From the NCBI RefSeq assembly GCF_003853705.1, contig NZ_QTQI01000020.1, forward strand, positions 62,001-126,000: 64,000 nucleotides of DNA. Direction: 5' to 3'. The DNA comes from Burkholderia sp. Bp8992 (GTDB lineage: Bacteria > Pseudomonadota > Gammaproteobacteria > Burkholderiales > Burkholderiaceae). Below, piece by piece: positions 1-64,000 of the stretch. The notes under the pieces were generated by a model. It did no database searches and had not been told where the DNA came from. It worked only from the letters and a program-made list of their open reading frames with translations. A program made the translations under genes and the position numbers. Position 1 is the stretch's first letter. Every line of letters begins with the position of its first letter.

Positions 1-572
1 AGATCCGCGCGGTCCGCGACGCCTGCCAGCGCATTGCCGTCACCCATCGCCAGCGTGCGGCCACCGCCATCCAGGCGGTACGCTACACGCGTCTCGCGTT
101 GCAGCTGGCGTCATGGTTGAACCGAAAGGGCTGGCGCGACGGGATGTCCGACGAACAGCGCGATGCGATCATGCAGCCCGCGAGTCCTTTCGCTCACGAC
201 GTTCTGCGTTGCCGGCACCGGAAACTGATCAAGCGCGGCAAAAAGCTCGCCGATCTCGACGATCATCGTCGTCACCGTGCCCGCATCGCGGCGAAGAAGG
301 TCCGGTACGCGACGGAATTCTTCGCGTCGCTGTGCCGCAAGCAAGCCGTCCGATCATATGTCGGCGCGCTGACCGCGCTTCAGGATGATCTGGGCTGGCG
401 TAACGATGCCGTGGTCGCGGATCACCTCCTGAAGTCGCTGCCTCGCACAGCGCCCGACGCCGCGCCGGGCGCGGGCTTTGCTCGCGGCTTTCTGGCCGCG
501 CGTGCCGCGGCCGATCATCAGGCGATGAAGAAGCTGTGGGGCCGCTTCAAGCGGCTGTCGCCACCGCACTGA
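1..572 (+). CDS. CHAD domain protein, 3' part only
   Basis: The reading frame is open from the first bases of the window and ends at 572, so the 5' end lies outside. About 190 residues are visible. They contain the Arg/Lys/His-rich helices of a CHAD domain: an RYTRLALQL helix, then a KRGKKL...HRARIAAKKVRYATEFF segment and an ALQDDLGWRNDA segment near the end. CHAD domains are helical, positively charged polyphosphate-binding modules, often fused after a CYTH domain; whether one is present here cannot be seen. An internal ATG at 99 is unlikely to be the start because CHAD-like sequence continues upstream of it. The gene converges on the amine dehydrogenase operon. Confidence 0.85.
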   Translation, partial: IRAVRDACQRIAVTHRQRAATAIQAVRYTRLALQLASWLNRKGWRDGMSDEQRDAIMQPASPFAHDVLRCRHRKLIKRGKKLADLDDHRRHRARIAAKKVRYATEFFASLCRKQAVRSYVGALTALQDDLGWRNDAVVADHLLKSLPRTAPDAAPGAGFARGFLAARAAADHQAMKKLWGRFKRLSPPH

Positions 573-633
573 ACCGGCGCGGTGCCAGTTGGAACGCTCA
601 CGATCCATTACGCCGGCCCATCGACGTGCTGGA

Positions 634-1179
634 TCAGTAGCGGTCGGCGACACCATCGATCCCGCGCTCGTGCAGTTCGCGCACCAGCCCCGCACGCATC
701 GTCGCGACATCCGAAAACGCGGGCCGCCGATGCGCGGCGATTTCGGCAGCCGTATACGGCGTGAAATCGCGCGGCAGCGCATCACGGTTCATCGTCGTGA
801 GCACCCAGTTCAGCACGTCGGCCAGTTCGCGATCCGACAACGCCGAATTCGACGCGCCGGGCACGCGCATCACGTACTCGCGCCCGGCCGGCAGATGCGT
901 GAAATAGCCGAGCGAATTCGCGAGCGGCGGCACCTTGCCCGGAATGCCGCCGCCCGTCGCCGTATGGCAGCCCATGCAGTTGAGCACCCAGTGCTGCCGC
1001 GCGAGCGCGGCATCGGCCGCGCCGTCGGCATGCGCGGGCGATGCGACCGCGACGGCGGCAGCGCCTGCCAACAGCAGCCACGACGACAGGCGCCGCGAGA
1101 GAGCGCCGTGCCGCGACGACAACGCACCCCGCGTGCCCTGCGCGGAGGCGCTCGCACGAGACGCGCAAGCGCCGTTCAC
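634..1179 (-). CDS. c-type cytochrome, last gene of the amine dehydrogenase operon
   Basis: Predicted 181-residue periplasmic monohaem cytochrome c. A hydrophobic signal segment (about residues 31-52, ending SPAHA) precedes one haem-binding CMGCH at residues 68-72; a Met in the second half would be the sixth ligand. Its ATG overlaps the stop of the preceding cytochrome by four bases (ATGA), so the two are translationally coupled. The place at the end of an amine dehydrogenase operon suggests electron transfer from the enzyme, or a role in maturing its tryptophan tryptophylquinone cofactor. Neither role is shown by the sequence. Confidence 0.85.
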   Translation of the reverse strand: MNGACASRASASAQGTRGALSSRHGALSRRLSSWLLLAGAAAVAVASPAHADGAADAALARQHWVLNCMGCHTATGGGIPGKVPPLANSLGYFTHLPAGREYVMRVPGASNSALSDRELADVLNWVLTTMNRDALPRDFTPYTAAEIAAHRRPAFSDVATMRAGLVRELHERGIDGVADRY

Positions 1180-1676
1180 AGGCCGAGCCCCTTGACCACC
1201 ACCGCGCGCTGCGCATGCACGTCCGTGCCGTCCATCTGCTTCGCGCGTGCCGCACGGATATCGGCCGCGGTGAACGGCTTCGCGTCGCCGTGCTGCGCGT
1301 TGAGGTCGAACACGACGTAGTTCAGCACATGTGCAATGTCATCGTCGCTCGCACTCGCGAACGAAGGCATCTTGAAGTTGTAGTGCTTGTCGTGCACCGT
1401 GATCTCGCCGAACATCCCGTGCAGCAGCGTCGCGACCAGCTGCGCCCGCCCGGCCTCGGCCGCCGCGTACTTGCCCGGATACTCGGTCAGCGACGGCGCC
1501 AGGCCGTCCTGCCCTTTCCCGCCCGCCTGGTGGCACACCGCGCACTGCGCGTCGAACAGGCCTTTCCCGGCCGGGTAATGCACGGTGTCCTGCGCGCCGG
1601 CCGCGTGCGGCAACGTGAAGGCCGCGACAGCCGTCATGCATGCAAAGACCCGCTTTCCTGCTTGCTTCACTTTCAT
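1176..1676 (-). CDS. c-type cytochrome of the amine dehydrogenase operon
   Basis: 166 residues with a signal peptide (cleavage near AGA-QD, residue 29) and one haem motif, CAVCH, at residues 45-49. The downstream sequence with KMPSF supplies a likely axial Met. The start ATG overlaps the stop of the light-chain gene by four bases. From memory, the aau cluster of Alcaligenes faecalis also carries a small monohaem cytochrome just after aauA, so this is the best counterpart; the next gene is a second cytochrome of similar type. Likely an electron acceptor for the dehydrogenase in the periplasm. Confidence 0.85.
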   Translation of the reverse strand: MKVKQAGKRVFACMTAVAAFTLPHAAGAQDTVHYPAGKGLFDAQCAVCHQAGGKGQDGLAPSLTEYPGKYAAAEAGRAQLVATLLHGMFGEITVHDKHYNFKMPSFASASDDDIAHVLNYVVFDLNAQHGDAKPFTAADIRAARAKQMDGTDVHAQRAVVVKGLGL

Positions 1677-2206
1677 TGCTTTGCCGCTCCCAGCAGAACC
1701 GAAACCGAACAGTGGTAATTCGAATTACCGTTCGCCATGCACCAGTTGATGTCGTTGTTCAACGACAGCTTGTACAGCGGCTTCTCGCGCTCGTTGCGGT
1801 TGCAGAAGCACTTGCCGCACGACGTCTTGCCGCAGCAGTCGTTGTACGACACGATGTAGTCCGAACCGTCGTGCGGATTGCGGCAGGTGCCGATCCACGT
1901 GATCGGCGACGGCGTCGTGCCGGGCGGGCAGCTGCTCGACGTGCCGCCGCAGCAGCTGCAGAGCCAGCCGTCGATCGCGCAGTATTTCCAGTAGTCGCAG
2001 CTCGTCGGGTCGTCGCTCGCACCGGCGGTGGCGCCGGACGCACCCGACGCCGCATCGGCCGCATATGCGGTGCGGTCGACCGGCAGCAGCGGCAGCAGCG
2101 CCGATCCCACCAGCACCTTGCCGAGCTTCGCCATCGCGCTGCGCCGCGAACTGTGCTGCGCGACGCCGCGCGCCGACCGCTCGAACCATGAATCAAACAG
2201 GCCCAT
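1673..2206 (-). CDS. aauA: Aromatic amine dehydrogenase light (TTQ) chain
   Basis: Small subunit of a quinoprotein amine dehydrogenase, which oxidises primary amines to aldehydes and ammonia in the periplasm. 177 residues. A twin-arginine-like signal (SRRSAMAKLG, about 20-29, then a hydrophobic run) is expected for a protein exported folded. The mature part is very Cys-rich, starting CDYWKYCAIDG and WLCSCCGGT, as in amine dehydrogenase light chains. The two cofactor tryptophans are W104 (PSPITW) and W155 (NDINWC); the catalytic Asp is D123 in YNDCCG. The wording around CSCCGGT is closer, as I recall, to aromatic amine dehydrogenase than to methylamine dehydrogenase; substrate preference is an inference. 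A GGGAG ribosome site precedes the ATG. Confidence 0.85.
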   Translation of the reverse strand: MGLFDSWFERSARGVAQHSSRRSAMAKLGKVLVGSALLPLLPVDRTAYAADAASGASGATAGASDDPTSCDYWKYCAIDGWLCSCCGGTSSSCPPGTTPSPITWIGTCRNPHDGSDYIVSYNDCCGKTSCGKCFCNRNEREKPLYKLSLNNDINWCMANGNSNYHCSVSVLLGAAKQ

Positions 2207-2245
2207 GTCGTTGTTCTCCCATGACGTTGTAAATGGATCGGCCGG

Positions 2246-2872
2246 TCATGCGTGCCGCGCGTGTGCGTCGTGGCTGTGATCGCCGTGCACGAACTGCTGC
2301 AGCGAAGCGACGCCGCGCTCCTTCGCCTCGAACAGGCTCTCGAGATGCTCGCGCGTGTTGACGAGCCCCTTTGCGCGCACGGTGCCGGTTTCGTCGAGCA
2401 GTACCGCGTACGGCAGCTTGCCGATCTGGTACGCGAGGCCGAGTTCCTGCGACAGCACGTACGGGAAGCGCGCGACGTCGTGCTTTTGCGCGAAGCGCGC
2501 GTGTTCGTCGAAATCGCCGTCGCTCGCGAGCACGATGTTCACCGCCATCGATTCGCTTGCCTGCAGCGACGGCAGCAGCGGCAGCAATTTCTTGCAGACC
2601 GGGCACGTCGGCGACAGGAAGAACAGCAGCGTCGCGTTGCCCGACGCGTCGATGCCGCCAACCTTCACCTGCGAGCCGCGGATGTCGGTCAGTTCGAACG
2701 TCGGCGCGATCGCACCGACCGCCGGCCCCTTGTCGATCATCAGCGCGCCGGCCGGCATGATGCGTTCGTACAGGATGCCGATCTGGCGCACCAGCGCGAG
2801 GCAGATCGCGCCGAGCGCGAGGACGGCCACCCACAGCAGGGCGGTGGAAACGGCAAGAGCGGTTTGCATCAT
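2246..2872 (-). CDS. aauD: MauD/AauD-type thioredoxin-fold maturation protein
   Basis: 208 residues: one N-terminal membrane anchor (about 5-29) followed by a periplasmic thioredoxin fold with redox motif CPVC at residues 90-93. MauD-family proteins are needed for correct formation of the many disulphides in the amine dehydrogenase light chain, whose gene follows directly. The tandem ATGATG start overlaps the aauE stop by four bases. A His-rich tail (HGDHSHDAHARHA) closes the protein and might bind metal. Confidence 0.85.
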   Translation of the reverse strand: MMQTALAVSTALLWVAVLALGAICLALVRQIGILYERIMPAGALMIDKGPAVGAIAPTFELTDIRGSQVKVGGIDASGNATLLFFLSPTCPVCKKLLPLLPSLQASESMAVNIVLASDGDFDEHARFAQKHDVARFPYVLSQELGLAYQIGKLPYAVLLDETGTVRAKGLVNTREHLESLFEAKERGVASLQQFVHGDHSHDAHARHA

Positions 2873-3423
2873 GAATTCCTCAGGTGGGAAAGGCGCGGTA
2901 CGTTGGCGAGCAGCACGTCGACGGTGAGCAGCGCGCAGACGATCAGCAGCACGGAGAAGAACAGCGTCAGGTAGTCGAACCACACGACGGCGCGCGTGCC
3001 CGGTTCGACGAACGCGGTGGCGGCCAGTGCGACGAGCAGCAGTACGCGGCCGACATGCAGCCAGCCGATGCCGCGCGGCGCATCCGTGCGTGCAGTGGTA
3101 AAGCCGGAGCAGCCGCAGTCGATGTCGGTATGGCCGCGCAGCAGGTTGATCGCGAGCCCGGCCGCGAAGGCCAGCAGCAGCGCGATCAGGCCGATCGCGC
3201 CGGCCGTGCGCGTATCGGGAAACAGCAGCGCCGCGGCGCCGAGCGCTTCCGCGAGCGGAAGCGCGAACGCGACGGGCGCGGTCAGCGCATCGAGCAGCAG
3301 CCGGTAGCCGGCGAGCGCCTGCCGGAACGCGGCGGGCCGGCGCATCTTCGCGAAGGCGCCGAGCAGCACGACGGCAGCCGCGCCGGCCTGCGCGCTGGTG
3401 GCGAGTACGGGATCGAGCGTCAT
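2869..3423 (-). CDS. aauE: MauE/AauE-type integral membrane protein
   Basis: 184 residues with four to five hydrophobic segments and the DIDCGCSG motif (a Cys pair after the second to third helix) typical of MauE/DoxX-like membrane proteins. MauE acts with MauD in processing or disulphide formation of the light subunit. The ATG at 3423 lies seven bases after the aauB stop and the gene overlaps aauD, so the order B-E-D-A matches known amine dehydrogenase operons. Longer upstream frames overlap aauB and lack support. Confidence 0.82.
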   Translation of the reverse strand: MTLDPVLATSAQAGAAAVVLLGAFAKMRRPAAFRQALAGYRLLLDALTAPVAFALPLAEALGAAALLFPDTRTAGAIGLIALLLAFAAGLAINLLRGHTDIDCGCSGFTTARTDAPRGIGWLHVGRVLLLVALAATAFVEPGTRAVVWFDYLTLFFSVLLIVCALLTVDVLLANVPRLSHLRNS

Positions 3424-3430
3424 CGCGGCC

Positions 3431-4588
3431 TCACGGGTTGACGAGCAGCGTCGACGTATTGCCGATCTGCTTCTCGACGTGCTGCAGCTTGCCGGTGCGC
3501 GCATCCATCACGACGAGATCGGACGTCGCCGTCAGCCCGTAGAACAGCGGCTTGTCGTCCTCGCTGACCTGGATCGACACGAGCGGCTCGATCTTCTGCT
3601 GCGCGAGATCCCAGCGCGCGACGCGCTGCTTCGTCTTCAGGTCGACCACCCACACCTGCGTGCCGGGATCCTTGTGCGAGCCGTCGGTGCCCTTGTGCAT
3701 CAGCACGTAGTAGCGGTTCTGCTTCGCCTGCACTGCCGTCTGCTGCATGCCGCCCGGGCGCCAGCCTTCGGCGCGTTCGGCGTCCGTCAGCAGCGACCAC
3801 GGCTTGCCGAACAACGGCTTGTCGCCGCTGAAGTCGGCGCTGCGCACGTTGCCGCCGTAGGTCGTGAACAGGTAGCCGCCCTGGTACCGCGACGCGTTCA
3901 CGAACGCCGGATCCTTGTCGACGTCGATGAACGCGTCCGACATCGCGCGCTTCGTCTCCTTGCCGTTCGCGTCGAGCGTGACGATCAGCGCCTTGCCGCT
4001 TTCACACAGCGCGGTGAAGCGGTCGTTGCCCGACGGATACGCGAGCACGCAGGCGGCCGTGTCGATCTCCGACAGCACCTTCTTCGACACCGCGTCGATC
4101 ACCGTCATCGACGCGGCCGGCGTGATGTTCGCGACATACAGCCGCTTGCCGTCGGCGCTGAACGCGGTGTTGTACGGCGACGGCACATGCTGTGCGTGCT
4201 TCGCCGGGATCACGATCTCGCCCGTGTGATCGAGCGTCGTGTTGTCGGTCATCTCGACGACGTCGGTACGCGTGCCGTGCGAGCCGCGCGAGAAGTAGGT
4301 CGTCGCGACGAAGCTCGTCTTGTGATCCGGCGAAATCGCGACGCCGGGGCCGAAGCCGCCGTCGATCTGGCCGAGCAGCTTCTTCGCGTCGCCGTCGTAC
4401 ACATAGATGCGCCCGTCGGTCATCGACGGCATCGAGATGTCGACGACATAGACTTCGTGCGGATGCCACGGCGGCATCTTCTGCACGACCAGTTCCTCGG
4501 GCTTTTCCGTCGCGTTCGCGCTGCCGGCCCACGCCGCCGCGAACGCCAGCGTCGCCGCGAGCGCCGCGGTTCGTCGCCTTGTCCTCAT
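3431..4588 (-). CDS. aauB: Aromatic amine dehydrogenase heavy chain
   Basis: 385-residue beta-propeller subunit of the periplasmic amine dehydrogenase. Signal peptide at 1-26 (RTRRR then a hydrophobic stretch ending SANA). The mature chain has the YVVDISMPSMTDGRIYVYDGD and FGPGVAISPD blade motifs of MADH/AADH heavy chains and ends in a TGKLQHVEKQ...LLVNP blade. The start at 4588 follows a clear GGAGG five bases upstream; an ATG 17 codons earlier lacks this. First gene of the operon and divergent from the AraC gene at 4832 across a 243-base gap that must hold both promoters. Confidence 0.85.
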   Translation of the reverse strand: MRTRRRTAALAATLAFAAAWAGSANATEKPEELVVQKMPPWHPHEVYVVDISMPSMTDGRIYVYDGDAKKLLGQIDGGFGPGVAISPDHKTSFVATTYFSRGSHGTRTDVVEMTDNTTLDHTGEIVIPAKHAQHVPSPYNTAFSADGKRLYVANITPAASMTVIDAVSKKVLSEIDTAACVLAYPSGNDRFTALCESGKALIVTLDANGKETKRAMSDAFIDVDKDPAFVNASRYQGGYLFTTYGGNVRSADFSGDKPLFGKPWSLLTDAERAEGWRPGGMQQTAVQAKQNRYYVLMHKGTDGSHKDPGTQVWVVDLKTKQRVARWDLAQQKIEPLVSIQVSEDDKPLFYGLTATSDLVVMDARTGKLQHVEKQIGNTSTLLVNP

Positions 4589-4831
4589 GTCGCCTCCAGT
4601 TGGGGATTCACGTAATGTGGGGCGACTGTAGTTCGACAATAAATCCGGTCAGCACCAGGACCGGCAACGCGTGCGTGCCGATTCGGGATATTGGAAATGC
4701 GCGCGAAAGCCTCGTCGCCGCGTGCCCTCCGACCCTCTGGAGAATGCACGCGGAATAGCGCTCCTCCTTATTGCGCCGACCGCTCGGTCGGTTTAATCTT
4801 TCGCGGTCCTGCTCGATCCCCCGGAGGCCCA

Positions 4832-5794
4832 GTGTTCGTGTTTCACGAGATGTTCGACGACGCGGACCGGCATGCCGAGGCGCTGCGCGGCTGGAACCAG
4901 CGCTACGACCAGATCGGTCCGGGCTCGTACCGCAGCGCGGTCAAGCACGCGGTGCTCGACGGCCTGCAGCTGTTCCAGGAAGCCGCGAACGTGCGCATCA
5001 TCCAGCGCGGCCGGCTGCCGCCCGGCCATACGGTGTTCGGCATGCCGCTCACCGGCGCCGGTGCGTTCGCGTTCGGCGGCGCGCGCATCGAACGCGGCAC
5101 GATGGTGGTGGCGCGTGGCGGCGCACCGTTCGAACTGCACTCGCCCGACGACATGTCGCTGATCGGCGTCGTCGTCGATGCCGGGCTGCTGCAGCAGGTC
5201 GAGGATGCAGCCGATGTGCGGCTCGATGAAACGACGCTGCGGCGCGGCGTCGTCGACATGCCGGCCGCCGTGCTGATGCGCGCGAGCGTGCAGATCGCGA
5301 CGCAGCTCGAACGCGTGCTGTCTTCGCCCGAAACGTACGGCGACGCCCGCGTGCAGCGCGAGCTGCGCGGCGAAGTCGGCAACGTGCTCGTCGATCTCCT
5401 CGCGTGCCGGATGCCCGAGCCGTCGAACCGGCTCACGCACGCATGCCGCGCCGACATCGTGCGCCGCGTGCACGACTACGTGATCGAGCACCCGGAAGCG
5501 CCGGTCGACGTGCTGAGCCTGTGCGCGCAGTTGCGCGTGAGCCGGCGCACGATGCAGAACAGCTTCCAGTCGGTCGTGCAGACGAGCCCGTTGCACTACG
5601 TGCGCTCGCTGCGCCTGTCGCAGGTGCGCCGCATGCTGCTCGACACGCGGCAGGCCGATCTGCCGATCAGCGATGCGGCCGCGCACTGGGGCTTCATCCA
5701 TCTCGGCCATTTCGCGAACGCGTACAAGGCGCAATTCGGCGAACTGCCGTCGACCACCGCGCGCCGTTCCGTGCGCAGCGCGAAAACGCGCTGA
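4832..5794 (+). CDS. EutR-like AraC-family transcriptional regulator
   Basis: 320 residues from a GTG at 4832 preceded by GGAGG; an in-frame ATG lies at 4850. The N-terminal half (WNQRYDQIGPG, LQLFQEAANVRIIQRG, PDDMSLIGVVVD) and the C-terminal two-helix AraC DNA-binding domain (LCAQLRVSRRTMQNSFQ, then WGFIHLGHFANAYKAQFGELPS) resemble the ethanolamine regulator EutR as I recall it. No ethanolamine lyase genes are visible; the target is probably the divergent amine dehydrogenase operon, so it may sense an amine or the aldehyde made from it. That link is positional inference. Confidence 0.8.
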   Translation: MFVFHEMFDDADRHAEALRGWNQRYDQIGPGSYRSAVKHAVLDGLQLFQEAANVRIIQRGRLPPGHTVFGMPLTGAGAFAFGGARIERGTMVVARGGAPFELHSPDDMSLIGVVVDAGLLQQVEDAADVRLDETTLRRGVVDMPAAVLMRASVQIATQLERVLSSPETYGDARVQRELRGEVGNVLVDLLACRMPEPSNRLTHACRADIVRRVHDYVIEHPEAPVDVLSLCAQLRVSRRTMQNSFQSVVQTSPLHYVRSLRLSQVRRMLLDTRQADLPISDAAAHWGFIHLGHFANAYKAQFGELPSTTARRSVRSAKTR

Positions 5795-5919
5795 CACGCG
5801 CAAAACCCGCGATAATCTCCCGCTGACCGTTCGGCGCGTGCGAACCGGCGCGGCCTGTGCCCGCCCCATCGCCGCCCCGTGCGCCGCGTGACGACCACCG
5901 GATTCGATCCCCTGCCCCG

Positions 5920-6864
5920 ATGCCCGAGGATTTCCATTTCCTGCTGCTGCCCGGCTTCTCCGCGCTCGGCTTCATGTCGGCGGTCGAACCGCTGCGCGTC
6001 GCGAACCGCTTTCGCACCGAGCTGTACCGCTGGCACGTGATCAGCGCCGACGGCGCGCCCGTCGCCGCGAGCAACGGCATTCCGGTCGCGGCCGAAGCCG
6101 CGTGCGCGGACGTCGACCAGGTCGACACCGTGTTCGTCGTCGCGGGCTTCGACCCGCTCGTGTGCTACACGCGCACGCTCGCCGACTGGCTGCGCCGCCA
6201 GCACCGGCATGGCGCAACGCTCGGCGGCATCGACACGGGCAGCTTCGTGCTCGCGGAAGCCGGGCTGTTCGACGAATCGCAGCCGCTCACGCTGCACTGG
6301 GAAGCGCTGGCCGCGTTCCGCGAACGCTATCCGGGCCTGAACGCGACGCAGGAGCTGTTCGAGATCGACGACCGGCGCATCACGTGCGCAGGCGGCACCG
6401 CGTCGATCGACATGATGCTCGACCTGATCGGCCGCCGGCACGGCGCCGACCTCGCGGCGGCCATCTCCGAGCAGTTCGTCGTCAGCCGCATCAGGCAGCG
6501 TTCGGACAGCCAGCGGCTCGAGATCGCCGCACGCTACGGCGTGCACAACCGCAAGCTGATCCAGGTGATCGGCACGATGCAGCAGCATATGGAGAACCCG
6601 CTCGGCTCCGACGCGCTCGCGCAGGATGTGTCGATCACGCGGCGCCAGCTCGAACGGCTGTTCAGCGCGACGCTGAACGACACGCCGACGCACTTCTATC
6701 TGAACCTGCGCCTCGATCGCGCCCGCGAACTGCTGCAGCAGACCGACATGAGCATCACGTCGGTGTGCGTCGCGTGCGGATTCGAATCGCCGTCGCATTT
6801 CTCGCGAACGTATCGCGCGCGGTTTGGCGTCAGCCCGCGCAGCGACCGGCGCGCGACGCGCTGA
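5920..6864 (+). CDS. GlxA-type regulator (DJ-1/PfpI plus AraC domains)
   Basis: 314 residues. The N-terminal DJ-1/PfpI-like domain (LLLPGFSALGFMSAVEPLRVANR, then GGIDTGSFVLAEAGL) lacks the catalytic Cys at the nucleophile elbow, as in regulators of the GlxA/GbdR/ArgR group. The C-terminal AraC domain (QDVSITRRQLERLFSATLNDTPTHFY, CVACGFESPSHFSRTYRARFG) binds DNA. It is related in plan to GbdR at 43472. It sits 125 bases after the EutR-like gene. Ligand unknown; GlxA-group regulators often sense quaternary amines or amino acids. The start is the ATG before PEDFHF; an upstream GTG at 5857 is possible. Confidence 0.8.
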   Translation: MPEDFHFLLLPGFSALGFMSAVEPLRVANRFRTELYRWHVISADGAPVAASNGIPVAAEAACADVDQVDTVFVVAGFDPLVCYTRTLADWLRRQHRHGATLGGIDTGSFVLAEAGLFDESQPLTLHWEALAAFRERYPGLNATQELFEIDDRRITCAGGTASIDMMLDLIGRRHGADLAAAISEQFVVSRIRQRSDSQRLEIAARYGVHNRKLIQVIGTMQQHMENPLGSDALAQDVSITRRQLERLFSATLNDTPTHFYLNLRLDRARELLQQTDMSITSVCVACGFESPSHFSRTYRARFGVSPRSDRRATR

Positions 6865-7342
6865 TCGTCGCGCGTTTTAATCACAATCCAGCGCGGTATT
6901 GCGCGTTCCGGCAGCGTTTCCCGCCGCTCGCTGCACAATGCCGGCGATTGATCGGCGAACCGAAGCGGTCGTCGAAAATAATTTGGAATGTCGTTGAAAA
7001 TGTTCTGTAACATATCAAACAAAGTTAGATAGGCAGCCTAACGACACGCATGCCGCATCCCGGCACGCGTCGCGCCACGCCGGCTGCCAACCGATATCGA
7101 TCCGATCCGAGGGGTATGACATGACGATGCTCGCTTCGCCGTCGCCGCACCTGCCTGCCGTTCGCTTCTCCGCCGCCTCTTCCGCCTGTTTCTTTTCGAC
7201 CTGACATTTAGGGTTCCTTAGTCAGTCGACACCCCCAACACCGCTTCGCCGCACCGGTTCCATCGAACCGGCGCGCGGGCCGTGTCGTGCCTGCGCGCCA
7301 CGAACGCGCGGGCGTGTCCAACCGTTGAGATGAGGATCACGT
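6865..7342. other. Intergenic region upstream of the metalloprotease gene
   Basis: 478 bases without a convincing large gene. It contains an AT-rich patch around 6975-7030 with a weak promoter candidate (TTGGAA at 6983-6988, 17 bases, TGTAAC at 7006-7011), a broken inverted repeat GTTAG/CTAAC near 7024-7042, a 27-codon frame at 7121-7204 preceded by GAGGGG, and a CTGAC/GTCAG inverted repeat with 15-base spacing around 7200-7225. The homologous protease is quorum-sensing controlled in the B. cepacia complex, but I could not find a convincing lux-type box here. Confidence 0.5.
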
Positions 7343-9055
7343 ATGCAGACATCACGCAAAGCATTGCCGCTCGCCCTGGGTCTCGCGCTCGGTTTCGGCA
7401 TCGTCGGCGGCAGCCTGGCCGATACCAAAGTCTCGAATCCGCAGGCAGCGAGCCTGCGCGAAAGCCTGACGCGCGGCGTCGCGCCGCCAGCCGCAAAATC
7501 CGATACGGCCGGCGGGCAGTTCCGCGCGGACGGCGTCGCCGTCACGCTGTACAACCCCGCCTATCGCGTCAAGAAGGCCGCGTCGACGCCCGCCGCGACC
7601 GCGCGCGACTTCGTCGCGTCGCAGGCGACGCAGCTCGGGCTCGACGCAGCCGCGCTTGCGAGCCTCGTCGTCACGTCGGAGCGCAACGACGCCGACTTCA
7701 CCGTCGTGCGCCTGCAGCAGCAGGCCGCCGGGCTGCCCGTGTACGGCAGCGACATCGCGGTGACGGTCGCGAAGGACGGCCGCATCCTGTACGTCGCGAG
7801 CAATACGATCAACGGCGTGGTCGCGACGACGCGCAAGTCGCAGGCCGTCGACCAGCAGCAGGCGCTCGACCGCGCCCGCGCCTATCTCGGCGTGAGCGGC
7901 TTCACGAACCTCGATGCGCAGCTCGTCGCGTTCGTCGACAAGACCGGCACGCATACCGCGTGGAAAGTGCGCGGCCGCCCGCAGGACGGCCCGAAGGGCG
8001 ACTGGGAATTGCTGATCGATTCGGGCAGCGGCGAAGTGCTGCGCGCCGAGGACAAGGCGTTCTATGCGACCGACGGCACCGGCTTCGTGTTCCGCCCCGA
8101 CCCGCTTTCGCCGACGAAAAGCAGCTATGGCAGCACGGGCTACAAGGACAACAACGATGCCGACTCGACGCAGCTCACGGCCGCGCGCGTGCGCGTGACG
8201 CTGAAGGAGCTCGCGCAGTCGGGCTCGCGCTACACGCTGACGGGCCCGTACGCGGCGTGCATCGATTTCGATGCGCCGCTCGACAACGCGTGCCCCGCGC
8301 AGTCGACGCCCGCGTTCGAGTTCACGCGCGGCAACCTGTATTTCGAGGCCGTGAACGTGTACTACCACATCGACACGTTCCTGCGTTACGTGAACCAGAC
8401 GCTCGGCATCAAGGCGCTGCCTTACCAGTACACGGGCGGCGTGCAATACGACCCGCACGGCGAATCGGGCGACGACAACTCGTCGTACTCGTCGAGCAGC
8501 GGCCGGCTGACCTTCGGCCAGGGCGGTGTCGACGACGCGGAGGATGCGGACGTCGTGATCCACGAGCTCGGCCACGGCATCCACGACTGGGTGACGAACG
8601 GCGGCCTGTCGCAGCAGGAAGGGCTGTCCGAAGGCACCGGCGACTATCTCGCCGCCGCATACAGCCGCGACTTCAACCAGTGGAGCCCGTCGGATGCGCA
8701 GTACCACTGGGTCTACAACTGGGACGGCCACAACGAGTTCTGGGGCGGCCGCGTGACCAACTGGAACGTCGGGCGTACCTATGCACAGGCGCGCGGCGCG
8801 GAGATCCATACGGCCGGCCAGTACTGGGCGTCGTGCAACCTCGTCGCGCGCGACGCGATCGGCGCTCAGGCGATGGACAAGGCGTTCCTGAAGGGGCTGT
8901 CGATGACCAATAGCTCGACCAACCAGAAGGCTGCCGCGCAGGCCGTGCTGACGGCCGCGTCCGCGCTCGGCTACAGCAACGCGCAGCTCACCGCGATCGG
9001 CAACGCGTACAACAAGAGCTGCACGTACGGCGTGACCGTTCCGCAGAAGTCGTAA
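7343..9055 (+). CDS. zmpB: Secreted zinc metalloprotease, ZmpB-like
   Basis: 570-residue preproenzyme. Signal peptide 1-26 (ends GGSLA-DT), then a propeptide with an FTP-like inhibitory domain (VVTSERNDADFTVVRLQQQ...GLPVYGSDIAVTV), then a thermolysin-like catalytic domain. The zinc site is HELGH at residues 407-411 with the third ligand, Glu 430, in GLSEGTGDY, about 20 residues on, as in thermolysin-type proteases. Length and the neighbouring aminopeptidase fit B. cenocepacia zmpB, a virulence protease under CepIR/CciIR control; the name is from memory of that locus. Secreted, probably via the type II system. Confidence 0.75.
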   Translation: MQTSRKALPLALGLALGFGIVGGSLADTKVSNPQAASLRESLTRGVAPPAAKSDTAGGQFRADGVAVTLYNPAYRVKKAASTPAATARDFVASQATQLGLDAAALASLVVTSERNDADFTVVRLQQQAAGLPVYGSDIAVTVAKDGRILYVASNTINGVVATTRKSQAVDQQQALDRARAYLGVSGFTNLDAQLVAFVDKTGTHTAWKVRGRPQDGPKGDWELLIDSGSGEVLRAEDKAFYATDGTGFVFRPDPLSPTKSSYGSTGYKDNNDADSTQLTAARVRVTLKELAQSGSRYTLTGPYAACIDFDAPLDNACPAQSTPAFEFTRGNLYFEAVNVYYHIDTFLRYVNQTLGIKALPYQYTGGVQYDPHGESGDDNSSYSSSSGRLTFGQGGVDDAEDADVVIHELGHGIHDWVTNGGLSQQEGLSEGTGDYLAAAYSRDFNQWSPSDAQYHWVYNWDGHNEFWGGRVTNWNVGRTYAQARGAEIHTAGQYWASCNLVARDAIGAQAMDKAFLKGLSMTNSSTNQKAAAQAVLTAASALGYSNAQLTAIGNAYNKSCTYGVTVPQKS

Positions 9056-9069
9056 TGCCGCAGCAGGCA

Positions 9070-9103
9070 GGAGCGCGGCGCACGACCTGCGGCGCGCTCC
9101 TTT
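9070..9103 (+). terminator. Possible terminator after the metalloprotease
   Basis: Arms GGAGCGCG (9070-9077) and CGCGCTCC (9093-9100) flank a 15-base, partly self-pairing loop and are followed by only three T. Located between the protease stop and the aminopeptidase start, so it may only attenuate read-through. Confidence 0.4.
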
Positions 9104-9134
9104 CATCGACATCGCCATCCTCACGAGATCGAAC

Positions 9135-10385
9135 ATGCCTACTCTGAAACTGACTCATCTGAGCGCCGCGCTGGGCGGCATGCTGCTGACCGCCGCCGCA
9201 CACGCGACACCCGTCTGGATCACGCTCGGCGACGCCGCGCTCCGCCAGCTGCAGCGCATCGACGCAAGCGCCACCGCGCTGTACAGCACGACCGTCGACG
9301 CCGGAAAGACGGCCGACGGCGCCGCGCGCCGCGAAACCGTTCACGTCGTCGAGATCGACGATTCACGGCTCGGCGACCTCGCCCATGCCGTCCACCATAC
9401 GCGCGGCCACGGGCCCGGCTATGTCGTGCACGACTCGTTCGACGAAGCGCGGCAGGCGCTGCAGCCGTTGCCGGCCACGCTGGCCAAGCAGGCCGCTCCC
9501 GCGTACAAGCTTTCGAACGCGCCGCAGATCGGCACCTGGATCCAGCAGCTGCAGGCCAGCAACATCGTCGGCACGATCACGTCGATGTCGGGCTTCACGA
9601 ATCGTTACTACACGACTTCGCACGGCGTCGCCGCGTCGGACTGGCTCGCGCTGCAGTGGAAACAGCTGGCGGGCTCGCGCGCCGACATCACCGTCGAGCA
9701 GTTCGCGCATACCGGCTTCCCGCAGAAATCCGTGATCCTGACGATTCGCGGCAGCGATCCGGCCGCGGGCACCATCGTGCTCGGCGGCCACCTCGATTCG
9801 ACGGTCGGCCGCACGACGGAGAACACGCGCTCGCCCGGCGCGGACGACGACGCATCGGGTATCGCGAGCCTCACCGAGGCGCTGCGCGTGCTGCTCGCGA
9901 ACAACTACCGGCCGAAGCGGACGATCAAGTTCATCGGGTATGCGGCCGAGGAAGCCGGCCTGCTCGGCTCGAAGGCGATCGCGAAGCAGTTCCGTACGCA
10001 GAACGCGAACGTGGTCGGCGTGCTGCAGCTCGACATGACGAACTACAAGGGCGATCCGAAGGATATCTACCTCATCACCGACTACACGAACGCGGCGCAG
10101 AACACCTACCTGACGAACCTGGCGAAGACCTACCTGCCGGAACTCGCGATCGGTACGTCGCAGTGCGGGTACGCGTGCTCGGATCATGCATCGTGGAATG
10201 CGCAGGGCTATCCGGCATCGTTCCCGTTCGAGGCCGACCAGAACGACAGCCCGTATATCCATACGGTGAACGACACGCTGGAAAACTCGGACCGGCAGGC
10301 GAACCACGCACTGAAATTCGGCAAGCTCGCGCTGGCGTATGCGGTCGATCTTGGCGGAGATGGCGGGACGACTGCGAAACCCTGA
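9135..10385 (+). CDS. Secreted M28-family aminopeptidase
   Basis: 416 residues with a signal peptide (ends AAHA-TP, about residue 25). The peptidase domain carries the two-zinc M28 motifs: GGHLDST (His 219, Asp 221), PGADDDASG (bridging Asp), YAAEEAGLLGS (catalytic Glu pair), LQLDMT and CSDHASW. This is the layout of leucine aminopeptidases of the Vibrio/Aeromonas type. It lies 79 bases after the ZmpB-like gene in the same direction, so the pair probably acts in extracellular peptide breakdown: endopeptidase followed by exopeptidase. Confidence 0.88.
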   Translation: MPTLKLTHLSAALGGMLLTAAAHATPVWITLGDAALRQLQRIDASATALYSTTVDAGKTADGAARRETVHVVEIDDSRLGDLAHAVHHTRGHGPGYVVHDSFDEARQALQPLPATLAKQAAPAYKLSNAPQIGTWIQQLQASNIVGTITSMSGFTNRYYTTSHGVAASDWLALQWKQLAGSRADITVEQFAHTGFPQKSVILTIRGSDPAAGTIVLGGHLDSTVGRTTENTRSPGADDDASGIASLTEALRVLLANNYRPKRTIKFIGYAAEEAGLLGSKAIAKQFRTQNANVVGVLQLDMTNYKGDPKDIYLITDYTNAAQNTYLTNLAKTYLPELAIGTSQCGYACSDHASWNAQGYPASFPFEADQNDSPYIHTVNDTLENSDRQANHALKFGKLALAYAVDLGGDGGTTAKP

Positions 10386-10397
10386 CGCGCCTGAATG

Positions 10398-10444
10398 AAG
10401 GAGGCGTGTACTCGCGGCCCGCGCACGCCTCCTTCCCGACGACG
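10398..10444 (+). terminator. Strong hairpin after the aminopeptidase gene
   Basis: Perfect 11-base arms AAGGAGGCGTG (10398-10408) and CACGCCTCCTT (10434-10444) around a 25-base GC-rich loop, 13 bases after the stop codon. There is no long T run, so it may be an RNA-stabilising or Rho-assisted end rather than a classical terminator. Confidence 0.5.
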
Positions 10445-10586
10445 TCGATCAGACGATCTCGCCAGGCGCCCCGTGGAGACGCATGCCCGACACTCACGCA
10501 ACCGGCACGATCGGCCACGTGTGCCGGGTACGGACGTTCATCCGGCTAGAATCGTCATTCGACCACTCCGCTACAGGCTTTCCGCC

Positions 10587-10949
10587 ATGACCGAATCCAC
10601 GCGCTCCATCGACGACCTGTCGCCCGCTCGCGTCACGACCGCATTCGACCTGCCCGGCCATACGACCGTCCGCTCGCTCGGCGTCGCACAGGGCATCATC
10701 GTCCGCTCGCGCTCGATCGTCGGTTCGTTCGGCGCGTCGCTGCAGACGATCTTCGGCGGCAACATCACGCTCTACACGTCGCTATGCGAAAAGGCGCGCC
10801 AGCAGGCGTTCGACAAGATGCTCGCCGATGCACGCAAGCTCGGCGCGAACGCGATCGTCGCGATGCGCTACGACTCGACCGAGATCGGCTCGGGCGTGAC
10901 CGAAGTCATCTGCTACGGCACGGCCGTGCGCGTGGCGCAGGACGCGTGA
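10587..10949 (+). CDS. YbjQ/DUF74-family protein
   Basis: 120 residues. The core [72 protein letters not shown], then [10 protein letters not shown] is the YbjQ (DUF74) family pattern, small pentameric cytosolic proteins sometimes described as heavy-metal-binding-like. No function is established. The ATG at 10587 sits in the natural family start region. It converges on the MFS gene with six bases between the stops. Confidence 0.85.
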
Positions 10950-10955
10950 CGCACG

Positions 10956-12206
10956 TCACGCGTCGCGCTCGAGCGACTTCATGTTCGTGAGCTGTGGAAA
11001 CAGCCGCATCCACGCGAGCGCAACCGCGATCGTCGCCGCACCGCCGACGACGATCGCCGTCGGTGCGCCCCACCACGCGGCCGTCACGCCCGATTCGAAT
11101 TCGCCGAGCTGGTTCGACGTGCCGATGAACAGCGCATTGACCGCGCTCACCCGCCCGAGCATGTCGTCGGGCGTGCGCAGCTGCACGAGCGACAGGCGCA
11201 CGACGACGCTGATCACGTCCGATGCGCCGAGCGCGGCCAGCGCGACAAGCGACAGCGCGAAGTGCCGCGACAGCCCGAACACGATCGTCGCGACGCCGAA
11301 CGCGATCACGCCGCCGAACATCGCGCGGCCCGGCCGGCCCTTCAACGGGAAACGCGTGAGCCACAGCGTGCCCGCGAGCGCGCCGACCGCAGGCGCCGCG
11401 CGCAGCGCACCGAGCCCCCACGGGCCGACCTGCAGGATGTCGCGCGCGTAGATCGGCAGCAGCGCGGTCGCGCCGCCGAACAGCACCGCGAACAGGTCGA
11501 GCGACAGCGCGCCGAGAATCGCCGGCTCGCGCCGGATGAACGCGATCCCCGAAAACACCGAGCGCAGCGTGACCGGCTCGCGGGCCGGCGGCGCACTGCG
11601 CAGCGGAATCGTGCTGCTCAGCACGGCCGCGATCGCGAACGCGGCGACGCTCGTGCCGAACGCGACGGGTGCGCCGACACCATAGAGCAACCCGCCGAAC
11701 GCCGGCCCGAGGATCTGCGCGGCCTGGTTCGCGGACGTCGACAGCGCGGTTGCGCGCGGCAGGTCGGTGCGCGGCACGACGGCCGGCAGCAGCGACGATA
11801 CCGACGGCGACTCGAACGCGCGGGCCGTGCCGACGATCGCCGCGAGCGCGTACACGGCCGGCGCGGCCAGCCATCCTTGCACGGCGCCGAGCAGGAACAC
11901 GGCGGCGGCCAGCGCTTCGACGCCCTGGCAGATCGTCGCGATGCGCCGACGATCGTAGCGGTCGGCCACCTGCCCGACGACGAGCGTCAGCGCGAACATC
12001 GGCACGAACTGCGCGAGGCCGACGAGGCCGAGCGCGAATGCGCTGTGCGTGAGCGCGTAGACATACCAGCCGATTGCGACCGACAGGATCTGGAAAGCCA
12101 GGGAAGACATCACGCGCGTGCCCCAGAAACGCCGGAACGGCGCGTGCCGAAACAGGTTGGCGGGTAACGGGGATAAAGGACTGGAATCGGGCACGGGGTC
12201 GGTCAT
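10956..12206 (-). CDS. MFS transporter, EntS-like exporter family
   Basis: 416 residues from ATG 12206 (MTDPVPDSS); a start 15 codons upstream is less likely. Roughly 12 hydrophobic segments in two halves, with the MFS loop motif GQVADRYDRRRI after the second helix. The N-terminal FRRFWGTRVMSSLAFQILSVAIGWYVY is typical of the MFS_3/EntS-like exporter subgroup. Substrate unknown. No regulator is adjacent. Confidence 0.8.
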   Translation of the reverse strand: MTDPVPDSSPLSPLPANLFRHAPFRRFWGTRVMSSLAFQILSVAIGWYVYALTHSAFALGLVGLAQFVPMFALTLVVGQVADRYDRRRIATICQGVEALAAAVFLLGAVQGWLAAPAVYALAAIVGTARAFESPSVSSLLPAVVPRTDLPRATALSTSANQAAQILGPAFGGLLYGVGAPVAFGTSVAAFAIAAVLSSTIPLRSAPPAREPVTLRSVFSGIAFIRREPAILGALSLDLFAVLFGGATALLPIYARDILQVGPWGLGALRAAPAVGALAGTLWLTRFPLKGRPGRAMFGGVIAFGVATIVFGLSRHFALSLVALAALGASDVISVVVRLSLVQLRTPDDMLGRVSAVNALFIGTSNQLGEFESGVTAAWWGAPTAIVVGGAATIAVALAWMRLFPQLTNMKSLERDA

Positions 12207-12455
12207 CGGGATCTGGGCGGGCGGCGCTGCGCACTGCAACCGTCGGAACATGACGACGCCCGCCGATGCGGGCGGGCGACAACGGTGGAGGCGCGACCAA
12301 GTCGCGATGATATGCCAACCTCGGAAAACGGGCCGGACGCGATGCCGGCGACATCTTGCGGGCGCGGGTGCCGGCGATTCGGGCGACTGCGTCGATCGCG
12401 GCCGCCGGGTGGTCGCAGGTGCACCGGCTCGACCGATGCACGCGGCCCGCGCACG

Positions 12456-13868
12456 TCACTGCGGCGGGCCGCCCGCATCGGTCGAGCCCATCGCAATGCC
12501 GAACAGGCGCTGGCCTTCCTGGGTGTCCTCGACTCGCCAGCCCTCGGCGCCCAACGCTTCCCGTATCCGGTCGGCCTGCGCCCAGTCCTTGTCCGCCCTC
12601 GCGCGCTCACGATCACGGAGCAACACGCGGACGTGTTCCGGAACGTCGAACGCAACCGGCTTCCATTCGCGCAAACCGAGGCCAAGCACGGTGTCGAAGC
12701 TGTCCACGGTCGCCTTCAGCGTACCGGGCGGCAGGTTGCTCCTGACCAGATCCCACAGCACCGCGAGTGCCCTGGGCAGATTCAGGTCCTCGTTCACTTC
12801 GGCGTCGAATCGTGCGGCGAAATCCGCATCGACGCGGCCTCCGTCCGGCCAGCCGGCGTACAAGTGCCGCAGTCGATTCAGCGCGGTGTGCGCGGCGTCG
12901 AGCGACGCCCACGTGAAATGCAGCTTGCTACGGTAGTGGGCCGTCAGGCACAGGTAACGGTACGCGAGCGGATCGACGTTCCGGCTCTGCAAGGTCTGCA
13001 GACGGACGAAGTCGCCGCTCGACTTCGACATCTTCGCATCGGCGTCGAGCGTCAGAAAGTGCCCGTGCATCCAGTAATTCGCGAGCTGCGTGCCGTGGGC
13101 CGCCCGCGTCTGCGCGATCTCGTTGCTGTGATGCACGGCGATATGATCCTCGCCGCCGCAGTGAATATCGAACAACGTCCCGAGATACTTCGCCGACATC
13201 GCCGAGCATTCGATATGCCAGCCAGGAAAGCCGCGACCCCACGGGCTGTCCCATTCCATTTGCCGATTGACGCCGGCCGGGCTGAACTTCCACAACGCGA
13301 AATCCGTGATGCTCCGCTTCTCGCCCAGTGCAACCCGCTTGCCCGCCTGCAACCCTGCGCGGTCCAGCCGCGCGAGATAGCCGTAGTCGTCCTGCCGACT
13401 GGTGTCGAAGTAGAGACCATCGTCCGTCCGATAGACGTAGCCGGCCCGGTCGAGCGTATCGATGAACGCGATCTGTTCGGCGATGTGATCGGTGGCGCGG
13501 CACCAGACCGTCGGCTCGAGCAGGTGGAGCGCGCGCCAGTCCCGGACGAACGCGTCGGTGTAGCGCTGGGCGATGGCCCACGCCGACGCGCCGGTGCGAC
13601 GGCTGCCCTTCTCCATCTTGTCTTCGCCTTCGTCCGCATCCGACGTCAGGTGGCCGACGTCGGTGATATTGACCACGTGCCGGACCGCGTATCCGTTGCG
13701 CTCCAGTACGCGGCGCAGCAGATCCTCGAACACATAGGTTCTCAGGTTGCCGATATGGGCATCGTCGTACACCGTGGGGCCGCAGCAGTACATGCCCACC
13801 CGTCCGGCACGGATGGGCGTGAACGGTCGCACGGTACGCGACCAGGTGTCATACAGCGCAAGCGGCAT
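12456..13868 (-). CDS. cysS: Cysteinyl-tRNA synthetase
   Basis: 470-residue class I enzyme that charges tRNA-Cys. The HIGH-type motif is HIGN at 38-41 (in GPTVYDDAHIGNLRTY) and the KMSKS motif is intact (DAKMSKSSGDF). The four expected zinc ligands are present: Cys in MYCCGP, Cys in IECSAMS, His and Glu in HHSNEIAQ. The C-terminal helical domain ends DWAQADRIREALGAEGWRVEDTQEG, as in full-length enzymes. It stands alone, preceded by its own leader with a terminator hairpin (see 13899-13937). Burkholderia normally has a housekeeping cysS on chromosome 1, so this may be a second copy; this window cannot show that. Confidence 0.9.
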   Translation of the reverse strand: MPLALYDTWSRTVRPFTPIRAGRVGMYCCGPTVYDDAHIGNLRTYVFEDLLRRVLERNGYAVRHVVNITDVGHLTSDADEGEDKMEKGSRRTGASAWAIAQRYTDAFVRDWRALHLLEPTVWCRATDHIAEQIAFIDTLDRAGYVYRTDDGLYFDTSRQDDYGYLARLDRAGLQAGKRVALGEKRSITDFALWKFSPAGVNRQMEWDSPWGRGFPGWHIECSAMSAKYLGTLFDIHCGGEDHIAVHHSNEIAQTRAAHGTQLANYWMHGHFLTLDADAKMSKSSGDFVRLQTLQSRNVDPLAYRYLCLTAHYRSKLHFTWASLDAAHTALNRLRHLYAGWPDGGRVDADFAARFDAEVNEDLNLPRALAVLWDLVRSNLPPGTLKATVDSFDTVLGLGLREWKPVAFDVPEHVRVLLRDRERARADKDWAQADRIREALGAEGWRVEDTQEGQRLFGIAMGSTDAGGPPQ

Positions 13869-13898
13869 CGAGTTTCTCCGTCCCGAAGAGGTGGGCCC

Positions 13899-13937
13899 AA
13901 AAACAAAAAGGCCGCCTGTTCTGCAACACAGGCGGCC
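13899..13937 (-). terminator. Intrinsic terminator inside the cysS leader (candidate attenuator)
   Basis: Read on the minus strand: stem GGCCGCCTGT (pairing 13937-13928 with 13919-13910), 8-base loop, then TTTTTGTTTTT (13909-13899). It lies only 31 bases before the cysS ATG and downstream of the porin's own terminator, so it should act on transcripts started just ahead of cysS. A second, smaller hairpin (GCATGTT/AACATGC, loop GTCAG, around 13991-14009) lies upstream and could be part of a switch. Confidence 0.65.
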
Positions 13938-14055
13938 GGAAGGCGATTGCTTGAAAGTTTAGCGAGTTCGCTAGACGCAAATTCCCCCTGGCATGTTCTG
14001 ACAACATGCACGGGCAAGCGAGGAGCGGAAATGGGCGCGATCAGGCATGCGGTCG

Positions 14056-14085
14056 ATGCTAGCGTCTATGGACGGCACAGGTCAA
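14056..14085 (-). promoter_or_regulatory. Candidate sigma-70 promoter for cysS
   Basis: Minus strand: TTGACC (14085-14080), 18-base spacer, TAGCAT (14061-14056). It lies between the porin terminator and the cysS leader hairpins, about 190 bases before the cysS start, giving a leader of roughly 180 bases. Confidence 0.45.
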
Positions 14086-14164
14086 GGCCATCCGACCGCC
14101 GTTCCCGGCGACGATCGCGGGGCGGTGGCCAACCGGACGGATCTCGTGCCCGCTCACAACCTTC

Positions 14165-14194
14165 AAAAAAAAAAGCGCGAACCTCGGTTCGCGC
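14165..14194 (-). terminator. Intrinsic terminator of the porin gene
   Basis: Minus strand: stem GCGCGAACC (14194-14186), two-base centre, GGTTCGCGC (14183-14175), then ten T (14174-14165). It starts 48 bases after the porin stop codon. Textbook Rho-independent form. Confidence 0.9.
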
Positions 14195-14241
14195 CAAAGA
14201 GAGACCCTCGCTGAGGACGTCGCCGCCCCACACCACTTCGC

Positions 14242-15381
14242 TCAGAACGAATGCCGCATCCCGATCCGCACGTCGGCCTGCGTTTGCGTCGTCGACGGCG
14301 TGAAGCTGTAGCCGACCACCGCATCGACACCCTGCGATGCACGCACGTAGTCGCCGGAGATGTACACGTCGGTGCGCTTCGACAGCAGGTAATGCAGGCC
14401 CGCCGTGCCCTGGTTCCAGTGATGGCCTTCGAAGCGCGTGTGCTGGTAGCCCGCGATCAGGCTCAGCGCCGGCGTGAACTGGTACAGGCCGCCGCCTTCG
14501 TACACCTGCATGTGCGACGACTGGCCGAAGCCCTTGATCGTCGTGTACGAGTAGTTGGCGTCGAGCGTCAGCTTGCCGATCGTGTAGCTCGTGCCGACGC
14601 CGAACGTGCCCTGGCTGTCGACGTCCATCGGCGTATTCGCGAACAGGTCGGTGCGCGCGCCGGTCGCCGGATCGACGGTCACGGTCTGCTGGCCGAGGAA
14701 CGTGTGCGTGCCGATCATCGCGTACGGATCGAACGCGTAGATGCCGTTCGGGTTGTTCAGGCGCGTGTACGCGGCGCCGATCGAGAAATCGCCCTTCGTG
14801 AAGCTCGCGCCTGCGCTCCATGCGCTGTTGCGATGGAAGTTGCCGGCGACGTTGCCGAACGAGTACATCGCGCCGAACTTGAAGCCGCTGAGATCGTTCG
14901 ACAGGAACTTCACCGAATTCGGCAGACGGTCGCCGTTGAAGCGGTCGAAGTCGCCCTGGTGGATCGCATAGCCGCTGCCCCACGCCGAGATGTTGTAGAT
15001 CGAGACGAGTTCGTTCGTGATGTCGAGCTGGTTGCCGAACGACAGCGTGCCCCAGTCGTTCTGCAGGCCGACATACGCCTGCCGGCCGAATTCGGCGCCG
15101 CCGAAGCCGAGTTGCCCGTTGCCGAGGTGGAAGCCGCTCTCGAGCGTGAACACGGCCTTCAGGCCGCCGCCCAGGTCTTCGGTGCCCTTGAGGCCGAAGC
15201 GGTTCCCGTACGCGACGCCGTCGTCGAACTTGACGACGTGCGAGCCGCCCGTGTTGTTCACGTACGTGATGCCCGCGTCGAGAATCCCGTACAGCGTCAC
15301 GCTGCTTTGTGCATGCCCGATGGCGGGAATGCAGGCCGCGCATGCAAGCGCGGCGGCTACGGCAACTTTCTTTTGCTTCAT
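14242..15381 (-). CDS. Outer membrane porin, Burkholderia OmpC-like type
   Basis: 379 residues from the ATG at 15381 (MKQKKVAVAAALA), which begins a clear signal peptide ending IGHA-QS. The mature chain opens with SSVTLYGILDAGITYVNN, the usual first strand of beta-proteobacterial general porins, has the G-L-K-G-x-E-D-L-G-G-G-L turn, alternating beta strands throughout, and ends with a C-terminal Phe (RIGMRHSF) needed for assembly. Trimeric diffusion channel in the outer membrane. Followed by a strong terminator. Monocistronic. Confidence 0.92.
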   Translation of the reverse strand: MKQKKVAVAAALACAACIPAIGHAQSSVTLYGILDAGITYVNNTGGSHVVKFDDGVAYGNRFGLKGTEDLGGGLKAVFTLESGFHLGNGQLGFGGAEFGRQAYVGLQNDWGTLSFGNQLDITNELVSIYNISAWGSGYAIHQGDFDRFNGDRLPNSVKFLSNDLSGFKFGAMYSFGNVAGNFHRNSAWSAGASFTKGDFSIGAAYTRLNNPNGIYAFDPYAMIGTHTFLGQQTVTVDPATGARTDLFANTPMDVDSQGTFGVGTSYTIGKLTLDANYSYTTIKGFGQSSHMQVYEGGGLYQFTPALSLIAGYQHTRFEGHHWNQGTAGLHYLLSKRTDVYISGDYVRASQGVDAVVGYSFTPSTTQTQADVRIGMRHSF

Positions 15382-15642
15382 TGTCGACCACCCTCCCTGA
15401 ACCGTTCGATGGATAGAATCTCGTCCCGGCGCGTGCCGCGATGCGCCGCTGGATTCGAATTCAGACCGCCCCGCTGGCTTCGGCATTTCGTTTTCCGCAA
15501 TAACGGAGCCATTGGCGAAAAATACAAACCCATATTTCGGGTCACCCGTCTGAAGGCGACACTAAATGGTCACGATGCGACCCGGTCGGGAAAACACGTA
15601 GACAGGCGGCACGGCAGAAACCGGCCGCCAGGAAGGAGGGAA

Positions 15643-16611
15643 TCAGTGGCTGTCGAGGGCCGCGCGCACGGCCGGCAGGCCCGGCGCGCCGGCCGCCGTC
15701 GTCACGCCGTCCAGCCAGCCGGCCACCAGCGCCGGGTCAGCCTTCAGCGCACGCTGCGCCGCGAGCGCGGGCGACGTCTTGTGGTCGAGCATGTCGGCGA
15801 TCATCCGGTTTTCGACGTCGACGGAGAACGTCATCTGCCGGAACAGCCGCGCGAGGTTCGCGCACTGGCCCGCGAACCCGGCACGCGTGACCGTGTTGAC
15901 CGTCGCGCCGCCATAGTTCGGGCCGAAGTACGCGTCACCGCCCGACAGATACGTCAGATGGAACTTCGTGTTCATCAGATGCGGCTCCCATGCAAGAAAA
16001 ACGATCCAGCGCTTGTCGCGCACCGCGCGCTCGACCTGCGTGAGCATGCCCGTCTCGCTCGATTCGACGAGCGACCAGTTCGCCGCACCGAGCGCGTGGT
16101 CGGACAGCATCCGCTTGATGTTCTGGTTCGCGGGCGCCCCGGGCTCGATCCCGTAGATCTTGCCGTCGAAGCGGTCCGCGTAGCGCGCGAGATCGGCGAA
16201 CGTATGCACGCCGGCAGCCGCCACGTAGTCGGGCACCGCGAGCGTGAACTTCGCGCCGCTCAGGTTCGCGTGCAGCACGTCGATCGACTTGTCGTCGACG
16301 AACGGCTTCACGAGCGGTGCCTGCGCGGGCATCCAGTTGCCGAGGAACACGTCGACCTGCCCTTTCTTCAACCCCTGGTACGTGATCGGCACCGACAGGT
16401 TCGCCACGTCCTGCCGGTAGCCAAGCGCCTTCAGCACGACGCCCGCCATCGCGTTCGTCGCGTCGATGTCGGTCCAGCCGGGCGCCGCCATCTTCACGTT
16501 GCCGCACGTCTGCGGGTCGGCCGCATACGCGGGCTGCGTCGCCAGCACGCACGCGGCCGCGGCGAGCACCGCCCCGATCCTTCGGATTGCTGCATTGCAT
16601 TGTCGTTGCAT
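15643..16611 (-). CDS. Choline/betaine ABC transporter substrate-binding protein
   Basis: 322 residues, signal peptide ending AYA-AD (about 30). The OpuAC-type fold is shown by VKMAAPGWTDIDATNAMAGVVLKALGYR, GQVDVFLGNWMPAQ and the aromatic box residues (W in GWTD, W in GNW, W in LAWEPH, Y in FGPNYGG) that cage a trimethylammonium group. It resembles ChoX/CaiX choline-binding proteins. No permease or ATPase gene is adjacent, so it must use transporter components encoded elsewhere. It lies 45 bases after choline-sulfatase in the same direction, suggesting uptake of choline or choline sulfate for that enzyme. GGAGG precedes the ATG. Confidence 0.85.
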   Translation of the reverse strand: MQRQCNAAIRRIGAVLAAAACVLATQPAYAADPQTCGNVKMAAPGWTDIDATNAMAGVVLKALGYRQDVANLSVPITYQGLKKGQVDVFLGNWMPAQAPLVKPFVDDKSIDVLHANLSGAKFTLAVPDYVAAAGVHTFADLARYADRFDGKIYGIEPGAPANQNIKRMLSDHALGAANWSLVESSETGMLTQVERAVRDKRWIVFLAWEPHLMNTKFHLTYLSGGDAYFGPNYGGATVNTVTRAGFAGQCANLARLFRQMTFSVDVENRMIADMLDHKTSPALAAQRALKADPALVAGWLDGVTTAAGAPGLPAVRAALDSH

Positions 16612-16656
16612 GGTTCGCTTCCTCCGTCGTTCTTCAATGACCGCAATGCGGTACGT

Positions 16657-18192
16657 TCAGCCCCCGACGCGCGGGAAACGCGCCATCGCTTCGAGCGTAT
16701 CGAGTTCGATGTGATTGCGCATGTAGCGCTGGCTCGCGTCGGTGAACGGCTGCCAGTCCCACGCCTGGATGCGGCCCTGCGTCGTTGCCGCGTAATGAAA
16801 GCGCCGGCGCCGCTGGCTCGCGCGCACCTGCCGGTCGAGCTCGGGCAAATCCCAGCGCCGCGCGGCTTCCGCGCGGAACGCGGCCAGCACGTCGGCGGCT
16901 TCGGGCACGCCGGCCAGGTTCGTCAGCTCGCGCGGATCGTCCGACAGGTTGTAGAGCTGGTCGGGGTCGAGCGGGCAATGCACGTATTTCCAGTCGCCGC
17001 GACGGATCATCACGACCGGTGCGACCGCGCCTTCCGCAAGGTATTCGCCGAGCGCGACGTCGTGCGCAGGCGTGCCGTGCAGGTGCGGCAACAAGCTCGC
17101 GCCGTCGACGGGGTCGGGCCAGCCGCAGGCCGGCGCGGCGCCGGCCAGGTCGACGAGCGTCGGCAGCAGGTCGAGGTGCGACACGGGCCCGCGCACGCGC
17201 GCGGCGCCGAAGCGGCCCGGCGCATGGACGATCAGCGGCACGCGGCAGCCGCCTTCGAAGAACGTCATCTTGTACCAGAGACCGCGCTCGCCGAGCATGT
17301 CGCCGTGGTCGGACGTGACGATCACGATCGTGTCGTCGGCGAACCCGCACTGTTCGAGCGCGGCCAGCACGCTGCCGAACTGCGTGTCGACGTAGGACGT
17401 CGCACCGTAGTATGCGCGGCGGGCAGCGCGGATCTGCGCGTCGGAGGGCGGTGTGCGGTCGTTTTCGCAGACGAAGCGCAGCCGCTGCGAATGCGGGTCG
17501 CTTTCAGCCGCATCGAGCCGCACGGCCGGCATATCGATCTCGTCGTCGCTGTAGCGATCCCAGTACTCGCGCGTAATCGCATACGGGTCGTGCGGATGGG
17601 TCAGCGACACGACCATGCAGAACGGCCGCGCATCGTGCCCGGCCGCACGCTCGCGCGCGACGTCGTAGAGCTTCTGCTTCGCGGCGAACGTGACCTCGTC
17701 GTCGAAGTCGAGCTGGTTCGTGCGCACGCACGGGCCGGCCTCCAGCACCGAGCTCATGTTGTGATACCAGCTCGGCCGCTCGGTCGGCCGGTCCCAGTCG
17801 GGCACCCAGCCGAAATCGGCCGGATAGATGTCGGTCGTGAGCCGTTCCTCGAAGCCGTGCAGCTGGTCGGGCCCGCAGAAGTGCATCTTGCCGGACAGCA
17901 TCGTCCGGTAGCCGCCCGCGCGCAGGTAGTGCGCGAACGTCAGCGTTTGCGCCGGCAATTCGGCGGCGTTATCGTAGGCGCCGATCCCCGACGGCAGCTT
18001 GCCGGTCAGCAGCGAGAAACGCGACGGCGCGCACAGCGGGCTCGCGCAGTACGCGGCGTCGAACACCACGCCTTCGGCGGCGAGCCGGTCGAGCGTCGGC
18101 GTGCGCGCGACGCGATTGCCGTAGGCCGGCAGCGCGAATGGCGTGAGCTGGTCGGCCATCAGGATCAGGATGTTGGGTGTCGGGTTCGTCAT
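16657..18192 (-). CDS. betC: Choline-sulfatase
   Basis: 511 residues. Hydrolyses choline-O-sulfate to choline and sulfate. The sulfatase signature CAPSR at 54-58 supplies Cys 54, which is converted to formylglycine. Metal-binding residues are in ILMADQLTP at the start and SDHGDMLGERGLWYK later. The C-terminal choline-sulfatase extension (ELDRQVRASQRRRRFHYAATTQGRIQAWDWQPF, read in parts) is present. Divergent from the LysR gene at 18432 and followed by the choline-binding protein, the usual arrangement of a choline-sulfate utilisation locus. Product choline would enter the BetB-type pathway encoded at the right edge. Confidence 0.92.
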   Translation of the reverse strand: MTNPTPNILILMADQLTPFALPAYGNRVARTPTLDRLAAEGVVFDAAYCASPLCAPSRFSLLTGKLPSGIGAYDNAAELPAQTLTFAHYLRAGGYRTMLSGKMHFCGPDQLHGFEERLTTDIYPADFGWVPDWDRPTERPSWYHNMSSVLEAGPCVRTNQLDFDDEVTFAAKQKLYDVARERAAGHDARPFCMVVSLTHPHDPYAITREYWDRYSDDEIDMPAVRLDAAESDPHSQRLRFVCENDRTPPSDAQIRAARRAYYGATSYVDTQFGSVLAALEQCGFADDTIVIVTSDHGDMLGERGLWYKMTFFEGGCRVPLIVHAPGRFGAARVRGPVSHLDLLPTLVDLAGAAPACGWPDPVDGASLLPHLHGTPAHDVALGEYLAEGAVAPVVMIRRGDWKYVHCPLDPDQLYNLSDDPRELTNLAGVPEAADVLAAFRAEAARRWDLPELDRQVRASQRRRRFHYAATTQGRIQAWDWQPFTDASQRYMRNHIELDTLEAMARFPRVGG

Positions 18193-18431
18193 CGGCGGTC
18201 GTGAGGAAAGCGGTGTTCGAATGGAGCGGCGCGCCGCTCGCGCAGCGAAACGTCCGGCATGACGGACGCGGCCCGCAGAAAGTGCCGCGCGTGCGGGCCG
18301 CGCTGGCTAGAATCGCGGAATGCGTTGCGTGGCGGCCGTGAAGCGCGCGTGCCGTACCGTCCGCTGCACTATCGCCCGCCCGAATTCGCGCGGGTAGGCG
18401 TCCGGCCCTTATGGGGCCATTAGAGAGACTT

Positions 18432-19331
18432 ATGTCGAAATCCGAACCGTTACCGTCGATGCAGGCGCTGCGCGCGTTCGAATCCGCTGCCCGGCTCGCG
18501 AGCTTCACGGCCGCCGCGCGCGAGCTCGGCTCGACGCAGCCGGCCGTGAGCCAGCAGGTGTACCAGCTCGAAGCCGAGCTGGGCGTGCCGCTGTTCGAAC
18601 GCAGCCCGCGCGGCGTCACGCTGACGGCCGACGGCCAGTGCCTGTACGAAGCGGTGCGGCTGAGCCTCGACACGCTGCGCGGCGCGACCGCCACGCTGCG
18701 CGCGCGCCGCGAGCACGGCGCGCTCACGATCGTCACCGACTTCGGTTTCGCAACCTACTGGCTGATGCCGCGGCTGGCCGGGCTGAAGCGCGTGATGCCG
18801 GACGTCGACGTGCGCGTCGTCACGTCACAGGATTACGACGCGCAGCGCGACCACGGCGACATCGCGATCCTGTTCGGCGACGGTCACTGGCCGTCGTGCA
18901 CGGCCGCGCGGCTCTTTCCGGAATCGGTCACGCCCGTGTGCTCGCCCGCGTTCCGCGACGCGCATCCCGGCGTCGCGCGGGCCGACCACCTGCTCGCGCT
19001 GCCGCTGCTGCACGTGCAGCCGACGCGCCCCGAGCGCTGGCTGTCGTGGCCTGGCTGGTTCGACGCGCACGGTCTCGAATCACCGGCCGCCGCGCGCGGC
19101 GTGACCTTCAACAGCTATGCGCTCGTGATCCATGCGGCGCTGCTCGGCGAAGGCGTCGCGCTCGGCTGGGCGCCGCTCGTCGACGAGCTCGTCGCGTCCG
19201 GCCAGCTCGTGAAGCTCGTCGACGCGCCCGTCGTCACGCCGCGCGGCTACTTCCTGGTACGCCCGCCGCAGCGGCCCGAGCCGGACGCAACCCACGTGTT
19301 CCGCCGCTGGCTGCTCGACGCGTGCGCGTGA
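18432..19331 (+). CDS. LysR-family regulator of choline-sulfate utilisation
   Basis: 299 residues from ATG 18432. N-terminal winged helix (MQALRAFESAARLASFTAAARELGSTQPAVSQQVYQLE, positions about 10-47, in parts), then a periplasmic-binding-like effector domain. Divergent from betC with a 239-base spacer, the classical LysR layout, so it probably activates betC and the binding protein gene in response to choline sulfate or choline. The identity is by context. Confidence 0.85.
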   Translation: MSKSEPLPSMQALRAFESAARLASFTAAARELGSTQPAVSQQVYQLEAELGVPLFERSPRGVTLTADGQCLYEAVRLSLDTLRGATATLRARREHGALTIVTDFGFATYWLMPRLAGLKRVMPDVDVRVVTSQDYDAQRDHGDIAILFGDGHWPSCTAARLFPESVTPVCSPAFRDAHPGVARADHLLALPLLHVQPTRPERWLSWPGWFDAHGLESPAAARGVTFNSYALVIHAALLGEGVALGWAPLVDELVASGQLVKLVDAPVVTPRGYFLVRPPQRPEPDATHVFRRWLLDACA

Positions 19332-19501
19332 CGGGGCCGCCCGGCCCGCACGCACTGGCGTGCCGATACCAGCCACACGGCGGGTTGGTTCTATCCGCCC
19401 CGAAATCGTCCTGATTTACTTGAGCCTCCCGCTACCCGCGCGGTGCGGCGCCGTCGTGCGCCGCCGCACGGCCGTGCGCCCCATGCCATCCGAGGAGTCT
19501 C

Positions 19502-20386
19502 ATGACCGCCGAGCACCGCCCCGATCAATTCGTCCTGACGCTGTCGTGCCCGAGCGCGGCCGGCCAGGTCGCCGCCGTCGTCGGCTTTCTCGATCGCCAT
19601 CGCTGCTATGTCGATGCGCTGAACGTGTTCGACGACGATCTCAGCAACCGCTTCTTCGTGCGCTGCGTCTTTCATCCGACGGATGAAACACTGCAGATCG
19701 ACGCGCTGCGCCAGGAGTTCGCGCCGATCGCGGCCAGCCTCGGCGGCCAGCAGGGCGACATGCAGTGGGCGATCCACGACGTGAACGCGCGGCCGAAGGT
19801 GCTGATCATGGTGTCGAAGCTCGAGCACTGCCTCGCGGACCTGTTGTTCCGCTGGCGGATGGGCGAGCTGAAGATGGACATCGTCGGCATCGTGTCGAAC
19901 CATCCCGATTTCGAGCCGCTCGCCGCACAGCACGGGCTGCCATTCCGGCATTTCCCGATCACGGCCGAGACGAAGGCGCAGCAGGAAGCGCAGTGGCTCG
20001 ACTTCTTCGAATCGAGCGGCGCCGAACTCGTGATCCTCGCGCGTTACATGCAGGTGCTGTCGCAAGAAACCAGCGCGAAGCTCGCGAACCGCGCGATCAA
20101 CATCCATCATTCGTTCCTGCCGGGTTTCAAGGGCGCGAAGCCGTACCACCAGGCACATACGCGCGGCGTGAAGCTGATCGGGGCGACCGCGCACTTCGTC
20201 ACCGACGATCTCGACGAAGGCCCGATCATCGAGCAGGTCGTCGAGCGCGTCGACCATGCGCTGCGCCCCGAGCAACTGCTTGCGGTCGGGCGCGACGTCG
20301 AATGCATCACGCTCGCGCGCGCGGTGAAGGCGTTCATCGAGCGGCGCGTGTTCTTGAACGGCGACCGCACCGTGGTGTTTTCGTAA
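19502..20386 (+). CDS. purU: Formyltetrahydrofolate deformylase
   Basis: 294 residues. Hydrolyses 10-formyl-THF to formate and THF. N-terminal ACT domain (about 8-85, FVLTLSCPSAAGQVAAVVGFL) followed by a formyltransferase-like domain with NIHHSFLPGFKGAKPY, where the HHS motif carries the catalytic His, and HFVTDDLDEGPIIEQ with the catalytic Asp. In pseudomonads a purU copy belongs to the glycine betaine regulon, recycling folate loaded by demethylation; here it stands between the choline-sulfate and DMT genes, 20 kb from the betaine genes. It may serve that need, but this is inference. Confidence 0.92.
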   Translation: MTAEHRPDQFVLTLSCPSAAGQVAAVVGFLDRHRCYVDALNVFDDDLSNRFFVRCVFHPTDETLQIDALRQEFAPIAASLGGQQGDMQWAIHDVNARPKVLIMVSKLEHCLADLLFRWRMGELKMDIVGIVSNHPDFEPLAAQHGLPFRHFPITAETKAQQEAQWLDFFESSGAELVILARYMQVLSQETSAKLANRAINIHHSFLPGFKGAKPYHQAHTRGVKLIGATAHFVTDDLDEGPIIEQVVERVDHALRPEQLLAVGRDVECITLARAVKAFIERRVFLNGDRTVVFS

Positions 20387-20407
20387 GCGGGCGGCCACGA
20401 TCGTTCG

Positions 20408-21400
20408 TCATGCGGAAGCCGACGGCACGCGTGCCGGCGCCGTGCCGACTCGTCGCGCCCGGCGCCGCAGATACAGGTTGTTCAGGATCAGTGCCGCGCC
20501 CGTCAGCGCGGCGCCCGCGATCTGCGCGCGATTGGGCACCACGCCCGTCGCCGCGGACACGATGAACGCGGTGATCGGCAGGACGTCCATGAACAGCACG
20601 CCGTTCATCGGCCCCAGGATCCGGTTGCCCGTCATCCACAGCAGGATCGCGCCAAAGCCGGCCACCGGCCCCATGTACGCGAGATGCGGCAACACCGCAT
20701 GCACGGCGGACCACGACGGCGCCGCGATCCCGTGCGTCGCGATCAACACGAGATTGACGGCGATGATCGTGGTCAGGCCGAGGCATGTGGTGAAGGTCGT
20801 GTATTTCAATGCCGACCAGCCGGTGAAGCGCGCCGCGCCGAACGTATAGACGACCCAGCACAACGCGCCGACGACGATCAGTGCGTTGGCCGCGTAGTGC
20901 TGCGGCTCGTGCAGCGCGGCAATCACGCCGCCGCGCGTGATGACGAGCGCCACGCCGGCGAAAGACAGCACAACGAACAGCACCGACACCGGCGCAGGCG
21001 CGACGCGCCGCACCAGCGCATTGAGCAGCAGCCCCATCATCGGCTGCGTCGCCATCATGATCGATGCGGTCAGTGCGCCCTCGTCACCGGCCAGTTGCTG
21101 GCCCAGGAACACGAACGACCCGAATCCGCAAAAGCCGATCGAGCCGAGCAGCCACGCAAGCAGCACGGATTCACCGGCCGGCCGGAATGCGCCGGGCCCT
21201 TCGACGATCCGCAGCAACGCGACGAACGCCGTGCCGGCGATCAGATAGCGCAGCGACGTGAACGTGAACGGATCGATGTACCGCAACGCGTCGGTCATCA
21301 CCGGGAACATCACGCCCATCAAGATCGTCGCGCATACGCATGCCGCGATGCCTTTCCCGTACACGCTTGCGGCAGGGACCGCGAAATTTGCATTATTCAT
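20408..21400 (-). CDS. EamA/DMT-family transporter
   Basis: 330 residues with about ten hydrophobic helices in two EamA repeats (VCATILMGVMFPVMTDALRYIDPFTFTSLRYLIAGTAF in the first, read in parts; GPVAGFGAILLWMTGNRILGP in the second). Inner-membrane exporter of unknown metabolites. Its start codon is almost touched by a motif (21403-21420) that also lies upstream of the neighbouring tetR-type gene, so it is probably that regulator's target. Confidence 0.85.
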   Translation of the reverse strand: MNNANFAVPAASVYGKGIAACVCATILMGVMFPVMTDALRYIDPFTFTSLRYLIAGTAFVALLRIVEGPGAFRPAGESVLLAWLLGSIGFCGFGSFVFLGQQLAGDEGALTASIMMATQPMMGLLLNALVRRVAPAPVSVLFVVLSFAGVALVITRGGVIAALHEPQHYAANALIVVGALCWVVYTFGAARFTGWSALKYTTFTTCLGLTTIIAVNLVLIATHGIAAPSWSAVHAVLPHLAYMGPVAGFGAILLWMTGNRILGPMNGVLFMDVLPITAFIVSAATGVVPNRAQIAGAALTGAALILNNLYLRRRARRVGTAPARVPSASA

Positions 21401-21402
21401 GA

Positions 21403-21420
21403 CTGATCGTTCTCAAATTA
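21403..21420. promoter_or_regulatory. Candidate TetR operator, site A (before DMT gene)
   Basis: CTGATCGTTCTCAAATTA, starting three bases upstream of the DMT transporter ATG. It shares the TCrTTCyCAAAwT core with sites B and C around the tetR gene. Binding here would cover the ribosome site or transcription start. Confidence 0.45.
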
Positions 21421-21538
21421 ATTGAACAATGATGCCGGTGCGGCTGCGCGCAGCGGCGGCGTTTCTTCGACTTCATGGCCGAATCTGCCTGCCCTTCCCG
21501 GTCTCGACAGCCGCGCATCGAATGCGCACCATTTGAAA

Positions 21539-21559
21539 CCGCTCATTCTCAAAATAATC
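21539..21559. promoter_or_regulatory. Candidate TetR operator, site B
   Basis: Core CCGCTCATTCTCAAAAT, just past the tetR stop codon and about 140 bases upstream of the DMT gene. Differs from site C at only two of 17 core positions. Confidence 0.5.
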
Positions 21560-21566
21560 AAAAAAA

Positions 21567-22178
21567 TCAGGTCAGCGCCCGCATTGCGATGTCGACGATC
21601 GAGGCCAGTTCCGCCTCCGACGCACTCGACTTGCCCAGCACGCGCATGCCCTGGATCAGGCACAGCAGGAACCGGCCGACCTCCTCCGGATCGAGGTTCC
21701 GGTCGAAATCGCCCGACTGCTGGCCGCGCGCGACGGCAAGGCTGAATTGCGTGCCGATGCGCAGCAGCGTCGCTTCGATGTGTGGCCGCAACGCGTCGTC
21801 GCCGGGCAGCAGCTCGACGGCTGAATTCGTGATGAGACAGCCGCGGCGCTCGGACAGCCGCACGCCGATTTCCGTGTAGTACAGCAGCGCTTCCCTGAGC
21901 GCCTGCCGCGGCGGCAGATCCGCCGCGAGGCGCTCCTTGAGGCGCGCGATCGCGCCTTCCGCGTAACGGTCGAAGGCGGCGACCAGCAAGCCGTGCTTGT
22001 CGCCGAACGTCCGGTACAGGCTGCCGCGAAACACGCCGGTCGCCTCGCACAGCGTGTCGATCGACGTCGCGTGATATCCCTGCTCCCAGAACACGCGTGC
22101 CGCGGCGTCGATCACCTCGTCGGTGTCGAATTCGCGTGGGCGCCCCCTGTCGCGGGAGCCGGGAGAGGTCGGACTCAT
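21567..22178 (-). CDS. TetR/AcrR-family regulator
   Basis: 203 residues. N-terminal helix-turn-helix (VIDAAARVFWEQGYHATSIDTLCEATGVFRGSLYRTFGDKHGLLVAAF, about residues 25-72, in parts) and a C-terminal ligand-binding domain of the kind with RGCLITNSAVEL. Such regulators usually control a neighbouring exporter or oxidoreductase; the DMT gene downstream on the same strand is the likely target. Site C, upstream of its own start, suggests autoregulation. Confidence 0.87.
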   Translation of the reverse strand: MSPTSPGSRDRGRPREFDTDEVIDAAARVFWEQGYHATSIDTLCEATGVFRGSLYRTFGDKHGLLVAAFDRYAEGAIARLKERLAADLPPRQALREALLYYTEIGVRLSERRGCLITNSAVELLPGDDALRPHIEATLLRIGTQFSLAVARGQQSGDFDRNLDPEEVGRFLLCLIQGMRVLGKSSASEAELASIVDIAMRALT

Positions 22179-22195
22179 GAGTCCGGATATTAGAA

Positions 22196-22216
22196 CCGAT
22201 CATTCCCAAAATCAAG
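22196..22216. promoter_or_regulatory. Candidate TetR operator, site C (before tetR)
   Basis: Core CCGATCATTCCCAAAAT, 18 bases upstream of the tetR ATG, matching sites A and B. Together the three suggest one repressor acting on both genes. Confidence 0.5.
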
Positions 22217-22275
22217 CGCCGTCGAGGATTCCCGCGTGCTCGACCCGTCCGGTTGATTTCGTCGCGCAATTCGAC

Positions 22276-22308
22276 CGAATCGTTTTCCCGGTTCGGCGCC
22301 TCTTAGTT
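22276..22308 (+). promoter_or_regulatory. ECF-type promoter 1 (sigma factor operon)
   Basis: CGAATCGTTTT (22276-22286), 13 bases, CTCTTAGTT (22300-22308). Same sequence and spacing as the promoters at 23629, 28222 and 28140 (minus). It lies 70 bases before the DUF6789-like gene and the sigma gene, so the sigma factor probably drives its own operon. Confidence 0.75.
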
Positions 22309-22378
22309 CGGGAAGGCGCCGTCGCGCCTCCGTCTCGATCGTGGATCAACGATCCCCAACCCTGAAGAACCTGACACC

Positions 22379-22849
22379 ATGAATTCCTACGTTCGTTCGA
22401 TGGCCGCCGGATTGGTCGCCACTGTGGCGCTGTCGCTGCTGATGCTGATGAAGGCGGCCATGGGCTTGATGCCCGAACTGGATCCGGTCGCCATGCTCGC
22501 GGCCATGGCGCACGCCAATATGGGCATGCCGGCCTCCCCCGCGGTGGGATGGCTGGCGCACTTCATGATCGGCACCGCTCTGTGGGGCATCCTGTTCAAA
22601 CTGCTCTACAGCCGGCTCCCCGGCGCATGTGCGCGCATCAAGGGCATGTCCTTCGCCGTGCTGGCCTGGCTGCTGATGATGGTCCTGGCCATGCCGATGG
22701 CCGGCGCGGGCCTGTTCGGCATGAAGCTCGGGATGATGGCTCCGGTCATGACCCTGATGCTGCACCTCGTCTGGGGCGCCGTGCTCGGTTACACCTACGG
22801 CCGGCTCGGGGCCCATGCGTGTGCGGCTCGATCCGCCACGTCTTCGTGA
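22379..22849 (+). CDS. DUF6789-like four-helix membrane protein
   Basis: 156 residues, unusually Met- and Ala-rich, with four hydrophobic segments (about 5-30, 50-78, 95-112 and 118-140). Resembles the DUF6789 family as I recall it; no function is known. First gene after ECF-type promoter 1 and 29 bases before the sigma gene, hence the same operon. Many ECF sigma factors are followed or preceded by a membrane anti-sigma factor; none of the usual kinds is here, and this protein occupies that position. Whether it senses anything is speculation. Confidence 0.7.
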   Translation: MNSYVRSMAAGLVATVALSLLMLMKAAMGLMPELDPVAMLAAMAHANMGMPASPAVGWLAHFMIGTALWGILFKLLYSRLPGACARIKGMSFAVLAWLLMMVLAMPMAGAGLFGMKLGMMAPVMTLMLHLVWGAVLGYTYGRLGAHACAARSATSS

Positions 22850-22878
22850 GCAGCAACTCGCGCGTCGGAGGTATAAAC

Positions 22879-23508
22879 ATGATGGAAGCAGGCAGGTCGA
22901 ATCGGGATTCACCGATTGGACCGATCATCGAATCAGAACGGGAGAACACCATGGCAGTCCCTGTGGACGACCGCAACCATCTGATCATGGCGGCGCAGAC
23001 CGGAGATGCGGTCGCCATTACCCGTTTGCTGGCAGTCTGCCAGGCAGACGCTCGCCGCTATGCGTACAAGCACTGTCACGCCAGCGACGTCGACGATGCT
23101 GTCCAGGAGTCGCTGTTGATCATTTCCCGCAAGGTCGGCGGGCTCAAGGCGGCTGCGGCATTTTCATCGTGGCTGTTCACGGTCATCAAGCGCGAATGTC
23201 GAAAACTTTCGCGGATGATGTTCAAGCACGATCCTCTGCCGGACGAGGTGGCCGAGGAACTGATGCTGCATCGTCCGGACGATGCACTGAGAATCGACCT
23301 CGCTCATGCGCTGGAGTCGCTGCCTGCTCACTACCTCGAGGTTGTCCTTCTGCGCGACTTCGAGGAACTGACCATTGCCGAGATCGCGACTCGGCTCGGC
23401 GAACAACCTGGCGCAGTCAAGAGCCGGCTGCATCGTGCCCGCGAACTGGTGCGTGAATACATGATCGGCACGGAACCGTCCTCCACGCACCGCGCGCCGG
23501 CGAAATAG
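22879..23508 (+). CDS. ECF-family RNA polymerase sigma factor
   Basis: 209 residues from ATG 22879, which has a perfect GGAGG seven bases upstream; ATG 22951 with GGAG is an alternative giving 185 residues. Region 2 is seen in ADARRYAYKHCHASDVDDAVQESLLIISRKV and FSSWLFTVIKRECRKLSR; region 4 in LPAHYLEVVLLRDFEELTIAEIATRLGEQPGAVKSRLHRARELVREYM (quoted in parts). No C-terminal regulatory extension. Its likely regulon is defined by four look-alike promoters in the next 6 kb, covering the bufferin operon. In Caulobacter a SigF-type ECF factor controls a similar operon. Ends at a strong terminator. Confidence 0.88.
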   Translation: MMEAGRSNRDSPIGPIIESERENTMAVPVDDRNHLIMAAQTGDAVAITRLLAVCQADARRYAYKHCHASDVDDAVQESLLIISRKVGGLKAAAAFSSWLFTVIKRECRKLSRMMFKHDPLPDEVAEELMLHRPDDALRIDLAHALESLPAHYLEVVLLRDFEELTIAEIATRLGEQPGAVKSRLHRARELVREYMIGTEPSSTHRAPAK

Positions 23509-23579
23509 CCAGGCAGCGCCGCACCGGCTCCCTCGACCGCAGAGGGTGCAATCTCCTCGTCATGGCTGCGACGGCCAAT

Positions 23580-23620
23580 CCGCGTTCACCGCATCCCGGC
23601 CGGTGAACGCGGTTTTTTTT
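23580..23620 (+). terminator. Intrinsic terminator of the sigma factor operon
   Basis: Arms CCGCGTTCACCG (23580-23591) and CGGTGAACGCGG (23601-23612), a perfect 12-base stem with nine-base loop, then eight T. It separates the sigma operon from the bufferin operon, whose promoter starts nine bases later. Confidence 0.93.
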
Positions 23621-23628
23621 CAGTGCCC

Positions 23629-23661
23629 CGAACCGTTTTGCTCGTCCCCGCCCTCTTAGTT
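23629..23661 (+). promoter_or_regulatory. ECF-type promoter 2 (bufferin operon)
   Basis: CGAACCGTTTT (23629-23639), 13 bases, CTCTTAGTT (23653-23661). It directly follows the sigma operon terminator and lies 71 bases before the bufA start. Confidence 0.8.
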
Positions 23662-23732
23662 GCCAAGGCCGGCTGCTGTCGGCCGCCTACCCGCGGCTCG
23701 TGCGGCCGCGCCCTTTCCATCAGGAGATTTCG

Positions 23733-24074
23733 ATGTCGAACCACCACATGTTGTCCGCCGCCGTTGCCACGGCATTCGTCGCAGCCTTCGCCGCGCCTGC
23801 GTTCTCGCAGGACATGAGCCAGGCCGACATGCAGAAGAAGATGATGGAAACCCGGGCCATGAACATGGCAAAGATGAAGACCGGCAAGTTCGAGAAGTGC
23901 TACGGCGTCGCGCTCAAGGGGCAGAACGACTGCTTCGCCGGCGCCGGCACGAGCTGCGCGGGCACCAGCTCCGCCGACTACCAGGGCAATGCCTGGAAGA
24001 TGGTCGCCAAGGGCACCTGCACGACGATCTCGACGCCGAACGGCATGGGCAGCCTCGAGCCCAAGAAGGTCTGA
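23733..24074 (+). CDS. bufA: DUF2282-family bufferin precursor (BufA-type RiPP)
   Basis: 113 residues. Signal peptide 1-25 (ends AFS-QD). The mature part has a Met-rich stretch with seven Met between 28 and 48, then four Cys at 56, 67, 75 and 96 in the family pattern [23 protein letters not shown]...GTC. In DUF2282 bufferins, Cys residues are converted to thiooxazole-type copper ligands by the MNIO enzyme, and the product buffers copper in the periplasm. The modifying enzyme and its partner follow at once. AGGAG precedes the ATG. The Met cluster would add Cu(I) ligands; that is my inference. Confidence 0.85.
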
Positions 24075-24140
24075 CACCCGCAACCGTGCAGGCGGGCGGC
24101 GGCCTGACGGCCGCGCCCGCCCGCCGGAGAGAGGAGCATC

Positions 24141-25034
24141 ATGGGTCTTCACCAGACTGCGCACGCTGCCGGCCGGGGACTCCCTGCCTGCGCCGGCGTC
24201 GGCCTCAAGGCCGACCACTACCGCGTCATCATCGAGACGCTGCCGGATATCGGCTTCCTCGAAGTGCACGCGGAGAACTACATGGGCGCCGGCGGGCCGC
24301 CTCATCGCTACCTGACCGCCATCCGCGAACACTACCCGCTGTCGCTGCACGGCGTGGGCCTGTCCATCGGCGCCGACGGACCGCTCGACCACGCGCATTT
24401 GCAGCGCCTCAAGGCGCTGAACGCGCGGTACGAACCTGCGCTGTTTTCCGAACACCTTGCCTGGTCCTCGCATGGCAACCGCTACCTCGGCGACCTCCTG
24501 CCAGTGCCCTATACCGACGACGTGCTGCATCGCGTCTGCCGACACATCGACCAGGTACAAATGGCCCTGAATCGGCAAATGCTGCTGGAGAACCCTTCCA
24601 CCTACCTGCGGTTCGAGGCAAGCACCTGGTGCGAGACGGATTTCATCCGCGAGATCGCGCAAAGAACCGGGTGCGGCCTGCTGCTGGACGTAAACAACGC
24701 GTACGTTTCAAGCACCAACCAGGCGTGGGACGCGCACGCCTATATCGATGACTTCCCGCTTGATCACGTGCAGCAGATTCACCTGGCCGGCCACGCCCGC
24801 CGGACTGACGAACAAGGACGTCCGTTGCTGATCGACTCGCACGACCAGTGTGTCGACGAGCCGGTATGGAACCTCTTTCGGCGGGTCATCGAACGCATCG
24901 GGCCGGTCCCGACCTTGATCGAGCGGGACGCCAACGTTCCCGCGTGGCCCGAGTTGCAGGCGGAGGCCGTGATGGCCGAGACGCTGATGGGTACGTCCAG
25001 CACGGAGGAACGGCGCCATGGCACGCGCGGCTGA
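24141..25034 (+). CDS. bufB: MNIO (DUF692) RiPP-modifying enzyme
   Basis: 297 residues. Multinuclear non-haem iron oxidase with a TIM-barrel fold that oxidises Cys in the precursor peptide. Likely iron ligands are in place: His 70 (LSLHGVGLS), His 105 (SEHLAWS), Glu 150 (LLENPSTY), Asp 183 with Asn 185-186 (LLLDVNNAYVSS), His 214 (IHLAGH), Asp 232/His 234 (IDSHDQ) and Glu 261 (LIERDANVP). Cytoplasmic. It overlaps the next gene by 17 bases, which fits the obligatory pairing of BufB with BufC. Confidence 0.9.
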   Translation: MGLHQTAHAAGRGLPACAGVGLKADHYRVIIETLPDIGFLEVHAENYMGAGGPPHRYLTAIREHYPLSLHGVGLSIGADGPLDHAHLQRLKALNARYEPALFSEHLAWSSHGNRYLGDLLPVPYTDDVLHRVCRHIDQVQMALNRQMLLENPSTYLRFEASTWCETDFIREIAQRTGCGLLLDVNNAYVSSTNQAWDAHAYIDDFPLDHVQQIHLAGHARRTDEQGRPLLIDSHDQCVDEPVWNLFRRVIERIGPVPTLIERDANVPAWPELQAEAVMAETLMGTSSTEERRHGTRG

Positions 25035-25806
25035 ACACCTGGAGGAATTTGCCCTGGCGCTGCTCGATCCCGACCGTCCGATACCCGAAGGCCTGGTTGG
25101 CCCGGATGGCGAGCCGAGCCCCCGACGGTTTGCCGTTTACCGGAACAACGTCTTCGTCGGGCTGACCGATGCGCTGCGCGCAGGCTTCCCCCGTGTCGGC
25201 AGGCTGGTGGGAGACGAATTCTTCGCGGCCATGGCCCGCTTCTTCGCGGCCGCGCATCCGCCCGGCTCGCCGGTACTACTGCACTACGGCGCCGGGTTCC
25301 CGGCGTTCCTTGCCGCCTTCCCGCCCGCCCAATCCTTGCCCTATCTCGCCGACGTGGCCCGCATCGAGCGCGCCGCGACCGAGGCTTATCACGAGCGCGA
25401 GGCGGCACCCTTGTCATTCGACGCGCTCCTGGCCGTACCGATCGACCAGACGCCACGGTTGCGATTCAGGCTTCACCCTTCGGTTCGCCTGCTGCGCTCC
25501 CGATTTCCGGCCTTCACGATCTGGCGAATGAACGCTGTCGACGGCATCCCCGCGCCGGTCGACCTCTCCGAAGCGCAGGACACGATGGTGCTGCGTCCCG
25601 ACGCCGAGGTGGATGTGCGCCACGTGCTTCCGGCGAGCCATGACTTCGTGGCCGCGCTCGGCCAGGGCATGACGCTATCGCAGGCGATGGAAATCGCCCT
25701 TGCCGTCGACGGCGATTTCGACCTCGCGGCGAACCTGCGCGAGCTTGCCGGAATGGGAGCCTTCGTCGGCTTCGAACTGCAGTCCGAGGAAAACGATCAT
25801 GAGTAA
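25018..25806 (+). CDS. bufC: DUF2063-family MNIO partner protein
   Basis: 262 residues. The N-terminal DUF2063 domain (FALALLDPDRPIPEGL, RRFAVYRNNVFVGLTDALRAGFPRVGRLVGDEFF) is the precursor-recognition partner of DUF692 enzymes; the C-terminal half is less conserved. Translationally coupled on both sides: 17-base overlap with bufB, 8-base overlap with the DoxX gene. Expected to deliver the bufA product to the enzyme in the cytosol before export. Confidence 0.9.
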   Translation: MARAAEHLEEFALALLDPDRPIPEGLVGPDGEPSPRRFAVYRNNVFVGLTDALRAGFPRVGRLVGDEFFAAMARFFAAAHPPGSPVLLHYGAGFPAFLAAFPPAQSLPYLADVARIERAATEAYHEREAAPLSFDALLAVPIDQTPRLRFRLHPSVRLLRSRFPAFTIWRMNAVDGIPAPVDLSEAQDTMVLRPDAEVDVRHVLPASHDFVAALGQGMTLSQAMEIALAVDGDFDLAANLRELAGMGAFVGFELQSEENDHE

Positions 25807-26308
25807 CGCCAGATTGGCGAAAGGCTGGTCCCGCGTATCGCGCACGGCAAACCGCGCACTGCACGGGCTGGAACAGATCGCCTGCATGGCCGCCCCGCTG
25901 TTTCTTCGGGTCGCGCTGGCATTGCCCTTCTTCAAGTCCGGTCTCACGAAATGGGACGGCTTTCTGTCGCTGTCCCCGACCGCGGGCTTCCTGTTCGAGG
26001 AAGAATTCAAGCTGCACATCCTCGGGCAGCTCTATGACCTGCCCGCTCCCGACGTGCTCGCGTTCGCCAGCGGCCTGGGCGAAATCGTCTTTCCGATCCT
26101 GCTGGTCATCGGCGTTGCCACTCGACTGAGCGCGCTGGGCCTGCTCGGCATGACGGCGGTGATCCAGCTCATCGTGCCCGACGGTTGGGCGAACTTCCAT
26201 CTGCCCTGGGCCACCATGGCGATCGCCTTGATCGCCATCGGGCCGGGCCGGCTTTCCCTCGACCACTGGATGCGCAAGCTTTCCGGACGTCGCGGGGAAG
26301 GCTGCTGA
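25799..26308 (+). CDS. DoxX-family membrane protein of the bufferin operon
   Basis: 169 residues from ATG 25799 inside the bufC end. Four hydrophobic segments and the DoxX pattern (ALPFFKSGLTKWDGF near the first helix, LGQLYDLPAPDVLAFASGLGEIVFPILLVIGVATRLSALGLLGMTAVIQL, quoted in parts). DoxX proteins are common fourth members of bufferin operons and may handle quinone-linked redox chemistry; the role is unproven. Last gene of this operon, converging with the membrane protein gene at 26313. Confidence 0.87.
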   Translation: MSNARLAKGWSRVSRTANRALHGLEQIACMAAPLFLRVALALPFFKSGLTKWDGFLSLSPTAGFLFEEEFKLHILGQLYDLPAPDVLAFASGLGEIVFPILLVIGVATRLSALGLLGMTAVIQLIVPDGWANFHLPWATMAIALIAIGPGRLSLDHWMRKLSGRRGEGC

Positions 26309-26312
26309 ACGA

Positions 26313-27317
26313 TCAAGGACGCATTTTGCCCAGCCAGCGCCAAATCAGGAACACCGTGGTCAGCGACAGCGTGCCGATGCCCACGGAGGCCGCGAACCTG
26401 TAATCGACGGCTGGAATGACGAACGGCAGCAGGCCCACGGCGAGCGCCGGTGGCACGTGCAGATCGAATACCCGCACGATGAGGATGCCGCAGGCCATGC
26501 TGGCGACGACCGCCAGCGGCGCGTCGCCGAAGGCCGTGACCAGTGCGATGCCGATCGACGCGCTCAACGTGCATGCGATCGGCAACCGCAGCGGCTTTCT
26601 GGCCCACGGGCAGACGTCCGCATGGGCAAACATCTCGAAGCCGATCACGATCAGCGGCGGGAACAGGATCAGCCGCCAGCCGGTAACCTCCGCCAGGATC
26701 GCCGTGCCGACCAGAAACACCAGAAAGAACGGGAGCCACGCGTACGTGCGCGGCGCTTCCTCCGTCAGGTCGTCGGCCGCATCGGCGGGCGTTCGCGCTT
26801 GCGGCGGCGGGACGATGCGAGGCCAGACGATGGAGATCGCGGCGAGCAACGCCAGCCCGACCAGCAACGATGCGGGATAGTACGCGCTCGTGACGTCGAG
26901 CGAGATCGGCAGCACGCCGGCCGAGATGGCCGGGGCGATCGGTGATTTCAGGACCCGGATGACGACGAGCGCAGCCGCAGTCGACAGCAGGATCGGCACG
27001 ATCCCGCTGCCCATGCTTCGAACGAGCAGCGTGCCGACGAGGCCTGTGAGCAGCGGCGTCATCACCAGCATTCCCGGCGCCCTGGCCCAGGTGCCTTGCG
27101 GTCGCTTGATGACGTCATGGGCCAGGGCGCCTAGTTCGGGAAAAAGAATGGTGTGAATCTGCGTGACCGCTGCGATCCACGCGATCGCCCCCATGTAAAG
27201 CGCGGCCAGCAGTTCGCCAGCCCATCCCCGCGAAGGGGACGGCCAGCGGACACGAGACAGTTTCACGCGTGCCGCCCGCCACAACCGTCGGCGGCACGCG
27301 CCTGCCTGGGCGGGCAC
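26313..27317 (-). CDS. HPP-like integral membrane protein with internal duplication
   Basis: About 334 residues from GTG 27317; a GTG at 27266 (317 residues) is equally possible, as neither has a good ribosome site. Around ten hydrophobic segments. The halves repeat one another: FPELGALAHDV...ARAPGMLV...RVLKSPIAPAISAGVLPISLD matches FPPLIVIGFEM...WARKPLRL...RVFDLHVPPALAVGLLPFVIPAVDY. This is an HPP-like fold arranged twice. No substrate known. Only four bases separate its stop from the DoxX stop, so the genes are convergent. It lies inside the ECF regulon region, but I found no matching promoter immediately upstream; it could be read from promoter 28140 through the AhpD-like gene. Confidence 0.65.
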   Translation of the reverse strand: MPAQAGACRRRLWRAARVKLSRVRWPSPSRGWAGELLAALYMGAIAWIAAVTQIHTILFPELGALAHDVIKRPQGTWARAPGMLVMTPLLTGLVGTLLVRSMGSGIVPILLSTAAALVVIRVLKSPIAPAISAGVLPISLDVTSAYYPASLLVGLALLAAISIVWPRIVPPPQARTPADAADDLTEEAPRTYAWLPFFLVFLVGTAILAEVTGWRLILFPPLIVIGFEMFAHADVCPWARKPLRLPIACTLSASIGIALVTAFGDAPLAVVASMACGILIVRVFDLHVPPALAVGLLPFVIPAVDYRFAASVGIGTLSLTTVFLIWRWLGKMRP

Positions 27318-27352
27318 CTGCGGCTACCGAAGGAACGGAAAACGCAGCAGAC

Positions 27353-27925
27353 TCATTTCGTCCCTGCCGGCAGAGCGTAGGACGCAAAGGGCGCATCCAC
27401 CGCGGTCTCGAACAGATGATTGGTGTAGTTCGAGATCGTCTTGACGGCGATGGCAAGCACGATCTGCAGCGCCTGCTGCTCGCTGTAGCCTGCGCCAGCG
27501 AAGGTTTGCAAAGCGGCTTCGGACGGGTTGCCTCGCGTTTGCACCATCTCCTTGACGAAAGCGGCCAAGGCACCCAGCTTCGGATCGTCGATCGTTGCGC
27601 CATCACGGATTGCGTGGATCGCCTGCGGCGGCACCTTCGATACCTTGTCGGCGATCATGCTGTGCGCGGCGATACAGTAGTGACACGCGTTTTCCCGGCT
27701 GATGGTCAGGAACACGACCTCCTGCTCCGCGGGTGTGAAGCGGGATTCCTTGCGGAACCAGTCGTACCCATGCAGATAGGTCGAGAGTGCGCCGGGCGCG
27801 TGGGCCATCTCTCCGTACATGTTGGGAATGAATCCCTGCTTCTTGCGCGCGTTGCCCAGCAACTCGCGGCTCTTTTCGGGGGCGGTGTCTTCGGAAAGAA
27901 GGGGCAGTGTCAGCCTGGCATTCAT
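27353..27925 (-). CDS. AhpD/carboxymuconolactone-decarboxylase-like protein
   Basis: 190 residues from ATG 27925 with AGGAG upstream. It has the peroxidase-type redox motif CHYC followed by IAAH in ENACHYCIAAHSMIADKV, as in AhpD-like alkylhydroperoxidases. Probably a cytosolic thiol peroxidase or disulphide reductase. An ECF-type promoter (28140-28111, minus) lies about 185 bases upstream with no gene between, placing it in the sigma factor's regulon and hinting that the stress sensed is oxidative. Confidence 0.85.
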   Translation of the reverse strand: MNARLTLPLLSEDTAPEKSRELLGNARKKQGFIPNMYGEMAHAPGALSTYLHGYDWFRKESRFTPAEQEVVFLTISRENACHYCIAAHSMIADKVSKVPPQAIHAIRDGATIDDPKLGALAAFVKEMVQTRGNPSEAALQTFAGAGYSEQQALQIVLAIAVKTISNYTNHLFETAVDAPFASYALPAGTK

Positions 27926-28110
27926 GGAAAGCTCCTGAGTGGGAAACATCCCGGCTTCCGGGGTTGTTTCGACAAGGGCGAAGCTCGGCGCGACGCCGAA
28001 GTCGTGCGGGTCGAGCGAGCTTGGGCAGGGCCCTCGAAAATCGGGGGAAACCGCTCAAGGCGACAACTCGCACGAGCAAACGGCAGCCGCGAAGAGCGAC
28101 GGTTGCTATC

Positions 28111-28140
28111 CAAGAGGCGGCGAATCGTCAAAACGGTTCG
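28111..28140 (-). promoter_or_regulatory. ECF-type promoter 4 (AhpD-like gene)
   Basis: Minus strand: CGAACCGTTTT (28140-28130), 13 bases, CTCTTG (28116-28111). One mismatch from the CTCTTA of the other three. The 185 bases to the gene start form an untranslated leader without visible genes. Confidence 0.7.
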
Positions 28141-28221
28141 CGTCGAAGAAAAAAATCTGTACGGCTGCACCGCGAGATCCCGCTTCGCTTTCGCGTATCC
28201 CGACTTTCAGGAGGGATGTCG

Positions 28222-28254
28222 CGAACCGTTTTGACGGCAGCGCCCCTCTTATTG
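28222..28254 (+). promoter_or_regulatory. ECF-type promoter 3 (small membrane protein)
   Basis: CGAACCGTTTT (28222-28232), 13 bases, CTCTTATTG (28246-28254). It lies back to back with promoter 4, 82 bases away, and 92 bases before the gene at 28346. Confidence 0.78.
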
Positions 28255-28345
28255 GCGAGACGGAGCAGAGCGTCCGCCCGCGGCGGGCAGGCACGACATC
28301 CGGCACCTTTCCAGACGTACCGCCATCGGGTGACAAGAGCACATC

Positions 28346-28558
28346 ATGTACTGCAGCACTTCAGTGACAAAGCAATTGCTTCGCGGGGCTTCGGCCGTTG
28401 CATCCATTGCGGGCGCCATCGCGCTCACGCCCCGCTTCTGGCCCGCGATCGGACTGTTCGGCCTGGCCGTCTACTTCATGCGGGGATGTCCGGCCTGCTG
28501 GCTTGCGGGGCTGATGGAGGCCGTTCGGGCTCGTCGCGCGCGCAGACCAACACCGTGA
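28346..28558 (+). CDS. Small membrane protein with CPAC motif
   Basis: 70 residues. One or two hydrophobic segments (about 15-45) followed by MRGCPACWLAGL and an Arg-rich tail. I do not recognise a named family with certainty; the GCPxCW motif just outside a helix suggests metal binding or thiol redox. Real-gene evidence is its promoter: it is the only open frame after ECF-type promoter 3. No good ribosome site; the start could differ by a few codons. Confidence 0.6.
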   Translation: MYCSTSVTKQLLRGASAVASIAGAIALTPRFWPAIGLFGLAVYFMRGCPACWLAGLMEAVRARRARRPTP

Positions 28559-28684
28559 GCGTCGCGTGATCGGACGCGGTATCGTGCTGTCGGCGAGTCA
28601 TGTGCCGCCCGCACGTGTGCGAGGGCCATGGGCAAGGAATTGAGCGAACATGCGTGGCGCCGGGTGCATCACGTGCTGCATTCG

Positions 28685-28723
28685 GCGCGCCGGACCCGTG
28701 TGCGGTTTCCGTGTCCGGCGCGC
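28685..28723. terminator. Hairpin between convergent genes
   Basis: Perfect 11-base arms GCGCGCCGGAC (28685-28695) and GTCCGGCGCGC (28713-28723), loop 17. It lies between the small membrane protein gene (+) and the permease gene (-). No T run on either side; possibly a bidirectional or Rho-assisted end. Confidence 0.45.
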
Positions 28724-28746
28724 GCATCGCCATACGCGCGGCGCGC

Positions 28747-30402
28747 CTACTTCACCCACGCGAAGTAATACGACAGCCAGATCGTCAGCCCTGCGCCGAT
28801 CAGCGCCGCATACGGCATCAGGCTCAGCCACAGCGCGCGCTTCGGCACTTCGAGTTCCATGTCGCGCTGCATCTGCGCGGGGAAGCGGCCGCGATCCTGC
28901 CAGTAGTGGCGGAACAGGAACACCGGCACGATCAGCAGCATCGCGATCAGCCCGTTGCGCAGCGTGCCTTCACCTTGCAGGTTCGCGCCCGCACCGACAT
29001 AGACGAGGTTCGCGTAGCCGCAGAGCGAACCCGCGACGAGCAGCCAGGTCGGACAGCGGAACGGCCGATCCCAGTTGCCGCGATCCATCCGGTGGATCCA
29101 GCCCGACTGAAGATTCAGGAATACGAACAGCATGTAGCAGACGTTCGAGATCGACAGCACCGTCATGTAGTCCGACATCATCAGCAACACGAGGTTGAAG
29201 CCGAGGTCGGTCCACATCGCGCGCGTGGGCGAGCCGTGCTCGTTCACGTGCGACAGGTACTTCGGCAGCCAGCCGTCGACCGACGCCTGGTACAGCGTGC
29301 GCGACGAGCCCATCATCGACGTCATCACGATCAGCAGGATCGACAGCATCAGCATCACGACGACCGCATTCGCGACCCACGCGCCGCCGCCGACGATCTT
29401 CGCCATCGCCGCCGCGACACCGGTGCCGTCGCCGATCGACGGATCGAGCATCGCCTGCGTACCGAGTGCGCCCTGGAACGCCATCGGCACGAGCGTCATC
29501 ACGACGAGGCACAGCGCGCCCGACCAGAAGATCGCCTTCGCCGTATCGCGGCGCGGATCGCGGAATTCGCGCGTGTAGCAGACGGCCGTCTCGAAGCCGT
29601 ACGACGCCCAGCCGGCCATGAACATCGCGCCGAGCGCCATCGTGACGCCCTGCCCGTTCCACGAGCCGAAGGTCGAGGCCGTGAGATTGCCGTGCGCGTC
29701 GTGACCGAGCGGCAGCAGCGGGAGCAGGTTCGACATCGGCACGTCGCCGGTGACGAACGGCACGATGCCGACGATCAACAGCGGCGTGAGCGATGCAATG
29801 CCGAGGATGCGCTGCGTACGTGCCGCCTTCGACGCACCGCTATGCTGAAGCTTGAACGTGATGAGAAGCAGGATCGTCGCGATGATGAACGTCGCATTGA
29901 TCCGCAGGGACAGACCCGGCTTGATGAACCCCAGATCCGCGATCTTGAGCTGCCATTGCAGCACCGCCGCGTTGGCGGGAAAGAGACTCGTGAGCGCATA
30001 GCTCGCCGCGAGACCGCAGCCGAGCGCGAGCATCGGCGACCACGCGAGCCAGTTGCACCACACGGACACCGGGGCAATCAGCTTGCTGTAACGCACCCAG
30101 CCGATCGCGCCGTACACGGATGCGCCGCCCGATTTATGGGGAAATAGTCCCGATATTTCCGCATAAGTCGCGCTTTGAATCAGCCCCATCGTGATCGCGG
30201 CGATCCAGATCGCCCACGCGGGCTGGCCGATCGTCGCACATACGCCGCCGATCGTGAACAGCACGCCTGCCGGCACGCCGCTCGTTACCCAAAAAGCGTC
30301 TTTCCAAGTCAGGCCACGATGCAGCGTGTGGCCCGTCGAATCATGTGAGATGGTTGCCTCAACATCACTGGTGCCGTTCGCACGCAGTCCTGCCTGACTC
30401 AT
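28747..30402 (-). CDS. APC-superfamily permease of the betaine operon
   Basis: 551 residues from ATG 30402 with GGAGG nine bases upstream. About 12 hydrophobic segments; the first carries FWVTSGVPAGVLFTIGGV, typical of amino-acid-polyamine-organocation transporters. Last gene of the minus-strand betaine run, after a betaine-binding protein gene. Likely imports a quaternary amine, sarcosine or a related amino compound; the substrate is not shown by sequence. Confidence 0.82.
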   Translation of the reverse strand: MSQAGLRANGTSDVEATISHDSTGHTLHRGLTWKDAFWVTSGVPAGVLFTIGGVCATIGQPAWAIWIAAITMGLIQSATYAEISGLFPHKSGGASVYGAIGWVRYSKLIAPVSVWCNWLAWSPMLALGCGLAASYALTSLFPANAAVLQWQLKIADLGFIKPGLSLRINATFIIATILLLITFKLQHSGASKAARTQRILGIASLTPLLIVGIVPFVTGDVPMSNLLPLLPLGHDAHGNLTASTFGSWNGQGVTMALGAMFMAGWASYGFETAVCYTREFRDPRRDTAKAIFWSGALCLVVMTLVPMAFQGALGTQAMLDPSIGDGTGVAAAMAKIVGGGAWVANAVVVMLMLSILLIVMTSMMGSSRTLYQASVDGWLPKYLSHVNEHGSPTRAMWTDLGFNLVLLMMSDYMTVLSISNVCYMLFVFLNLQSGWIHRMDRGNWDRPFRCPTWLLVAGSLCGYANLVYVGAGANLQGEGTLRNGLIAMLLIVPVFLFRHYWQDRGRFPAQMQRDMELEVPKRALWLSLMPYAALIGAGLTIWLSYYFAWVK

Positions 30403-30580
30403 CCAATTCCTCCTGTGATGACTCTGCACAAGGGCCGTAGTGTAACAATTTACGGGCTTTTTTGCAGAATCCGAAAAAGAATTCCGGGATATGGCCGCAA
30501 GTCATCGCGATTATTTCGGATTCCTGCATGCCATTCCCGGCGTATTTTTATGGTGATTCGTACGACGTATGTTCAGGTAC

Positions 30581-31444
30581 TTACTGGACGCCTTCCGTCC
30601 AGGAATTCACGCGGTCGGCATGCGCCGCAATCCACGCATCCGCAGCCGCTTCCGGCTTCGAGCCGTTCTGGATCGCCAGCATCACGCTGTCGATTTCACC
30701 CGGCTTCCACTGGAATTTCTTCAGGAACGCGACGACCGGCTTGGCCTTGGTTTCGAGCCCCGGATTCACGACGCTGTCGACGTGCTCGGCGCCGCCGAAC
30801 ACCTTCTTCGGATCCTCGAGGAAGCGCAGCTTCCACTTCGCGAACATCCAGTGCGGCGCCCAGCCGGTCACGATCACCGGCTTGTTCGCGCCGACCGAAC
30901 GCGACAACTCGGCCGTCATCGCGCTGCCCGAGCTCGGCATCAGCGTGTAGCCGAGCCCGTAGTTCTTGATCGCTTCGTCGGTCTTGCGCATCACGCCCGC
31001 ACCGGCATCGATGCCGACGATGCGGCCGCCGAAGCTGCTCTTCTCGGCGTTCAGATCCTCGATGCTCTTCGCCTTCACGTAATCCGGGACGATCAAGCCG
31101 ATCTTCGCGTCAGGAAAGTTCGCGCCGACGTCGACGACCTTGCTCTTGTATTCGCTCCAGTACGAGCCGTGCGTGACCGGCAGCCATGCGGACAGCGTCG
31201 CGTCGAGATCGCCGCGCGCGACGCCCTGCCACATGATCCCGGCAGCGACCGGCACGAGCTTCACCTCGTAGCCGAGCTTCTTCTCGATCACGCGCGCCGC
31301 GACGTTCGACGTCGCCACGCTGTCGTCCCAGCCTTCGACGTAGCCGATCTTCAACGTCGGCTTCGTATCGGCGAGCGCTGACGCGCTCAGTGCCACCATC
31401 GCCGACAGTGCGCCGCCCCACAACAGTTTTCCGAAGAGTTTCAT
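30581..31444 (-). CDS. Glycine betaine ABC transporter substrate-binding protein
   Basis: 287 residues, signal peptide ending SALA-DT. OpuAC-type fold: LKIGYVEGWDDSVATSNVAARVIEKKLGYEV, GDLDATLSAWLPVTHGSYW and VTGWAPHWMFAKWKLRFLEDPK contain the Trp residues that cage the betaine headgroup. No permease or ATPase is adjacent; in Pseudomonas several such orphan binding proteins (BetX, CaiX, CbcX) share one CbcWV core, and the same may hold here. Immediately downstream of gbcB. Confidence 0.87.
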   Translation of the reverse strand: MKLFGKLLWGGALSAMVALSASALADTKPTLKIGYVEGWDDSVATSNVAARVIEKKLGYEVKLVPVAAGIMWQGVARGDLDATLSAWLPVTHGSYWSEYKSKVVDVGANFPDAKIGLIVPDYVKAKSIEDLNAEKSSFGGRIVGIDAGAGVMRKTDEAIKNYGLGYTLMPSSGSAMTAELSRSVGANKPVIVTGWAPHWMFAKWKLRFLEDPKKVFGGAEHVDSVVNPGLETKAKPVVAFLKKFQWKPGEIDSVMLAIQNGSKPEAAADAWIAAHADRVNSWTEGVQ

Positions 31445-31578
31445 GGTCGATCTCCTTGATATGCGCACCGTGCGCGTTGCCTCTCTAGGTTCTTCAACCA
31501 CAAATCCGCGGTATCGTTGTTTTCCGACGGATGCTTGTCCGGACGCGACGCGCCCGGACAGCCGATGGCGCGTTTCGA

Positions 31579-32727
31579 CTACTTGTCGATCACGAGATCC
31601 GACAGCGGCTTGCTGCAGCACAGCAGCACCATGCCCTGGTCGATCTCGCGCTGGCGGATGCCGCCGTTGTGCTTCATGTCGACCTGCCCCGACACGAGCT
31701 TCACCTTGCAGGTGCCGCACATGCCCTGCGTGCACGACGCCGGCAGCCGCACGCCCGACTGGCGCGCCGCGTCGAGCACGTGCTGCTCCGAGCCGCACGC
31801 AATCTCGCGGTTGCTCTTCGCGAAGCTGACCGTGTACTGCTTCGTCGCGCCATCCACGCCGTCGGCGGCCGGCACGAGTTCGGCGAGCACTTCGTCGCTC
31901 GCGGTCTGCGCAAGCGTCTCGAACGAGAAGCTTTCCTCGTGATACTGCTTGCGGTCGAAGCCGGCTTCGTCGAGCAGGTCGCGCACCGCCTTCATGTACG
32001 GCGCGGGGCCGCACGTGAAGATCTCGCGCTCCATGAAATCCGGCGCGATCAGCTTGAGCAGCGGCAGCGTCAGGAAGCCCGTGACGCCCGGCCAGTTGGT
32101 ACGTGCGCCGACGCGCTCGACGACGAACGACGTGCGGAAATTCGTATGGTTCGACGCGATCAGGTCGAGCTCGCGCGCGAAGATGATGTCGTCCGGCGTA
32201 CGTGCGCTGTGCACGAACAGGATGTCGCGATCCTCGGCGAGATCATGATGCGCGCGGCTCATCGACATCAGCGGCGTGACGCCCGAGCCGGCCGACAGGA
32301 ACAGGTACTTGCGCGCCGGATGCCGTGCGCAGGTGAATTCGCCGGCCGGGCCGAGCACGCGCACCGCCGCGCCCGGCTGCAGGTTGTCGTGCAGCCAGTT
32401 CGACACCTTGCCGCCCGGCACGCGCTTGACCGTGATCGAAATCGTGTGCGGCCGCGCCGGCGACGACGAGATCGTGTAGCAGCGGTTGATCGTCTCGCCG
32501 TCGATGTCGAGCTCGAGCGTGATGAACTGCCCGGGCTCGAACGAGAACGTGCGGCCCTGCGGCGAACGGAAGAAGAAACTCTTCACGTCGTGGGTTTCCT
32601 GCCGCACGTGGCAGCACACCAGCGTTTCCTCGACGTCGCTCGTCCAGCGCTCGGGCAGCGCGTTCCAGAACGCCGGGTGCGTCACCCGGCTGTCCGCCGG
32701 CTCGAAATTGGCCGCATCTCGCATCAT
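31579..32727 (-). CDS. gbcB: Glycine betaine demethylase, ferredoxin reductase subunit
   Basis: 382 residues (tandem ATGATG start). FAD-binding oxidoreductase (INRCYTISSSP for FAD, SAGSGVTPLMSM for the pyridine nucleotide, ending in FTCGPAPYM) fused to a C-terminal plant-type [2Fe-2S] domain with Cys in SCTQGMCGTCK and the last ligand in LLCCSKP. Passes electrons from NAD(P)H to the Rieske centre of GbcA, encoded just upstream with a 29-base gap. Together they remove one methyl group from glycine betaine, giving dimethylglycine and formaldehyde. Confidence 0.9.
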   Translation of the reverse strand: MMRDAANFEPADSRVTHPAFWNALPERWTSDVEETLVCCHVRQETHDVKSFFFRSPQGRTFSFEPGQFITLELDIDGETINRCYTISSSPARPHTISITVKRVPGGKVSNWLHDNLQPGAAVRVLGPAGEFTCARHPARKYLFLSAGSGVTPLMSMSRAHHDLAEDRDILFVHSARTPDDIIFARELDLIASNHTNFRTSFVVERVGARTNWPGVTGFLTLPLLKLIAPDFMEREIFTCGPAPYMKAVRDLLDEAGFDRKQYHEESFSFETLAQTASDEVLAELVPAADGVDGATKQYTVSFAKSNREIACGSEQHVLDAARQSGVRLPASCTQGMCGTCKVKLVSGQVDMKHNGGIRQREIDQGMVLLCCSKPLSDLVIDK

Positions 32728-32756
32728 GTCTTGCTCCGCTTATACGCTGCTGGATA

Positions 32757-33998
32757 CTACGCGCCGGTTTTTTCGGCGAGACGGCCGATGTACCAGGCCG
32801 AGAATTTTTCGACGAGACCTTCCGTGAACGGCGAGTACGGGCCCGGCTCGTACGCGCTGCTGTTCGCACCGCGCTGCGAGAACTCGACGAGCGCGCGATC
32901 CTGGTCGTTGGTCGCGTTCCACACGGCCGTGAGGTTCTTCACGTCGTAGTCGATGCCTTCCTTCGCGTCCTTGTGCACGAGCCACTTCGTGCGCACGAGC
33001 GTCTTGCCGGCCGACAGCGGGATCACCGAGAACGTCACGATGTGATCGCTCATGAAGTGGTGCCACGAGTTCGGCTGCGTCCAGAACGACAGGCCGCCGA
33101 GGTCGGCCTTGTCGAAGCCGCCGAGCAGCTTCTTCGATGCGACCTTCGCGTCGAGCGTCTGCGATTCGCCGCTGCGGTCGAGCGGCAGACGCTGCGTGCG
33201 GAAACCCGTCACGTCGAGCAGCTTCTCGATTTCGGCGGACGGCAGGCCCATCTCGGCCCACTCCTTCCCGCGACGCACGCACGTCTCCGCAAATGCGTCC
33301 ATGCCTTCCGCGTTCGCGTCGGAACGCTGGTAGCCGAAGCCGTATTCGTACAGCGAGATCGTCAGCTCGGGATGGTTCGCGACGCAGTGATAGCACTCGC
33401 GGTTGTTTTCCATCGTGAGCTTCCAGTTGCCTTCCTCGATGATGTCGATCTGTGCGGCGATCTTCGTGTTCGGCAGGTCGTGCGGCAGCAGGTACGGCTC
33501 CATCTCGGCGCGCATCTGCGCGAAGTCGACCGGCGGCTCGTCGGCGAGGCAGATGAAGATCAGGCCCGCGAGGTTCTCGACGTGCACCGATTTCAGACTG
33601 TGCTTGCAGCGGTCGAACTTCTCGCCCATGTGCTCGGCGAACATCAGCTGGCCCGTCAGGTTGTAGGTCCAGCTGTGGTACGGGCACACGATGTTGCCGA
33701 CCGAACCTTTATCCTCGTTGCACAGGCGCGCGCCGCGGTGACGGCACACGTTGTGGAATGCACGGATCGCCATGTCGTCGTCGCGCACGATCAGGATCGA
33801 ATCGCTCCCCAGTTCCACGGTCACGTAGTCGCCCGGCTCGGGAATGTCCGGTTCGACCGCCACCTGGATCCAGTGCTGGCGGAAAATCGCCTCCATGTCG
33901 AGCGCGAAGATGTCCTCGCTCGTGTAGAACGGTGCATCGAGGCTGTGCCCTTCCTTGCGCCGCTCGATCAGTGCACGAATGTCTGCCGATACTTTCAT
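32757..33998 (-). CDS. gbcA: Glycine betaine demethylase, Rieske oxygenase subunit
   Basis: 413 residues. Rieske [2Fe-2S] site CRH at 85-87 and CPYH at 105-108; the C-terminal catalytic domain holds the mononuclear iron site (His in NRECYHCVANHPEL region). Uses oxygen to hydroxylate and so demethylate glycine betaine, with electrons from GbcB. Cytosolic. Preceded by the ETF genes on the same strand. Confidence 0.92.
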   Translation of the reverse strand: MKVSADIRALIERRKEGHSLDAPFYTSEDIFALDMEAIFRQHWIQVAVEPDIPEPGDYVTVELGSDSILIVRDDDMAIRAFHNVCRHRGARLCNEDKGSVGNIVCPYHSWTYNLTGQLMFAEHMGEKFDRCKHSLKSVHVENLAGLIFICLADEPPVDFAQMRAEMEPYLLPHDLPNTKIAAQIDIIEEGNWKLTMENNRECYHCVANHPELTISLYEYGFGYQRSDANAEGMDAFAETCVRRGKEWAEMGLPSAEIEKLLDVTGFRTQRLPLDRSGESQTLDAKVASKKLLGGFDKADLGGLSFWTQPNSWHHFMSDHIVTFSVIPLSAGKTLVRTKWLVHKDAKEGIDYDVKNLTAVWNATNDQDRALVEFSQRGANSSAYEPGPYSPFTEGLVEKFSAWYIGRLAEKTGA

Positions 33999-34050
33999 CG
34001 TTTGCTCCGGATTCCTTGCATCCCTGGGTTCTTGCCGACAGGCATCAAAA

Positions 34051-34836
34051 TCAGTAGTCGATGAGCTGATGCTCGCGCAAATACGCGAGGATCACTTGTG
34101 CTTTTTCGACCGAACTCCCTTCATTTACGACGTTGCCGCCACGGCTCTCGGTCGTCGTCGCGGACAGCATCCGGGCATGCCCGGAGCGCTTCTCGGCGGC
34201 GACCAGCTTTACGGGTTTACGCTCGACCGGGCCGACCGTCCAAGCGGCCGCGTCGGCGTCCGTGCCAGGCGCCGCGAGCGCCGGCCGGATCGCGCCGGCG
34301 CGCAGCCGCGCGTACGCGTAGCGCGGCTCGGCATTGGCGAGCGGATGGACGGCAATCACGGCAGGCAGCGCGGTATCGACGCGTCGCCGCAACCCTTTCG
34401 GCAAAAATTGCCGGACGGCCGCACGACCGCCTTCGACCGTCACGTCGACGGCCGAGCCGACCAGCGGATAGCCGAGCTTCGCGGCGATGCGGTAAGGCAG
34501 CATGCCGGTGTCGTATGCGCCCTCGGCGCGCGTGCCGGTCAGCACGAGGTCGTAGTCTTCGATGCGCGCGGCGAGCGCGTGCACGGCGTCGTCGCCGTCA
34601 CGGCAGGCCAGCACCTCGACCTCCCGCGCGCCGAGCGCGAGATATTCGGCAAGCGCCGCGTTCGCGGGGTCGCCGGCATGGATCACGTCGAGCGTCGCGC
34701 GATGCTGCTCGGCGAGCTGGCGGGCGGTTTCAAGTGCGGCCGCATCGTTGCGGCTGTAGCGCGCGACGCCGCTGACCGGGTGCCGGCCCACGGACACGAG
34801 CACCGCGATGCGTTGCAGGGGGCGGGGGGCGTTCAT
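34051..34836 (-). CDS. etfB: Electron transfer flavoprotein beta-type subunit (DgcAB-linked)
   Basis: 261 residues with the ETF beta fold (IAVLVSVGRHPVSG, DYDLVLTGTRAEGAYDTGMLPYRIAAKLGYPLVG). Belongs to the divergent ETF pair found with dimethylglycine demethylase genes. Start overlaps etfA by four bases. Likely accepts electrons from DgcA and passes them towards the quinone pool, possibly through DgcB. Confidence 0.85.
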   Translation of the reverse strand: MNAPRPLQRIAVLVSVGRHPVSGVARYSRNDAAALETARQLAEQHRATLDVIHAGDPANAALAEYLALGAREVEVLACRDGDDAVHALAARIEDYDLVLTGTRAEGAYDTGMLPYRIAAKLGYPLVGSAVDVTVEGGRAAVRQFLPKGLRRRVDTALPAVIAVHPLANAEPRYAYARLRAGAIRPALAAPGTDADAAAWTVGPVERKPVKLVAAEKRSGHARMLSATTTESRGGNVVNEGSSVEKAQVILAYLREHQLIDY

Positions 34837-35999
34837 GCGGCGACTCCTTCGGGTTCACGGGTGCCGACCGCGGCCGGCGATTCGCCGCGCGCGGCACGCG
34901 CGGCCTGCACCTGTTCGATCAGCGCGGCGATCGTCGCCTGTGCGTCGCCGACCACCGTCAGGTTCGCGCGCTTCGCGATCGGCGCGCTGCCGTCGAGGTT
35001 CACCGCGATCACGTGGCGGCAATCCTTGATCCCCTGCAGGTGCTGCACCGCGCCCGAAATGCCGAACGCGATGTACACGCTCGCCTCGACCGTCTTGCCG
35101 GTCGCGCCGACCTGCTTGTCGCGCGTGAAGTGGCCGTTGTCGACCGCGACGCGGCTCGCGCCGATCGCCGCGCCGAACGCACCGGCCAGCTGCTCGAACG
35201 CGCCGATGTCGGACACGCCGTTGCCGGCCGACACGATGAAATCGGCTTCCTCGAGCGCGACCTGGGCCGCATCGATTTCGTCGAGGCCGAGATCGCGGTA
35301 CGGCTGGGCGGCATCGCCCGCCGGGCGGATGAAGTCGGCGGCCAGGCGTTCGCCCGCGCCGACGAACGGCAGCTTCGCGTCGACCGCGTTCTGCGCGAGC
35401 AGGATCACGTCCGGCAGCGCGCGCGTGGCAAACGCGCGCCCGGCCTGCGCATACGCCCCGACATGCTTCGCATCGATCTCGACGACGTGGGTCGCGACGC
35501 TCGCGCCGGCTACTGCCGCGTAACGCCGGCCAAGATCGCCGTCGCCCGTCGCGTTGTCAGGGATGAATACGTGTTTCGGTGCAAGCGCGGCCACGCAGGC
35601 CTGCAATGCTTGCAGTTCGCTTTCGGGATCGAACGCACGGCGATCGAAGCCCGTCAGCTCGAGCAGCTTGTCGACGCCGAGCTCGGCCACGTCGTCCTTC
35701 AGCTCGCCGAACGCGAGCAGCGCGACTTCGGTCTGCGCGTCGGCGAGCACGGCGGCGGCGGCGATCGCCTGCCGCGAATGGTCGTCGAGCGCGCCGCGCT
35801 CGCCGTGCGCGACCACCAGCATCACGTGCTTCGGATCCTGCAGCGCGCGGCGCGGCTTCGCGGCCGCGCCGTGACCGTGCGCGGACCACTGCGCGGCGTT
35901 CGCATCGGCGCTGCCTTCCTCGCCGAGCGTGATGCGCTTCAGGCCGGCGGCCGTGATGATGAACGGCCGGCGCGGATCGATTCGTTTGATCGTGTTCAT
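34833..35999 (-). CDS. etfA: Electron transfer flavoprotein alpha-type subunit (DgcAB-linked)
   Basis: 388 residues from ATG 35999. The C-terminal FAD domain is clear (GNGVSDIGAFEQLAGAFGA, RDKQVGATGKTVEASVYIAFGISGAVQHLQGIK, NLDGSAPIAKRANLTVVGD, quoted in parts). The N-terminal insert (about 1-60) with a His/Ala/Lys-rich linker is typical of this subgroup. Four-base gap to dgcB. Works as a heterodimer with the beta subunit. Confidence 0.88.
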   Translation of the reverse strand: MNTIKRIDPRRPFIITAAGLKRITLGEEGSADANAAQWSAHGHGAAAKPRRALQDPKHVMLVVAHGERGALDDHSRQAIAAAAVLADAQTEVALLAFGELKDDVAELGVDKLLELTGFDRRAFDPESELQALQACVAALAPKHVFIPDNATGDGDLGRRYAAVAGASVATHVVEIDAKHVGAYAQAGRAFATRALPDVILLAQNAVDAKLPFVGAGERLAADFIRPAGDAAQPYRDLGLDEIDAAQVALEEADFIVSAGNGVSDIGAFEQLAGAFGAAIGASRVAVDNGHFTRDKQVGATGKTVEASVYIAFGISGAVQHLQGIKDCRHVIAVNLDGSAPIAKRANLTVVGDAQATIAALIEQVQAARAARGESPAAVGTREPEGVAA

Positions 36000-36003
36000 C
36001 GAC

Positions 36004-37929
36004 TCACTCCAGCGAAGCGGCAACGAGTTCGGCGACGTCGAGCACGTCGGGGCGCGGGCCCACGACGCCTTCGAGCATGGCCGTGCAGTTCGGGCACCCG
36101 ACCGCGACCACGTCCGCGCCGATCGTGCGCGCGTCGGCGATGCGGATGTCGGGAATGCGCTGCTTGCCGGGGATGTCGGTCAGCGGCGCACCGCCGCCAC
36201 CGCCGCAGCAGCGGCCGCGCATGCCGTTGCGCTCCATCTCGACGACCTGGATGCCGATCGCCTTCAGCAGCTTGCGCGGCGCTTCCGTCTCGCCGTTGTA
36301 GCGGCCGAGGTAGCACGGATCGTGATACGTCGTGCGCTTCTCCTGCAGCGCCTCGACGGCCTTCGGCGCGATCTTGCCGCTGTCGGCCAGTTCCGCGAGA
36401 TAGGTCGTGTGATGCTTGACCGTCACGCGCAGCCCGAGCGCACGGTACTCGTTGCGCAGGCTGTGCATCACGTGCGGGTCGGCCGTCACGATCTGCGTGT
36501 ACGACAGCGTGCCGAGCGTGCCGATCAGGCGCTTCGCCATCTGCTGGAACGTCGCTTCGTCGCCGAGCCGGCGTGCGACGTCGCCCGTGTCGGTCTCGTT
36601 CGAGCCGAGCACCGCGTAGTCGACGCCAGCCTTGTTCAGCACCTTCACGAACGCGCGCAGCGTGCGTTGATAGCGCATGTCGAACGCACCTTCGCCCGCG
36701 ACGAACAGCACGTCGACCGGCTTGCCCGGCTGCGCGACCGGTGCGCTCAGGTCGACCGACCAGTCGTAGCGCGCGGCCGTGTCGTAGCCGCCCATCGTGC
36801 CCGTTTCACGCAAGTTCGCGAGCACTTCCTGGCCCTTGCCGGGCACCGTGCCATGCACGAGCGTGCGGTTGCGACGCATGTCGACGATCGCGTCGACGTG
36901 TTCGATCAGCATCGGGCATTCCTGCACGCAGGCGCGGCAGGTCGTGCACGACCACAGCGTCTGCTCCTCGATCAGGCCCGACACGATCGGGCCGTTCGGT
37001 TCGCCGCGATGCTGGCCGACCGCGATGCCCGGCGACGGGCTGCCCGCGTACGCCGCATCGGTGCCGCCCGCCATCCCGACGACGAGATCCTGGATCAGCT
37101 TCTTCGGGTTCAGCGGCTGGCCCGACGCGAACGCGGGGCACGCGGCTTCGCACTTGCCGCACTGCACGCAGGCGTCGAAGCTCAGCAACTGGTTCCAGCG
37201 GAATTCGACCGGCTTCGCGACGCCGTATTCCTGATGCTCGATGTCCGGCAGCTTCAGCGCGGTGGGCGGCGTGGCCGTGCCGTTGCCGGTGAACGATTCG
37301 CGCGTCGCGGCGAAGCGCTCCTGGCGCGGGTGGAACGCGAGGTGCAGCAGGCCGGCGATCGCGTGCTTCATCGGGCCGCCCTTCGCGGCGCCGACCGTCA
37401 TCGTGAACGCGCCGATGCCGATCAGCAGCGCGCAGAGCACCGCGAACGTACCCGACATCGCGCTGGTCGGCACCAGCATGAACAGCACGAGGCCGAGCGC
37501 GAACGAGCCGAGCAGCCAGGGCAGCGTATTCCACGGGCCGCGCGACAGGCGCGCCGGTACGTCCTTCGCCGCGCGCCGGCGCCACACGAACACGGCGCCG
37601 ACCAGCATCGCGAGCGCCGCGAGGAAGATCAGCTTGTCGAGCCACGGCGAGTAGATCGCGAGGCCGTAGTTGACGAACACCAGCGCCAGCGCGCCGATCG
37701 CGCCGCCGGCCGTCGCGACGTGGGTCTTCGCGATGTACGGATCGCGGGCGACCACATGATGCAGGTCGACGAAATAACGCTTCGGGATCGCGAACAGGTT
37801 CGCGACGCCGAACGAGCCGGGCGCCGTGGCGCGGCCGAGCCGCCAGTAGGACGAGCGCTTCGCGACCGCGAACGCGAGCCCCGCCACCGACAGCCACAAC
37901 AGGGCGGTAATGAGGAAGGACGGATTCAT
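36004..37929 (-). CDS. dgcB: Dimethylglycine demethylation protein DgcB (membrane Fe-S protein)
   Basis: 641 residues: N-terminal membrane segments (about 5-20, 75-110 and 135-185, NarI-like), a ferredoxin domain with two [4Fe-4S] motifs (CVQCGKCEAACP and CTTCRACVQECP), and two CCG-type domains of heterodisulphide reductase kind, the second ending GRCCGGGGGAPL. It should pass electrons from dimethylglycine oxidation to the quinone pool in the inner membrane. Three-base gap after dgcA. Confidence 0.88.
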   Translation of the reverse strand: MNPSFLITALLWLSVAGLAFAVAKRSSYWRLGRATAPGSFGVANLFAIPKRYFVDLHHVVARDPYIAKTHVATAGGAIGALALVFVNYGLAIYSPWLDKLIFLAALAMLVGAVFVWRRRAAKDVPARLSRGPWNTLPWLLGSFALGLVLFMLVPTSAMSGTFAVLCALLIGIGAFTMTVGAAKGGPMKHAIAGLLHLAFHPRQERFAATRESFTGNGTATPPTALKLPDIEHQEYGVAKPVEFRWNQLLSFDACVQCGKCEAACPAFASGQPLNPKKLIQDLVVGMAGGTDAAYAGSPSPGIAVGQHRGEPNGPIVSGLIEEQTLWSCTTCRACVQECPMLIEHVDAIVDMRRNRTLVHGTVPGKGQEVLANLRETGTMGGYDTAARYDWSVDLSAPVAQPGKPVDVLFVAGEGAFDMRYQRTLRAFVKVLNKAGVDYAVLGSNETDTGDVARRLGDEATFQQMAKRLIGTLGTLSYTQIVTADPHVMHSLRNEYRALGLRVTVKHHTTYLAELADSGKIAPKAVEALQEKRTTYHDPCYLGRYNGETEAPRKLLKAIGIQVVEMERNGMRGRCCGGGGGAPLTDIPGKQRIPDIRIADARTIGADVVAVGCPNCTAMLEGVVGPRPDVLDVAELVAASLE

Positions 37930-37932
37930 CTT

Positions 37933-39996
37933 TTAGAAATCCTTCACGAGACGCAGCGAGTCGTAGATCGCACCGTGGACGTTGTGCATCGAGATGCAGT
38001 CGCCGACACGGAACAGCAGGAAACGGCCGTTGCCGAGTTCTTCCGACAGGCACGGTTGCGGCTCGGCCGCGAACAGCGTGTGCGGATCGATCTGGCCGCG
38101 GTTCACCGATTCCGGCTTGAGCTTCCAGTACAGCTCGTCGTTCGGCGACGAACCGTTCTCGATCACCACCTGGTCGACCGCGCGCTCTTCCAGTTCTTCC
38201 GTGTACTCGTTGCGCAGCACGGCGATCAGCTTGCCGTCCTCTTCATAGACGCGGTCGAGCATCGTGTTCGGCGTCGGGATCACGCCGAATGCGTACAGGC
38301 GGCGATAGAAGATCGGGAACGTCGTGCCGCCGCAATCGTCGGCGACCTTCACGTCCGGCGTGACGACCTCGACCTTCGAGCCGCGGCTCGCCATGAAGTC
38401 GGCCACGCCCGCGCCGGCATGCGTGCTCACGCCGTCGAACAGCAGCACGTTCTGCTTCGGCTCGACCTTGCCGGTCAGGATGTCCCACGAGCTGACGGCA
38501 AGACCCTCGGCCACGCCCCAGCCCGGCACCTGCCACGTGAAGCTCGACCCGCCCGTCGCGAGCACGACGATGTCCGGCTTCTCGGCCATGATCATCTTCT
38601 CGTCGGCAGCGACACCGAGACGCCGGTCGACGCCCAGGCGCTTCGTTTCCATGTCGAACCAGCGGATGATCCCCGACATCTGTTCGCGCTGCGGCGCTTT
38701 CGCGGCGATCATCACCTGCCCGCCCACTTCCGCGTTCTTCTCGAACAGCACGACGTCGTGGCCGCGCAGCTTCGCGACGCGCGCCGCCTCGAGCCCTGCG
38801 GGGCCAGCGCCCACCACCACGACCTTGCGCTTCGGGCCGCGCGACTTCTCGATGATGTGCGGCATCGTCGCTTCGCGCGACGTCGCCGCGTTCTGGATGC
38901 ACAGCACGTCGAGGCCGTTGTACTGGCGGTCGATGCAGTAGTTCGCGCCGACGCACTGCTTGATTTCGTCCTCGCGGCCGTCGCGGATCTTGATCACCAT
39001 GTGCGGATCGGCGATCTGCGCGCGCGTCATGCCGACCAGGTCGATCATGCCGGTCGCGAGCAGGCGCTCGGCCTGGCCCGCATCGCGGATGCTCTGCGCG
39101 TGCATCACCGGAATCTTCACGACCGACTTGATGCCGGCCGCGAGGTGCACGAACGGCTCCGGCGGCAATGCCATCGGCGGCATGCAGTTCGCGATCGTGT
39201 TGTGCGTGTCGCCGCCCGAGCCGACCACGCTCAGGTAGTCGATCAGGCCTGTCTCCGACATCGCCTGCGCGATTTCCTTGAGCGCTTCGTGATCGAGGCC
39301 GTCCTCGTGGAATTCGTCGCCGCACATGCGCAGGCCGACGCAGAAGTCCTTGCCGACCGCCTCGCGCACGGCCGTCAGCACTTCGATGCCGAAGCGCAGG
39401 CGGTTCTCGAGGCTGCCGCCCCATTCGTCGGTGCGGTGGTTCGAACGCTTGCTCCAGAACTGGTCGATCAGGTGCTGGTGAGCGGCCGAGATCTCGATGC
39501 CGTCCATGCCCGCTGCCTTCACGCGCTTCGCGGCCGCCGCGAAATCGCCGATGATGCGGCGGATTTCCTCGATCTCGATGATCTTCGCGTTGCCGCGGTG
39601 CACGGGTTCGCGCACGCCCGACGGCGACATCAGGTGCGGCCAGTGCTCGCCGTGGAACGACGAGCGGCGGCCCATGTGCGTCGCCTGGATCATGATCTTC
39701 GCGCCGTGCTTGTGCATCGTGTCGGCCAGGCGCGTGAGCGGATCGATGATCTTGTCGGTCGACAGGTTCACCGATTTCCACCAGCCTTGCGGGCTGTCGA
39801 TCGACACGGGGCTCGACCCGCCGCAGATGGCCAGGCCGACGCCACCCTTCGCCTTTTCTTCGTAGTAGCGGATATAGCGGTCGCCCGGCAGGCCGCCCGG
39901 CTCGGCATACACCTCCGCATGCGCGGTGCTGACGATCCGGTTGCGCAGCGTCAGCTGGTTCAGCTGCATGGGTTTGAACAGGTGGGGATAACGCAT
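37933..39996 (-). CDS. dgcA: Dimethylglycine demethylase, flavoprotein subunit DgcA
   Basis: 687 residues: N-terminal FMN-binding TIM barrel of the old yellow enzyme group (about 1-330), a Cys-rich [4Fe-4S] site (CVGANYCIDRQYNGLDVLC), then FAD/NAD-binding domain (VVVVGAGPAGLEAARVA). Same plan as trimethylamine and dimethylamine dehydrogenases. Converts dimethylglycine to sarcosine with release of a one-carbon unit. Cytosolic. Confidence 0.9.
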   Translation of the reverse strand: MRYPHLFKPMQLNQLTLRNRIVSTAHAEVYAEPGGLPGDRYIRYYEEKAKGGVGLAICGGSSPVSIDSPQGWWKSVNLSTDKIIDPLTRLADTMHKHGAKIMIQATHMGRRSSFHGEHWPHLMSPSGVREPVHRGNAKIIEIEEIRRIIGDFAAAAKRVKAAGMDGIEISAAHQHLIDQFWSKRSNHRTDEWGGSLENRLRFGIEVLTAVREAVGKDFCVGLRMCGDEFHEDGLDHEALKEIAQAMSETGLIDYLSVVGSGGDTHNTIANCMPPMALPPEPFVHLAAGIKSVVKIPVMHAQSIRDAGQAERLLATGMIDLVGMTRAQIADPHMVIKIRDGREDEIKQCVGANYCIDRQYNGLDVLCIQNAATSREATMPHIIEKSRGPKRKVVVVGAGPAGLEAARVAKLRGHDVVLFEKNAEVGGQVMIAAKAPQREQMSGIIRWFDMETKRLGVDRRLGVAADEKMIMAEKPDIVVLATGGSSFTWQVPGWGVAEGLAVSSWDILTGKVEPKQNVLLFDGVSTHAGAGVADFMASRGSKVEVVTPDVKVADDCGGTTFPIFYRRLYAFGVIPTPNTMLDRVYEEDGKLIAVLRNEYTEELEERAVDQVVIENGSSPNDELYWKLKPESVNRGQIDPHTLFAAEPQPCLSEELGNGRFLLFRVGDCISMHNVHGAIYDSLRLVKDF

Positions 39997-40064
39997 CGCT
40001 GGCGACCTCTGGCGTTCGAATGTCTCGTGTTGCGGGTGTTGTTCTGCTTCAGTGAATCAATGCA

Positions 40065-40598
40065 TCAGTGCGCGATCGGCGACACTTCGAAGACGCAGTG
40101 GTCGTGATGCTCGGCCGCGCACTGCACTTCCTTCGAGAACGCGCGCGGCGCGCCCTTGCCTTCCGGCGTCGTGTCGTTGACCCAGTCCATCGCGCCCGCG
40201 AACCAGCCCGCGAACATGTAGCAGAGCTTGCCTTCCTTGCCCGGCTGCTGGAGCACGAACGACGAGTGGCGCAGCTCGATCTTTGCGCGTGCGCTCGCCG
40301 GGTCGGCCTCGATGATCGAGAACAGCCCCCAGCCGCGTTGCGACAGGCGCTTCAGGTAATGCTCGAATACGGCCATGCCGGTGATGCCGTGCTGCTTGGC
40401 TTCCTTGTCGCACCAGTGGTAGGCGGACTTGTAGCCGGCCTTGTAGAGGATCTCGGCATACGCTTCGACGCCGAGCGCTTCCTCGACGGCCACGTGGTTG
40501 TTCGTGAAGAAGTGGCGCGGCACGTACAGCATCGGCAGCGCGTCGGTGGTCCAGACGCCGGTATCGGGATCGACGTTGATCGGCAGTTGCGGTTGCAT
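40065..40598 (-). CDS. DUF5943/V4R-like protein of the betaine operon
   Basis: 177 residues from ATG 40598 (QPQLPINVDPDTGVW). A V4R-like small-molecule-binding fold is suggested by MAVFEHYLKRLSQRGWGLFSIIEADPASARAKIELRHSSFV and the C-terminal CAAEHHDHCVFEV. This conserved gene sits beside dgcA in pseudomonads as well (between dipeptidase and dgcA). Function unknown; the conserved His/Cys tail could bind metal. Confidence 0.8.
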   Translation of the reverse strand: MQPQLPINVDPDTGVWTTDALPMLYVPRHFFTNNHVAVEEALGVEAYAEILYKAGYKSAYHWCDKEAKQHGITGMAVFEHYLKRLSQRGWGLFSIIEADPASARAKIELRHSSFVLQQPGKEGKLCYMFAGWFAGAMDWVNDTTPEGKGAPRAFSKEVQCAAEHHDHCVFEVSPIAH

Positions 40599-40738
40599 CG
40601 TGGTGACTCCGTGAGGAAATTGGCCGCGCGGCTCAGTGCGCAGGCGCGACATCGTCCGCGTGCCCGCGCGATTTGCGCGGGCACGTCCCGATTTTTCTAA
40701 TGTTGAATCGCGAGCGGCGGTTCGGCTCGATGCGGCGC

Positions 40739-41710
<972 letters not shown>

Positions 41711-41749
41711 ATCCGCTCTCGCTCGTGTGACTGTTCTTGTGGGGGTCGA

Positions 41750-43024
<1,275 letters not shown>

Positions 43025-43471
43025 AGTGCGTCCGTGACGAAGAATAAAGGGCTGCAACCAAAGCTCAAGGCCCGCCCTGCCTGGGTTTCCCGCTGCGCCA
43101 GTGCAAGGTTGCCGACGGCTCTATTCTTGTCGTTCGGATTTTCGGCGGATTGATGAATTTAGACGCGTTCTTTGCCTTTTCCGCCATGCGCGTCCGTTTT
43201 ATACAAGTGACCGGTCGTGCTTTTTCGGCTGACCGACCCAAACGATGTCGGCTGTTCACCTATGGACACGCACACCGGCAGTGCGTTTGCCGCGCGTTCG
43301 GAGTGCGGCGTCTCCCGGATACGGTGCAGTGCAACATCGGCCTTACGCCCAGACAACGTATGGAGCTAGGGTTTAGCCGTATGGCACGCTTGTTGCGCTC
43401 GCTCACACAATACCGCAGCCCGATCCGTGCCCCCGGGCGTATAGCTATTAGAGATTCTAGGAACGCTCCCC
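43025..43471. other. Divergent control region between glyA and gbdR
   Basis: 447 bases without a supported gene. It must hold the promoters of the glyA-to-permease run and of gbdR. GbdR-type operators are expected here but I could not assign one with confidence. Confidence 0.5.
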
Positions 43472-44500
43472 ATGTCGCCCGACCGCACAGCGTCGCTGTC
43501 CCACTTCGCGTTCATGCCGTTGCCGAATTTCACGATGATCGCGTTCACCAATGCGATCGAGGTGCTTCGGATGGCGAACTACCTGAGCGGCCAGCCGCTC
43601 TACCGCTGGTCGGTGATCAGCCCGGACGGCGGCCCGGTCACGGCGAGCAACGGCCTCACGGTCGATACGGGCCCGGCCGAATGCGCGGGGCAGCCGGACA
43701 TCGTGTTCGTGTGCGGCGGCGTCGACGTGCAGCGTGCGACCACGCCGGCCCATCTGTCGACCCTGCGCCGCTTCGCGCGCTCGGGCATCCCGCTCGGCAG
43801 CCTGTGCACGGGCACCTATGCACTTGCGAAATCGGGGTTGCTCGCCGGCTACGCGTGCGCGATCCACTGGGAAAACATGTCGGCGCTGAAGGAAGAGTTT
43901 CCGGACACGCGCTTCCTGAAGGAACTGTTCGTGATCGACCGCGACCGCATCACGTGCACGGGCGGCGTCGCGCCGCTCGACATGATGCTGAACCTGATCG
44001 CCGCGCGCGTGGGCACCGCGCGCGTCACGCAGATCGCCGAGCAGTTCATCGTCGAACACGTGCGCGACACGAGCGCGCAGCAGCGCATGCCGCTCGTCGC
44101 GCGCCTCGGCTCGGCGAACAAGTCGCTGTTCGAAGTGATCTCGCTGATGGAGAACAACATCGAGGAGCCGCTGTCGCGCGAGGAGCTCGCGCGGCTCGCG
44201 AACATGTCGCAGCGGCAACTGCAGCGCCTGTTCCGCGAACATCTCGGGATGACGCCGACGCACTATTACCTGACGCTGCGGCTGCGCCGCGCACGCGAAC
44301 TGCTGCTGCAGACCGACATGTCGATCATGCACATCACGATGGCGTGCGGCTTCCAGTCGGCGTGCCACTTCAGCAAGAGCTATCGCGACGCGTTCGGCGT
44401 CGCGCCGACGCGCGAACGTCGCAAGCAGGTCGCGCCGCTCGCGCAGGGTGCGGCGAGCGCGGCCAGCCCCGTATTTCCTGCTCATGTGCTGCATGCGTGA
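43472..44500 (+). CDS. gbdR: GbdR, AraC-family activator of betaine catabolism
   Basis: 342 residues. DJ-1/PfpI-like sensor domain (HFAFMPLPNFTMIAFTNAIEVLRMANYL, GSLCTGTYALAKSGLL) and AraC DNA-binding domain (LANMSQRQLQRLFREHLGMTPTHYY, ACGFQSACHFSKSYRDAFGVAPT). In Pseudomonas GbdR senses glycine betaine and dimethylglycine and activates gbcA, gbcB, dgcA, glyA1 and related genes. Here it is divergent from exactly that set. ATG 43472 fits the family start. Confidence 0.88.
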   Translation: MSPDRTASLSHFAFMPLPNFTMIAFTNAIEVLRMANYLSGQPLYRWSVISPDGGPVTASNGLTVDTGPAECAGQPDIVFVCGGVDVQRATTPAHLSTLRRFARSGIPLGSLCTGTYALAKSGLLAGYACAIHWENMSALKEEFPDTRFLKELFVIDRDRITCTGGVAPLDMMLNLIAARVGTARVTQIAEQFIVEHVRDTSAQQRMPLVARLGSANKSLFEVISLMENNIEEPLSREELARLANMSQRQLQRLFREHLGMTPTHYYLTLRLRRARELLLQTDMSIMHITMACGFQSACHFSKSYRDAFGVAPTRERRKQVAPLAQGAASAASPVFPAHVLHA

Positions 44501-45003
44501 AGCCGGCGCTGTGCGGCAGGAATCATGCCGAGCAACTGCGAAAGCGTGATCGAATACACGATGCGGATGTTTCCCCCTTCCGGCGCGGTGCTTTCGCGCC
44601 GCTTCACCTGACGGCATTACCACTGTAATCGCCGATTTACGTCTTCCCGGTGCGCTACGGTTACAAGAAGGCGTTCGCCGGAAATCGGCGGACGTCGCAC
44701 CCAACGCGCCGCGCGTCCACGCCTGGCAATTCCCGAGAGCTGACATTCCGATTCCATCGCGCAATCTCGCCCGCTGCCGTCCGGCGCGAAGGTAAGCGCG
44801 ATCATGCCGAGCATGCGCTCGACGCTACCCCGGGCTTTCGCGAATCGCTTACTCAAAGTACAAAGCGCGCCGAAATTGATTCATTGACGCTTATTCAATA
44901 TTGCCCATTGTCACGTCACCTCTTTTCCGTCGGAATCCAAACTAAAATCATACTCGTCCGATAGACACGTCGACCATTACCGGCGAACGTTCATAGCTCG
45001 TTC
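44501..45003. other. Intergenic region with falling GC
   Basis: 503 bases after gbdR. The first half keeps normal GC; from about 44870 it becomes AT-rich and leads into the PAAR cassette. No open frame with homology or a convincing ribosome site, and no clear promoter. Confidence 0.5.
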
Positions 45004-45687
45004 ATGCAAGAGATATCCGAGCCTATGACAGAAAAAGAACAAGCCGACTATCCATATTTTCTTCATTCGTCGATCCGGCTTTACGCGATGGTTCAGCATT
45101 TAGGCGCCACGCGGCCCTATTCTCCCGGCGCAATCGGTTCAACATATAGCGGCAACATGCAGATGATCTGCACGATTGATCCGTTCATTTGCACCTACCT
45201 TTCACCCGTTGATGCAGTCATGGGTTCGCGGACGCTTGCGCGCGACGATGACCACTTCTGGCCCATCGATTTCCGGCAGGTCGACACCCGTCATTTCATG
45301 GAACAGCATGGCCGACTGTTGATCGCCGTGAACTATGCGTATGCGGCGACCGGGAGCCGTCTGGTGGTTTCCGATGCAGGCTATCCGTTGATGACCTACA
45401 CCTTTGCATCCTTCGACGTTCCGGTCGAACATCGCGACCACTTCACCATCCGCTTCCCCGACAGCGTGGTCGATCGAATTGAAACCGCCTATTCACGAGC
45501 CGGACTATCCGAGTTCAGCAAGACGCTCGACATGATGGATACATGGACCGCCGAGCAAATAGCTGGTGCAGAGGCCGAAGCATTGGCACATATGCCGCCG
45601 ACCGTCGCTATTGACGGCGCGGAGATCGATCAATACGCGATTTACGACCCCGAGTCGGTCGACTGGGTCTTTACCAACTTCGATTGA
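45004..45687 (+). CDS. Unknown protein, first gene of the PAAR cassette
   Basis: 227 residues (an ATG at 45025 would give 220). I recognise no family. Acidic, soluble, no signal peptide or membrane segment; a repeated region rich in D, E and aromatic residues ends YDPESVDWVFTNFD. Codon use is less GC-biased than its neighbours. It lies ten bases before a PAAR gene that precedes a metallopeptidase toxin, so it could be an effector chaperone/adaptor, or a second effector or immunity protein. Position is the only evidence. Confidence 0.7.
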   Translation: MQEISEPMTEKEQADYPYFLHSSIRLYAMVQHLGATRPYSPGAIGSTYSGNMQMICTIDPFICTYLSPVDAVMGSRTLARDDDHFWPIDFRQVDTRHFMEQHGRLLIAVNYAYAATGSRLVVSDAGYPLMTYTFASFDVPVEHRDHFTIRFPDSVVDRIETAYSRAGLSEFSKTLDMMDTWTAEQIAGAEAEALAHMPPTVAIDGAEIDQYAIYDPESVDWVFTNFD

Positions 45688-45697
45688 GGGAACAACC

Positions 45698-46234
45698 ATG
45701 AGACGACGAGCAGTGAGGAATGGCGATCCGACGACAACGGGTGGTGTCGTCATCGCGGTGACGTCTACGATGTTCAATCACGGCAAACAGGTAGCCGTGG
45801 ATGGCGACAAAGCGACATGCGGAAATTGCGACGGGGCGTTCCCGATAGTGGGCGGCGCACAGCGCATGACTCACCGCGGGCGATGTGTTGCGCTGGAGGG
45901 TGACGCCGTATTGTGTCCATGTGGGCGAAACCGATTGATCGCGGGGAGCGATAGCACGATTTTTTATGGTGGCAGCGGTAGCGGAAATACAGCGAACCCG
46001 TTCGCTGCGGGTTCGACACTGGCACCCACGCGGCACATGGCTGCACCCGGTATCCACGACGACCAATTCGTGATCCGCGACGTGCGGACAAAGCAGCGAT
46101 TAAGCAACGTGCGCTATTGGATCAAGGATCGATCCGGAAACGTACTAGCAACGGGCGTGAGCGATCGGCATGGTTGTACCGCACGCGTGCAAACCGAAGA
46201 CGCGCAAATTTTGACGCTGGACATCGAGGACTGA
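45698..46234 (+). CDS. PAAR-domain protein (type VI secretion spike tip)
   Basis: 178 residues. PAAR fold from GDPTTTGGVVIAVTSTMF through KQVAVDGDKATCGNCDGAFPIVGG and RCVALEGDAVLCPCGRNRLIAG to about residue 90; Cys and His residues that hold the zinc are present. A C-terminal domain (about 115-178, DDQFVIRDVRTKQRLSNVRYWIKDRSGNVLATGVSDRHG) is a short beta-rich module seen in many spike proteins. PAAR proteins cap VgrG and carry effectors. No VgrG or secretion machinery is in the window, so this is an orphan cassette. Confidence 0.88.
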   Translation: MRRRAVRNGDPTTTGGVVIAVTSTMFNHGKQVAVDGDKATCGNCDGAFPIVGGAQRMTHRGRCVALEGDAVLCPCGRNRLIAGSDSTIFYGGSGSGNTANPFAAGSTLAPTRHMAAPGIHDDQFVIRDVRTKQRLSNVRYWIKDRSGNVLATGVSDRHGCTARVQTEDAQILTLDIED

Positions 46235-46238
46235 GAAG

Positions 46239-46886
46239 ATGGGAAACCAAACTACCGTTGCCGAGACAACGACAAACACCATCGAGGGCTCGCAGCGATT
46301 CGCGGACGTCGACTTGCGTCCGATCTGCGAAAACATGACGAATTCAGAATTTCGTAAGATGTTCGCGGTTGCACAGGGGCGCGCGGTCGATCGATTGACG
46401 ATTCGCATCGCCGACTTGAAGAAGTGGTCAAAGCAGGACAAGGATCGCGTGTTCAAGTGGTTCGGTCGCGACGACGACAAAACTCGGATGCATTTGCTCA
46501 CGGGCTTAACGAAAGTACTTGGCGTAGTTCGGGCATTCAATGAAAACAACGTCGTCCGGAGCGGCAGCCCCGGCGATCTAGCAACGGGTTGCACGCCTCA
46601 TCCGCGCGGAACGACCAACGAGGCCGCTCACGTGTGTGCGCCTGACACAACGACGCATACGATCGCGATTGGCGAGCGATTCTGCACGATGCGTCCGTGG
46701 ACTGCGAATGCCGATTCACACGTATCAACTATCATTCACGAAGCGACTCATTTCCACGACACTATGTCGTCAACCGATGACCAATACACGATTACCCCGT
46801 TGCTCCCTGGGTGGGGACGATCACATCCCGAGTTGTCAATCAACAACGCCGACAGCATCGCGGGGTACGTCGTTGACATTGACTAA
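46239..46886 (+). CDS. M35-like zinc metallopeptidase, probable T6SS effector
   Basis: 215 residues. The zinc site is HEATH at 167-171 (TIIHEATHFHD), followed by STDDQY (about 178-183) and NNADSIAGYV (202-211), the arrangement of M35 aspzincins/lysine-specific endopeptidases, where a downstream Asp is the third ligand. The N-terminal 160 residues hold Cys pairs (C30, C118, C133, C149). Four bases after the PAAR gene, so it probably rides on that spike into the target periplasm. No signal peptide, as expected for a T6SS cargo. Confidence 0.82.
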   Translation: MGNQTTVAETTTNTIEGSQRFADVDLRPICENMTNSEFRKMFAVAQGRAVDRLTIRIADLKKWSKQDKDRVFKWFGRDDDKTRMHLLTGLTKVLGVVRAFNENNVVRSGSPGDLATGCTPHPRGTTNEAAHVCAPDTTTHTIAIGERFCTMRPWTANADSHVSTIIHEATHFHDTMSSTDDQYTITPLLPGWGRSHPELSINNADSIAGYVVDID

Positions 46887-47337
46887 ATTCCTAACAGCGC
46901 TCGCGCTCGCATTGAGCTGCACACAATCAGTATTGGCATGTGAAGGTCCGTCGAACTTGCCGGGTTGGGATTTTGATGTTCGATTCAGCAAGGATTCGAG
47001 CGACCTGTCCATCGCCGAACTGGCGAAGCTGTCCGTATGGTCAACCGACATGCGCAACCGCTATTCCATTATCGATGTGGTGTCGATTGTCGGACTGGCG
47101 GAACCAACTGAGAAAGATCCGAAGGCCCTTGCTCAACAACGTGCCGCGAATGTCAAGGCTGCATTGGATCAGTTTTCGATTCGAGGCGAGCGGAATTCCA
47201 TCATCGCGCGAATCTACAAGTTGCCGTTTCCCCCGAGTGAGTTCGACGATACCGGGCGTCGCGTCGAGATCACGTTCGGCCCAGGGTGCCCCGATCACTG
47301 TTGCCCGAACCTGAACCCGATACCTAACACGCACTAA
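46873..47337 (+). CDS. Secreted OmpA-like protein, candidate immunity factor
   Basis: 154 residues from TTG 46873 (another TTG at 46879), overlapping the peptidase stop by 14 bases; no ATG or GTG gives a signal peptide, so a TTG start is chosen. N-terminal signal (TKFLTALALALSCTQSVLAC) with a possible lipidation Cys, then an OmpA-C-like segment (DPKALAQQRAANVKAALDQF ... DTGRRVEITFG). Exported and coupled to a toxin gene, so a periplasmic immunity protein is the simplest reading; a peptidoglycan anchor is another. Confidence 0.65.
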   Translation: MTLTKFLTALALALSCTQSVLACEGPSNLPGWDFDVRFSKDSSDLSIAELAKLSVWSTDMRNRYSIIDVVSIVGLAEPTEKDPKALAQQRAANVKAALDQFSIRGERNSIIARIYKLPFPPSEFDDTGRRVEITFGPGCPDHCCPNLNPIPNTH

Positions 47338-47356
47338 CGTTACACGACGCATTTAC

Positions 47357-47377
47357 TGGCCCGCGCAATGCGGGCCA
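47357..47377. terminator. Hairpin after the PAAR cassette
   Basis: TGGCCCGC (47357-47364), loop GCAAT, GCGGGCCA (47370-47377), followed by TCTCCTT. It lies between convergent genes and may serve both directions; the T tract is weak. Confidence 0.55.
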
Positions 47378-47420
47378 TCTCCTTCCAACACCTTCACCAG
47401 CGTTTTCGTTCGGCTTCTAC

Positions 47421-48833
47421 TTACGATCCCCACACCTGCATTTCGTCAAGCGAATACCCCCACGGCGTCGCCCGCTTCGTGCCGAGCATCCGCACGTAGC
47501 GGCCGTGCCCGTTCAGGTTCGGCAGCGTCACGTGGCCGTACGACACGCCGTTGCTCGTCGAGTAGATCGTCGTCCAGTTCGCGTTGTCGGTCGACGTCTG
47601 GATCTGGTAGACGAGCGCGCCCGCATCCCAGTACAGGTCGATGCTGCTGATGGTCTTCGTCGCACCGAGATCCACGGAAATCCATTGCGGATCAACGCCC
47701 GCGCCTTCCGGCGAATCCCAGCGCGTGCTCGTCGTGTTGCCGTCGAACGCCTTGTCCGGCGTGAGCGATGCGTTGTAGCTCGCCGACGCGGCGGCCGGGC
47801 GCCCTTGCGACAGCAGCGTCGGCTGCGCGATAGCCGGGCCGCCGTAGTAGCTCGACCCGAGCTTCGCCTTCGTCGTGTCGGCATTCACGCCGAACTGCGA
47901 CAGGCTCCAGCGCTGGCCGGTCGTCACGTCGCCCACGTACAGCTGATAGCCGCCCGCCGTCGTCGACGAGAAGAACAGGTAGTTCGTGCCGTTCACCGGC
48001 GCCGGATCCGAGTTGTTGCTCACGCAGTCGTTGAGCGCCAGCGCGCTCGGCGTCGATGCCGGGTCGGCCGTCTTCGCATAGATCTGGTCGGCCCCGCCGC
48101 TGTCCTTCCAGCGCGCGTAGTACACCATGCCGTCCGCACGCACGATCGGGTAGTAGGTCTGCAGCCCGGCCGGATGATCGAACACGGCGGTCGCGCCGGT
48201 CGCGATCGTGCGCTTCATCAGCCCCATGTTCGAGCCGGTGCCGGTCGCGTAGTACACGGCGCTCGCGTCCGGCGCGAGGAACGGCATCGAATATTCGGCA
48301 CCGGACGGCGCATTCGTCAGGCTCACGACCGACGTGAACGTCGGGCCCGCGCTCGTGTACGACAGCGTTGCCTGCTTGACGTCGCCGTTCTGCTTGAACA
48401 CGAGCGACTTGCCGTCCGCGCTGAACTTCGGATCCTCGTTGCGCGTCGCGCCCGTGCTGTTCGTCATGTTGACGGGCGGCGTGCCGGCACCGAGCTGCAG
48501 CATGAACACGTTCCATGCGCCGTTGCTGATGCCCATGAACGCGAGCCACTTGCCGTCGGGGCTGAACACGCCGTTCATCGGATCGGTAATGCCCCACGTG
48601 CTCTTGCTCAGCTGCGTCAGCGTGTGGGCCGAGAAGTCGTAGAGGAACAGCTGGCTCGTGCCGTCGCCGTATTTGACGTAGCTGTGATAGACGAGCTTGC
48701 CGGTCAGTGCGGCGGGAAACGTCGCGTTCGGCTGGGCCGCCGGATTGTTGATGCAGGCCGCGGCTGCGACGCCGCTGAACAGGTTGAGTGCGATGCCGGC
48801 CACGAGGCCGGCGGTGAGAGTCTTCAATTTCAC
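47421..48833 (-). CDS. Exported beta-propeller protein with C-terminal F5/8 (discoidin) domain
   Basis: 470 residues. Signal peptide 1-26 (ends AAA-ACI). Residues about 45-330 form TolB/PD40-like blades (GVFSPDGKWLAFMG, DPKFSADGKSLVFKQNG, TQLFLYDF-type repeats). Residues about 335-470 are an F5/8 type C domain (SASYNASLTPDKAFDGNTTSTRWDSPEG, QWISVDLGATKTISSIDLYWD, GRYVRMLGTKRATPWGYSLDEMQVWG, in parts), a carbohydrate-binding fold. Suggests a secreted or periplasmic glycan-binding protein. No enzymatic motif seen. Confidence 0.85.
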   Translation of the reverse strand: MKLKTLTAGLVAGIALNLFSGVAAAACINNPAAQPNATFPAALTGKLVYHSYVKYGDGTSQLFLYDFSAHTLTQLSKSTWGITDPMNGVFSPDGKWLAFMGISNGAWNVFMLQLGAGTPPVNMTNSTGATRNEDPKFSADGKSLVFKQNGDVKQATLSYTSAGPTFTSVVSLTNAPSGAEYSMPFLAPDASAVYYATGTGSNMGLMKRTIATGATAVFDHPAGLQTYYPIVRADGMVYYARWKDSGGADQIYAKTADPASTPSALALNDCVSNNSDPAPVNGTNYLFFSSTTAGGYQLYVGDVTTGQRWSLSQFGVNADTTKAKLGSSYYGGPAIAQPTLLSQGRPAAASASYNASLTPDKAFDGNTTSTRWDSPEGAGVDPQWISVDLGATKTISSIDLYWDAGALVYQIQTSTDNANWTTIYSTSNGVSYGHVTLPNLNGHGRYVRMLGTKRATPWGYSLDEMQVWGS

Positions 48834-49107
48834 GCTGGTTGCTTCCTGATAGGGTCAGGACGCCTCAGACCGCAGCCCATGCGACACGCGCGTGGGACAA
48901 GGAGCCGCCGCCATTCAGCGAGGATTCCGTCTCGGTCGGGCGTCGGGAATGAAACGTGCTAGAGGATGCCCGCTCGTCAGACGAAATAACAGCATCAGAG
49001 CGGTCAAAAAACATACGGATCAGCGATTGGGGGGCGCGCTTGCACGCGACGGGTGCCGTGCCCTACTCTTTTTGTCAGCAAGGCTTCGAGCGGCCGGGGA
49101 GGCAGGC

Positions 49108-50529
49108 ATGAAGCGATATGCGGCGCTGGCACAGACGATCGCCGACGCGATCCGGCGCGGCGACCTGGCGGCCGGCGCGCGCATCCCCACCGTGCGCGCC
49201 GCGTGCCGCGCGTACGGCGTGAGTCCGTCCACCGTGTTTCGCGCGTACTACGCGCTCGAAAGCGAGGGTCTGATCGTCGCGCGCGCGCGATCCGGATATT
49301 TCGTTGCGAACCTCGAAGACAAGCGCGTGCGGTTCGGTCACGATCCCCCGCGCAAGCCGGCCGCCGCGCCGGCCGGCGACGACGATACGCTGCTGCGCCT
49401 GCTCGACTCCCTCAAATGCGAGGACATCGTGCCGCTCGGCTCGGCATTCGCCAGCTATTCGCTGTTCCCGATGAGCAGCCTGTGGCGCTACGCGGCGTCG
49501 GCGGCCCGCAACATGGACCGCACGAAACTGCTGTCGGGATTGCCGCCGGGCAATGACGCGTTGCGCCGCCAGATCGCGCTGCGCTACCTCAATGCGGGCG
49601 CTGCGTTGCCGATGGACGAGATCGTCATCACGACCGGCGCGCTCGAAGCGCTGACACTCTGCCTGCAGGCGCTGACCCGCCCAGGCGACATCGTCGCGAT
49701 CGAACGTCCCGCATTCCACGCCGTGCTGCACGCCGTGCAGCGCCTGCACCTGAAAGCCGTCGAGATCCCGGTCGACCCGCGCACGGGCCTCGATCTCGAC
49801 GCGCTCGCGCAAGCGCTCGACACGCATCCGGTGCGCGCGTGCTGGTTCATGACGTCGTTCCACAACCCGACCGGCGCGACGTTGACCGACGAACGCAAGC
49901 GCGCGCTGATCGACCTGCTTGCGTCGCGCGGCGTGCCGCTGATCGAGGACGACGTGTACAACGAATTGCATTTCGGCACGGCGCCCACGCGCCCCGCGAA
50001 ACTGTATGACGACAGCGGGCTCGTCCTGCATTGCGGATCGTTCTCGAAATGTCTCGCGCCGGGGTTCCGGATCGGCTGGGTCGCGGCCGGGCGCTACGTA
50101 CGGCAGATCCGGCAGGCGACGGGCGCGAGCGCGCCGGCTGCCGACGTACCCGCGCAGCTGGCGATTTCGAGCTACCTGCGCGACGGCGCATACGACCGCT
50201 TCTTGCGCAAGCTGCGGCGCAATCTCGCCGCGCACCAGGCGCAGATGCTCGCGGCCGTGCGCGCGTATTTTCCGACGGACACCGAAGTATTCGCACCGCG
50301 CGGCGGGTATTTCCTGTGGATCGAACTGCCGCCGCGCATCGACGCGATGCACCTGTTCGACGCCGCGATGCACAGCGGCGTCAGCATCGCGCCGGGGCCG
50401 ATCTTTTCCGCGACCGGCGGATTCCGCCGCTTTCTGCGGCTCAACTACGGCCGGCCGTGGACGCCGGCCGTCGAGCACGCGATGGAGACCATCGGGACGC
50501 TCGCGGCCCGGCAACGGCACGACAGGTAG
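49108..50529 (+). CDS. MocR-family (GntR/aminotransferase) regulator
   Basis: 473 residues from ATG 49108 with GGAGG upstream. N-terminal GntR winged helix (about 1-70: GDLAAGARIPTVRAACRAYGVSPSTVFRAYYALESEGL, in parts) joined to a fold-type I aminotransferase domain with the PLP Lys 314 in GSFSKCLAPGFRIGW. MocR proteins use PLP as sensor, often controlling vitamin B6, GABA or taurine genes. No obvious partner is adjacent; the target is unknown. Confidence 0.88.
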   Translation: MKRYAALAQTIADAIRRGDLAAGARIPTVRAACRAYGVSPSTVFRAYYALESEGLIVARARSGYFVANLEDKRVRFGHDPPRKPAAAPAGDDDTLLRLLDSLKCEDIVPLGSAFASYSLFPMSSLWRYAASAARNMDRTKLLSGLPPGNDALRRQIALRYLNAGAALPMDEIVITTGALEALTLCLQALTRPGDIVAIERPAFHAVLHAVQRLHLKAVEIPVDPRTGLDLDALAQALDTHPVRACWFMTSFHNPTGATLTDERKRALIDLLASRGVPLIEDDVYNELHFGTAPTRPAKLYDDSGLVLHCGSFSKCLAPGFRIGWVAAGRYVRQIRQATGASAPAADVPAQLAISSYLRDGAYDRFLRKLRRNLAAHQAQMLAAVRAYFPTDTEVFAPRGGYFLWIELPPRIDAMHLFDAAMHSGVSIAPGPIFSATGGFRRFLRLNYGRPWTPAVEHAMETIGTLAARQRHDR

Positions 50530-50653
50530 TACGAAACACGCAGATCGCGACGTTCGACATACGCCTTGCGTTTCACGCGCAAGCGACAAAGAATGAAGCG
50601 GTAGGCAGCGGCGGACGAAGGGATTCCACGCGTCCGATGTTATGGAGAATCAC

Positions 50654-50716
50654 ATGAACACTGAACGCGAACGACAGTCGAAGTGTGCTCCGTCGACGGC
50701 GCCGGCCCGCCGCTGA
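50654..50716 (+). CDS. Possible 20-codon leader ORF
   Basis: ATG at 50654 with GGAG upstream, ending TGA at 50714-50716, two bases before the ATG of the zinc-ribbon gene. Better ribosome site than the downstream gene, so coupling of translation is plausible. Product is Arg-rich and probably not functional in itself. Confidence 0.35.
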   Translation: MNTERERQSKCAPSTAPARR

Positions 50717-50718
50717 CG

Positions 50719-51480
50719 ATGCGCGTCCTGCCCAACCGGAACGTTCGCACGCGCGATGCATGGCGCGCCGTGTTGAACGCGCGCGCCGAATCGCGGCACC
50801 CCACGCGTTGCCGTTGCAGGGAATGCGGATTCGTCGCGCCCCGCGCACTCGAGCGCTGCCCCGCCTGCGGCCAGTGGGACTGGCCGTTCGATCCGATTCG
50901 TCATACGCGCGCCCCGGCGCACGCCGCATACGCGCCGCGTGCCGGCCGTTCGCGGTCGTCGCGCGTCGCGCACTCGCTGCGCGACGCGGCGTTCCGGCGG
51001 CCGAGCGCATCGAGCGCGCCGATCCTGAGCCTCCTGACGCTCGTGCTGATGGTCGGTGGCTATGTGTTGGTCGACCGTACATGCAGGGCCGATCCTGCCT
51101 GCCGCGGTGCCGGTACGCCGGCAGCTGCCGCGACCGAATCCGGCCCGCCTGCCGCGAACGAGCCGGTGCTGCCGGTATTGCCGACGCCCGTTTTTCCGTT
51201 TCATTCGCCCGACGGAACGCCGCAACTGGCGGCCATCCCGCCGCACGGCGACGCGAACGCCAGCCCACCGGCAGGCAAGACGCAGGTTGCGCAAGCCGCA
51301 CCGTCGATGCGCGCACCCGACCGGACACGCGCCGGCGTGGTTCGCGTGTCGGACTGGAAAGGCAGGCACGATGCCGTACATCGCACGCACCCGACTCGGC
51401 GCGTGAGCCTGCATACGCGCCACTGGCGGCACAACCCGTCGGGCAACGCCGAGGCCGCGAGACTCTATCGCGGCCACTGA
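50719..51480 (+). CDS. Zinc-ribbon single-pass membrane protein
   Basis: 253 residues from ATG 50719 (a GTG at 50683 is possible). An N-terminal zinc ribbon CRCRECGF...ERCPACGQWDWP with four Cys in two pairs, an Arg-rich linker, one membrane helix (ILSLLTLVLMVGGYVLV, about 105-121), then a Pro/Ala-rich outer part and His/Arg-rich tail. I do not recognise the family. N terminus in the cytosol by the positive-inside rule. Stand-alone gene, ending before a hairpin terminator. Confidence 0.7.
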   Translation: MRVLPNRNVRTRDAWRAVLNARAESRHPTRCRCRECGFVAPRALERCPACGQWDWPFDPIRHTRAPAHAAYAPRAGRSRSSRVAHSLRDAAFRRPSASSAPILSLLTLVLMVGGYVLVDRTCRADPACRGAGTPAAAATESGPPAANEPVLPVLPTPVFPFHSPDGTPQLAAIPPHGDANASPPAGKTQVAQAAPSMRAPDRTRAGVVRVSDWKGRHDAVHRTHPTRRVSLHTRHWRHNPSGNAEAARLYRGH

Positions 51481-51595
51481 GCGCGCGGTCCGCGCCGTCG
51501 CATCCGACGATGCGTGTTTCCGAACCGCCCGTTACGAAACGCCGCTTGTATCGCGACGAATGCTGGCGTCGCTATCGCCACCCCATCCACAACGA

Positions 51596-51628
51596 AAACG
51601 GGCGGCCCGTTTCCGGAGCCGCCCGTTT
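51596..51628. terminator. Bidirectional terminator
   Basis: AAACGGGCGGC (51596-51606) and GCCGCCCGTTT (51618-51628), perfect 11-base stem, flanked by CTTT on one side and, on the minus strand, TTTTCGTT. It lies between the zinc-ribbon gene (+) and fdhA (-), 33 bases past the fdhA stop. Confidence 0.8.
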
Positions 51629-51660
51629 CTTTCAGCGCGTAGCGAACGAACGCCGGCGCA

Positions 51661-52857
51661 TCATGCCGCCAGCAACCCGTGCGGGTCGATGACGAATTTG
51701 CGCGGCGCACCGCCGTCGAACTTCTTGTAGCCTTCCGGCGCCTGGTCGAGCGAGATCACCTCGACATTGACGATCTTCGCGATCGGCAACCGGTCGAACA
51801 GGATCGCCTGCATCAGGTTGCGGTTGTACTTCAGCACCGGCGTCTGGCCCGTGAAGAACGAGTGCGACTTCGCCCAGCCGAGGCCGAAGCGGATGCTCAG
51901 GCTGCCGTGCTGCGCGGCCTTGTCCTTCGCGCCCGGATCGTCCGTCACGTACAGGCCCGGGATGCCGATCGCGCCGGCCGGGCGCGTGATTTCCATCAGC
52001 GAGTTCAGCACCGTCGCGGGCGCTTCCTCCGAATGGCCCGACGAGCCGTGGCCGTGCGCCTCGAAGCCGACGCAGTCGACCGCGCAGTCGATCTCGGGCA
52101 CGCCGAGAATCTGCTCGATCTGCTCGCCGAGCGATGCGTCCTTCGACAGGTCGACCGTCTCGAAGCCCATCGCCCGCGCATGCGCGAGGCGTTCCGCGTT
52201 CATGTCGCCGACGATCGTGACCGCCGCGCCGAGCAGGCGCGCCGATGCGGCGGCCGCCATGCCGACCGGGCCCGCGCCCGCGATGTAGACCGTCGAGCCC
52301 GGCTTCACGCCCGCGCTCACCGCGCCGTGATAACCGGTCGGCAGAATGTCGGACAGGCAGGTCAGGTCGCGGATCTTCGACATCGCCTGGTCGCGATCGG
52401 GGAATTTCAGCAGGTTGAAATCGGCGTACGGCACGAGCACGTATTCGGCCTGGCCGCCGATCCAGCCGCCCATGTCGACGTAGCCGTATGCGCCGCCGGC
52501 ACGCGACGGGTTCACGTTCAGGCACACGCCCGTATGCGTGTCCTTGCACATCGCGCAGCGGCCGCAGGCGACGTTGAACGGCACCGACACGAGATCGCCG
52601 ATCTTCAGCGTCTCGACGTCGCGGCCCACCTCGACCACTTCGCCGGTGATCTCGTGACCGAGCACGAGCCCGACCGGTGCGGTCGTGCGGCCGCGCACCA
52701 TGTGCTGGTCGGAGCCGCAGATGTTCGTGCTGACCACTTTCAGGATCACGCCGTGGCCGATCGCGCGGCCGCTCGGGTCGACCATCTTCGGATAATCGAT
52801 TTTCTGGACTTCGACCTGGCCCGGCCCAAGATAGACGACACCTCGATTGCTGCTCAT
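51661..52857 (-). CDS. fdhA: Glutathione-independent formaldehyde dehydrogenase
   Basis: 398 residues from ATG 52857. Zinc-dependent medium-chain dehydrogenase. Catalytic zinc: Cys 47 (NICGSDQHMV), His 68-Glu 69 (GHEITGE). Structural zinc Cys cluster in ACGRCAMCKDTHTGVC. NAD-binding GAGPVGMAAAA. Length and the VPFNVACGRC, RDLTCLSDILPTGYHG segments match Pseudomonas-type FdhA. Oxidises formaldehyde to formate with NAD; glycine betaine demethylation, encoded 10-25 kb away, releases formaldehyde, so the function is coherent. Confidence 0.9.
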   Translation of the reverse strand: MSSNRGVVYLGPGQVEVQKIDYPKMVDPSGRAIGHGVILKVVSTNICGSDQHMVRGRTTAPVGLVLGHEITGEVVEVGRDVETLKIGDLVSVPFNVACGRCAMCKDTHTGVCLNVNPSRAGGAYGYVDMGGWIGGQAEYVLVPYADFNLLKFPDRDQAMSKIRDLTCLSDILPTGYHGAVSAGVKPGSTVYIAGAGPVGMAAAASARLLGAAVTIVGDMNAERLAHARAMGFETVDLSKDASLGEQIEQILGVPEIDCAVDCVGFEAHGHGSSGHSEEAPATVLNSLMEITRPAGAIGIPGLYVTDDPGAKDKAAQHGSLSIRFGLGWAKSHSFFTGQTPVLKYNRNLMQAILFDRLPIAKIVNVEVISLDQAPEGYKKFDGGAPRKFVIDPHGLLAA

Positions 52858-53106
52858 CGTATTGTCTCCATGTCTCGTTGGATGGCGCCGCGGCGCGCCG
52901 GCCCATGCGGCGCACGCGCAACGCGCTGTTCGAGAGTAGTCCCGGAGGCAGGGGCGCCGATGTCTCAAACGCGACATGCGTTTGATCGGCGCCGACATCG
53001 ATGGCGGAAATACGAAAGTCGGGCGGGAAGCGACGGGGAAGTCCGGACAGGACGCGCTTGGGGCGGACTGCCCCTCGCGGCCGGCCCTCGCCTTCTCCGA
53101 CGGGCG

Positions 53107-54297
53107 TTACCCGCCCTGATTCTCGCGAACGATCGCGGCAGCGGCCGTTTCCGCGTCGCTCGCGACGCCGTCGTGCATGCGCGTGCTGACGGCCGGCGTC
53201 GGCGGCTCGCTGTCGAGCGCGTGGCCGTTGCGGTCGTGCGTGTCGACCGTCGCGCGCATCGACAGCCCGACGCGCAGCGGATGCGCGGCGAGATCGCGCG
53301 AATCGAGCGCGATCACGACCGGCACGCGCTGCACGACCTTGATCCAGTTGCCGGCCGCGTTCTGCGACGGCAGCATCGAGAACGCGCTACCCGTGCCGGC
53401 CGAGAAGCCCTGCACGCGGCCGCGATAGGCCACGCGCGAACCATAGAGATCCGACACGACCTCGACCGGCTGCCCGATACGCATGTGACGAATCTGCCCT
53501 TCCTTGAAATTCGCCTCGATCCACAGCTGGTTGAGCTGCACGACCGACATCAGCGGGACACCGGGCCCGACCTGCTGGCCGACCTGCACCGAGCGCTGCC
53601 CGATCGTACCGTCGACGGGCGCGACGATCGTGGTGCGCTTCAGGTTCCGGTATGCGAGCTTGAACTGCGCGGCTGCCTGCACGACAGCCGGGCTCTCGTC
53701 GACGGGCAGCTTGCTGCCGAGTGCGCGCGCTGCGTCGAGCTGGGCCTGCGCGGCCGCGAGGTTCGCCTGCGCGCCGGCCACCGCCGCACGCGCTCGCGCC
53801 AGTTCCTCCGGCGCGACGATCTCGACCGACGCGCCGGAGCGCGCGGCAAGTGCGCGCTGCGCGAGCGACAGGTCGGCACGCCGCGCATTCACGGCCTCGA
53901 CATACATCGTGTTCGAGATCCTGGCGTTCGCGACCTGCCGCACGGCCTGCGCGAGCTGTGCCTTCGCCTGCGCGAACGCGACGGACGCCTCGGTATCGTC
54001 GAGCTTCACGAGCGTCTGCCCGGCGCGCACGGCCTGCGTATCGGCCACCAGCACGTCAGTCACCGCACCGGGGATCTGCGCGGCGACCTGCACGATGCTG
54101 CCCGCGACGTACGCGTCGTCGGTATCTTCGTAGTAGCGGTCGCTCAGCAGCCAGTATGCGATCCACGCGATCGCGGCCAGCAGCACGATCGCGAAGAACA
54201 CGGTGAAGCGCCTGCGGCGCGTCGCGCGGCGCGCGTCGAGTGCCGGGTCGGTATGGGCGGCCGGCGGCGCGGCGGCATGAAGGTTGTCGTGGTGCAT
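53107..54297 (-). CDS. HlyD/EmrA-type membrane fusion protein
   Basis: 396 residues: one N-terminal membrane helix (FTVFFAIVLLAAIAWIAYWLL, about 33-52), biotinyl-lipoyl halves (DAYVAGSIVQVAAQIPGAVTDVLVADTQAVRAGQTLVKLDD and the later VDGTIGQRSVQVGQQVGPGVPL, in parts), and a long coiled coil. Works with the EmrB-type MFS protein (57126) and the outer membrane channel (54297) as a tripartite exporter. Last gene of the rhamnolipid operon; start overlaps the stop of the previous gene by one base (TGATG). Confidence 0.87.
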   Translation of the reverse strand: MHHDNLHAAAPPAAHTDPALDARRATRRRRFTVFFAIVLLAAIAWIAYWLLSDRYYEDTDDAYVAGSIVQVAAQIPGAVTDVLVADTQAVRAGQTLVKLDDTEASVAFAQAKAQLAQAVRQVANARISNTMYVEAVNARRADLSLAQRALAARSGASVEIVAPEELARARAAVAGAQANLAAAQAQLDAARALGSKLPVDESPAVVQAAAQFKLAYRNLKRTTIVAPVDGTIGQRSVQVGQQVGPGVPLMSVVQLNQLWIEANFKEGQIRHMRIGQPVEVVSDLYGSRVAYRGRVQGFSAGTGSAFSMLPSQNAAGNWIKVVQRVPVVIALDSRDLAAHPLRVGLSMRATVDTHDRNGHALDSEPPTPAVSTRMHDGVASDAETAAAAIVRENQGG

Positions 54298-56174
54298 CAG
54301 TCGCTTTGCGTAACGATCAGTCGATCGTGCTGGAACAGGGGGATCGGCTGGGTGACCACCGCGGCCGGCGCCGCAATCGCCGCTGCCGTACGTGCGAGAA
54401 CGGGCGTGTCGCGGGATGCCGCGCCGGAGGCGATCGCACCGGCCGTCGACGGGCGCGCCGCATCGTCACGCCGCGCAAGCGCAGGTACGGGCGCTGGTAC
54501 GGGTGCGGGTGCGACACTCGCCGTGGCTGCGACCTGTGACATGGCGGCATTCCCCGCACGCGCATCGGTCGACTGCCCAGCCGCAACTGCGCGGTTCGCC
54601 GACACGGAAGCCTCCGAAGCCGACGCCCCGCGCCTCGCCGCCCCGCTGCGCGCGCGATGCACGGCCGGCGTCTGGGCCTGCGCTACCGTTGCGCCTGCAT
54701 CGAACCCGCCGCCGAGTGCACCGATCAGCCCCACGCGCAGCGTCCGCTGCCGGCCGAGCAACGCGATCATCTGCGTGCGCTCGTCGATCAGCGTGAGATC
54801 CGCGACATCGACATCCTTCTGCATCAGCACGCCGCGCCGGTGACGGTCGGCCGCGATCTGCACGATCTTCTGCGCGGCCGCGACCGCGTCCTGCTGCTGC
54901 GTCACGAGCGTCTGAGACGTCTGCAGCGACGTGACGAGCTGCGCGACCTGCCCGAGCGCGTCGTCGACGGTCTTGTTGTACAGCCCGATCGCGACGTCGG
55001 CCTGCGCGACATCCGCGCCGAGCTTCGCCTTCAGCCGGCCGCGATCGAAGATCGGCAACGAGATCGCCGGGCCGACGGAGCCGGCAAGCGAATCGCGCGA
55101 GAACAGCGACGCGGGCGTGAGCGCGAACACGCCGCCGAGCGCGACGAGGTTCACGTCCGGATAGAACTGCGCGCGCGTCGAATCGGCATTCGCGAATGCG
55201 GCTTCGACACGCAACCGCGCGGCGACGATATCGGGCCGGCGGCCGAGCAGGTCGGCCGGCAGCCGCGCGGGCACGGCGCCGCCCGCGAACGCGCCGACGC
55301 GCGGCCGCTGCAGCGCGAGCCCGCGCTCGGGGCCGCGGCCCGACAGCACGCCGAGCTGCAGTTGCGCGAGCTTGATCTGCTCGTCGTTCAGCGCGATCTG
55401 TTCGAGCAGCCGGCTGCGCTTGATCGATGCGTCGCTCGCGTCGTACGCGTTGTCGAGGCCGCGCGCGGTGCGCTCGCGCAGCACGGCCGTCACACGCTGG
55501 CTGATCTTCAGCTTCTGCTGCAACAGCTCGCGCGTCGCATACGCCTGGTCGAGCTGGCAGTACACGGTGACGATCGCGACGGCGAGCGTCAGCCGCACCT
55601 GTTCGGCCTCGACGCCCGCCGCGTCGCGCAGCGACATCAGGCTCTTCGTCGCTGCACGGTTCTTGCCCCACAGGTCCAGCTGGTAGTTCAGCCCGACGAA
55701 GATCGACGACGGCGAAACGTTCGGATCACCGAAGATCTGCACCGGCACGCGATAGCCGCCGGCCGTCACGTCGGCGATGTCGCCGGGCTTCGGCATCCGC
55801 GCGCGGCTGACCGTCGCGCCGGCCGTGCCCGTCAGCCCGGTCAGCGAATCGAACTGCTGAAGCTGGGCCTGCGCGATCCGCAACCGCGCCTGTGCGACCT
55901 GCACATCGGGACTGTTCCGCGACGCCTCGGCTACCAGGTCGTCGAGCTGCGGATCCTGCAGCTGCTTCACCCAGTCCGGTGCCGGCCACGCGCCGTTCGC
56001 GCCGGGGCCGGCCGTATGGGCGAGCGCGTCGTCGGCCGGCGCGCGCAGCGACAGCGACGGCAGGAAGCCCGACGGCACGCAGCCGCCCAATGCGAACAGC
56101 ACGGCCACCGCCGCGATCGTCGAGCCGCCCTTCACGCCGCGCGCCGAACCCGCCGCTTTCCTCGATCGCCGCAT
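54297..56174 (-). CDS. NodT/OprM-like outer membrane efflux lipoprotein with long tail
   Basis: 625 residues from ATG 56174. Lipobox ALGGC gives lipidated Cys 32. Two repeated TolC-like domains follow (QLQDPQLDDLVAEASRNSPDVQVAQARLRIAQAQLQQF and ADLLGRRPDIVAARLRVEAAFANADSTRAQFYPDVNL, quoted in parts). The family usually ends near 500; here about 130 further residues rich in Ala, Pro, Arg and Val extend the C terminus. Outer channel of the probable rhamnolipid exporter. Short two-base gap to rhlC. Confidence 0.85.
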   Translation of the reverse strand: MRRSRKAAGSARGVKGGSTIAAVAVLFALGGCVPSGFLPSLSLRAPADDALAHTAGPGANGAWPAPDWVKQLQDPQLDDLVAEASRNSPDVQVAQARLRIAQAQLQQFDSLTGLTGTAGATVSRARMPKPGDIADVTAGGYRVPVQIFGDPNVSPSSIFVGLNYQLDLWGKNRAATKSLMSLRDAAGVEAEQVRLTLAVAIVTVYCQLDQAYATRELLQQKLKISQRVTAVLRERTARGLDNAYDASDASIKRSRLLEQIALNDEQIKLAQLQLGVLSGRGPERGLALQRPRVGAFAGGAVPARLPADLLGRRPDIVAARLRVEAAFANADSTRAQFYPDVNLVALGGVFALTPASLFSRDSLAGSVGPAISLPIFDRGRLKAKLGADVAQADVAIGLYNKTVDDALGQVAQLVTSLQTSQTLVTQQQDAVAAAQKIVQIAADRHRRGVLMQKDVDVADLTLIDERTQMIALLGRQRTLRVGLIGALGGGFDAGATVAQAQTPAVHRARSGAARRGASASEASVSANRAVAAGQSTDARAGNAAMSQVAATASVAPAPVPAPVPALARRDDAARPSTAGAIASGAASRDTPVLARTAAAIAAPAAVVTQPIPLFQHDRLIVTQSD

Positions 56175-56176
56175 CG

Positions 56177-57115
56177 TCACCCCTGCTGAACGCGCTGCGC
56201 ACGCGCGGCCAGACGCGGCCGCGTGCGCTCGAGCGGGCCGAGCCGGCCGAACAGGCCGTCCGCGACGCCGAACAGGATGCCGGCGAGCTTCGCGCGCTTG
56301 TCGCGCTCGACGAGCGCGATCTGCACGACCTGCCACACGGTCAGCAGGTTCGGCACGATCGCCACCGGAAAGCGCAGCCCGTACTGCATCCCGAGCTGCA
56401 CCGCGTTGCGCGCGCTGTAGTAGCGCCGTTGCCACGAATGATTCATCGACGTCATTTCGAAAGGGCCGATCGCGTGCCGCTGCTTCGCGCCGATCCGGTG
56501 CTGCAGCACCAGCGACGGCACGACATAGAGCGGCACGTTTCGCGACAGTGCGCGGAAGCTGTACTCGGTGTCGACGTGATCGATGAACAGCGTCTCGTCG
56601 AAGCGGCCGAGCAGGTCGAACGCGTCGCGCGACACGACGCAGCCCGACGAGATCAGGAATGCGCAGCGCTGCAGCGGCGCGCCCGGCTCGATGCGCAAGC
56701 GGCGCAGCCCGATGCCGTTGGTGGCGAGTTCGGGCAGGAAGCTGCGCGCGTTCTCGTCGAAGATGCGCGGACCGGCCAGGAACGCGCGCCCCGCGAGCCC
56801 CGCGCAGACGTCGCGCATCACCGGGAAATACGCGGCCGGCACCGACGAATCCTGGTCGAACAGCGCGACCGCATCGATACGGTCGCGAAACAGTGCCGCG
56901 AGCCCCGCGTTGTACGCGCCCGCGACGCCGCCGCGATTGCCGTGATGCAGCAGCGCGATGCCTTCCCTGTCGCACAGCTCGCGCGCCCGCGCATCGGGTT
57001 GCGGCGTGTTGTCGACCACGAGCAGCGCGTCGCACGCATGCCGCCACGCGCGGAGCGCGTCGAGCTGCGCTTCGCTCGGGTGATACAGGATCACGAGTGC
57101 GCCGAGTGTCGTCAT
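56177..57115 (-). CDS. rhlC: Rhamnosyltransferase 2
   Basis: 312 residues from ATG 57115. GT2-type fold: ALVILYHPSEAQ, VVDNTP, GVAGAYNAGL, DQDSSVP (metal-binding Asp) and CVVSRDAFDLLGRFDETLFIDHVDTEY. Adds the second rhamnose from dTDP-rhamnose to mono-rhamnolipid. In Burkholderia rhlC lies in one operon with rhlA and rhlB, separated by an MFS gene, as here. Confidence 0.88.
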   Translation of the reverse strand: MTTLGALVILYHPSEAQLDALRAWRHACDALLVVDNTPQPDARARELCDREGIALLHHGNRGGVAGAYNAGLAALFRDRIDAVALFDQDSSVPAAYFPVMRDVCAGLAGRAFLAGPRIFDENARSFLPELATNGIGLRRLRIEPGAPLQRCAFLISSGCVVSRDAFDLLGRFDETLFIDHVDTEYSFRALSRNVPLYVVPSLVLQHRIGAKQRHAIGPFEMTSMNHSWQRRYYSARNAVQLGMQYGLRFPVAIVPNLLTVWQVVQIALVERDKRAKLAGILFGVADGLFGRLGPLERTRPRLAARAQRVQQG

Positions 57116-57125
57116 GGTCTTCTCC

Positions 57126-58721
57126 TCAATGTCCGAACGACGCGGCCGCACCGCGCTTCGGCCGCGTCAGCCACATCATCGCGGCGAGCGCGAGACAGGT
57201 CATGCTCGCCATCCAGAACATGTCGTTGGTCGCCATCATGTACGCCTGCTGCATCACGACCTGGTGCAGCGTCGACAGCTCGCGCACGCCGTCCACGCCC
57301 ATCGCGTTCAGCGCATGCACGAAACGCTGCGTATTGGCCGATGCGTGCGTGACCGATTGCGACACGACGTCGTAGTGATAGGTCGCGCGGTTTTCCCACA
57401 GCGTCACGCTCATCGCGGTGCCGAACGCGGCGGACAGCGTGCGCAGGAAGTTCGACAGGCTCGATGCGGCGGCGAGCCGGTCGTCGGGAATCCGCGACAG
57501 CGTCGCGGCGGTCAGCGGAATGAAGAAGCACGGCAGCCCGATCCCCTGGATCAGCCCGGGTGCGGCGATCTGCGCGAACGTCATCTTCAGCGTGAAATGC
57601 GCATCCCACGCGAGCACGGCCGCGAACACGAGGAAACCGAACGTCGCGAGCACGCGCGCGTCGAAACGGTGCGCATGAATCCCGACGAGAATCGAGAACA
57701 CGAGTGCGAGCACGCCGAGCGACGCAGTCGCGAGCCCCGCATGAAACGCGTTGTAGCCCATCACGGCCTGCATCCACAGCGGGAACACGACGCCGACCAC
57801 CGAGAAGCTCATCATCCCGAGCGAGATGATCAGCACGCAGAACGAGAACGTGCGGTCGCGAAACAGGCTGAGATCGACGACGGGATGCGCCTCGCCCGCC
57901 TCCCAGATCAGCAGCGACACGATCGCGAGCGTCGCGACCACCGCGAGCGTGACGATCAGCGGCGAGCCGAACCAGCCGCGATCGTGGCCGAGGTCGAGCA
58001 TCGCCTGCAGCGAGCCGACGCCGATCACGAGCAGCACGATGCCCGGCACGTCGACCGGGCCGGCCACGCCGCGCTGCGCGTCGGGTCGCAGCATCGCGGT
58101 GCACACCGCGAACGAGAACAGCCCGATCGGCAAGTTGATCAGGAAAATCCACGGCCACGAGAAGTTGTCGACGATCCAGCCGCCGACCACCGGCCCGAAG
58201 ATCGGCGCAAGCAGCACCGTCATCGCCCACAGCGCGAGCGCGATCGTGCGCTTGTCCGGCGGAAAGGCGCGCAGCAGGATCGTCTGCGACAGCGGCACCA
58301 TCGGCCCCGAGCACAGCCCCTGCAGCGCGCGGCAGATCACCAGCACGTGCAGGTCGCGCGCGAGCCCGCAGAGCAGCGATGTCAGCGTGAACAGCAGCAC
58401 CGCGCCGACGAACAGCCGCAGCTCGCCGACGCGGCGCGCGAGCCAGCCCGTCAGCGGCACCGCGATCGCGGCCGCGACCGAGTACGAGCTGATCACCCAC
58501 GTGCCCTGGCTGTTCGATACGCCGAGGCTGCCGGAGATCGCCGGCACCGCGACGTTCGTCACGGTCGAGTCGAGCACCTCGATGAAGGTCGCGAGCGACA
58601 GCGCGAATGTCAGCAGCGCGAGCCGGATGCCGCGCACCGGCTGCGCGGCAGGCGCGGGCGCCGGCACGTCGAATGCGGACGGCGCGACGGGCCCGTCGTG
58701 AAGCGGCGATGCGGTGCTCAT
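57126..58721 (-). CDS. EmrB/QacA-type MFS exporter (rhl operon)
   Basis: 531 residues from ATG 58721, about 14 hydrophobic segments (DHA2 family). Signature segments: FIEVLDSTVTNVAVPAISGSLGVS and WVISSYSVAAAIAVPLTGWLA in the first third, GPVVGGWIVDNFSWPWIFLINLPIG in the middle. Likely exports rhamnolipid together with the HlyD-type and NodT-type proteins encoded further down. It overlaps rhlB by four bases. Confidence 0.87.
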   Translation of the reverse strand: MSTASPLHDGPVAPSAFDVPAPAPAAQPVRGIRLALLTFALSLATFIEVLDSTVTNVAVPAISGSLGVSNSQGTWVISSYSVAAAIAVPLTGWLARRVGELRLFVGAVLLFTLTSLLCGLARDLHVLVICRALQGLCSGPMVPLSQTILLRAFPPDKRTIALALWAMTVLLAPIFGPVVGGWIVDNFSWPWIFLINLPIGLFSFAVCTAMLRPDAQRGVAGPVDVPGIVLLVIGVGSLQAMLDLGHDRGWFGSPLIVTLAVVATLAIVSLLIWEAGEAHPVVDLSLFRDRTFSFCVLIISLGMMSFSVVGVVFPLWMQAVMGYNAFHAGLATASLGVLALVFSILVGIHAHRFDARVLATFGFLVFAAVLAWDAHFTLKMTFAQIAAPGLIQGIGLPCFFIPLTAATLSRIPDDRLAAASSLSNFLRTLSAAFGTAMSVTLWENRATYHYDVVSQSVTHASANTQRFVHALNAMGVDGVRELSTLHQVVMQQAYMMATNDMFWMASMTCLALAAMMWLTRPKRGAAASFGH

Positions 58722-60001
58722 GCGCCGGCCGCCGCGAAATCGGCCCGTGCTGCCACGCGCCCGCGCACCGGCACGAACCGTTCGATGAAATCGGCGGCCG
58801 CCTCGCAGCCGTCCGGCGCGGCCGCGAGCAGCGCGCGCGTGCGCTCCGCATGCACCGCGAACGCCGGTTCGTCGAGCACGTGTGCGAGCGCCGCGCCGAG
58901 CCGTGCGCCGTCGACCGGGCCATCGACGCGCACGCCGCAGCCGTTCGCGACGACGCGTTGCGCGTTGTCGAACTGGTCGTGCGCGAACGGCGTGACGACC
59001 TGCACGATCCCGGCTTCGCACGCGAGCGCCGCGGTGCCGATCCCGCCGTGATGCACGAGCGCGCGGCAACGCGGCAGCAAGGTGCGCATCGGCACGAAGC
59101 GGCGCACGAGCAGCCGGTCATCGTCCGGCGTCGCAGCGTGCGGCGTCAGCAGGATCCCGCGCGCGCCGGTCGCGCGCAGCGCGTGCGCCACCGCGCGCGC
59201 GTATGCCGCGTGATCGACGCGTGTCGAACCGGCCGTGAACACGACCGGGGGCTCACCGGCCGCGAGAAACGCATCGAGTGCCACATCATCGTCAGGTGTC
59301 TCAATATCGTTGAACAGCGGAAAGCCGCTTTGCAGATGGTTCGACGGCCAGTCGGGCTGAGGCGGCGCGAACCAGCCGGGAAACAGGCACAGCACGCCAT
59401 CGGTCGAATGCAGCCAGCGGCCGAGCACGCGCCGCGCGGGCGCGAGCCCGAGATCGCGGCGCACCGCGTTGAGCGCCGGGCCGCACACGCGATCGAGCAC
59501 CTGCCGCTCGATCAGCGTCATCAGCGCCGATTTCACCGGCAGCGGCCAGCGCGCGGGAATCGTCAGGCGCGGGTGCGTGGGCGGCGCATGCGCGGACAGC
59601 AGCGTCGACGGCGACACCTGCACCGACACGTACGGCGTGCCGTGCCGCTCCTGCATGAAGCGCGCAGAGAACGCCCACAGCGTGCCGACGAGCACCGTGT
59701 CGGCATCGGTCAGCGCGTGCAGCGTGTCGTAGTGGGCGCGCAGCGTCGGGGCGATCACCTGCCACAGCGTGCGGAACGACGTGCGCGGATCCCACAGCGC
59801 CGGGTTCTCCATCGCGGCGTCGTATTCGGCCGCGGTACCGACCGGCACGAACGCGAACCCGCAGCGGCGCACGGCCGCCTCGAACGGCGCGTGCGTGCAG
59901 AACACGACGTCGTGACCGCGCGCCGCGAGCGTGCGCGCAACGCCGAGCAACGGATGCACGTCGCCCGCCGAGCCGATCGCGGTCACGATCATCTTCGCCA
60001 T
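58718..60001 (-). CDS. rhlB: Rhamnosyltransferase 1 subunit B
   Basis: 427 residues from ATG 60001. GT1-type glycosyltransferase: N-terminal TAIGSAGDVHPLLGVARTLAARGHDV and C-terminal nucleotide-sugar site LVHHGGIGTAALACEAGIVQVVTPFAHDQFDNAQRV. Joins dTDP-rhamnose to the hydroxyalkanoyl-hydroxyalkanoate made by RhlA, giving mono-rhamnolipid. Confidence 0.9.
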   Translation of the reverse strand: MAKMIVTAIGSAGDVHPLLGVARTLAARGHDVVFCTHAPFEAAVRRCGFAFVPVGTAAEYDAAMENPALWDPRTSFRTLWQVIAPTLRAHYDTLHALTDADTVLVGTLWAFSARFMQERHGTPYVSVQVSPSTLLSAHAPPTHPRLTIPARWPLPVKSALMTLIERQVLDRVCGPALNAVRRDLGLAPARRVLGRWLHSTDGVLCLFPGWFAPPQPDWPSNHLQSGFPLFNDIETPDDDVALDAFLAAGEPPVVFTAGSTRVDHAAYARAVAHALRATGARGILLTPHAATPDDDRLLVRRFVPMRTLLPRCRALVHHGGIGTAALACEAGIVQVVTPFAHDQFDNAQRVVANGCGVRVDGPVDGARLGAALAHVLDEPAFAVHAERTRALLAAAPDGCEAAADFIERFVPVRGRVAARADFAAAGA

Positions 60002-60018
60002 CGCGCGCCTCGCGGGAA

Positions 60019-60588
60019 TCAGTAGAAGCCGGGAATCAGCGCCGCCACTTCGCGGCGGTACTGCGCGTACGCCGGCCCGAAATACCCGGTCAGCCAGCTT
60101 TCCTCGACGCGCACCTTGTACGCGAGCGACGCGAACACGAGCAGCACGCCGATCGCGCCGCGCCATTCGCCGCCGATCAGCGCGGCGCCGACGAGCGCAA
60201 TCAGGCAGCCCGTATAGATCGGGTGACGCACGAGCGCATACGGCCCCGTGCGGACAAGTTCGTGGTCTTCCTTCAGCGTGACCGACACGCTCCAGTTCGT
60301 GCCGAGATGCAGCCGCGCCCAGACCGAGAACAACAGTCCGGCCACCAGCACCGCGAGCCCGCACTGCGCCTGCAGCCCGAAGCGCTGCCAGTCGGGCACG
60401 AGCGCCTGCCACGACGGATCGGGCAGGATGATCAGTGCGCCGCCGACGATCAGCGGAATCGACTGCAGCGTGCGCGAGCGCGATGCTTCCTTGCGCACGG
60501 TCGTCTTCACGCCCTGCGACGTGGCGATCCAGTAGGCGAGCCATGCGGCCCACGGAACGACGATGGCGATGGTCTGAACGATATTCAC
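60019..60588 (-). CDS. Isoprenylcysteine-methyltransferase-like membrane protein
   Basis: 189 residues from a GTG at 60588 (NIVQTIAIVVPW). Four to five membrane helices and the ICMT-type motif HELVRTGPYALVRHPIYTG with a downstream EESWLTGYFGPAYAQY. Such proteins use S-adenosylmethionine to methylate a small or lipid substrate at the membrane. It lies between rhlA and rhlB, 17 bases before rhlB, so it may modify rhamnolipid or its precursor, or only help membrane assembly. No known step of the pathway needs it. Confidence 0.8.
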   Translation of the reverse strand: MNIVQTIAIVVPWAAWLAYWIATSQGVKTTVRKEASRSRTLQSIPLIVGGALIILPDPSWQALVPDWQRFGLQAQCGLAVLVAGLLFSVWARLHLGTNWSVSVTLKEDHELVRTGPYALVRHPIYTGCLIALVGAALIGGEWRGAIGVLLVFASLAYKVRVEESWLTGYFGPAYAQYRREVAALIPGFY

Positions 60589-60655
60589 GGCTGGCCTGCC
60601 TCGTTGGGATGGGAATCGGGATGCGCGGGATGGACCCGCGGCACGACGGTGGGCG

Positions 60656-61552
60656 TCACGACGACAGCGCGTGCATCGGCACGCACGCATGCGCGGCTGC
60701 ACGCGCCATGCCGGCCGCGACGGGCGCCTCGCCGCAGAAGAAGTCGAGTAGCGCGGCGCGCGTGTATTCGCGCTGCGCGCGGCCTTCGATGTCGAGGAAA
60801 TGGCCGGCATCCGGCACCGTCGCGAACCGCGCGCGCGGCACGTGTGCGCCGAGCTGGCGCACGTCGGCCGGCGTCGTGTATTCGTCGCGCTCGCCGTTCA
60901 GGAACAGCAGCTCGCAGCCGATGTTCGAGAACTCGCTGAAGTAGCGCTCCGGCTGAAGCGACAGGATCTGGTCGACGTGGAACGCGACCTGGTCCTGCTC
61001 GTCGCGCGGCAGGCGCGTGAGATAGCGGTAGTTGTACAGCTTCATGATGCGCGGCAGGTAGCGGCCGACGGTGTCGTTCAGCAGCTGCGCGGCCTTCAGG
61101 TTCTCGCCGGCCGCGATGTGGTCGCGGGCACGCGTCACGTAGTCGACCATCGCGTCGTTCAGGAACGGCGAGAACGAGCAGATCGCCGCGCGCCGCACGC
61201 TCGGGCAGCCGCGCGCGAGCGCGAACAGCGATGCGACGCCGCCCCACGACACCGACACGAGAAACGCCGGCGCGAAATGCTCGACCAGGTACTGCAGGAT
61301 CGCGGCCTCGTCGTCCTTGGTCAGGATGTAGCAGCCCGGGTTGTGCTGGCGTGACTGGCCCGCATACGGCAGGTCGAAGCAGATCGTGTTCATCCGCTCG
61401 CCGAGGTACTGGACGGTCTGCCCGAACGACGCCGTCGTCGCGAGCGCGCCGTTGACGAGCATCGCGGTGTCGAACGCCGGGTCGAACACGTTCCGTTCGA
61501 CGTAGACCTTCAGACCATTCGGTAGCGGGACCACGTGTTTTTCGGTCGGCAT
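60656..61552 (-). CDS. rhlA: RhlA, 3-hydroxyacyl-ACP O-3-hydroxyacyltransferase
   Basis: 298 residues from ATG 61552. Alpha/beta hydrolase fold with the nucleophile Ser 102 in VSVSWGGVAS; Asp and His in ERDEYTTP and DAGHFLDIEG complete the triad. Joins two 3-hydroxyacyl groups from ACP into HAA, the lipid part of rhamnolipids. First gene of the seven-gene minus-strand run. An AT-rich upstream region of about 640 bases separates it from the bet operator. Confidence 0.9.
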   Translation of the reverse strand: MPTEKHVVPLPNGLKVYVERNVFDPAFDTAMLVNGALATTASFGQTVQYLGERMNTICFDLPYAGQSRQHNPGCYILTKDDEAAILQYLVEHFAPAFLVSVSWGGVASLFALARGCPSVRRAAICSFSPFLNDAMVDYVTRARDHIAAGENLKAAQLLNDTVGRYLPRIMKLYNYRYLTRLPRDEQDQVAFHVDQILSLQPERYFSEFSNIGCELLFLNGERDEYTTPADVRQLGAHVPRARFATVPDAGHFLDIEGRAQREYTRAALLDFFCGEAPVAAGMARAAAHACVPMHALSS

Positions 61553-62190
61553 CGTCGTTCTCCGGTGAATGCGGCGTCTCGACGTCGCGGCATGCTGCAG
61601 GTGCGCAATGACAGGTGACGGCCTCGTGCGCGGTTCGTCATCGCGCCCATTGCCGACGCACCGCGGAAAATGCCGGCGGTGCCCATTCATTCCTCATGGT
61701 GCGGCGCCATACTAATACGGTCGATATTACTTACTCAAGTCATTCCAAAAATCCTTCTACTCGGTCCGGAAATACGTCGAATTCAAATTTATTTATCGAT
61801 TTCTATGGTAGGAGGAATCTCAAAAGAGAGGATCGCAATCGTTTGCGAGCAATCCGCTCCAGCGTTCATAAAACACGAATTATCATTAATATTCAATATG
61901 TTACCTAGTTTAAATCGCCTGATTGAAACGGTTTCTAGAAAATTGAACACCTTCACAATCCGATTTTACGATTTCATATCGTGAATAATTTTGCAGAACT
62001 CGACAGTCTCTCTGTTTGTAATGAAACCGAGCGCGGAAATGGTCCTCCGCATTGCGTCACATCTTCACGAATCGTTTTAAACAGATTCAAACTTAATTAA
62101 CCTTCTTTCAATCGTTTTTCCGCACCTGCACATGGCTCCGGACGGGAGGAATCCTCCCCCGTTTAGAACGCGGCATCCTGTTCGACCCGC
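61553..62190. other. AT-rich upstream region of rhlA
   Basis: About 640 bases, strongly AT-rich from about 61690, in sharp contrast to the surrounding GC-rich genes. Two short overlapping frames (61615-61908, 61670-61984) have no recognisable features or ribosome sites and are not annotated. The region must hold the rhlA promoter; no clear lux-type box is seen. Small inverted repeats occur (for example TTCTAGAA near 61934). Confidence 0.6.
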
Positions 62191-62220
62191 TTTTTTATTG
62201 ATTGAACGATCAATAAAAAA
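62191..62220. promoter_or_regulatory. BetI operator-like palindrome
   Basis: Perfect 12-base arms TTTTTTATTGAT and ATCAATAAAAAA around a six-base centre TGAACG. The core ATTGATTGAACGATCAAT resembles the known BetI operator with its TTGAACG centre. It lies 53 bases before betI, where BetI would repress its own operon until choline is present. Confidence 0.75.
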
Positions 62221-62272
62221 CCGCTAAGCTCTCGACTTCCATGGACGGCCCGTCCGGGCGAAGGGAGTCGCG

Positions 62273-62857
62273 ATGCCGAAAGTCGGAATGCGGGAGATTC
62301 GCCGCGCACAATTGATCGATGCCACGCTGCGCTCGATCGACGAAGCAGGCCTGCCCGGCACGACGCTCGCATCGGTCGCGCAGCGCGCGAACATCTCGAC
62401 GGGCATCGTCAGCCACTACTTCGGCGACAAGGACGGCCTGCTCGAAGCCACGATGCGGCACGTGCTGCGCGACCTGTGGTCGGCCACCACGCGCCGCCGC
62501 ACGGCCGCGCGCAAGGATCCGCGTTCGCGGCTGCGCGCGGTCGTCGCCGCGAACTTCGACGACACGCAGGTCAGCGCACCCGTGATGAAGACGTGGCTCG
62601 CGTTCTGGTCGCAGGGCATGCACGACCCGATGCTCAAGCGCCTGCAGCACGTCAACACGCGGCGCCTCCATTCGAACCTGTGCGCCGAATTCGCGAAGGC
62701 GTTGCCGCGCACGAAAGCACGCGAAGCCGCCAGCGGACTCGCCGCGCTGATCGACGGCCTGTGGCTGCGCGGCGCACTCGCCGGCGGCCCGATCGACACC
62801 CGGGCTGCATTGAAGCTCGCCCACGATTACATCGACCTGCTGCTCGCGTCCGCCTGA
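62273..62857 (+). CDS. betI: BetI, TetR-family repressor of choline oxidation
   Basis: 194 residues. Helix-turn-helix in [50 protein letters not shown] (about 15-65, quoted in parts), and the BetI-typical C-terminal domain ([36 protein letters not shown]). Represses the bet genes; choline relieves repression. First gene of a bet operon whose betB follows after 32 bases. Confidence 0.93.
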
Positions 62858-62889
62858 CGCGTCACGCAGTCGCCCTCAAGGAGATCCTC

Positions 62890-64000
62890 ATGTCCGTATT
62901 CGGTTTGCAGCGCCTCTACATCGGCGGCGGTTACGTCGACGCCACGAGCGGCAAGACTTTCGACACCTTCGATCCCGCCACCGGCGAACTGCTCGCGCAG
63001 GTGCAGCAGGCTAGCGCGGCCGACGTCGACCGCGCGGTCGCGTCCGCCCAGGAAGGCCAGCGCGAATGGGCCGCGATGACCGCGATGCAGCGCTCGCGCA
63101 TCCTGCGCCGCGCGGTCGACCTGCTGCGCGAGCGCAACGACGAGCTCGCCGCACTCGAAACGCGCGACACCGGCAAGCCGATCGGCGAGACGCTCGCGGT
63201 CGACATCGTCACCGGCGCGGACGTGATCGAGTACTACGCGGGCCTCGCGACCGCGATCGAAGGGCTGCAGGTGCCGCTGCGCGCCGAGTCGTTCGTCTAT
63301 ACGCGCCGCGAGCCGCTCGGCGTGTGCGCGGGCATCGGCGCGTGGAACTACCCGATCCAGATCGCCTGCTGGAAGACGGCGCCCGCGCTCGCGGCCGGCA
63401 ACGCGATGGTGTTCAAGCCGAGCGAAGTCACGCCGCTGACCGCGCTGAAGCTCGCGGAAATCTATACGGAAGCCGGCGTGCCGGCCGGCGTGTTCAACGT
63501 CGTGCAGGGCGACGGCTCGGTCGGCGCGCTGCTGACGGGCCACCCGGACATCGCGAAGGTGTCGTTCACGGGCGGCGTCGAGACCGGCAAGAAGGTGATG
63601 TCGCTGGCCGGCGCGTCGTCGCTGAAGGAAGTGACGATGGAACTCGGCGGCAAGTCGCCGCTGATCGTGTTCGACGACGCCGACCTCGACCGCGCGGCCG
63701 ACATCGCGGTCACCGCCAACTTCTTCAGCTCGGGCCAGGTCTGCACGAACGGCACGCGCGTGTTCGTACACCGCTCCGTCAAGGACGCATTCACGCAAAA
63801 GGTGCTCGAACGCGTGAAGCGCATCCGCGTCGGCAAGCCGACCGATGCCGCCACCAACTTCGGCCCGCTCGTGTCGGCCGCGCAACTCGACAAGGTGCTC
63901 GGCTTCATCGAAAGCGGCAAGGCCGAAGGCGCGAAGCTGCTCGCGGGCGGCACGCGCCTGACCGACGGCCACTTCGGCAGCGGCCAGTACGTCGCGCCGA
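62890..64000 (+). CDS. betB: Betaine aldehyde dehydrogenase, 5' part
   Basis: Frame open from ATG 62890 (AAGGAG eight bases before) to the window end, 370 residues visible of about 490 expected. Aldehyde dehydrogenase motifs: [13 protein letters not shown] (substrate/NAD site), [11 protein letters not shown], catalytic Glu in TMELGGKSP and catalytic Cys in [14 protein letters not shown]. Oxidises betaine aldehyde to glycine betaine with NAD(P). betA is expected to follow outside the window. Confidence 0.95.

What the first reader, a model, noticed from the sequence alone, without database searches (positions are those of the whole stretch)
22276..28254. Four copies of one ECF promoter define a local regulon around the bufferin operon
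Seen: CGAATCGTTTT or CGAACCGTTTT, then exactly 13 bases, then CTCTTA (CTCTTG once) occurs at 22276(+), 23629(+), 28222(+) and 28140(-). Each copy lies upstream of a separate unit: the sigma factor operon, bufA, the small CPAC membrane protein and the AhpD-like gene. Identical spacing in four places, two of them back to back, is hard to get by chance. Inference: this is the promoter of the sigma factor encoded at 22879, forming an autoregulated stress regulon that joins copper-buffering RiPP synthesis with thiol peroxidase activity.
Basis: partly seen in the sequence, partly recalled or inferred. Interest (0 to 1): 0.87.

Follow-up and report, generated by a model that had tools for sequence, protein, structure and literature searches.

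The report
Mobile sigma-factor cassette controlling copper peptide
A small mobile gene cassette appears to carry its own transcription sigma factor together with four near-identical promoters for it, so that a probable copper-binding-peptide operon and a few redox and membrane genes travel with a private switch.

Summary
In detail: CGAAYCGTTTT-N13-CTCTTR occurs four times in 64 kb without mismatch; allowing 3 mismatches adds none (shuffles give 0.27). In 85 loci carrying relatives of the sigma factor, the half-sites lie 17 nt apart 63 times and at other spacings from 12 to 23 once. A matrix built from relatives only scores the window's sites 36.7-44.0 bits. In 300 genomes of the order the strict motif occurs 8 times: 5 beside a clade sigma gene, 1 beside what looks like a broken one, 1 elsewhere in a sigma-positive genome, 1 unrelated.

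So it is very probably the promoter of an ECF sigma lineage that I found undescribed. It differs from the known bufferin regulator SigF/NrsF: no NrsF gene, another promoter, and a distant sigma sequence. All four promoters lie in a 6.5 kb segment absent from two near relatives. Two enterobacterial plasmids inspected hold a related sigma gene and bufferin genes together.

Not shown: transcription, inducing signal, copper binding, peroxidase activity. The sigma factor best starts at 22951, not 22879.

The parts
22276..22305 (+). ECF promoter 1 (CGAATCGTTTT-N13-CTCTTA), before DUF6789-sigma: autoregulation
   Evidence: exact match; matrix score 36.7 bits, window not in the training set; conserved with diverged spacer in Burkholderia sp. 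LMG 13014 and Comamonas
22379..22849 (+). DUF6789 small Met-rich membrane protein, first gene of the sigma operon
   Evidence: PF20587 112.3 bits, cut-off 27.1; a DUF6789 gene also heads the bufferin stretch on plasmid pYDC637
22951..23508 (+). ECF sigma factor, 185 aa, region 2 and region 4 only
   Evidence: PF08281 and PF04542 above cut-off; start set by relatives; AlphaFold model mean pLDDT 82.9
23577..23620 (+). probable intrinsic terminator between the sigma operon and the bufA promoter
   Evidence: 15-nt inverted repeat, 93% complementary, 9-nt gap, followed by T8; a shorter stem at the same place, whose total count (4) was not above shuffles (4.6)
23629..23658 (+). ECF promoter 2 (CGAACCGTTTT-N13-CTCTTA), before bufA
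   Evidence: exact match; 37.5 bits; conserved in L037/L052
23733..24074 (+). bufA, DUF2282 (Buf1) bufferin precursor with four Cys
   Evidence: PF10048 84.3 bits, cut-off 22.4; Cys counted on the translation
24141..25034 (+). bufB, MNIO bufferin maturase
   Evidence: NF050167 386.9 bits, cut-off 310
25018..25806 (+). bufC, DUF2063 partner
   Evidence: PF09836 92.4 bits, cut-off 27.2
25799..26308 (+). bufD, DoxX-family membrane protein
   Evidence: PF07681 64.3 bits, cut-off 23.6
26313..27317 (-). 334-aa HPP-like integral membrane protein, downstream of and probably co-transcribed with CMD
   Evidence: TM_HPP 21.9 bits, below cut-off 27.2; 78.3% DNA identity over 89% to a gene annotated HPP family beside a chlorate-reductase cluster on pALIDE01
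27353..27925 (-). AhpD-like (CMD family) protein
   Evidence: PF02627 25.8 bits, cut-off 23; homologues within 7.5 kb of the sigma gene in 16 other loci of the clustered set
28111..28140 (-). ECF promoter 3 (CGAACCGTTTT-N13-CTCTTG), towards CMD-HPP
   Evidence: exact match; 44.0 bits; in L037 and L053 the equivalent site reads thioredoxin-CcdA
28222..28251 (+). ECF promoter 4 (CGAACCGTTTT-N13-CTCTTA), before the CPAC protein
   Evidence: exact match; 39.0 bits; conserved in L037
28346..28558 (+). 70-aa membrane protein with GCPACW motif
   Evidence: no Pfam family; motif invariant in the 7 aligned of 8 sequences found, window included; the eighth, L108, was left out and ends before the motif
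22224..28696 (.). extent of the segment absent from G001 and G009, which are colinear on both sides
   Evidence: blastn of the region to L158 and L162

Best explanation
The 22.22-28.70 kb segment is a horizontally acquired, self-contained stress cassette. Its ECF sigma factor (22951-23508) recognises GAAYCGTTTT-N13-CTCTTR (a GAAYCG -35 and a CTCTTR -10, 17 nt apart). It transcribes its own operon (DUF6789-sigma, positive feedback), bufABCD, a CMD-HPP pair and a small CPxC membrane protein. When an envelope metal or thiol-oxidant stress activates it, the feedback loop amplifies the response; BufA is made, modified at Cys by BufB/BufC and exported to bind copper; the other products act on envelope redox or metal stress. 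Supported by sequence: the promoter sites, their coupling to this sigma lineage, the autoregulatory position, and the extra segment. Inferred: transcription itself, the signal, copper binding and every protein activity. No known anti-sigma family was found in the cassette, so how the sigma factor is held inactive is open.
For:: four exact sites, 0.27 expected; in 85 loci (1.245 Mb) 63 matches at a 17-nt spacer, one at any other spacer from 12 to 23; 135 matrix hits of 11 bits or more (132 distinct sequences) in the window plus 84 loci against 1 on reversed sequence; of 133 sites of 14 bits or more, 128 lie before a same-strand gene of the recurrent set; 67 of 83 sigma loci have a same-strand site within 1 kb upstream of sigma, 59 of them at 286-330 nt; in a profile-based sample, 12 of 13 sigma loci have such a site; strict motif in 1 of 65 genus genomes, the only one with a close sigma; 8 strict hits in 300 genomes, 7 of them in genomes with the sigma gene or what looks like its remnant; 0 hits for the reversed pattern; empty site in two relatives; sigma, CMD, DUF6789 and buf genes together on an enterobacterial plasmid, with a 30.5-bit site before DUF6789.
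Against: No transcription data. 16 of 83 sigma loci lack a same-strand site within 1 kb upstream: 2 are cut short, 4 have it before an upstream thioredoxin gene, 4 have only an opposite-strand site, 6 have none. On plasmid pYDC637 no site of 8 bits or more lies near the sigma gene. With a looser -35 (CGAAYCG-N17-CTCTTR), 2 of 8 hits in six genus genomes with a sigma relative lie far from the sigma gene; with 2 mismatches the hits in 21 relatives (32) equal the reversed control (31). The window's own genome could not be searched. Near most relatives no bufferin operon was found, and bufferin linkage changes at least 5 times on the sigma tree. The strict motif has one unrelated hit in 300 genomes (G356).
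Confidence: 0.88

Rival explanations
1. The repeats are operators for an ordinary transcription factor (such as the TetR next door) rather than sigma promoters.
For: A TetR gene lies beside the cassette, and a TetR gene lies close to the sigma gene on plasmid pYDC637.
Against: The consensus is not palindromic, its spacing is fixed at 17 nt, and 128 of 133 sites point at a same-strand gene of the recurrent set. The TetR gene lies outside the extra segment, since homology to G001 and G009 runs through it to 22220-22224. The motif tracks the sigma gene across families.
Confidence: 0.05
2. The sigma factor is an ordinary member of the SigF/NrsF (ECF16) group that controls bufferin-type operons in Caulobacter.
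For: Same logic: an ECF sigma factor with an autoregulated promoter and bufferin-type operons as targets (PMC3511200, passages).
Against: No NrsF family match among ten proteins scanned, nine of the cassette and TetR. No GTAACC-N16-CGAA in the cassette. An NrsF-linked sigma factor of S. meliloti scores 56.9 bits against the clade model, like unrelated ECFs (58.3 or less), while the 83 clade rows score 223 or more; outer members seen only later score 159-168 bits on a related profile. One NrsF-linked representative only.
Confidence: 0.04
3. The sigma factor is regulated by a small co-expressed membrane protein (DUF6789, CPAC or, in relatives, the YgaP-like/DUF2892 CPxC protein) acting as an unorthodox anti-sigma factor or sensor.
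For: 57 of the 84 loci of the sigma cluster hold a DUF2892 gene, typically about 250 nt upstream of sigma, and 54 sites face one. CPxC is invariant in 28 of 28 aligned (28 of the 57 were aligned). CPAC directly follows sigma in L061, L079 and L085.
Against: DUF6789 heads the bufferin stretch 13 kb from sigma on pYDC637, which fits an effector better. Homology of CPAC to DUF2892 is not supported by profile comparison and is weak in Pfam (3 of 7 members, best E 0.005). No interaction data.
Confidence: 0.3
4. The sigma factor itself senses thiol or metal stress through its three region-2 cysteines.
For: C30, C42 and C83 are present in 85 of 85 aligned rows, one of them the window itself and two the same Burkholderia gene. 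None of 15 more distant ECF stretches has all three, though only 5 of these cover all three positions. OrbS (PMC9023288, abstract) and CorE (PMC8999054, passages) show that ECFs can sense metals by Cys. No known anti-sigma family in the cassette.
Against: C30 is missing in the enterobacterial plasmid sigma and in L175. One search seed contained the C42 motif, so that sample is not neutral for C42. In the model C30 is within helix 20-41 and C42 one residue beyond its end, too far apart for a single site if the helix is continuous. No C-terminal Cys-rich extension. The cysteines may be structural.
Confidence: 0.2

Closest known systems
SigF/NrsF regulon of Caulobacter crescentus (PMC3511200, passages)
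   Same: Small regulon of an autoregulated ECF sigma factor that includes two DUF2282-DUF692-DUF2063 operons, one of them with DoxX
   Different: Negative regulator NrsF (DUF1109), promoter GTAACC-N16-CGAA and a YedY target there; here no NrsF, GAAYCG-N17-CTCTTR, and CMD/HPP/CPxC targets
EcfF/OsrA of Bradyrhizobium japonicum (PMC3420878, passages)
   Same: Autoregulated ECF regulon in which a periplasmic thioredoxin and a DsbD-like protein are co-regulated, as in relatives of this cassette
   Different: ECF16 with a DUF1109 anti-sigma factor; MetSO reductases as targets
gig operon with rpoQ-rsqA of Cupriavidus metallidurans (PMC10304878, passages)
   Same: Copper-induced operon in divergent position to an ECF sigma gene; PMC12452194 (passages and section 14) models a C. 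metallidurans Buf1 bufferin and cites the gig work
   Different: Predicted membrane anti-sigma factor RsqA; the paper reports no evidence yet of RpoQ-dependent initiation
RpoE2/HrsE of Haemophilus influenzae (PMC7907618, passages)
   Same: [quoted passage not shown] linked to hypochlorite stress
   Different: 67-aa cytoplasmic anti-sigma factor co-transcribed with the sigma gene; here a probable terminator follows the sigma gene
CorE of Myxococcus xanthus and OrbS of Burkholderia cenocepacia
   Same: ECF sigma factors that sense metal through their own cysteines (PMC8999054 passages; PMC9023288 abstract)
   Different: Their sensor Cys are in a C-terminal extension or region (plus a CXC linker motif in CorE); here all three Cys are in region 2

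Membership tests
ECF (group 4) sigma-70 factors | only sigma regions 2 and 4 | tested here: met
   PF04542 and PF08281 above cut-off; 185 aa; leading structural matches include ECF sigma factors such as 1or7
ECF (group 4) sigma-70 factors | autoregulatory promoter with a GAAC-type -35 | tested here: met
   by sequence only; no transcription data
SigF/NrsF (ECF16) system | NrsF (DUF1109) anti-sigma gene | tested here: not met
   no such Pfam match among ten proteins, nine of the cassette and TetR
SigF/NrsF (ECF16) system | GTAACC-N16-CGAA promoter | tested here: not met
   no match in window 22001-28700
SigF/NrsF (ECF16) system | sigma sequence of that group | tested here: not met
   S. meliloti NrsF-linked sigma 56.9 bits on the clade model against 223 or more for the 83 clade rows; one representative only
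Buf1 bufferin gene cluster | DUF2282 precursor with four Cys, MNIO, DUF2063 (plus DoxX) | tested here: met
Buf1 bufferin gene cluster | modified cysteines and copper binding | not testable with these tools
   needs mass spectrometry and metal binding
CorE/OrbS-like metal-sensing ECFs | Cys-rich C-terminal region | tested here: not met
   Cys only at 30, 42 and 83 of 185 (translation)
AhpD-like peroxidases | CMD domain with CxxC | tested here: met
   PF02627 above cut-off; CHYC in the translation
AhpD-like peroxidases | peroxidase activity | not testable with these tools
   TIGR01926 68.9 bits, below cut-off 81.8

The most novel reading that the evidence does not exclude
A whole lineage of ECF sigma factors in Betaproteobacteria, with outliers in Alphaproteobacteria, Gammaproteobacteria and enterobacterial plasmids, works without a classical anti-sigma factor. 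It acts as a portable private transcription system: the sigma factor senses envelope thiol or metal stress itself or through a tiny CPxC membrane protein, and different stress genes (bufferins, a KCG-repeat Cys-rich exported peptide with DUF6969, cytochrome c-thioredoxin-CcdA, CMD, GDCCVxC proteins) join the regulon by acquiring one stereotyped promoter.
Probability: 0.4. Interest if true: 0.8.

Novelty: new variant of a known kind. Interest (0 to 1): 0.62.

Why it matters
It points to a second way, apart from SigF/NrsF, in which bacteria put bufferin synthesis under a dedicated sigma factor. It gives a near-digital promoter rule, with spacing fixed to the base, by which regulon members can be found in raw sequence. 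It suggests sigma factor and targets moving together, also on enterobacterial plasmids. It names new candidate envelope-stress proteins (CPAC, DUF6789, the KCG-repeat peptide with DUF6969) and makes the question of how an ECF without a recognisable anti-sigma factor is controlled testable in harmless relatives.

Tried and rejected
Searching the window's own assembly was impossible: it is not held. Loose motif searches (2 mismatches) in 21 relatives gave 32 hits against 31 for the reversed control; only the strict form or the matrix is informative. The idea that CPAC is a DUF2892 relative was tested by profile comparison and not supported; a weak Pfam hint remains. A cysteine-cluster sensor was favoured at first because three Cys were invariant, then weakened by the plasmid sigma factor and L175, which lack C30, and by helix placement; model coordinates were not in the box, so no distances were measured. 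A thioredoxin or CcdA remnant in the window was sought and not found: the best tblastn matches have E 0.12, and the one near the break covers promoter DNA. End repeats of a transposable element: none in either end alone apart from two inverted pairs at the right end, and none of the 20 direct-repeat families shown (of 21) pairs the two ends. Sigma-70-like promoters in the cassette are at chance level. Paper searches in whose listings I saw no description of this sigma lineage or motif; only the listed titles and abstract starts (at most 20 per search) were seen, plus the passages cited. Supplementary files, where ECF group descriptions may sit, could not be opened.
Full report
Observation. CGAAYCGTTTT-N13-CTCTTR occurs at 22276(+), 23629(+), 28222(+) and 28111-28140(-), all without mismatch, and nowhere else in the window with up to three mismatches; shuffles give 0.27 on average and never four. 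The genes they face are a DUF6789 membrane protein followed by an ECF sigma factor, the DUF2282 bufferin precursor with MNIO maturase (NF050167, 386.9 bits, cut-off 310), DUF2063 and DoxX, a 70-aa CPAC protein, and a CMD (AhpD-like) protein followed by an HPP-like membrane protein. The sigma factor is best started at ATG 22951: alignment to relatives begins there and a GGGAG lies before it. A 15-nt inverted repeat with a T8 tail (23577-23620) separates the sigma gene from the bufA promoter. Sigma-70-like promoters are at chance level.

The motif belongs to the sigma lineage. The sigma factor was searched in 65 genomes of the genus (6 with a match at E 1e-20) and in species genomes, where 241 stretches encode a relative and the best 80 were kept, at 55-85% identity, mostly Betaproteobacteria. 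In 85 loci (1.245 Mb; L129 is identical to L038, and L051 holds nearly the same DNA as L052), GAAYCG and CTCTTR lie 17 nt apart 63 times and at any other distance from 12 to 23 once in all. A matrix of 61 distinct sites from relatives, the window left out, finds 135 sites of 11 bits or more (132 distinct sequences) in the window plus 84 loci, against one on reversed sequence; about half of them are the training sites themselves. It scores the window's four at 36.7, 37.5, 39.0 and 44.0. Of 133 sites of 14 bits or more, 128 precede a same-strand gene of the recurrent set and 5 were not assigned: DUF2892 54, KCG-repeat peptide 22, cytochrome c 13, thioredoxin 11, sigma 10, BufA 9, DUF6789 4, CPAC 4, CMD 1 (automatic assignment to the nearest classified frame, window included). 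One of the 5, in L037, does face a thioredoxin gene. 67 of 83 sigma loci have a same-strand site within 1 kb upstream of sigma, 59 of these at 286-330 nt. Of the other 16, 2 are cut short, 4 have the site before an upstream thioredoxin gene, 4 have only an opposite-strand site and 6 have none.

Controls. The species-genome scan used peptide seeds, so a profile search of 300 genomes of the order was run: 13 have the sigma gene at E 1e-25, and 12 of these 13 have a same-strand site just upstream, with GAATCC in place of GAAYCG in six outer members (three of the 13 repeat loci already held). The strict 30-nt motif in 300 genomes of the order, drawn in the same way, gives 8 hits in 6 genomes and none for the reversed pattern. 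Five lie beside a clade sigma gene; one lies before a DUF2892 gene followed by what looks like a broken sigma gene (L191); one is elsewhere in a sigma-positive genome, upstream of a frame and a GDCCVxC-like frame, by eye (L183); one is unrelated as far as its 3 kb shows (L192). Counting genomes, 4 of 13 sigma-positive against 2 of 287 others, Fisher p 3e-5, G189 with the broken gene counted as negative. In the genus the strict motif occurs in 1 of 65 genomes, the one with the close sigma factor. With a looser -35, two of eight hits in six genus genomes with a sigma relative lie far from the sigma gene.

A mobile cassette. G001 and G009 are colinear with the window up to 22224 and 22220 and resume at 28696 and 28695, with 107 and 116 bp between, so 6.5 kb holding all four promoters is extra in the window. 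Three further relatives (L159-L161) match on both sides but leave off earlier, near 20390. A homologous cassette in Burkholderia sp. LMG 13014 (L037/L052) keeps three of the four sites exactly and a fourth at 30 bits. It also has thioredoxin (6062-6445), CcdA (6448-7173, 92% identical to that of L053) and a further frame between the divergent promoter and CMD, and frames resembling mercury resistance near DoxX. Comamonas L053 has thioredoxin-CcdA-CMD behind the same divergent pair. The window most simply lost these genes at about 28014-28044, leaving CMD directly behind the promoter with a 185-nt leader. On the sigma tree the window groups with Achromobacter, Burkholderia, Comamonas and a Shewanella, and the bufferin label (presence within the DNA held) needs 6 changes, of which 5 are forced.

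Plasmids. A protein search at E 1e-15 matched 50 plasmid records; not all belong to the lineage (13 are Streptomyces, 7 Ensifer at about 49% where listed). The 21 listed of Klebsiella, Salmonella, Escherichia, Providencia and Citrobacter are all at 70.3% identity. On pYDC637, between a Tn3-family transposase and IS elements, lie TetR, a haloacid dehalogenase, CMD, the sigma gene and, on the other strand, DUF6789, an IS66 element, DUF2282, DUF692, DUF2063 and DoxX; a Klebsiella plasmid shows the same order as far as it was fetched. A 30.5-bit site precedes DUF6789 on pYDC637; none of 8 bits or more lies near this sigma gene. Two other plasmids (Cupriavidus KK10, pNL1) have sites of 30.5 and 35.3 bits upstream of sigma. 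The window's HPP gene is 78% identical over 89% of its length to one beside a chlorate-reductase and chlorite-dismutase cluster on pALIDE01; a reactive-chlorine link is a lead only.

How the sigma factor is controlled. No known anti-sigma family is present among the ten proteins scanned. Two models remain. (a) Direct sensing: C30, C42 and C83 are in 85 of 85 aligned rows, one the window itself and two the same gene, and as a set in none of 15 more distant ECF stretches, only 5 of which cover all three positions. In the profile-based sample C42 and C83 are in 13 of 13 and C30 in 12. But the plasmid sigma factor lacks C30, as does L175, and in the model (pLDDT 82.9, pTM 0.53) C30 lies within helix 20-41, C42 one residue beyond its end and C83 in helix 68-91. 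(b) A small CPxC membrane protein: in relatives a YgaP-like/DUF2892 protein (57 of 84 loci) with invariant CPxC (28 of 28 aligned) sits upstream of sigma under the same promoter; in the window DUF6789 takes this place and CPAC has its own promoter. CPAC and DUF2892 were not shown to be homologous.

Comparison. Caulobacter SigF/NrsF controls bufferin-type operons from GTAACC-N16-CGAA with NrsF as negative regulator (PMC3511200, passages). Here there is no NrsF and no such motif, and an NrsF-linked sigma factor scores 56.9 bits against 223 or more for the 83 clade rows; the outermost members, found later, score 159-168 on a related profile. It works like SigF/NrsF in its targets but is not a member by these tests. 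Bufferin literature (PMC12452194: passages and section 14) notes sigma and NrsF genes in Buf1 clusters; I saw no account of this lineage in the searches named under Tried and rejected. The bufferin function itself is taken from that literature.

Verdict. It is a new variant of a known kind: ECF-controlled bufferin synthesis by a distinct, mobile sigma lineage.

Noticed in passing
L075:5622-5870(-) and L075:4891-5658(-); same cluster in 26 loci: An exported KCG/KCAPK-repeat Cys-rich peptide without any Pfam or NCBIfam match, next to a DUF6969 protein and faced by 22 copies of the promoter; possibly a new metal-binding peptide family.
   Followed up: partly
L080:2625-2936 and L183 downstream of 1501: GDCCVxC-domain proteins recur near the sigma gene (11 loci; one checked by NCBIfam) and, by eye, behind a distal copy of the promoter in G274.
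   Followed up: partly
L190 (pYDC637 143000-186000): The sigma lineage and a bufferin stretch with IS66 between DUF6789 and bufA on a Tn3-flanked plasmid segment; the same sigma factor is listed in 21 enterobacterial plasmids, 13 of them from milk, veal or cattle.
   Followed up: partly
L037:9627-12897: Frames resembling a mercury-resistance operon (MerA, MerP and MerR-like, by eye) lie inside the homologous cassette of Burkholderia sp. LMG 13014.
   Followed up: no
window 26313-27317(-): The HPP-like membrane gene is 78% identical in DNA to one beside chlorate reductase and chlorite dismutase genes on pALIDE01.
   Followed up: partly
L191 (G189:C33): A perfect promoter and DUF2892 gene followed by what looks like a broken sigma gene: perhaps a decayed copy of the system.
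   Followed up: partly
L051: A contig labelled Tardiphaga (alphaproteobacterial MAG) carries nearly the same cassette as Burkholderia sp. LMG 13014; transfer or misbinning.
   Followed up: no
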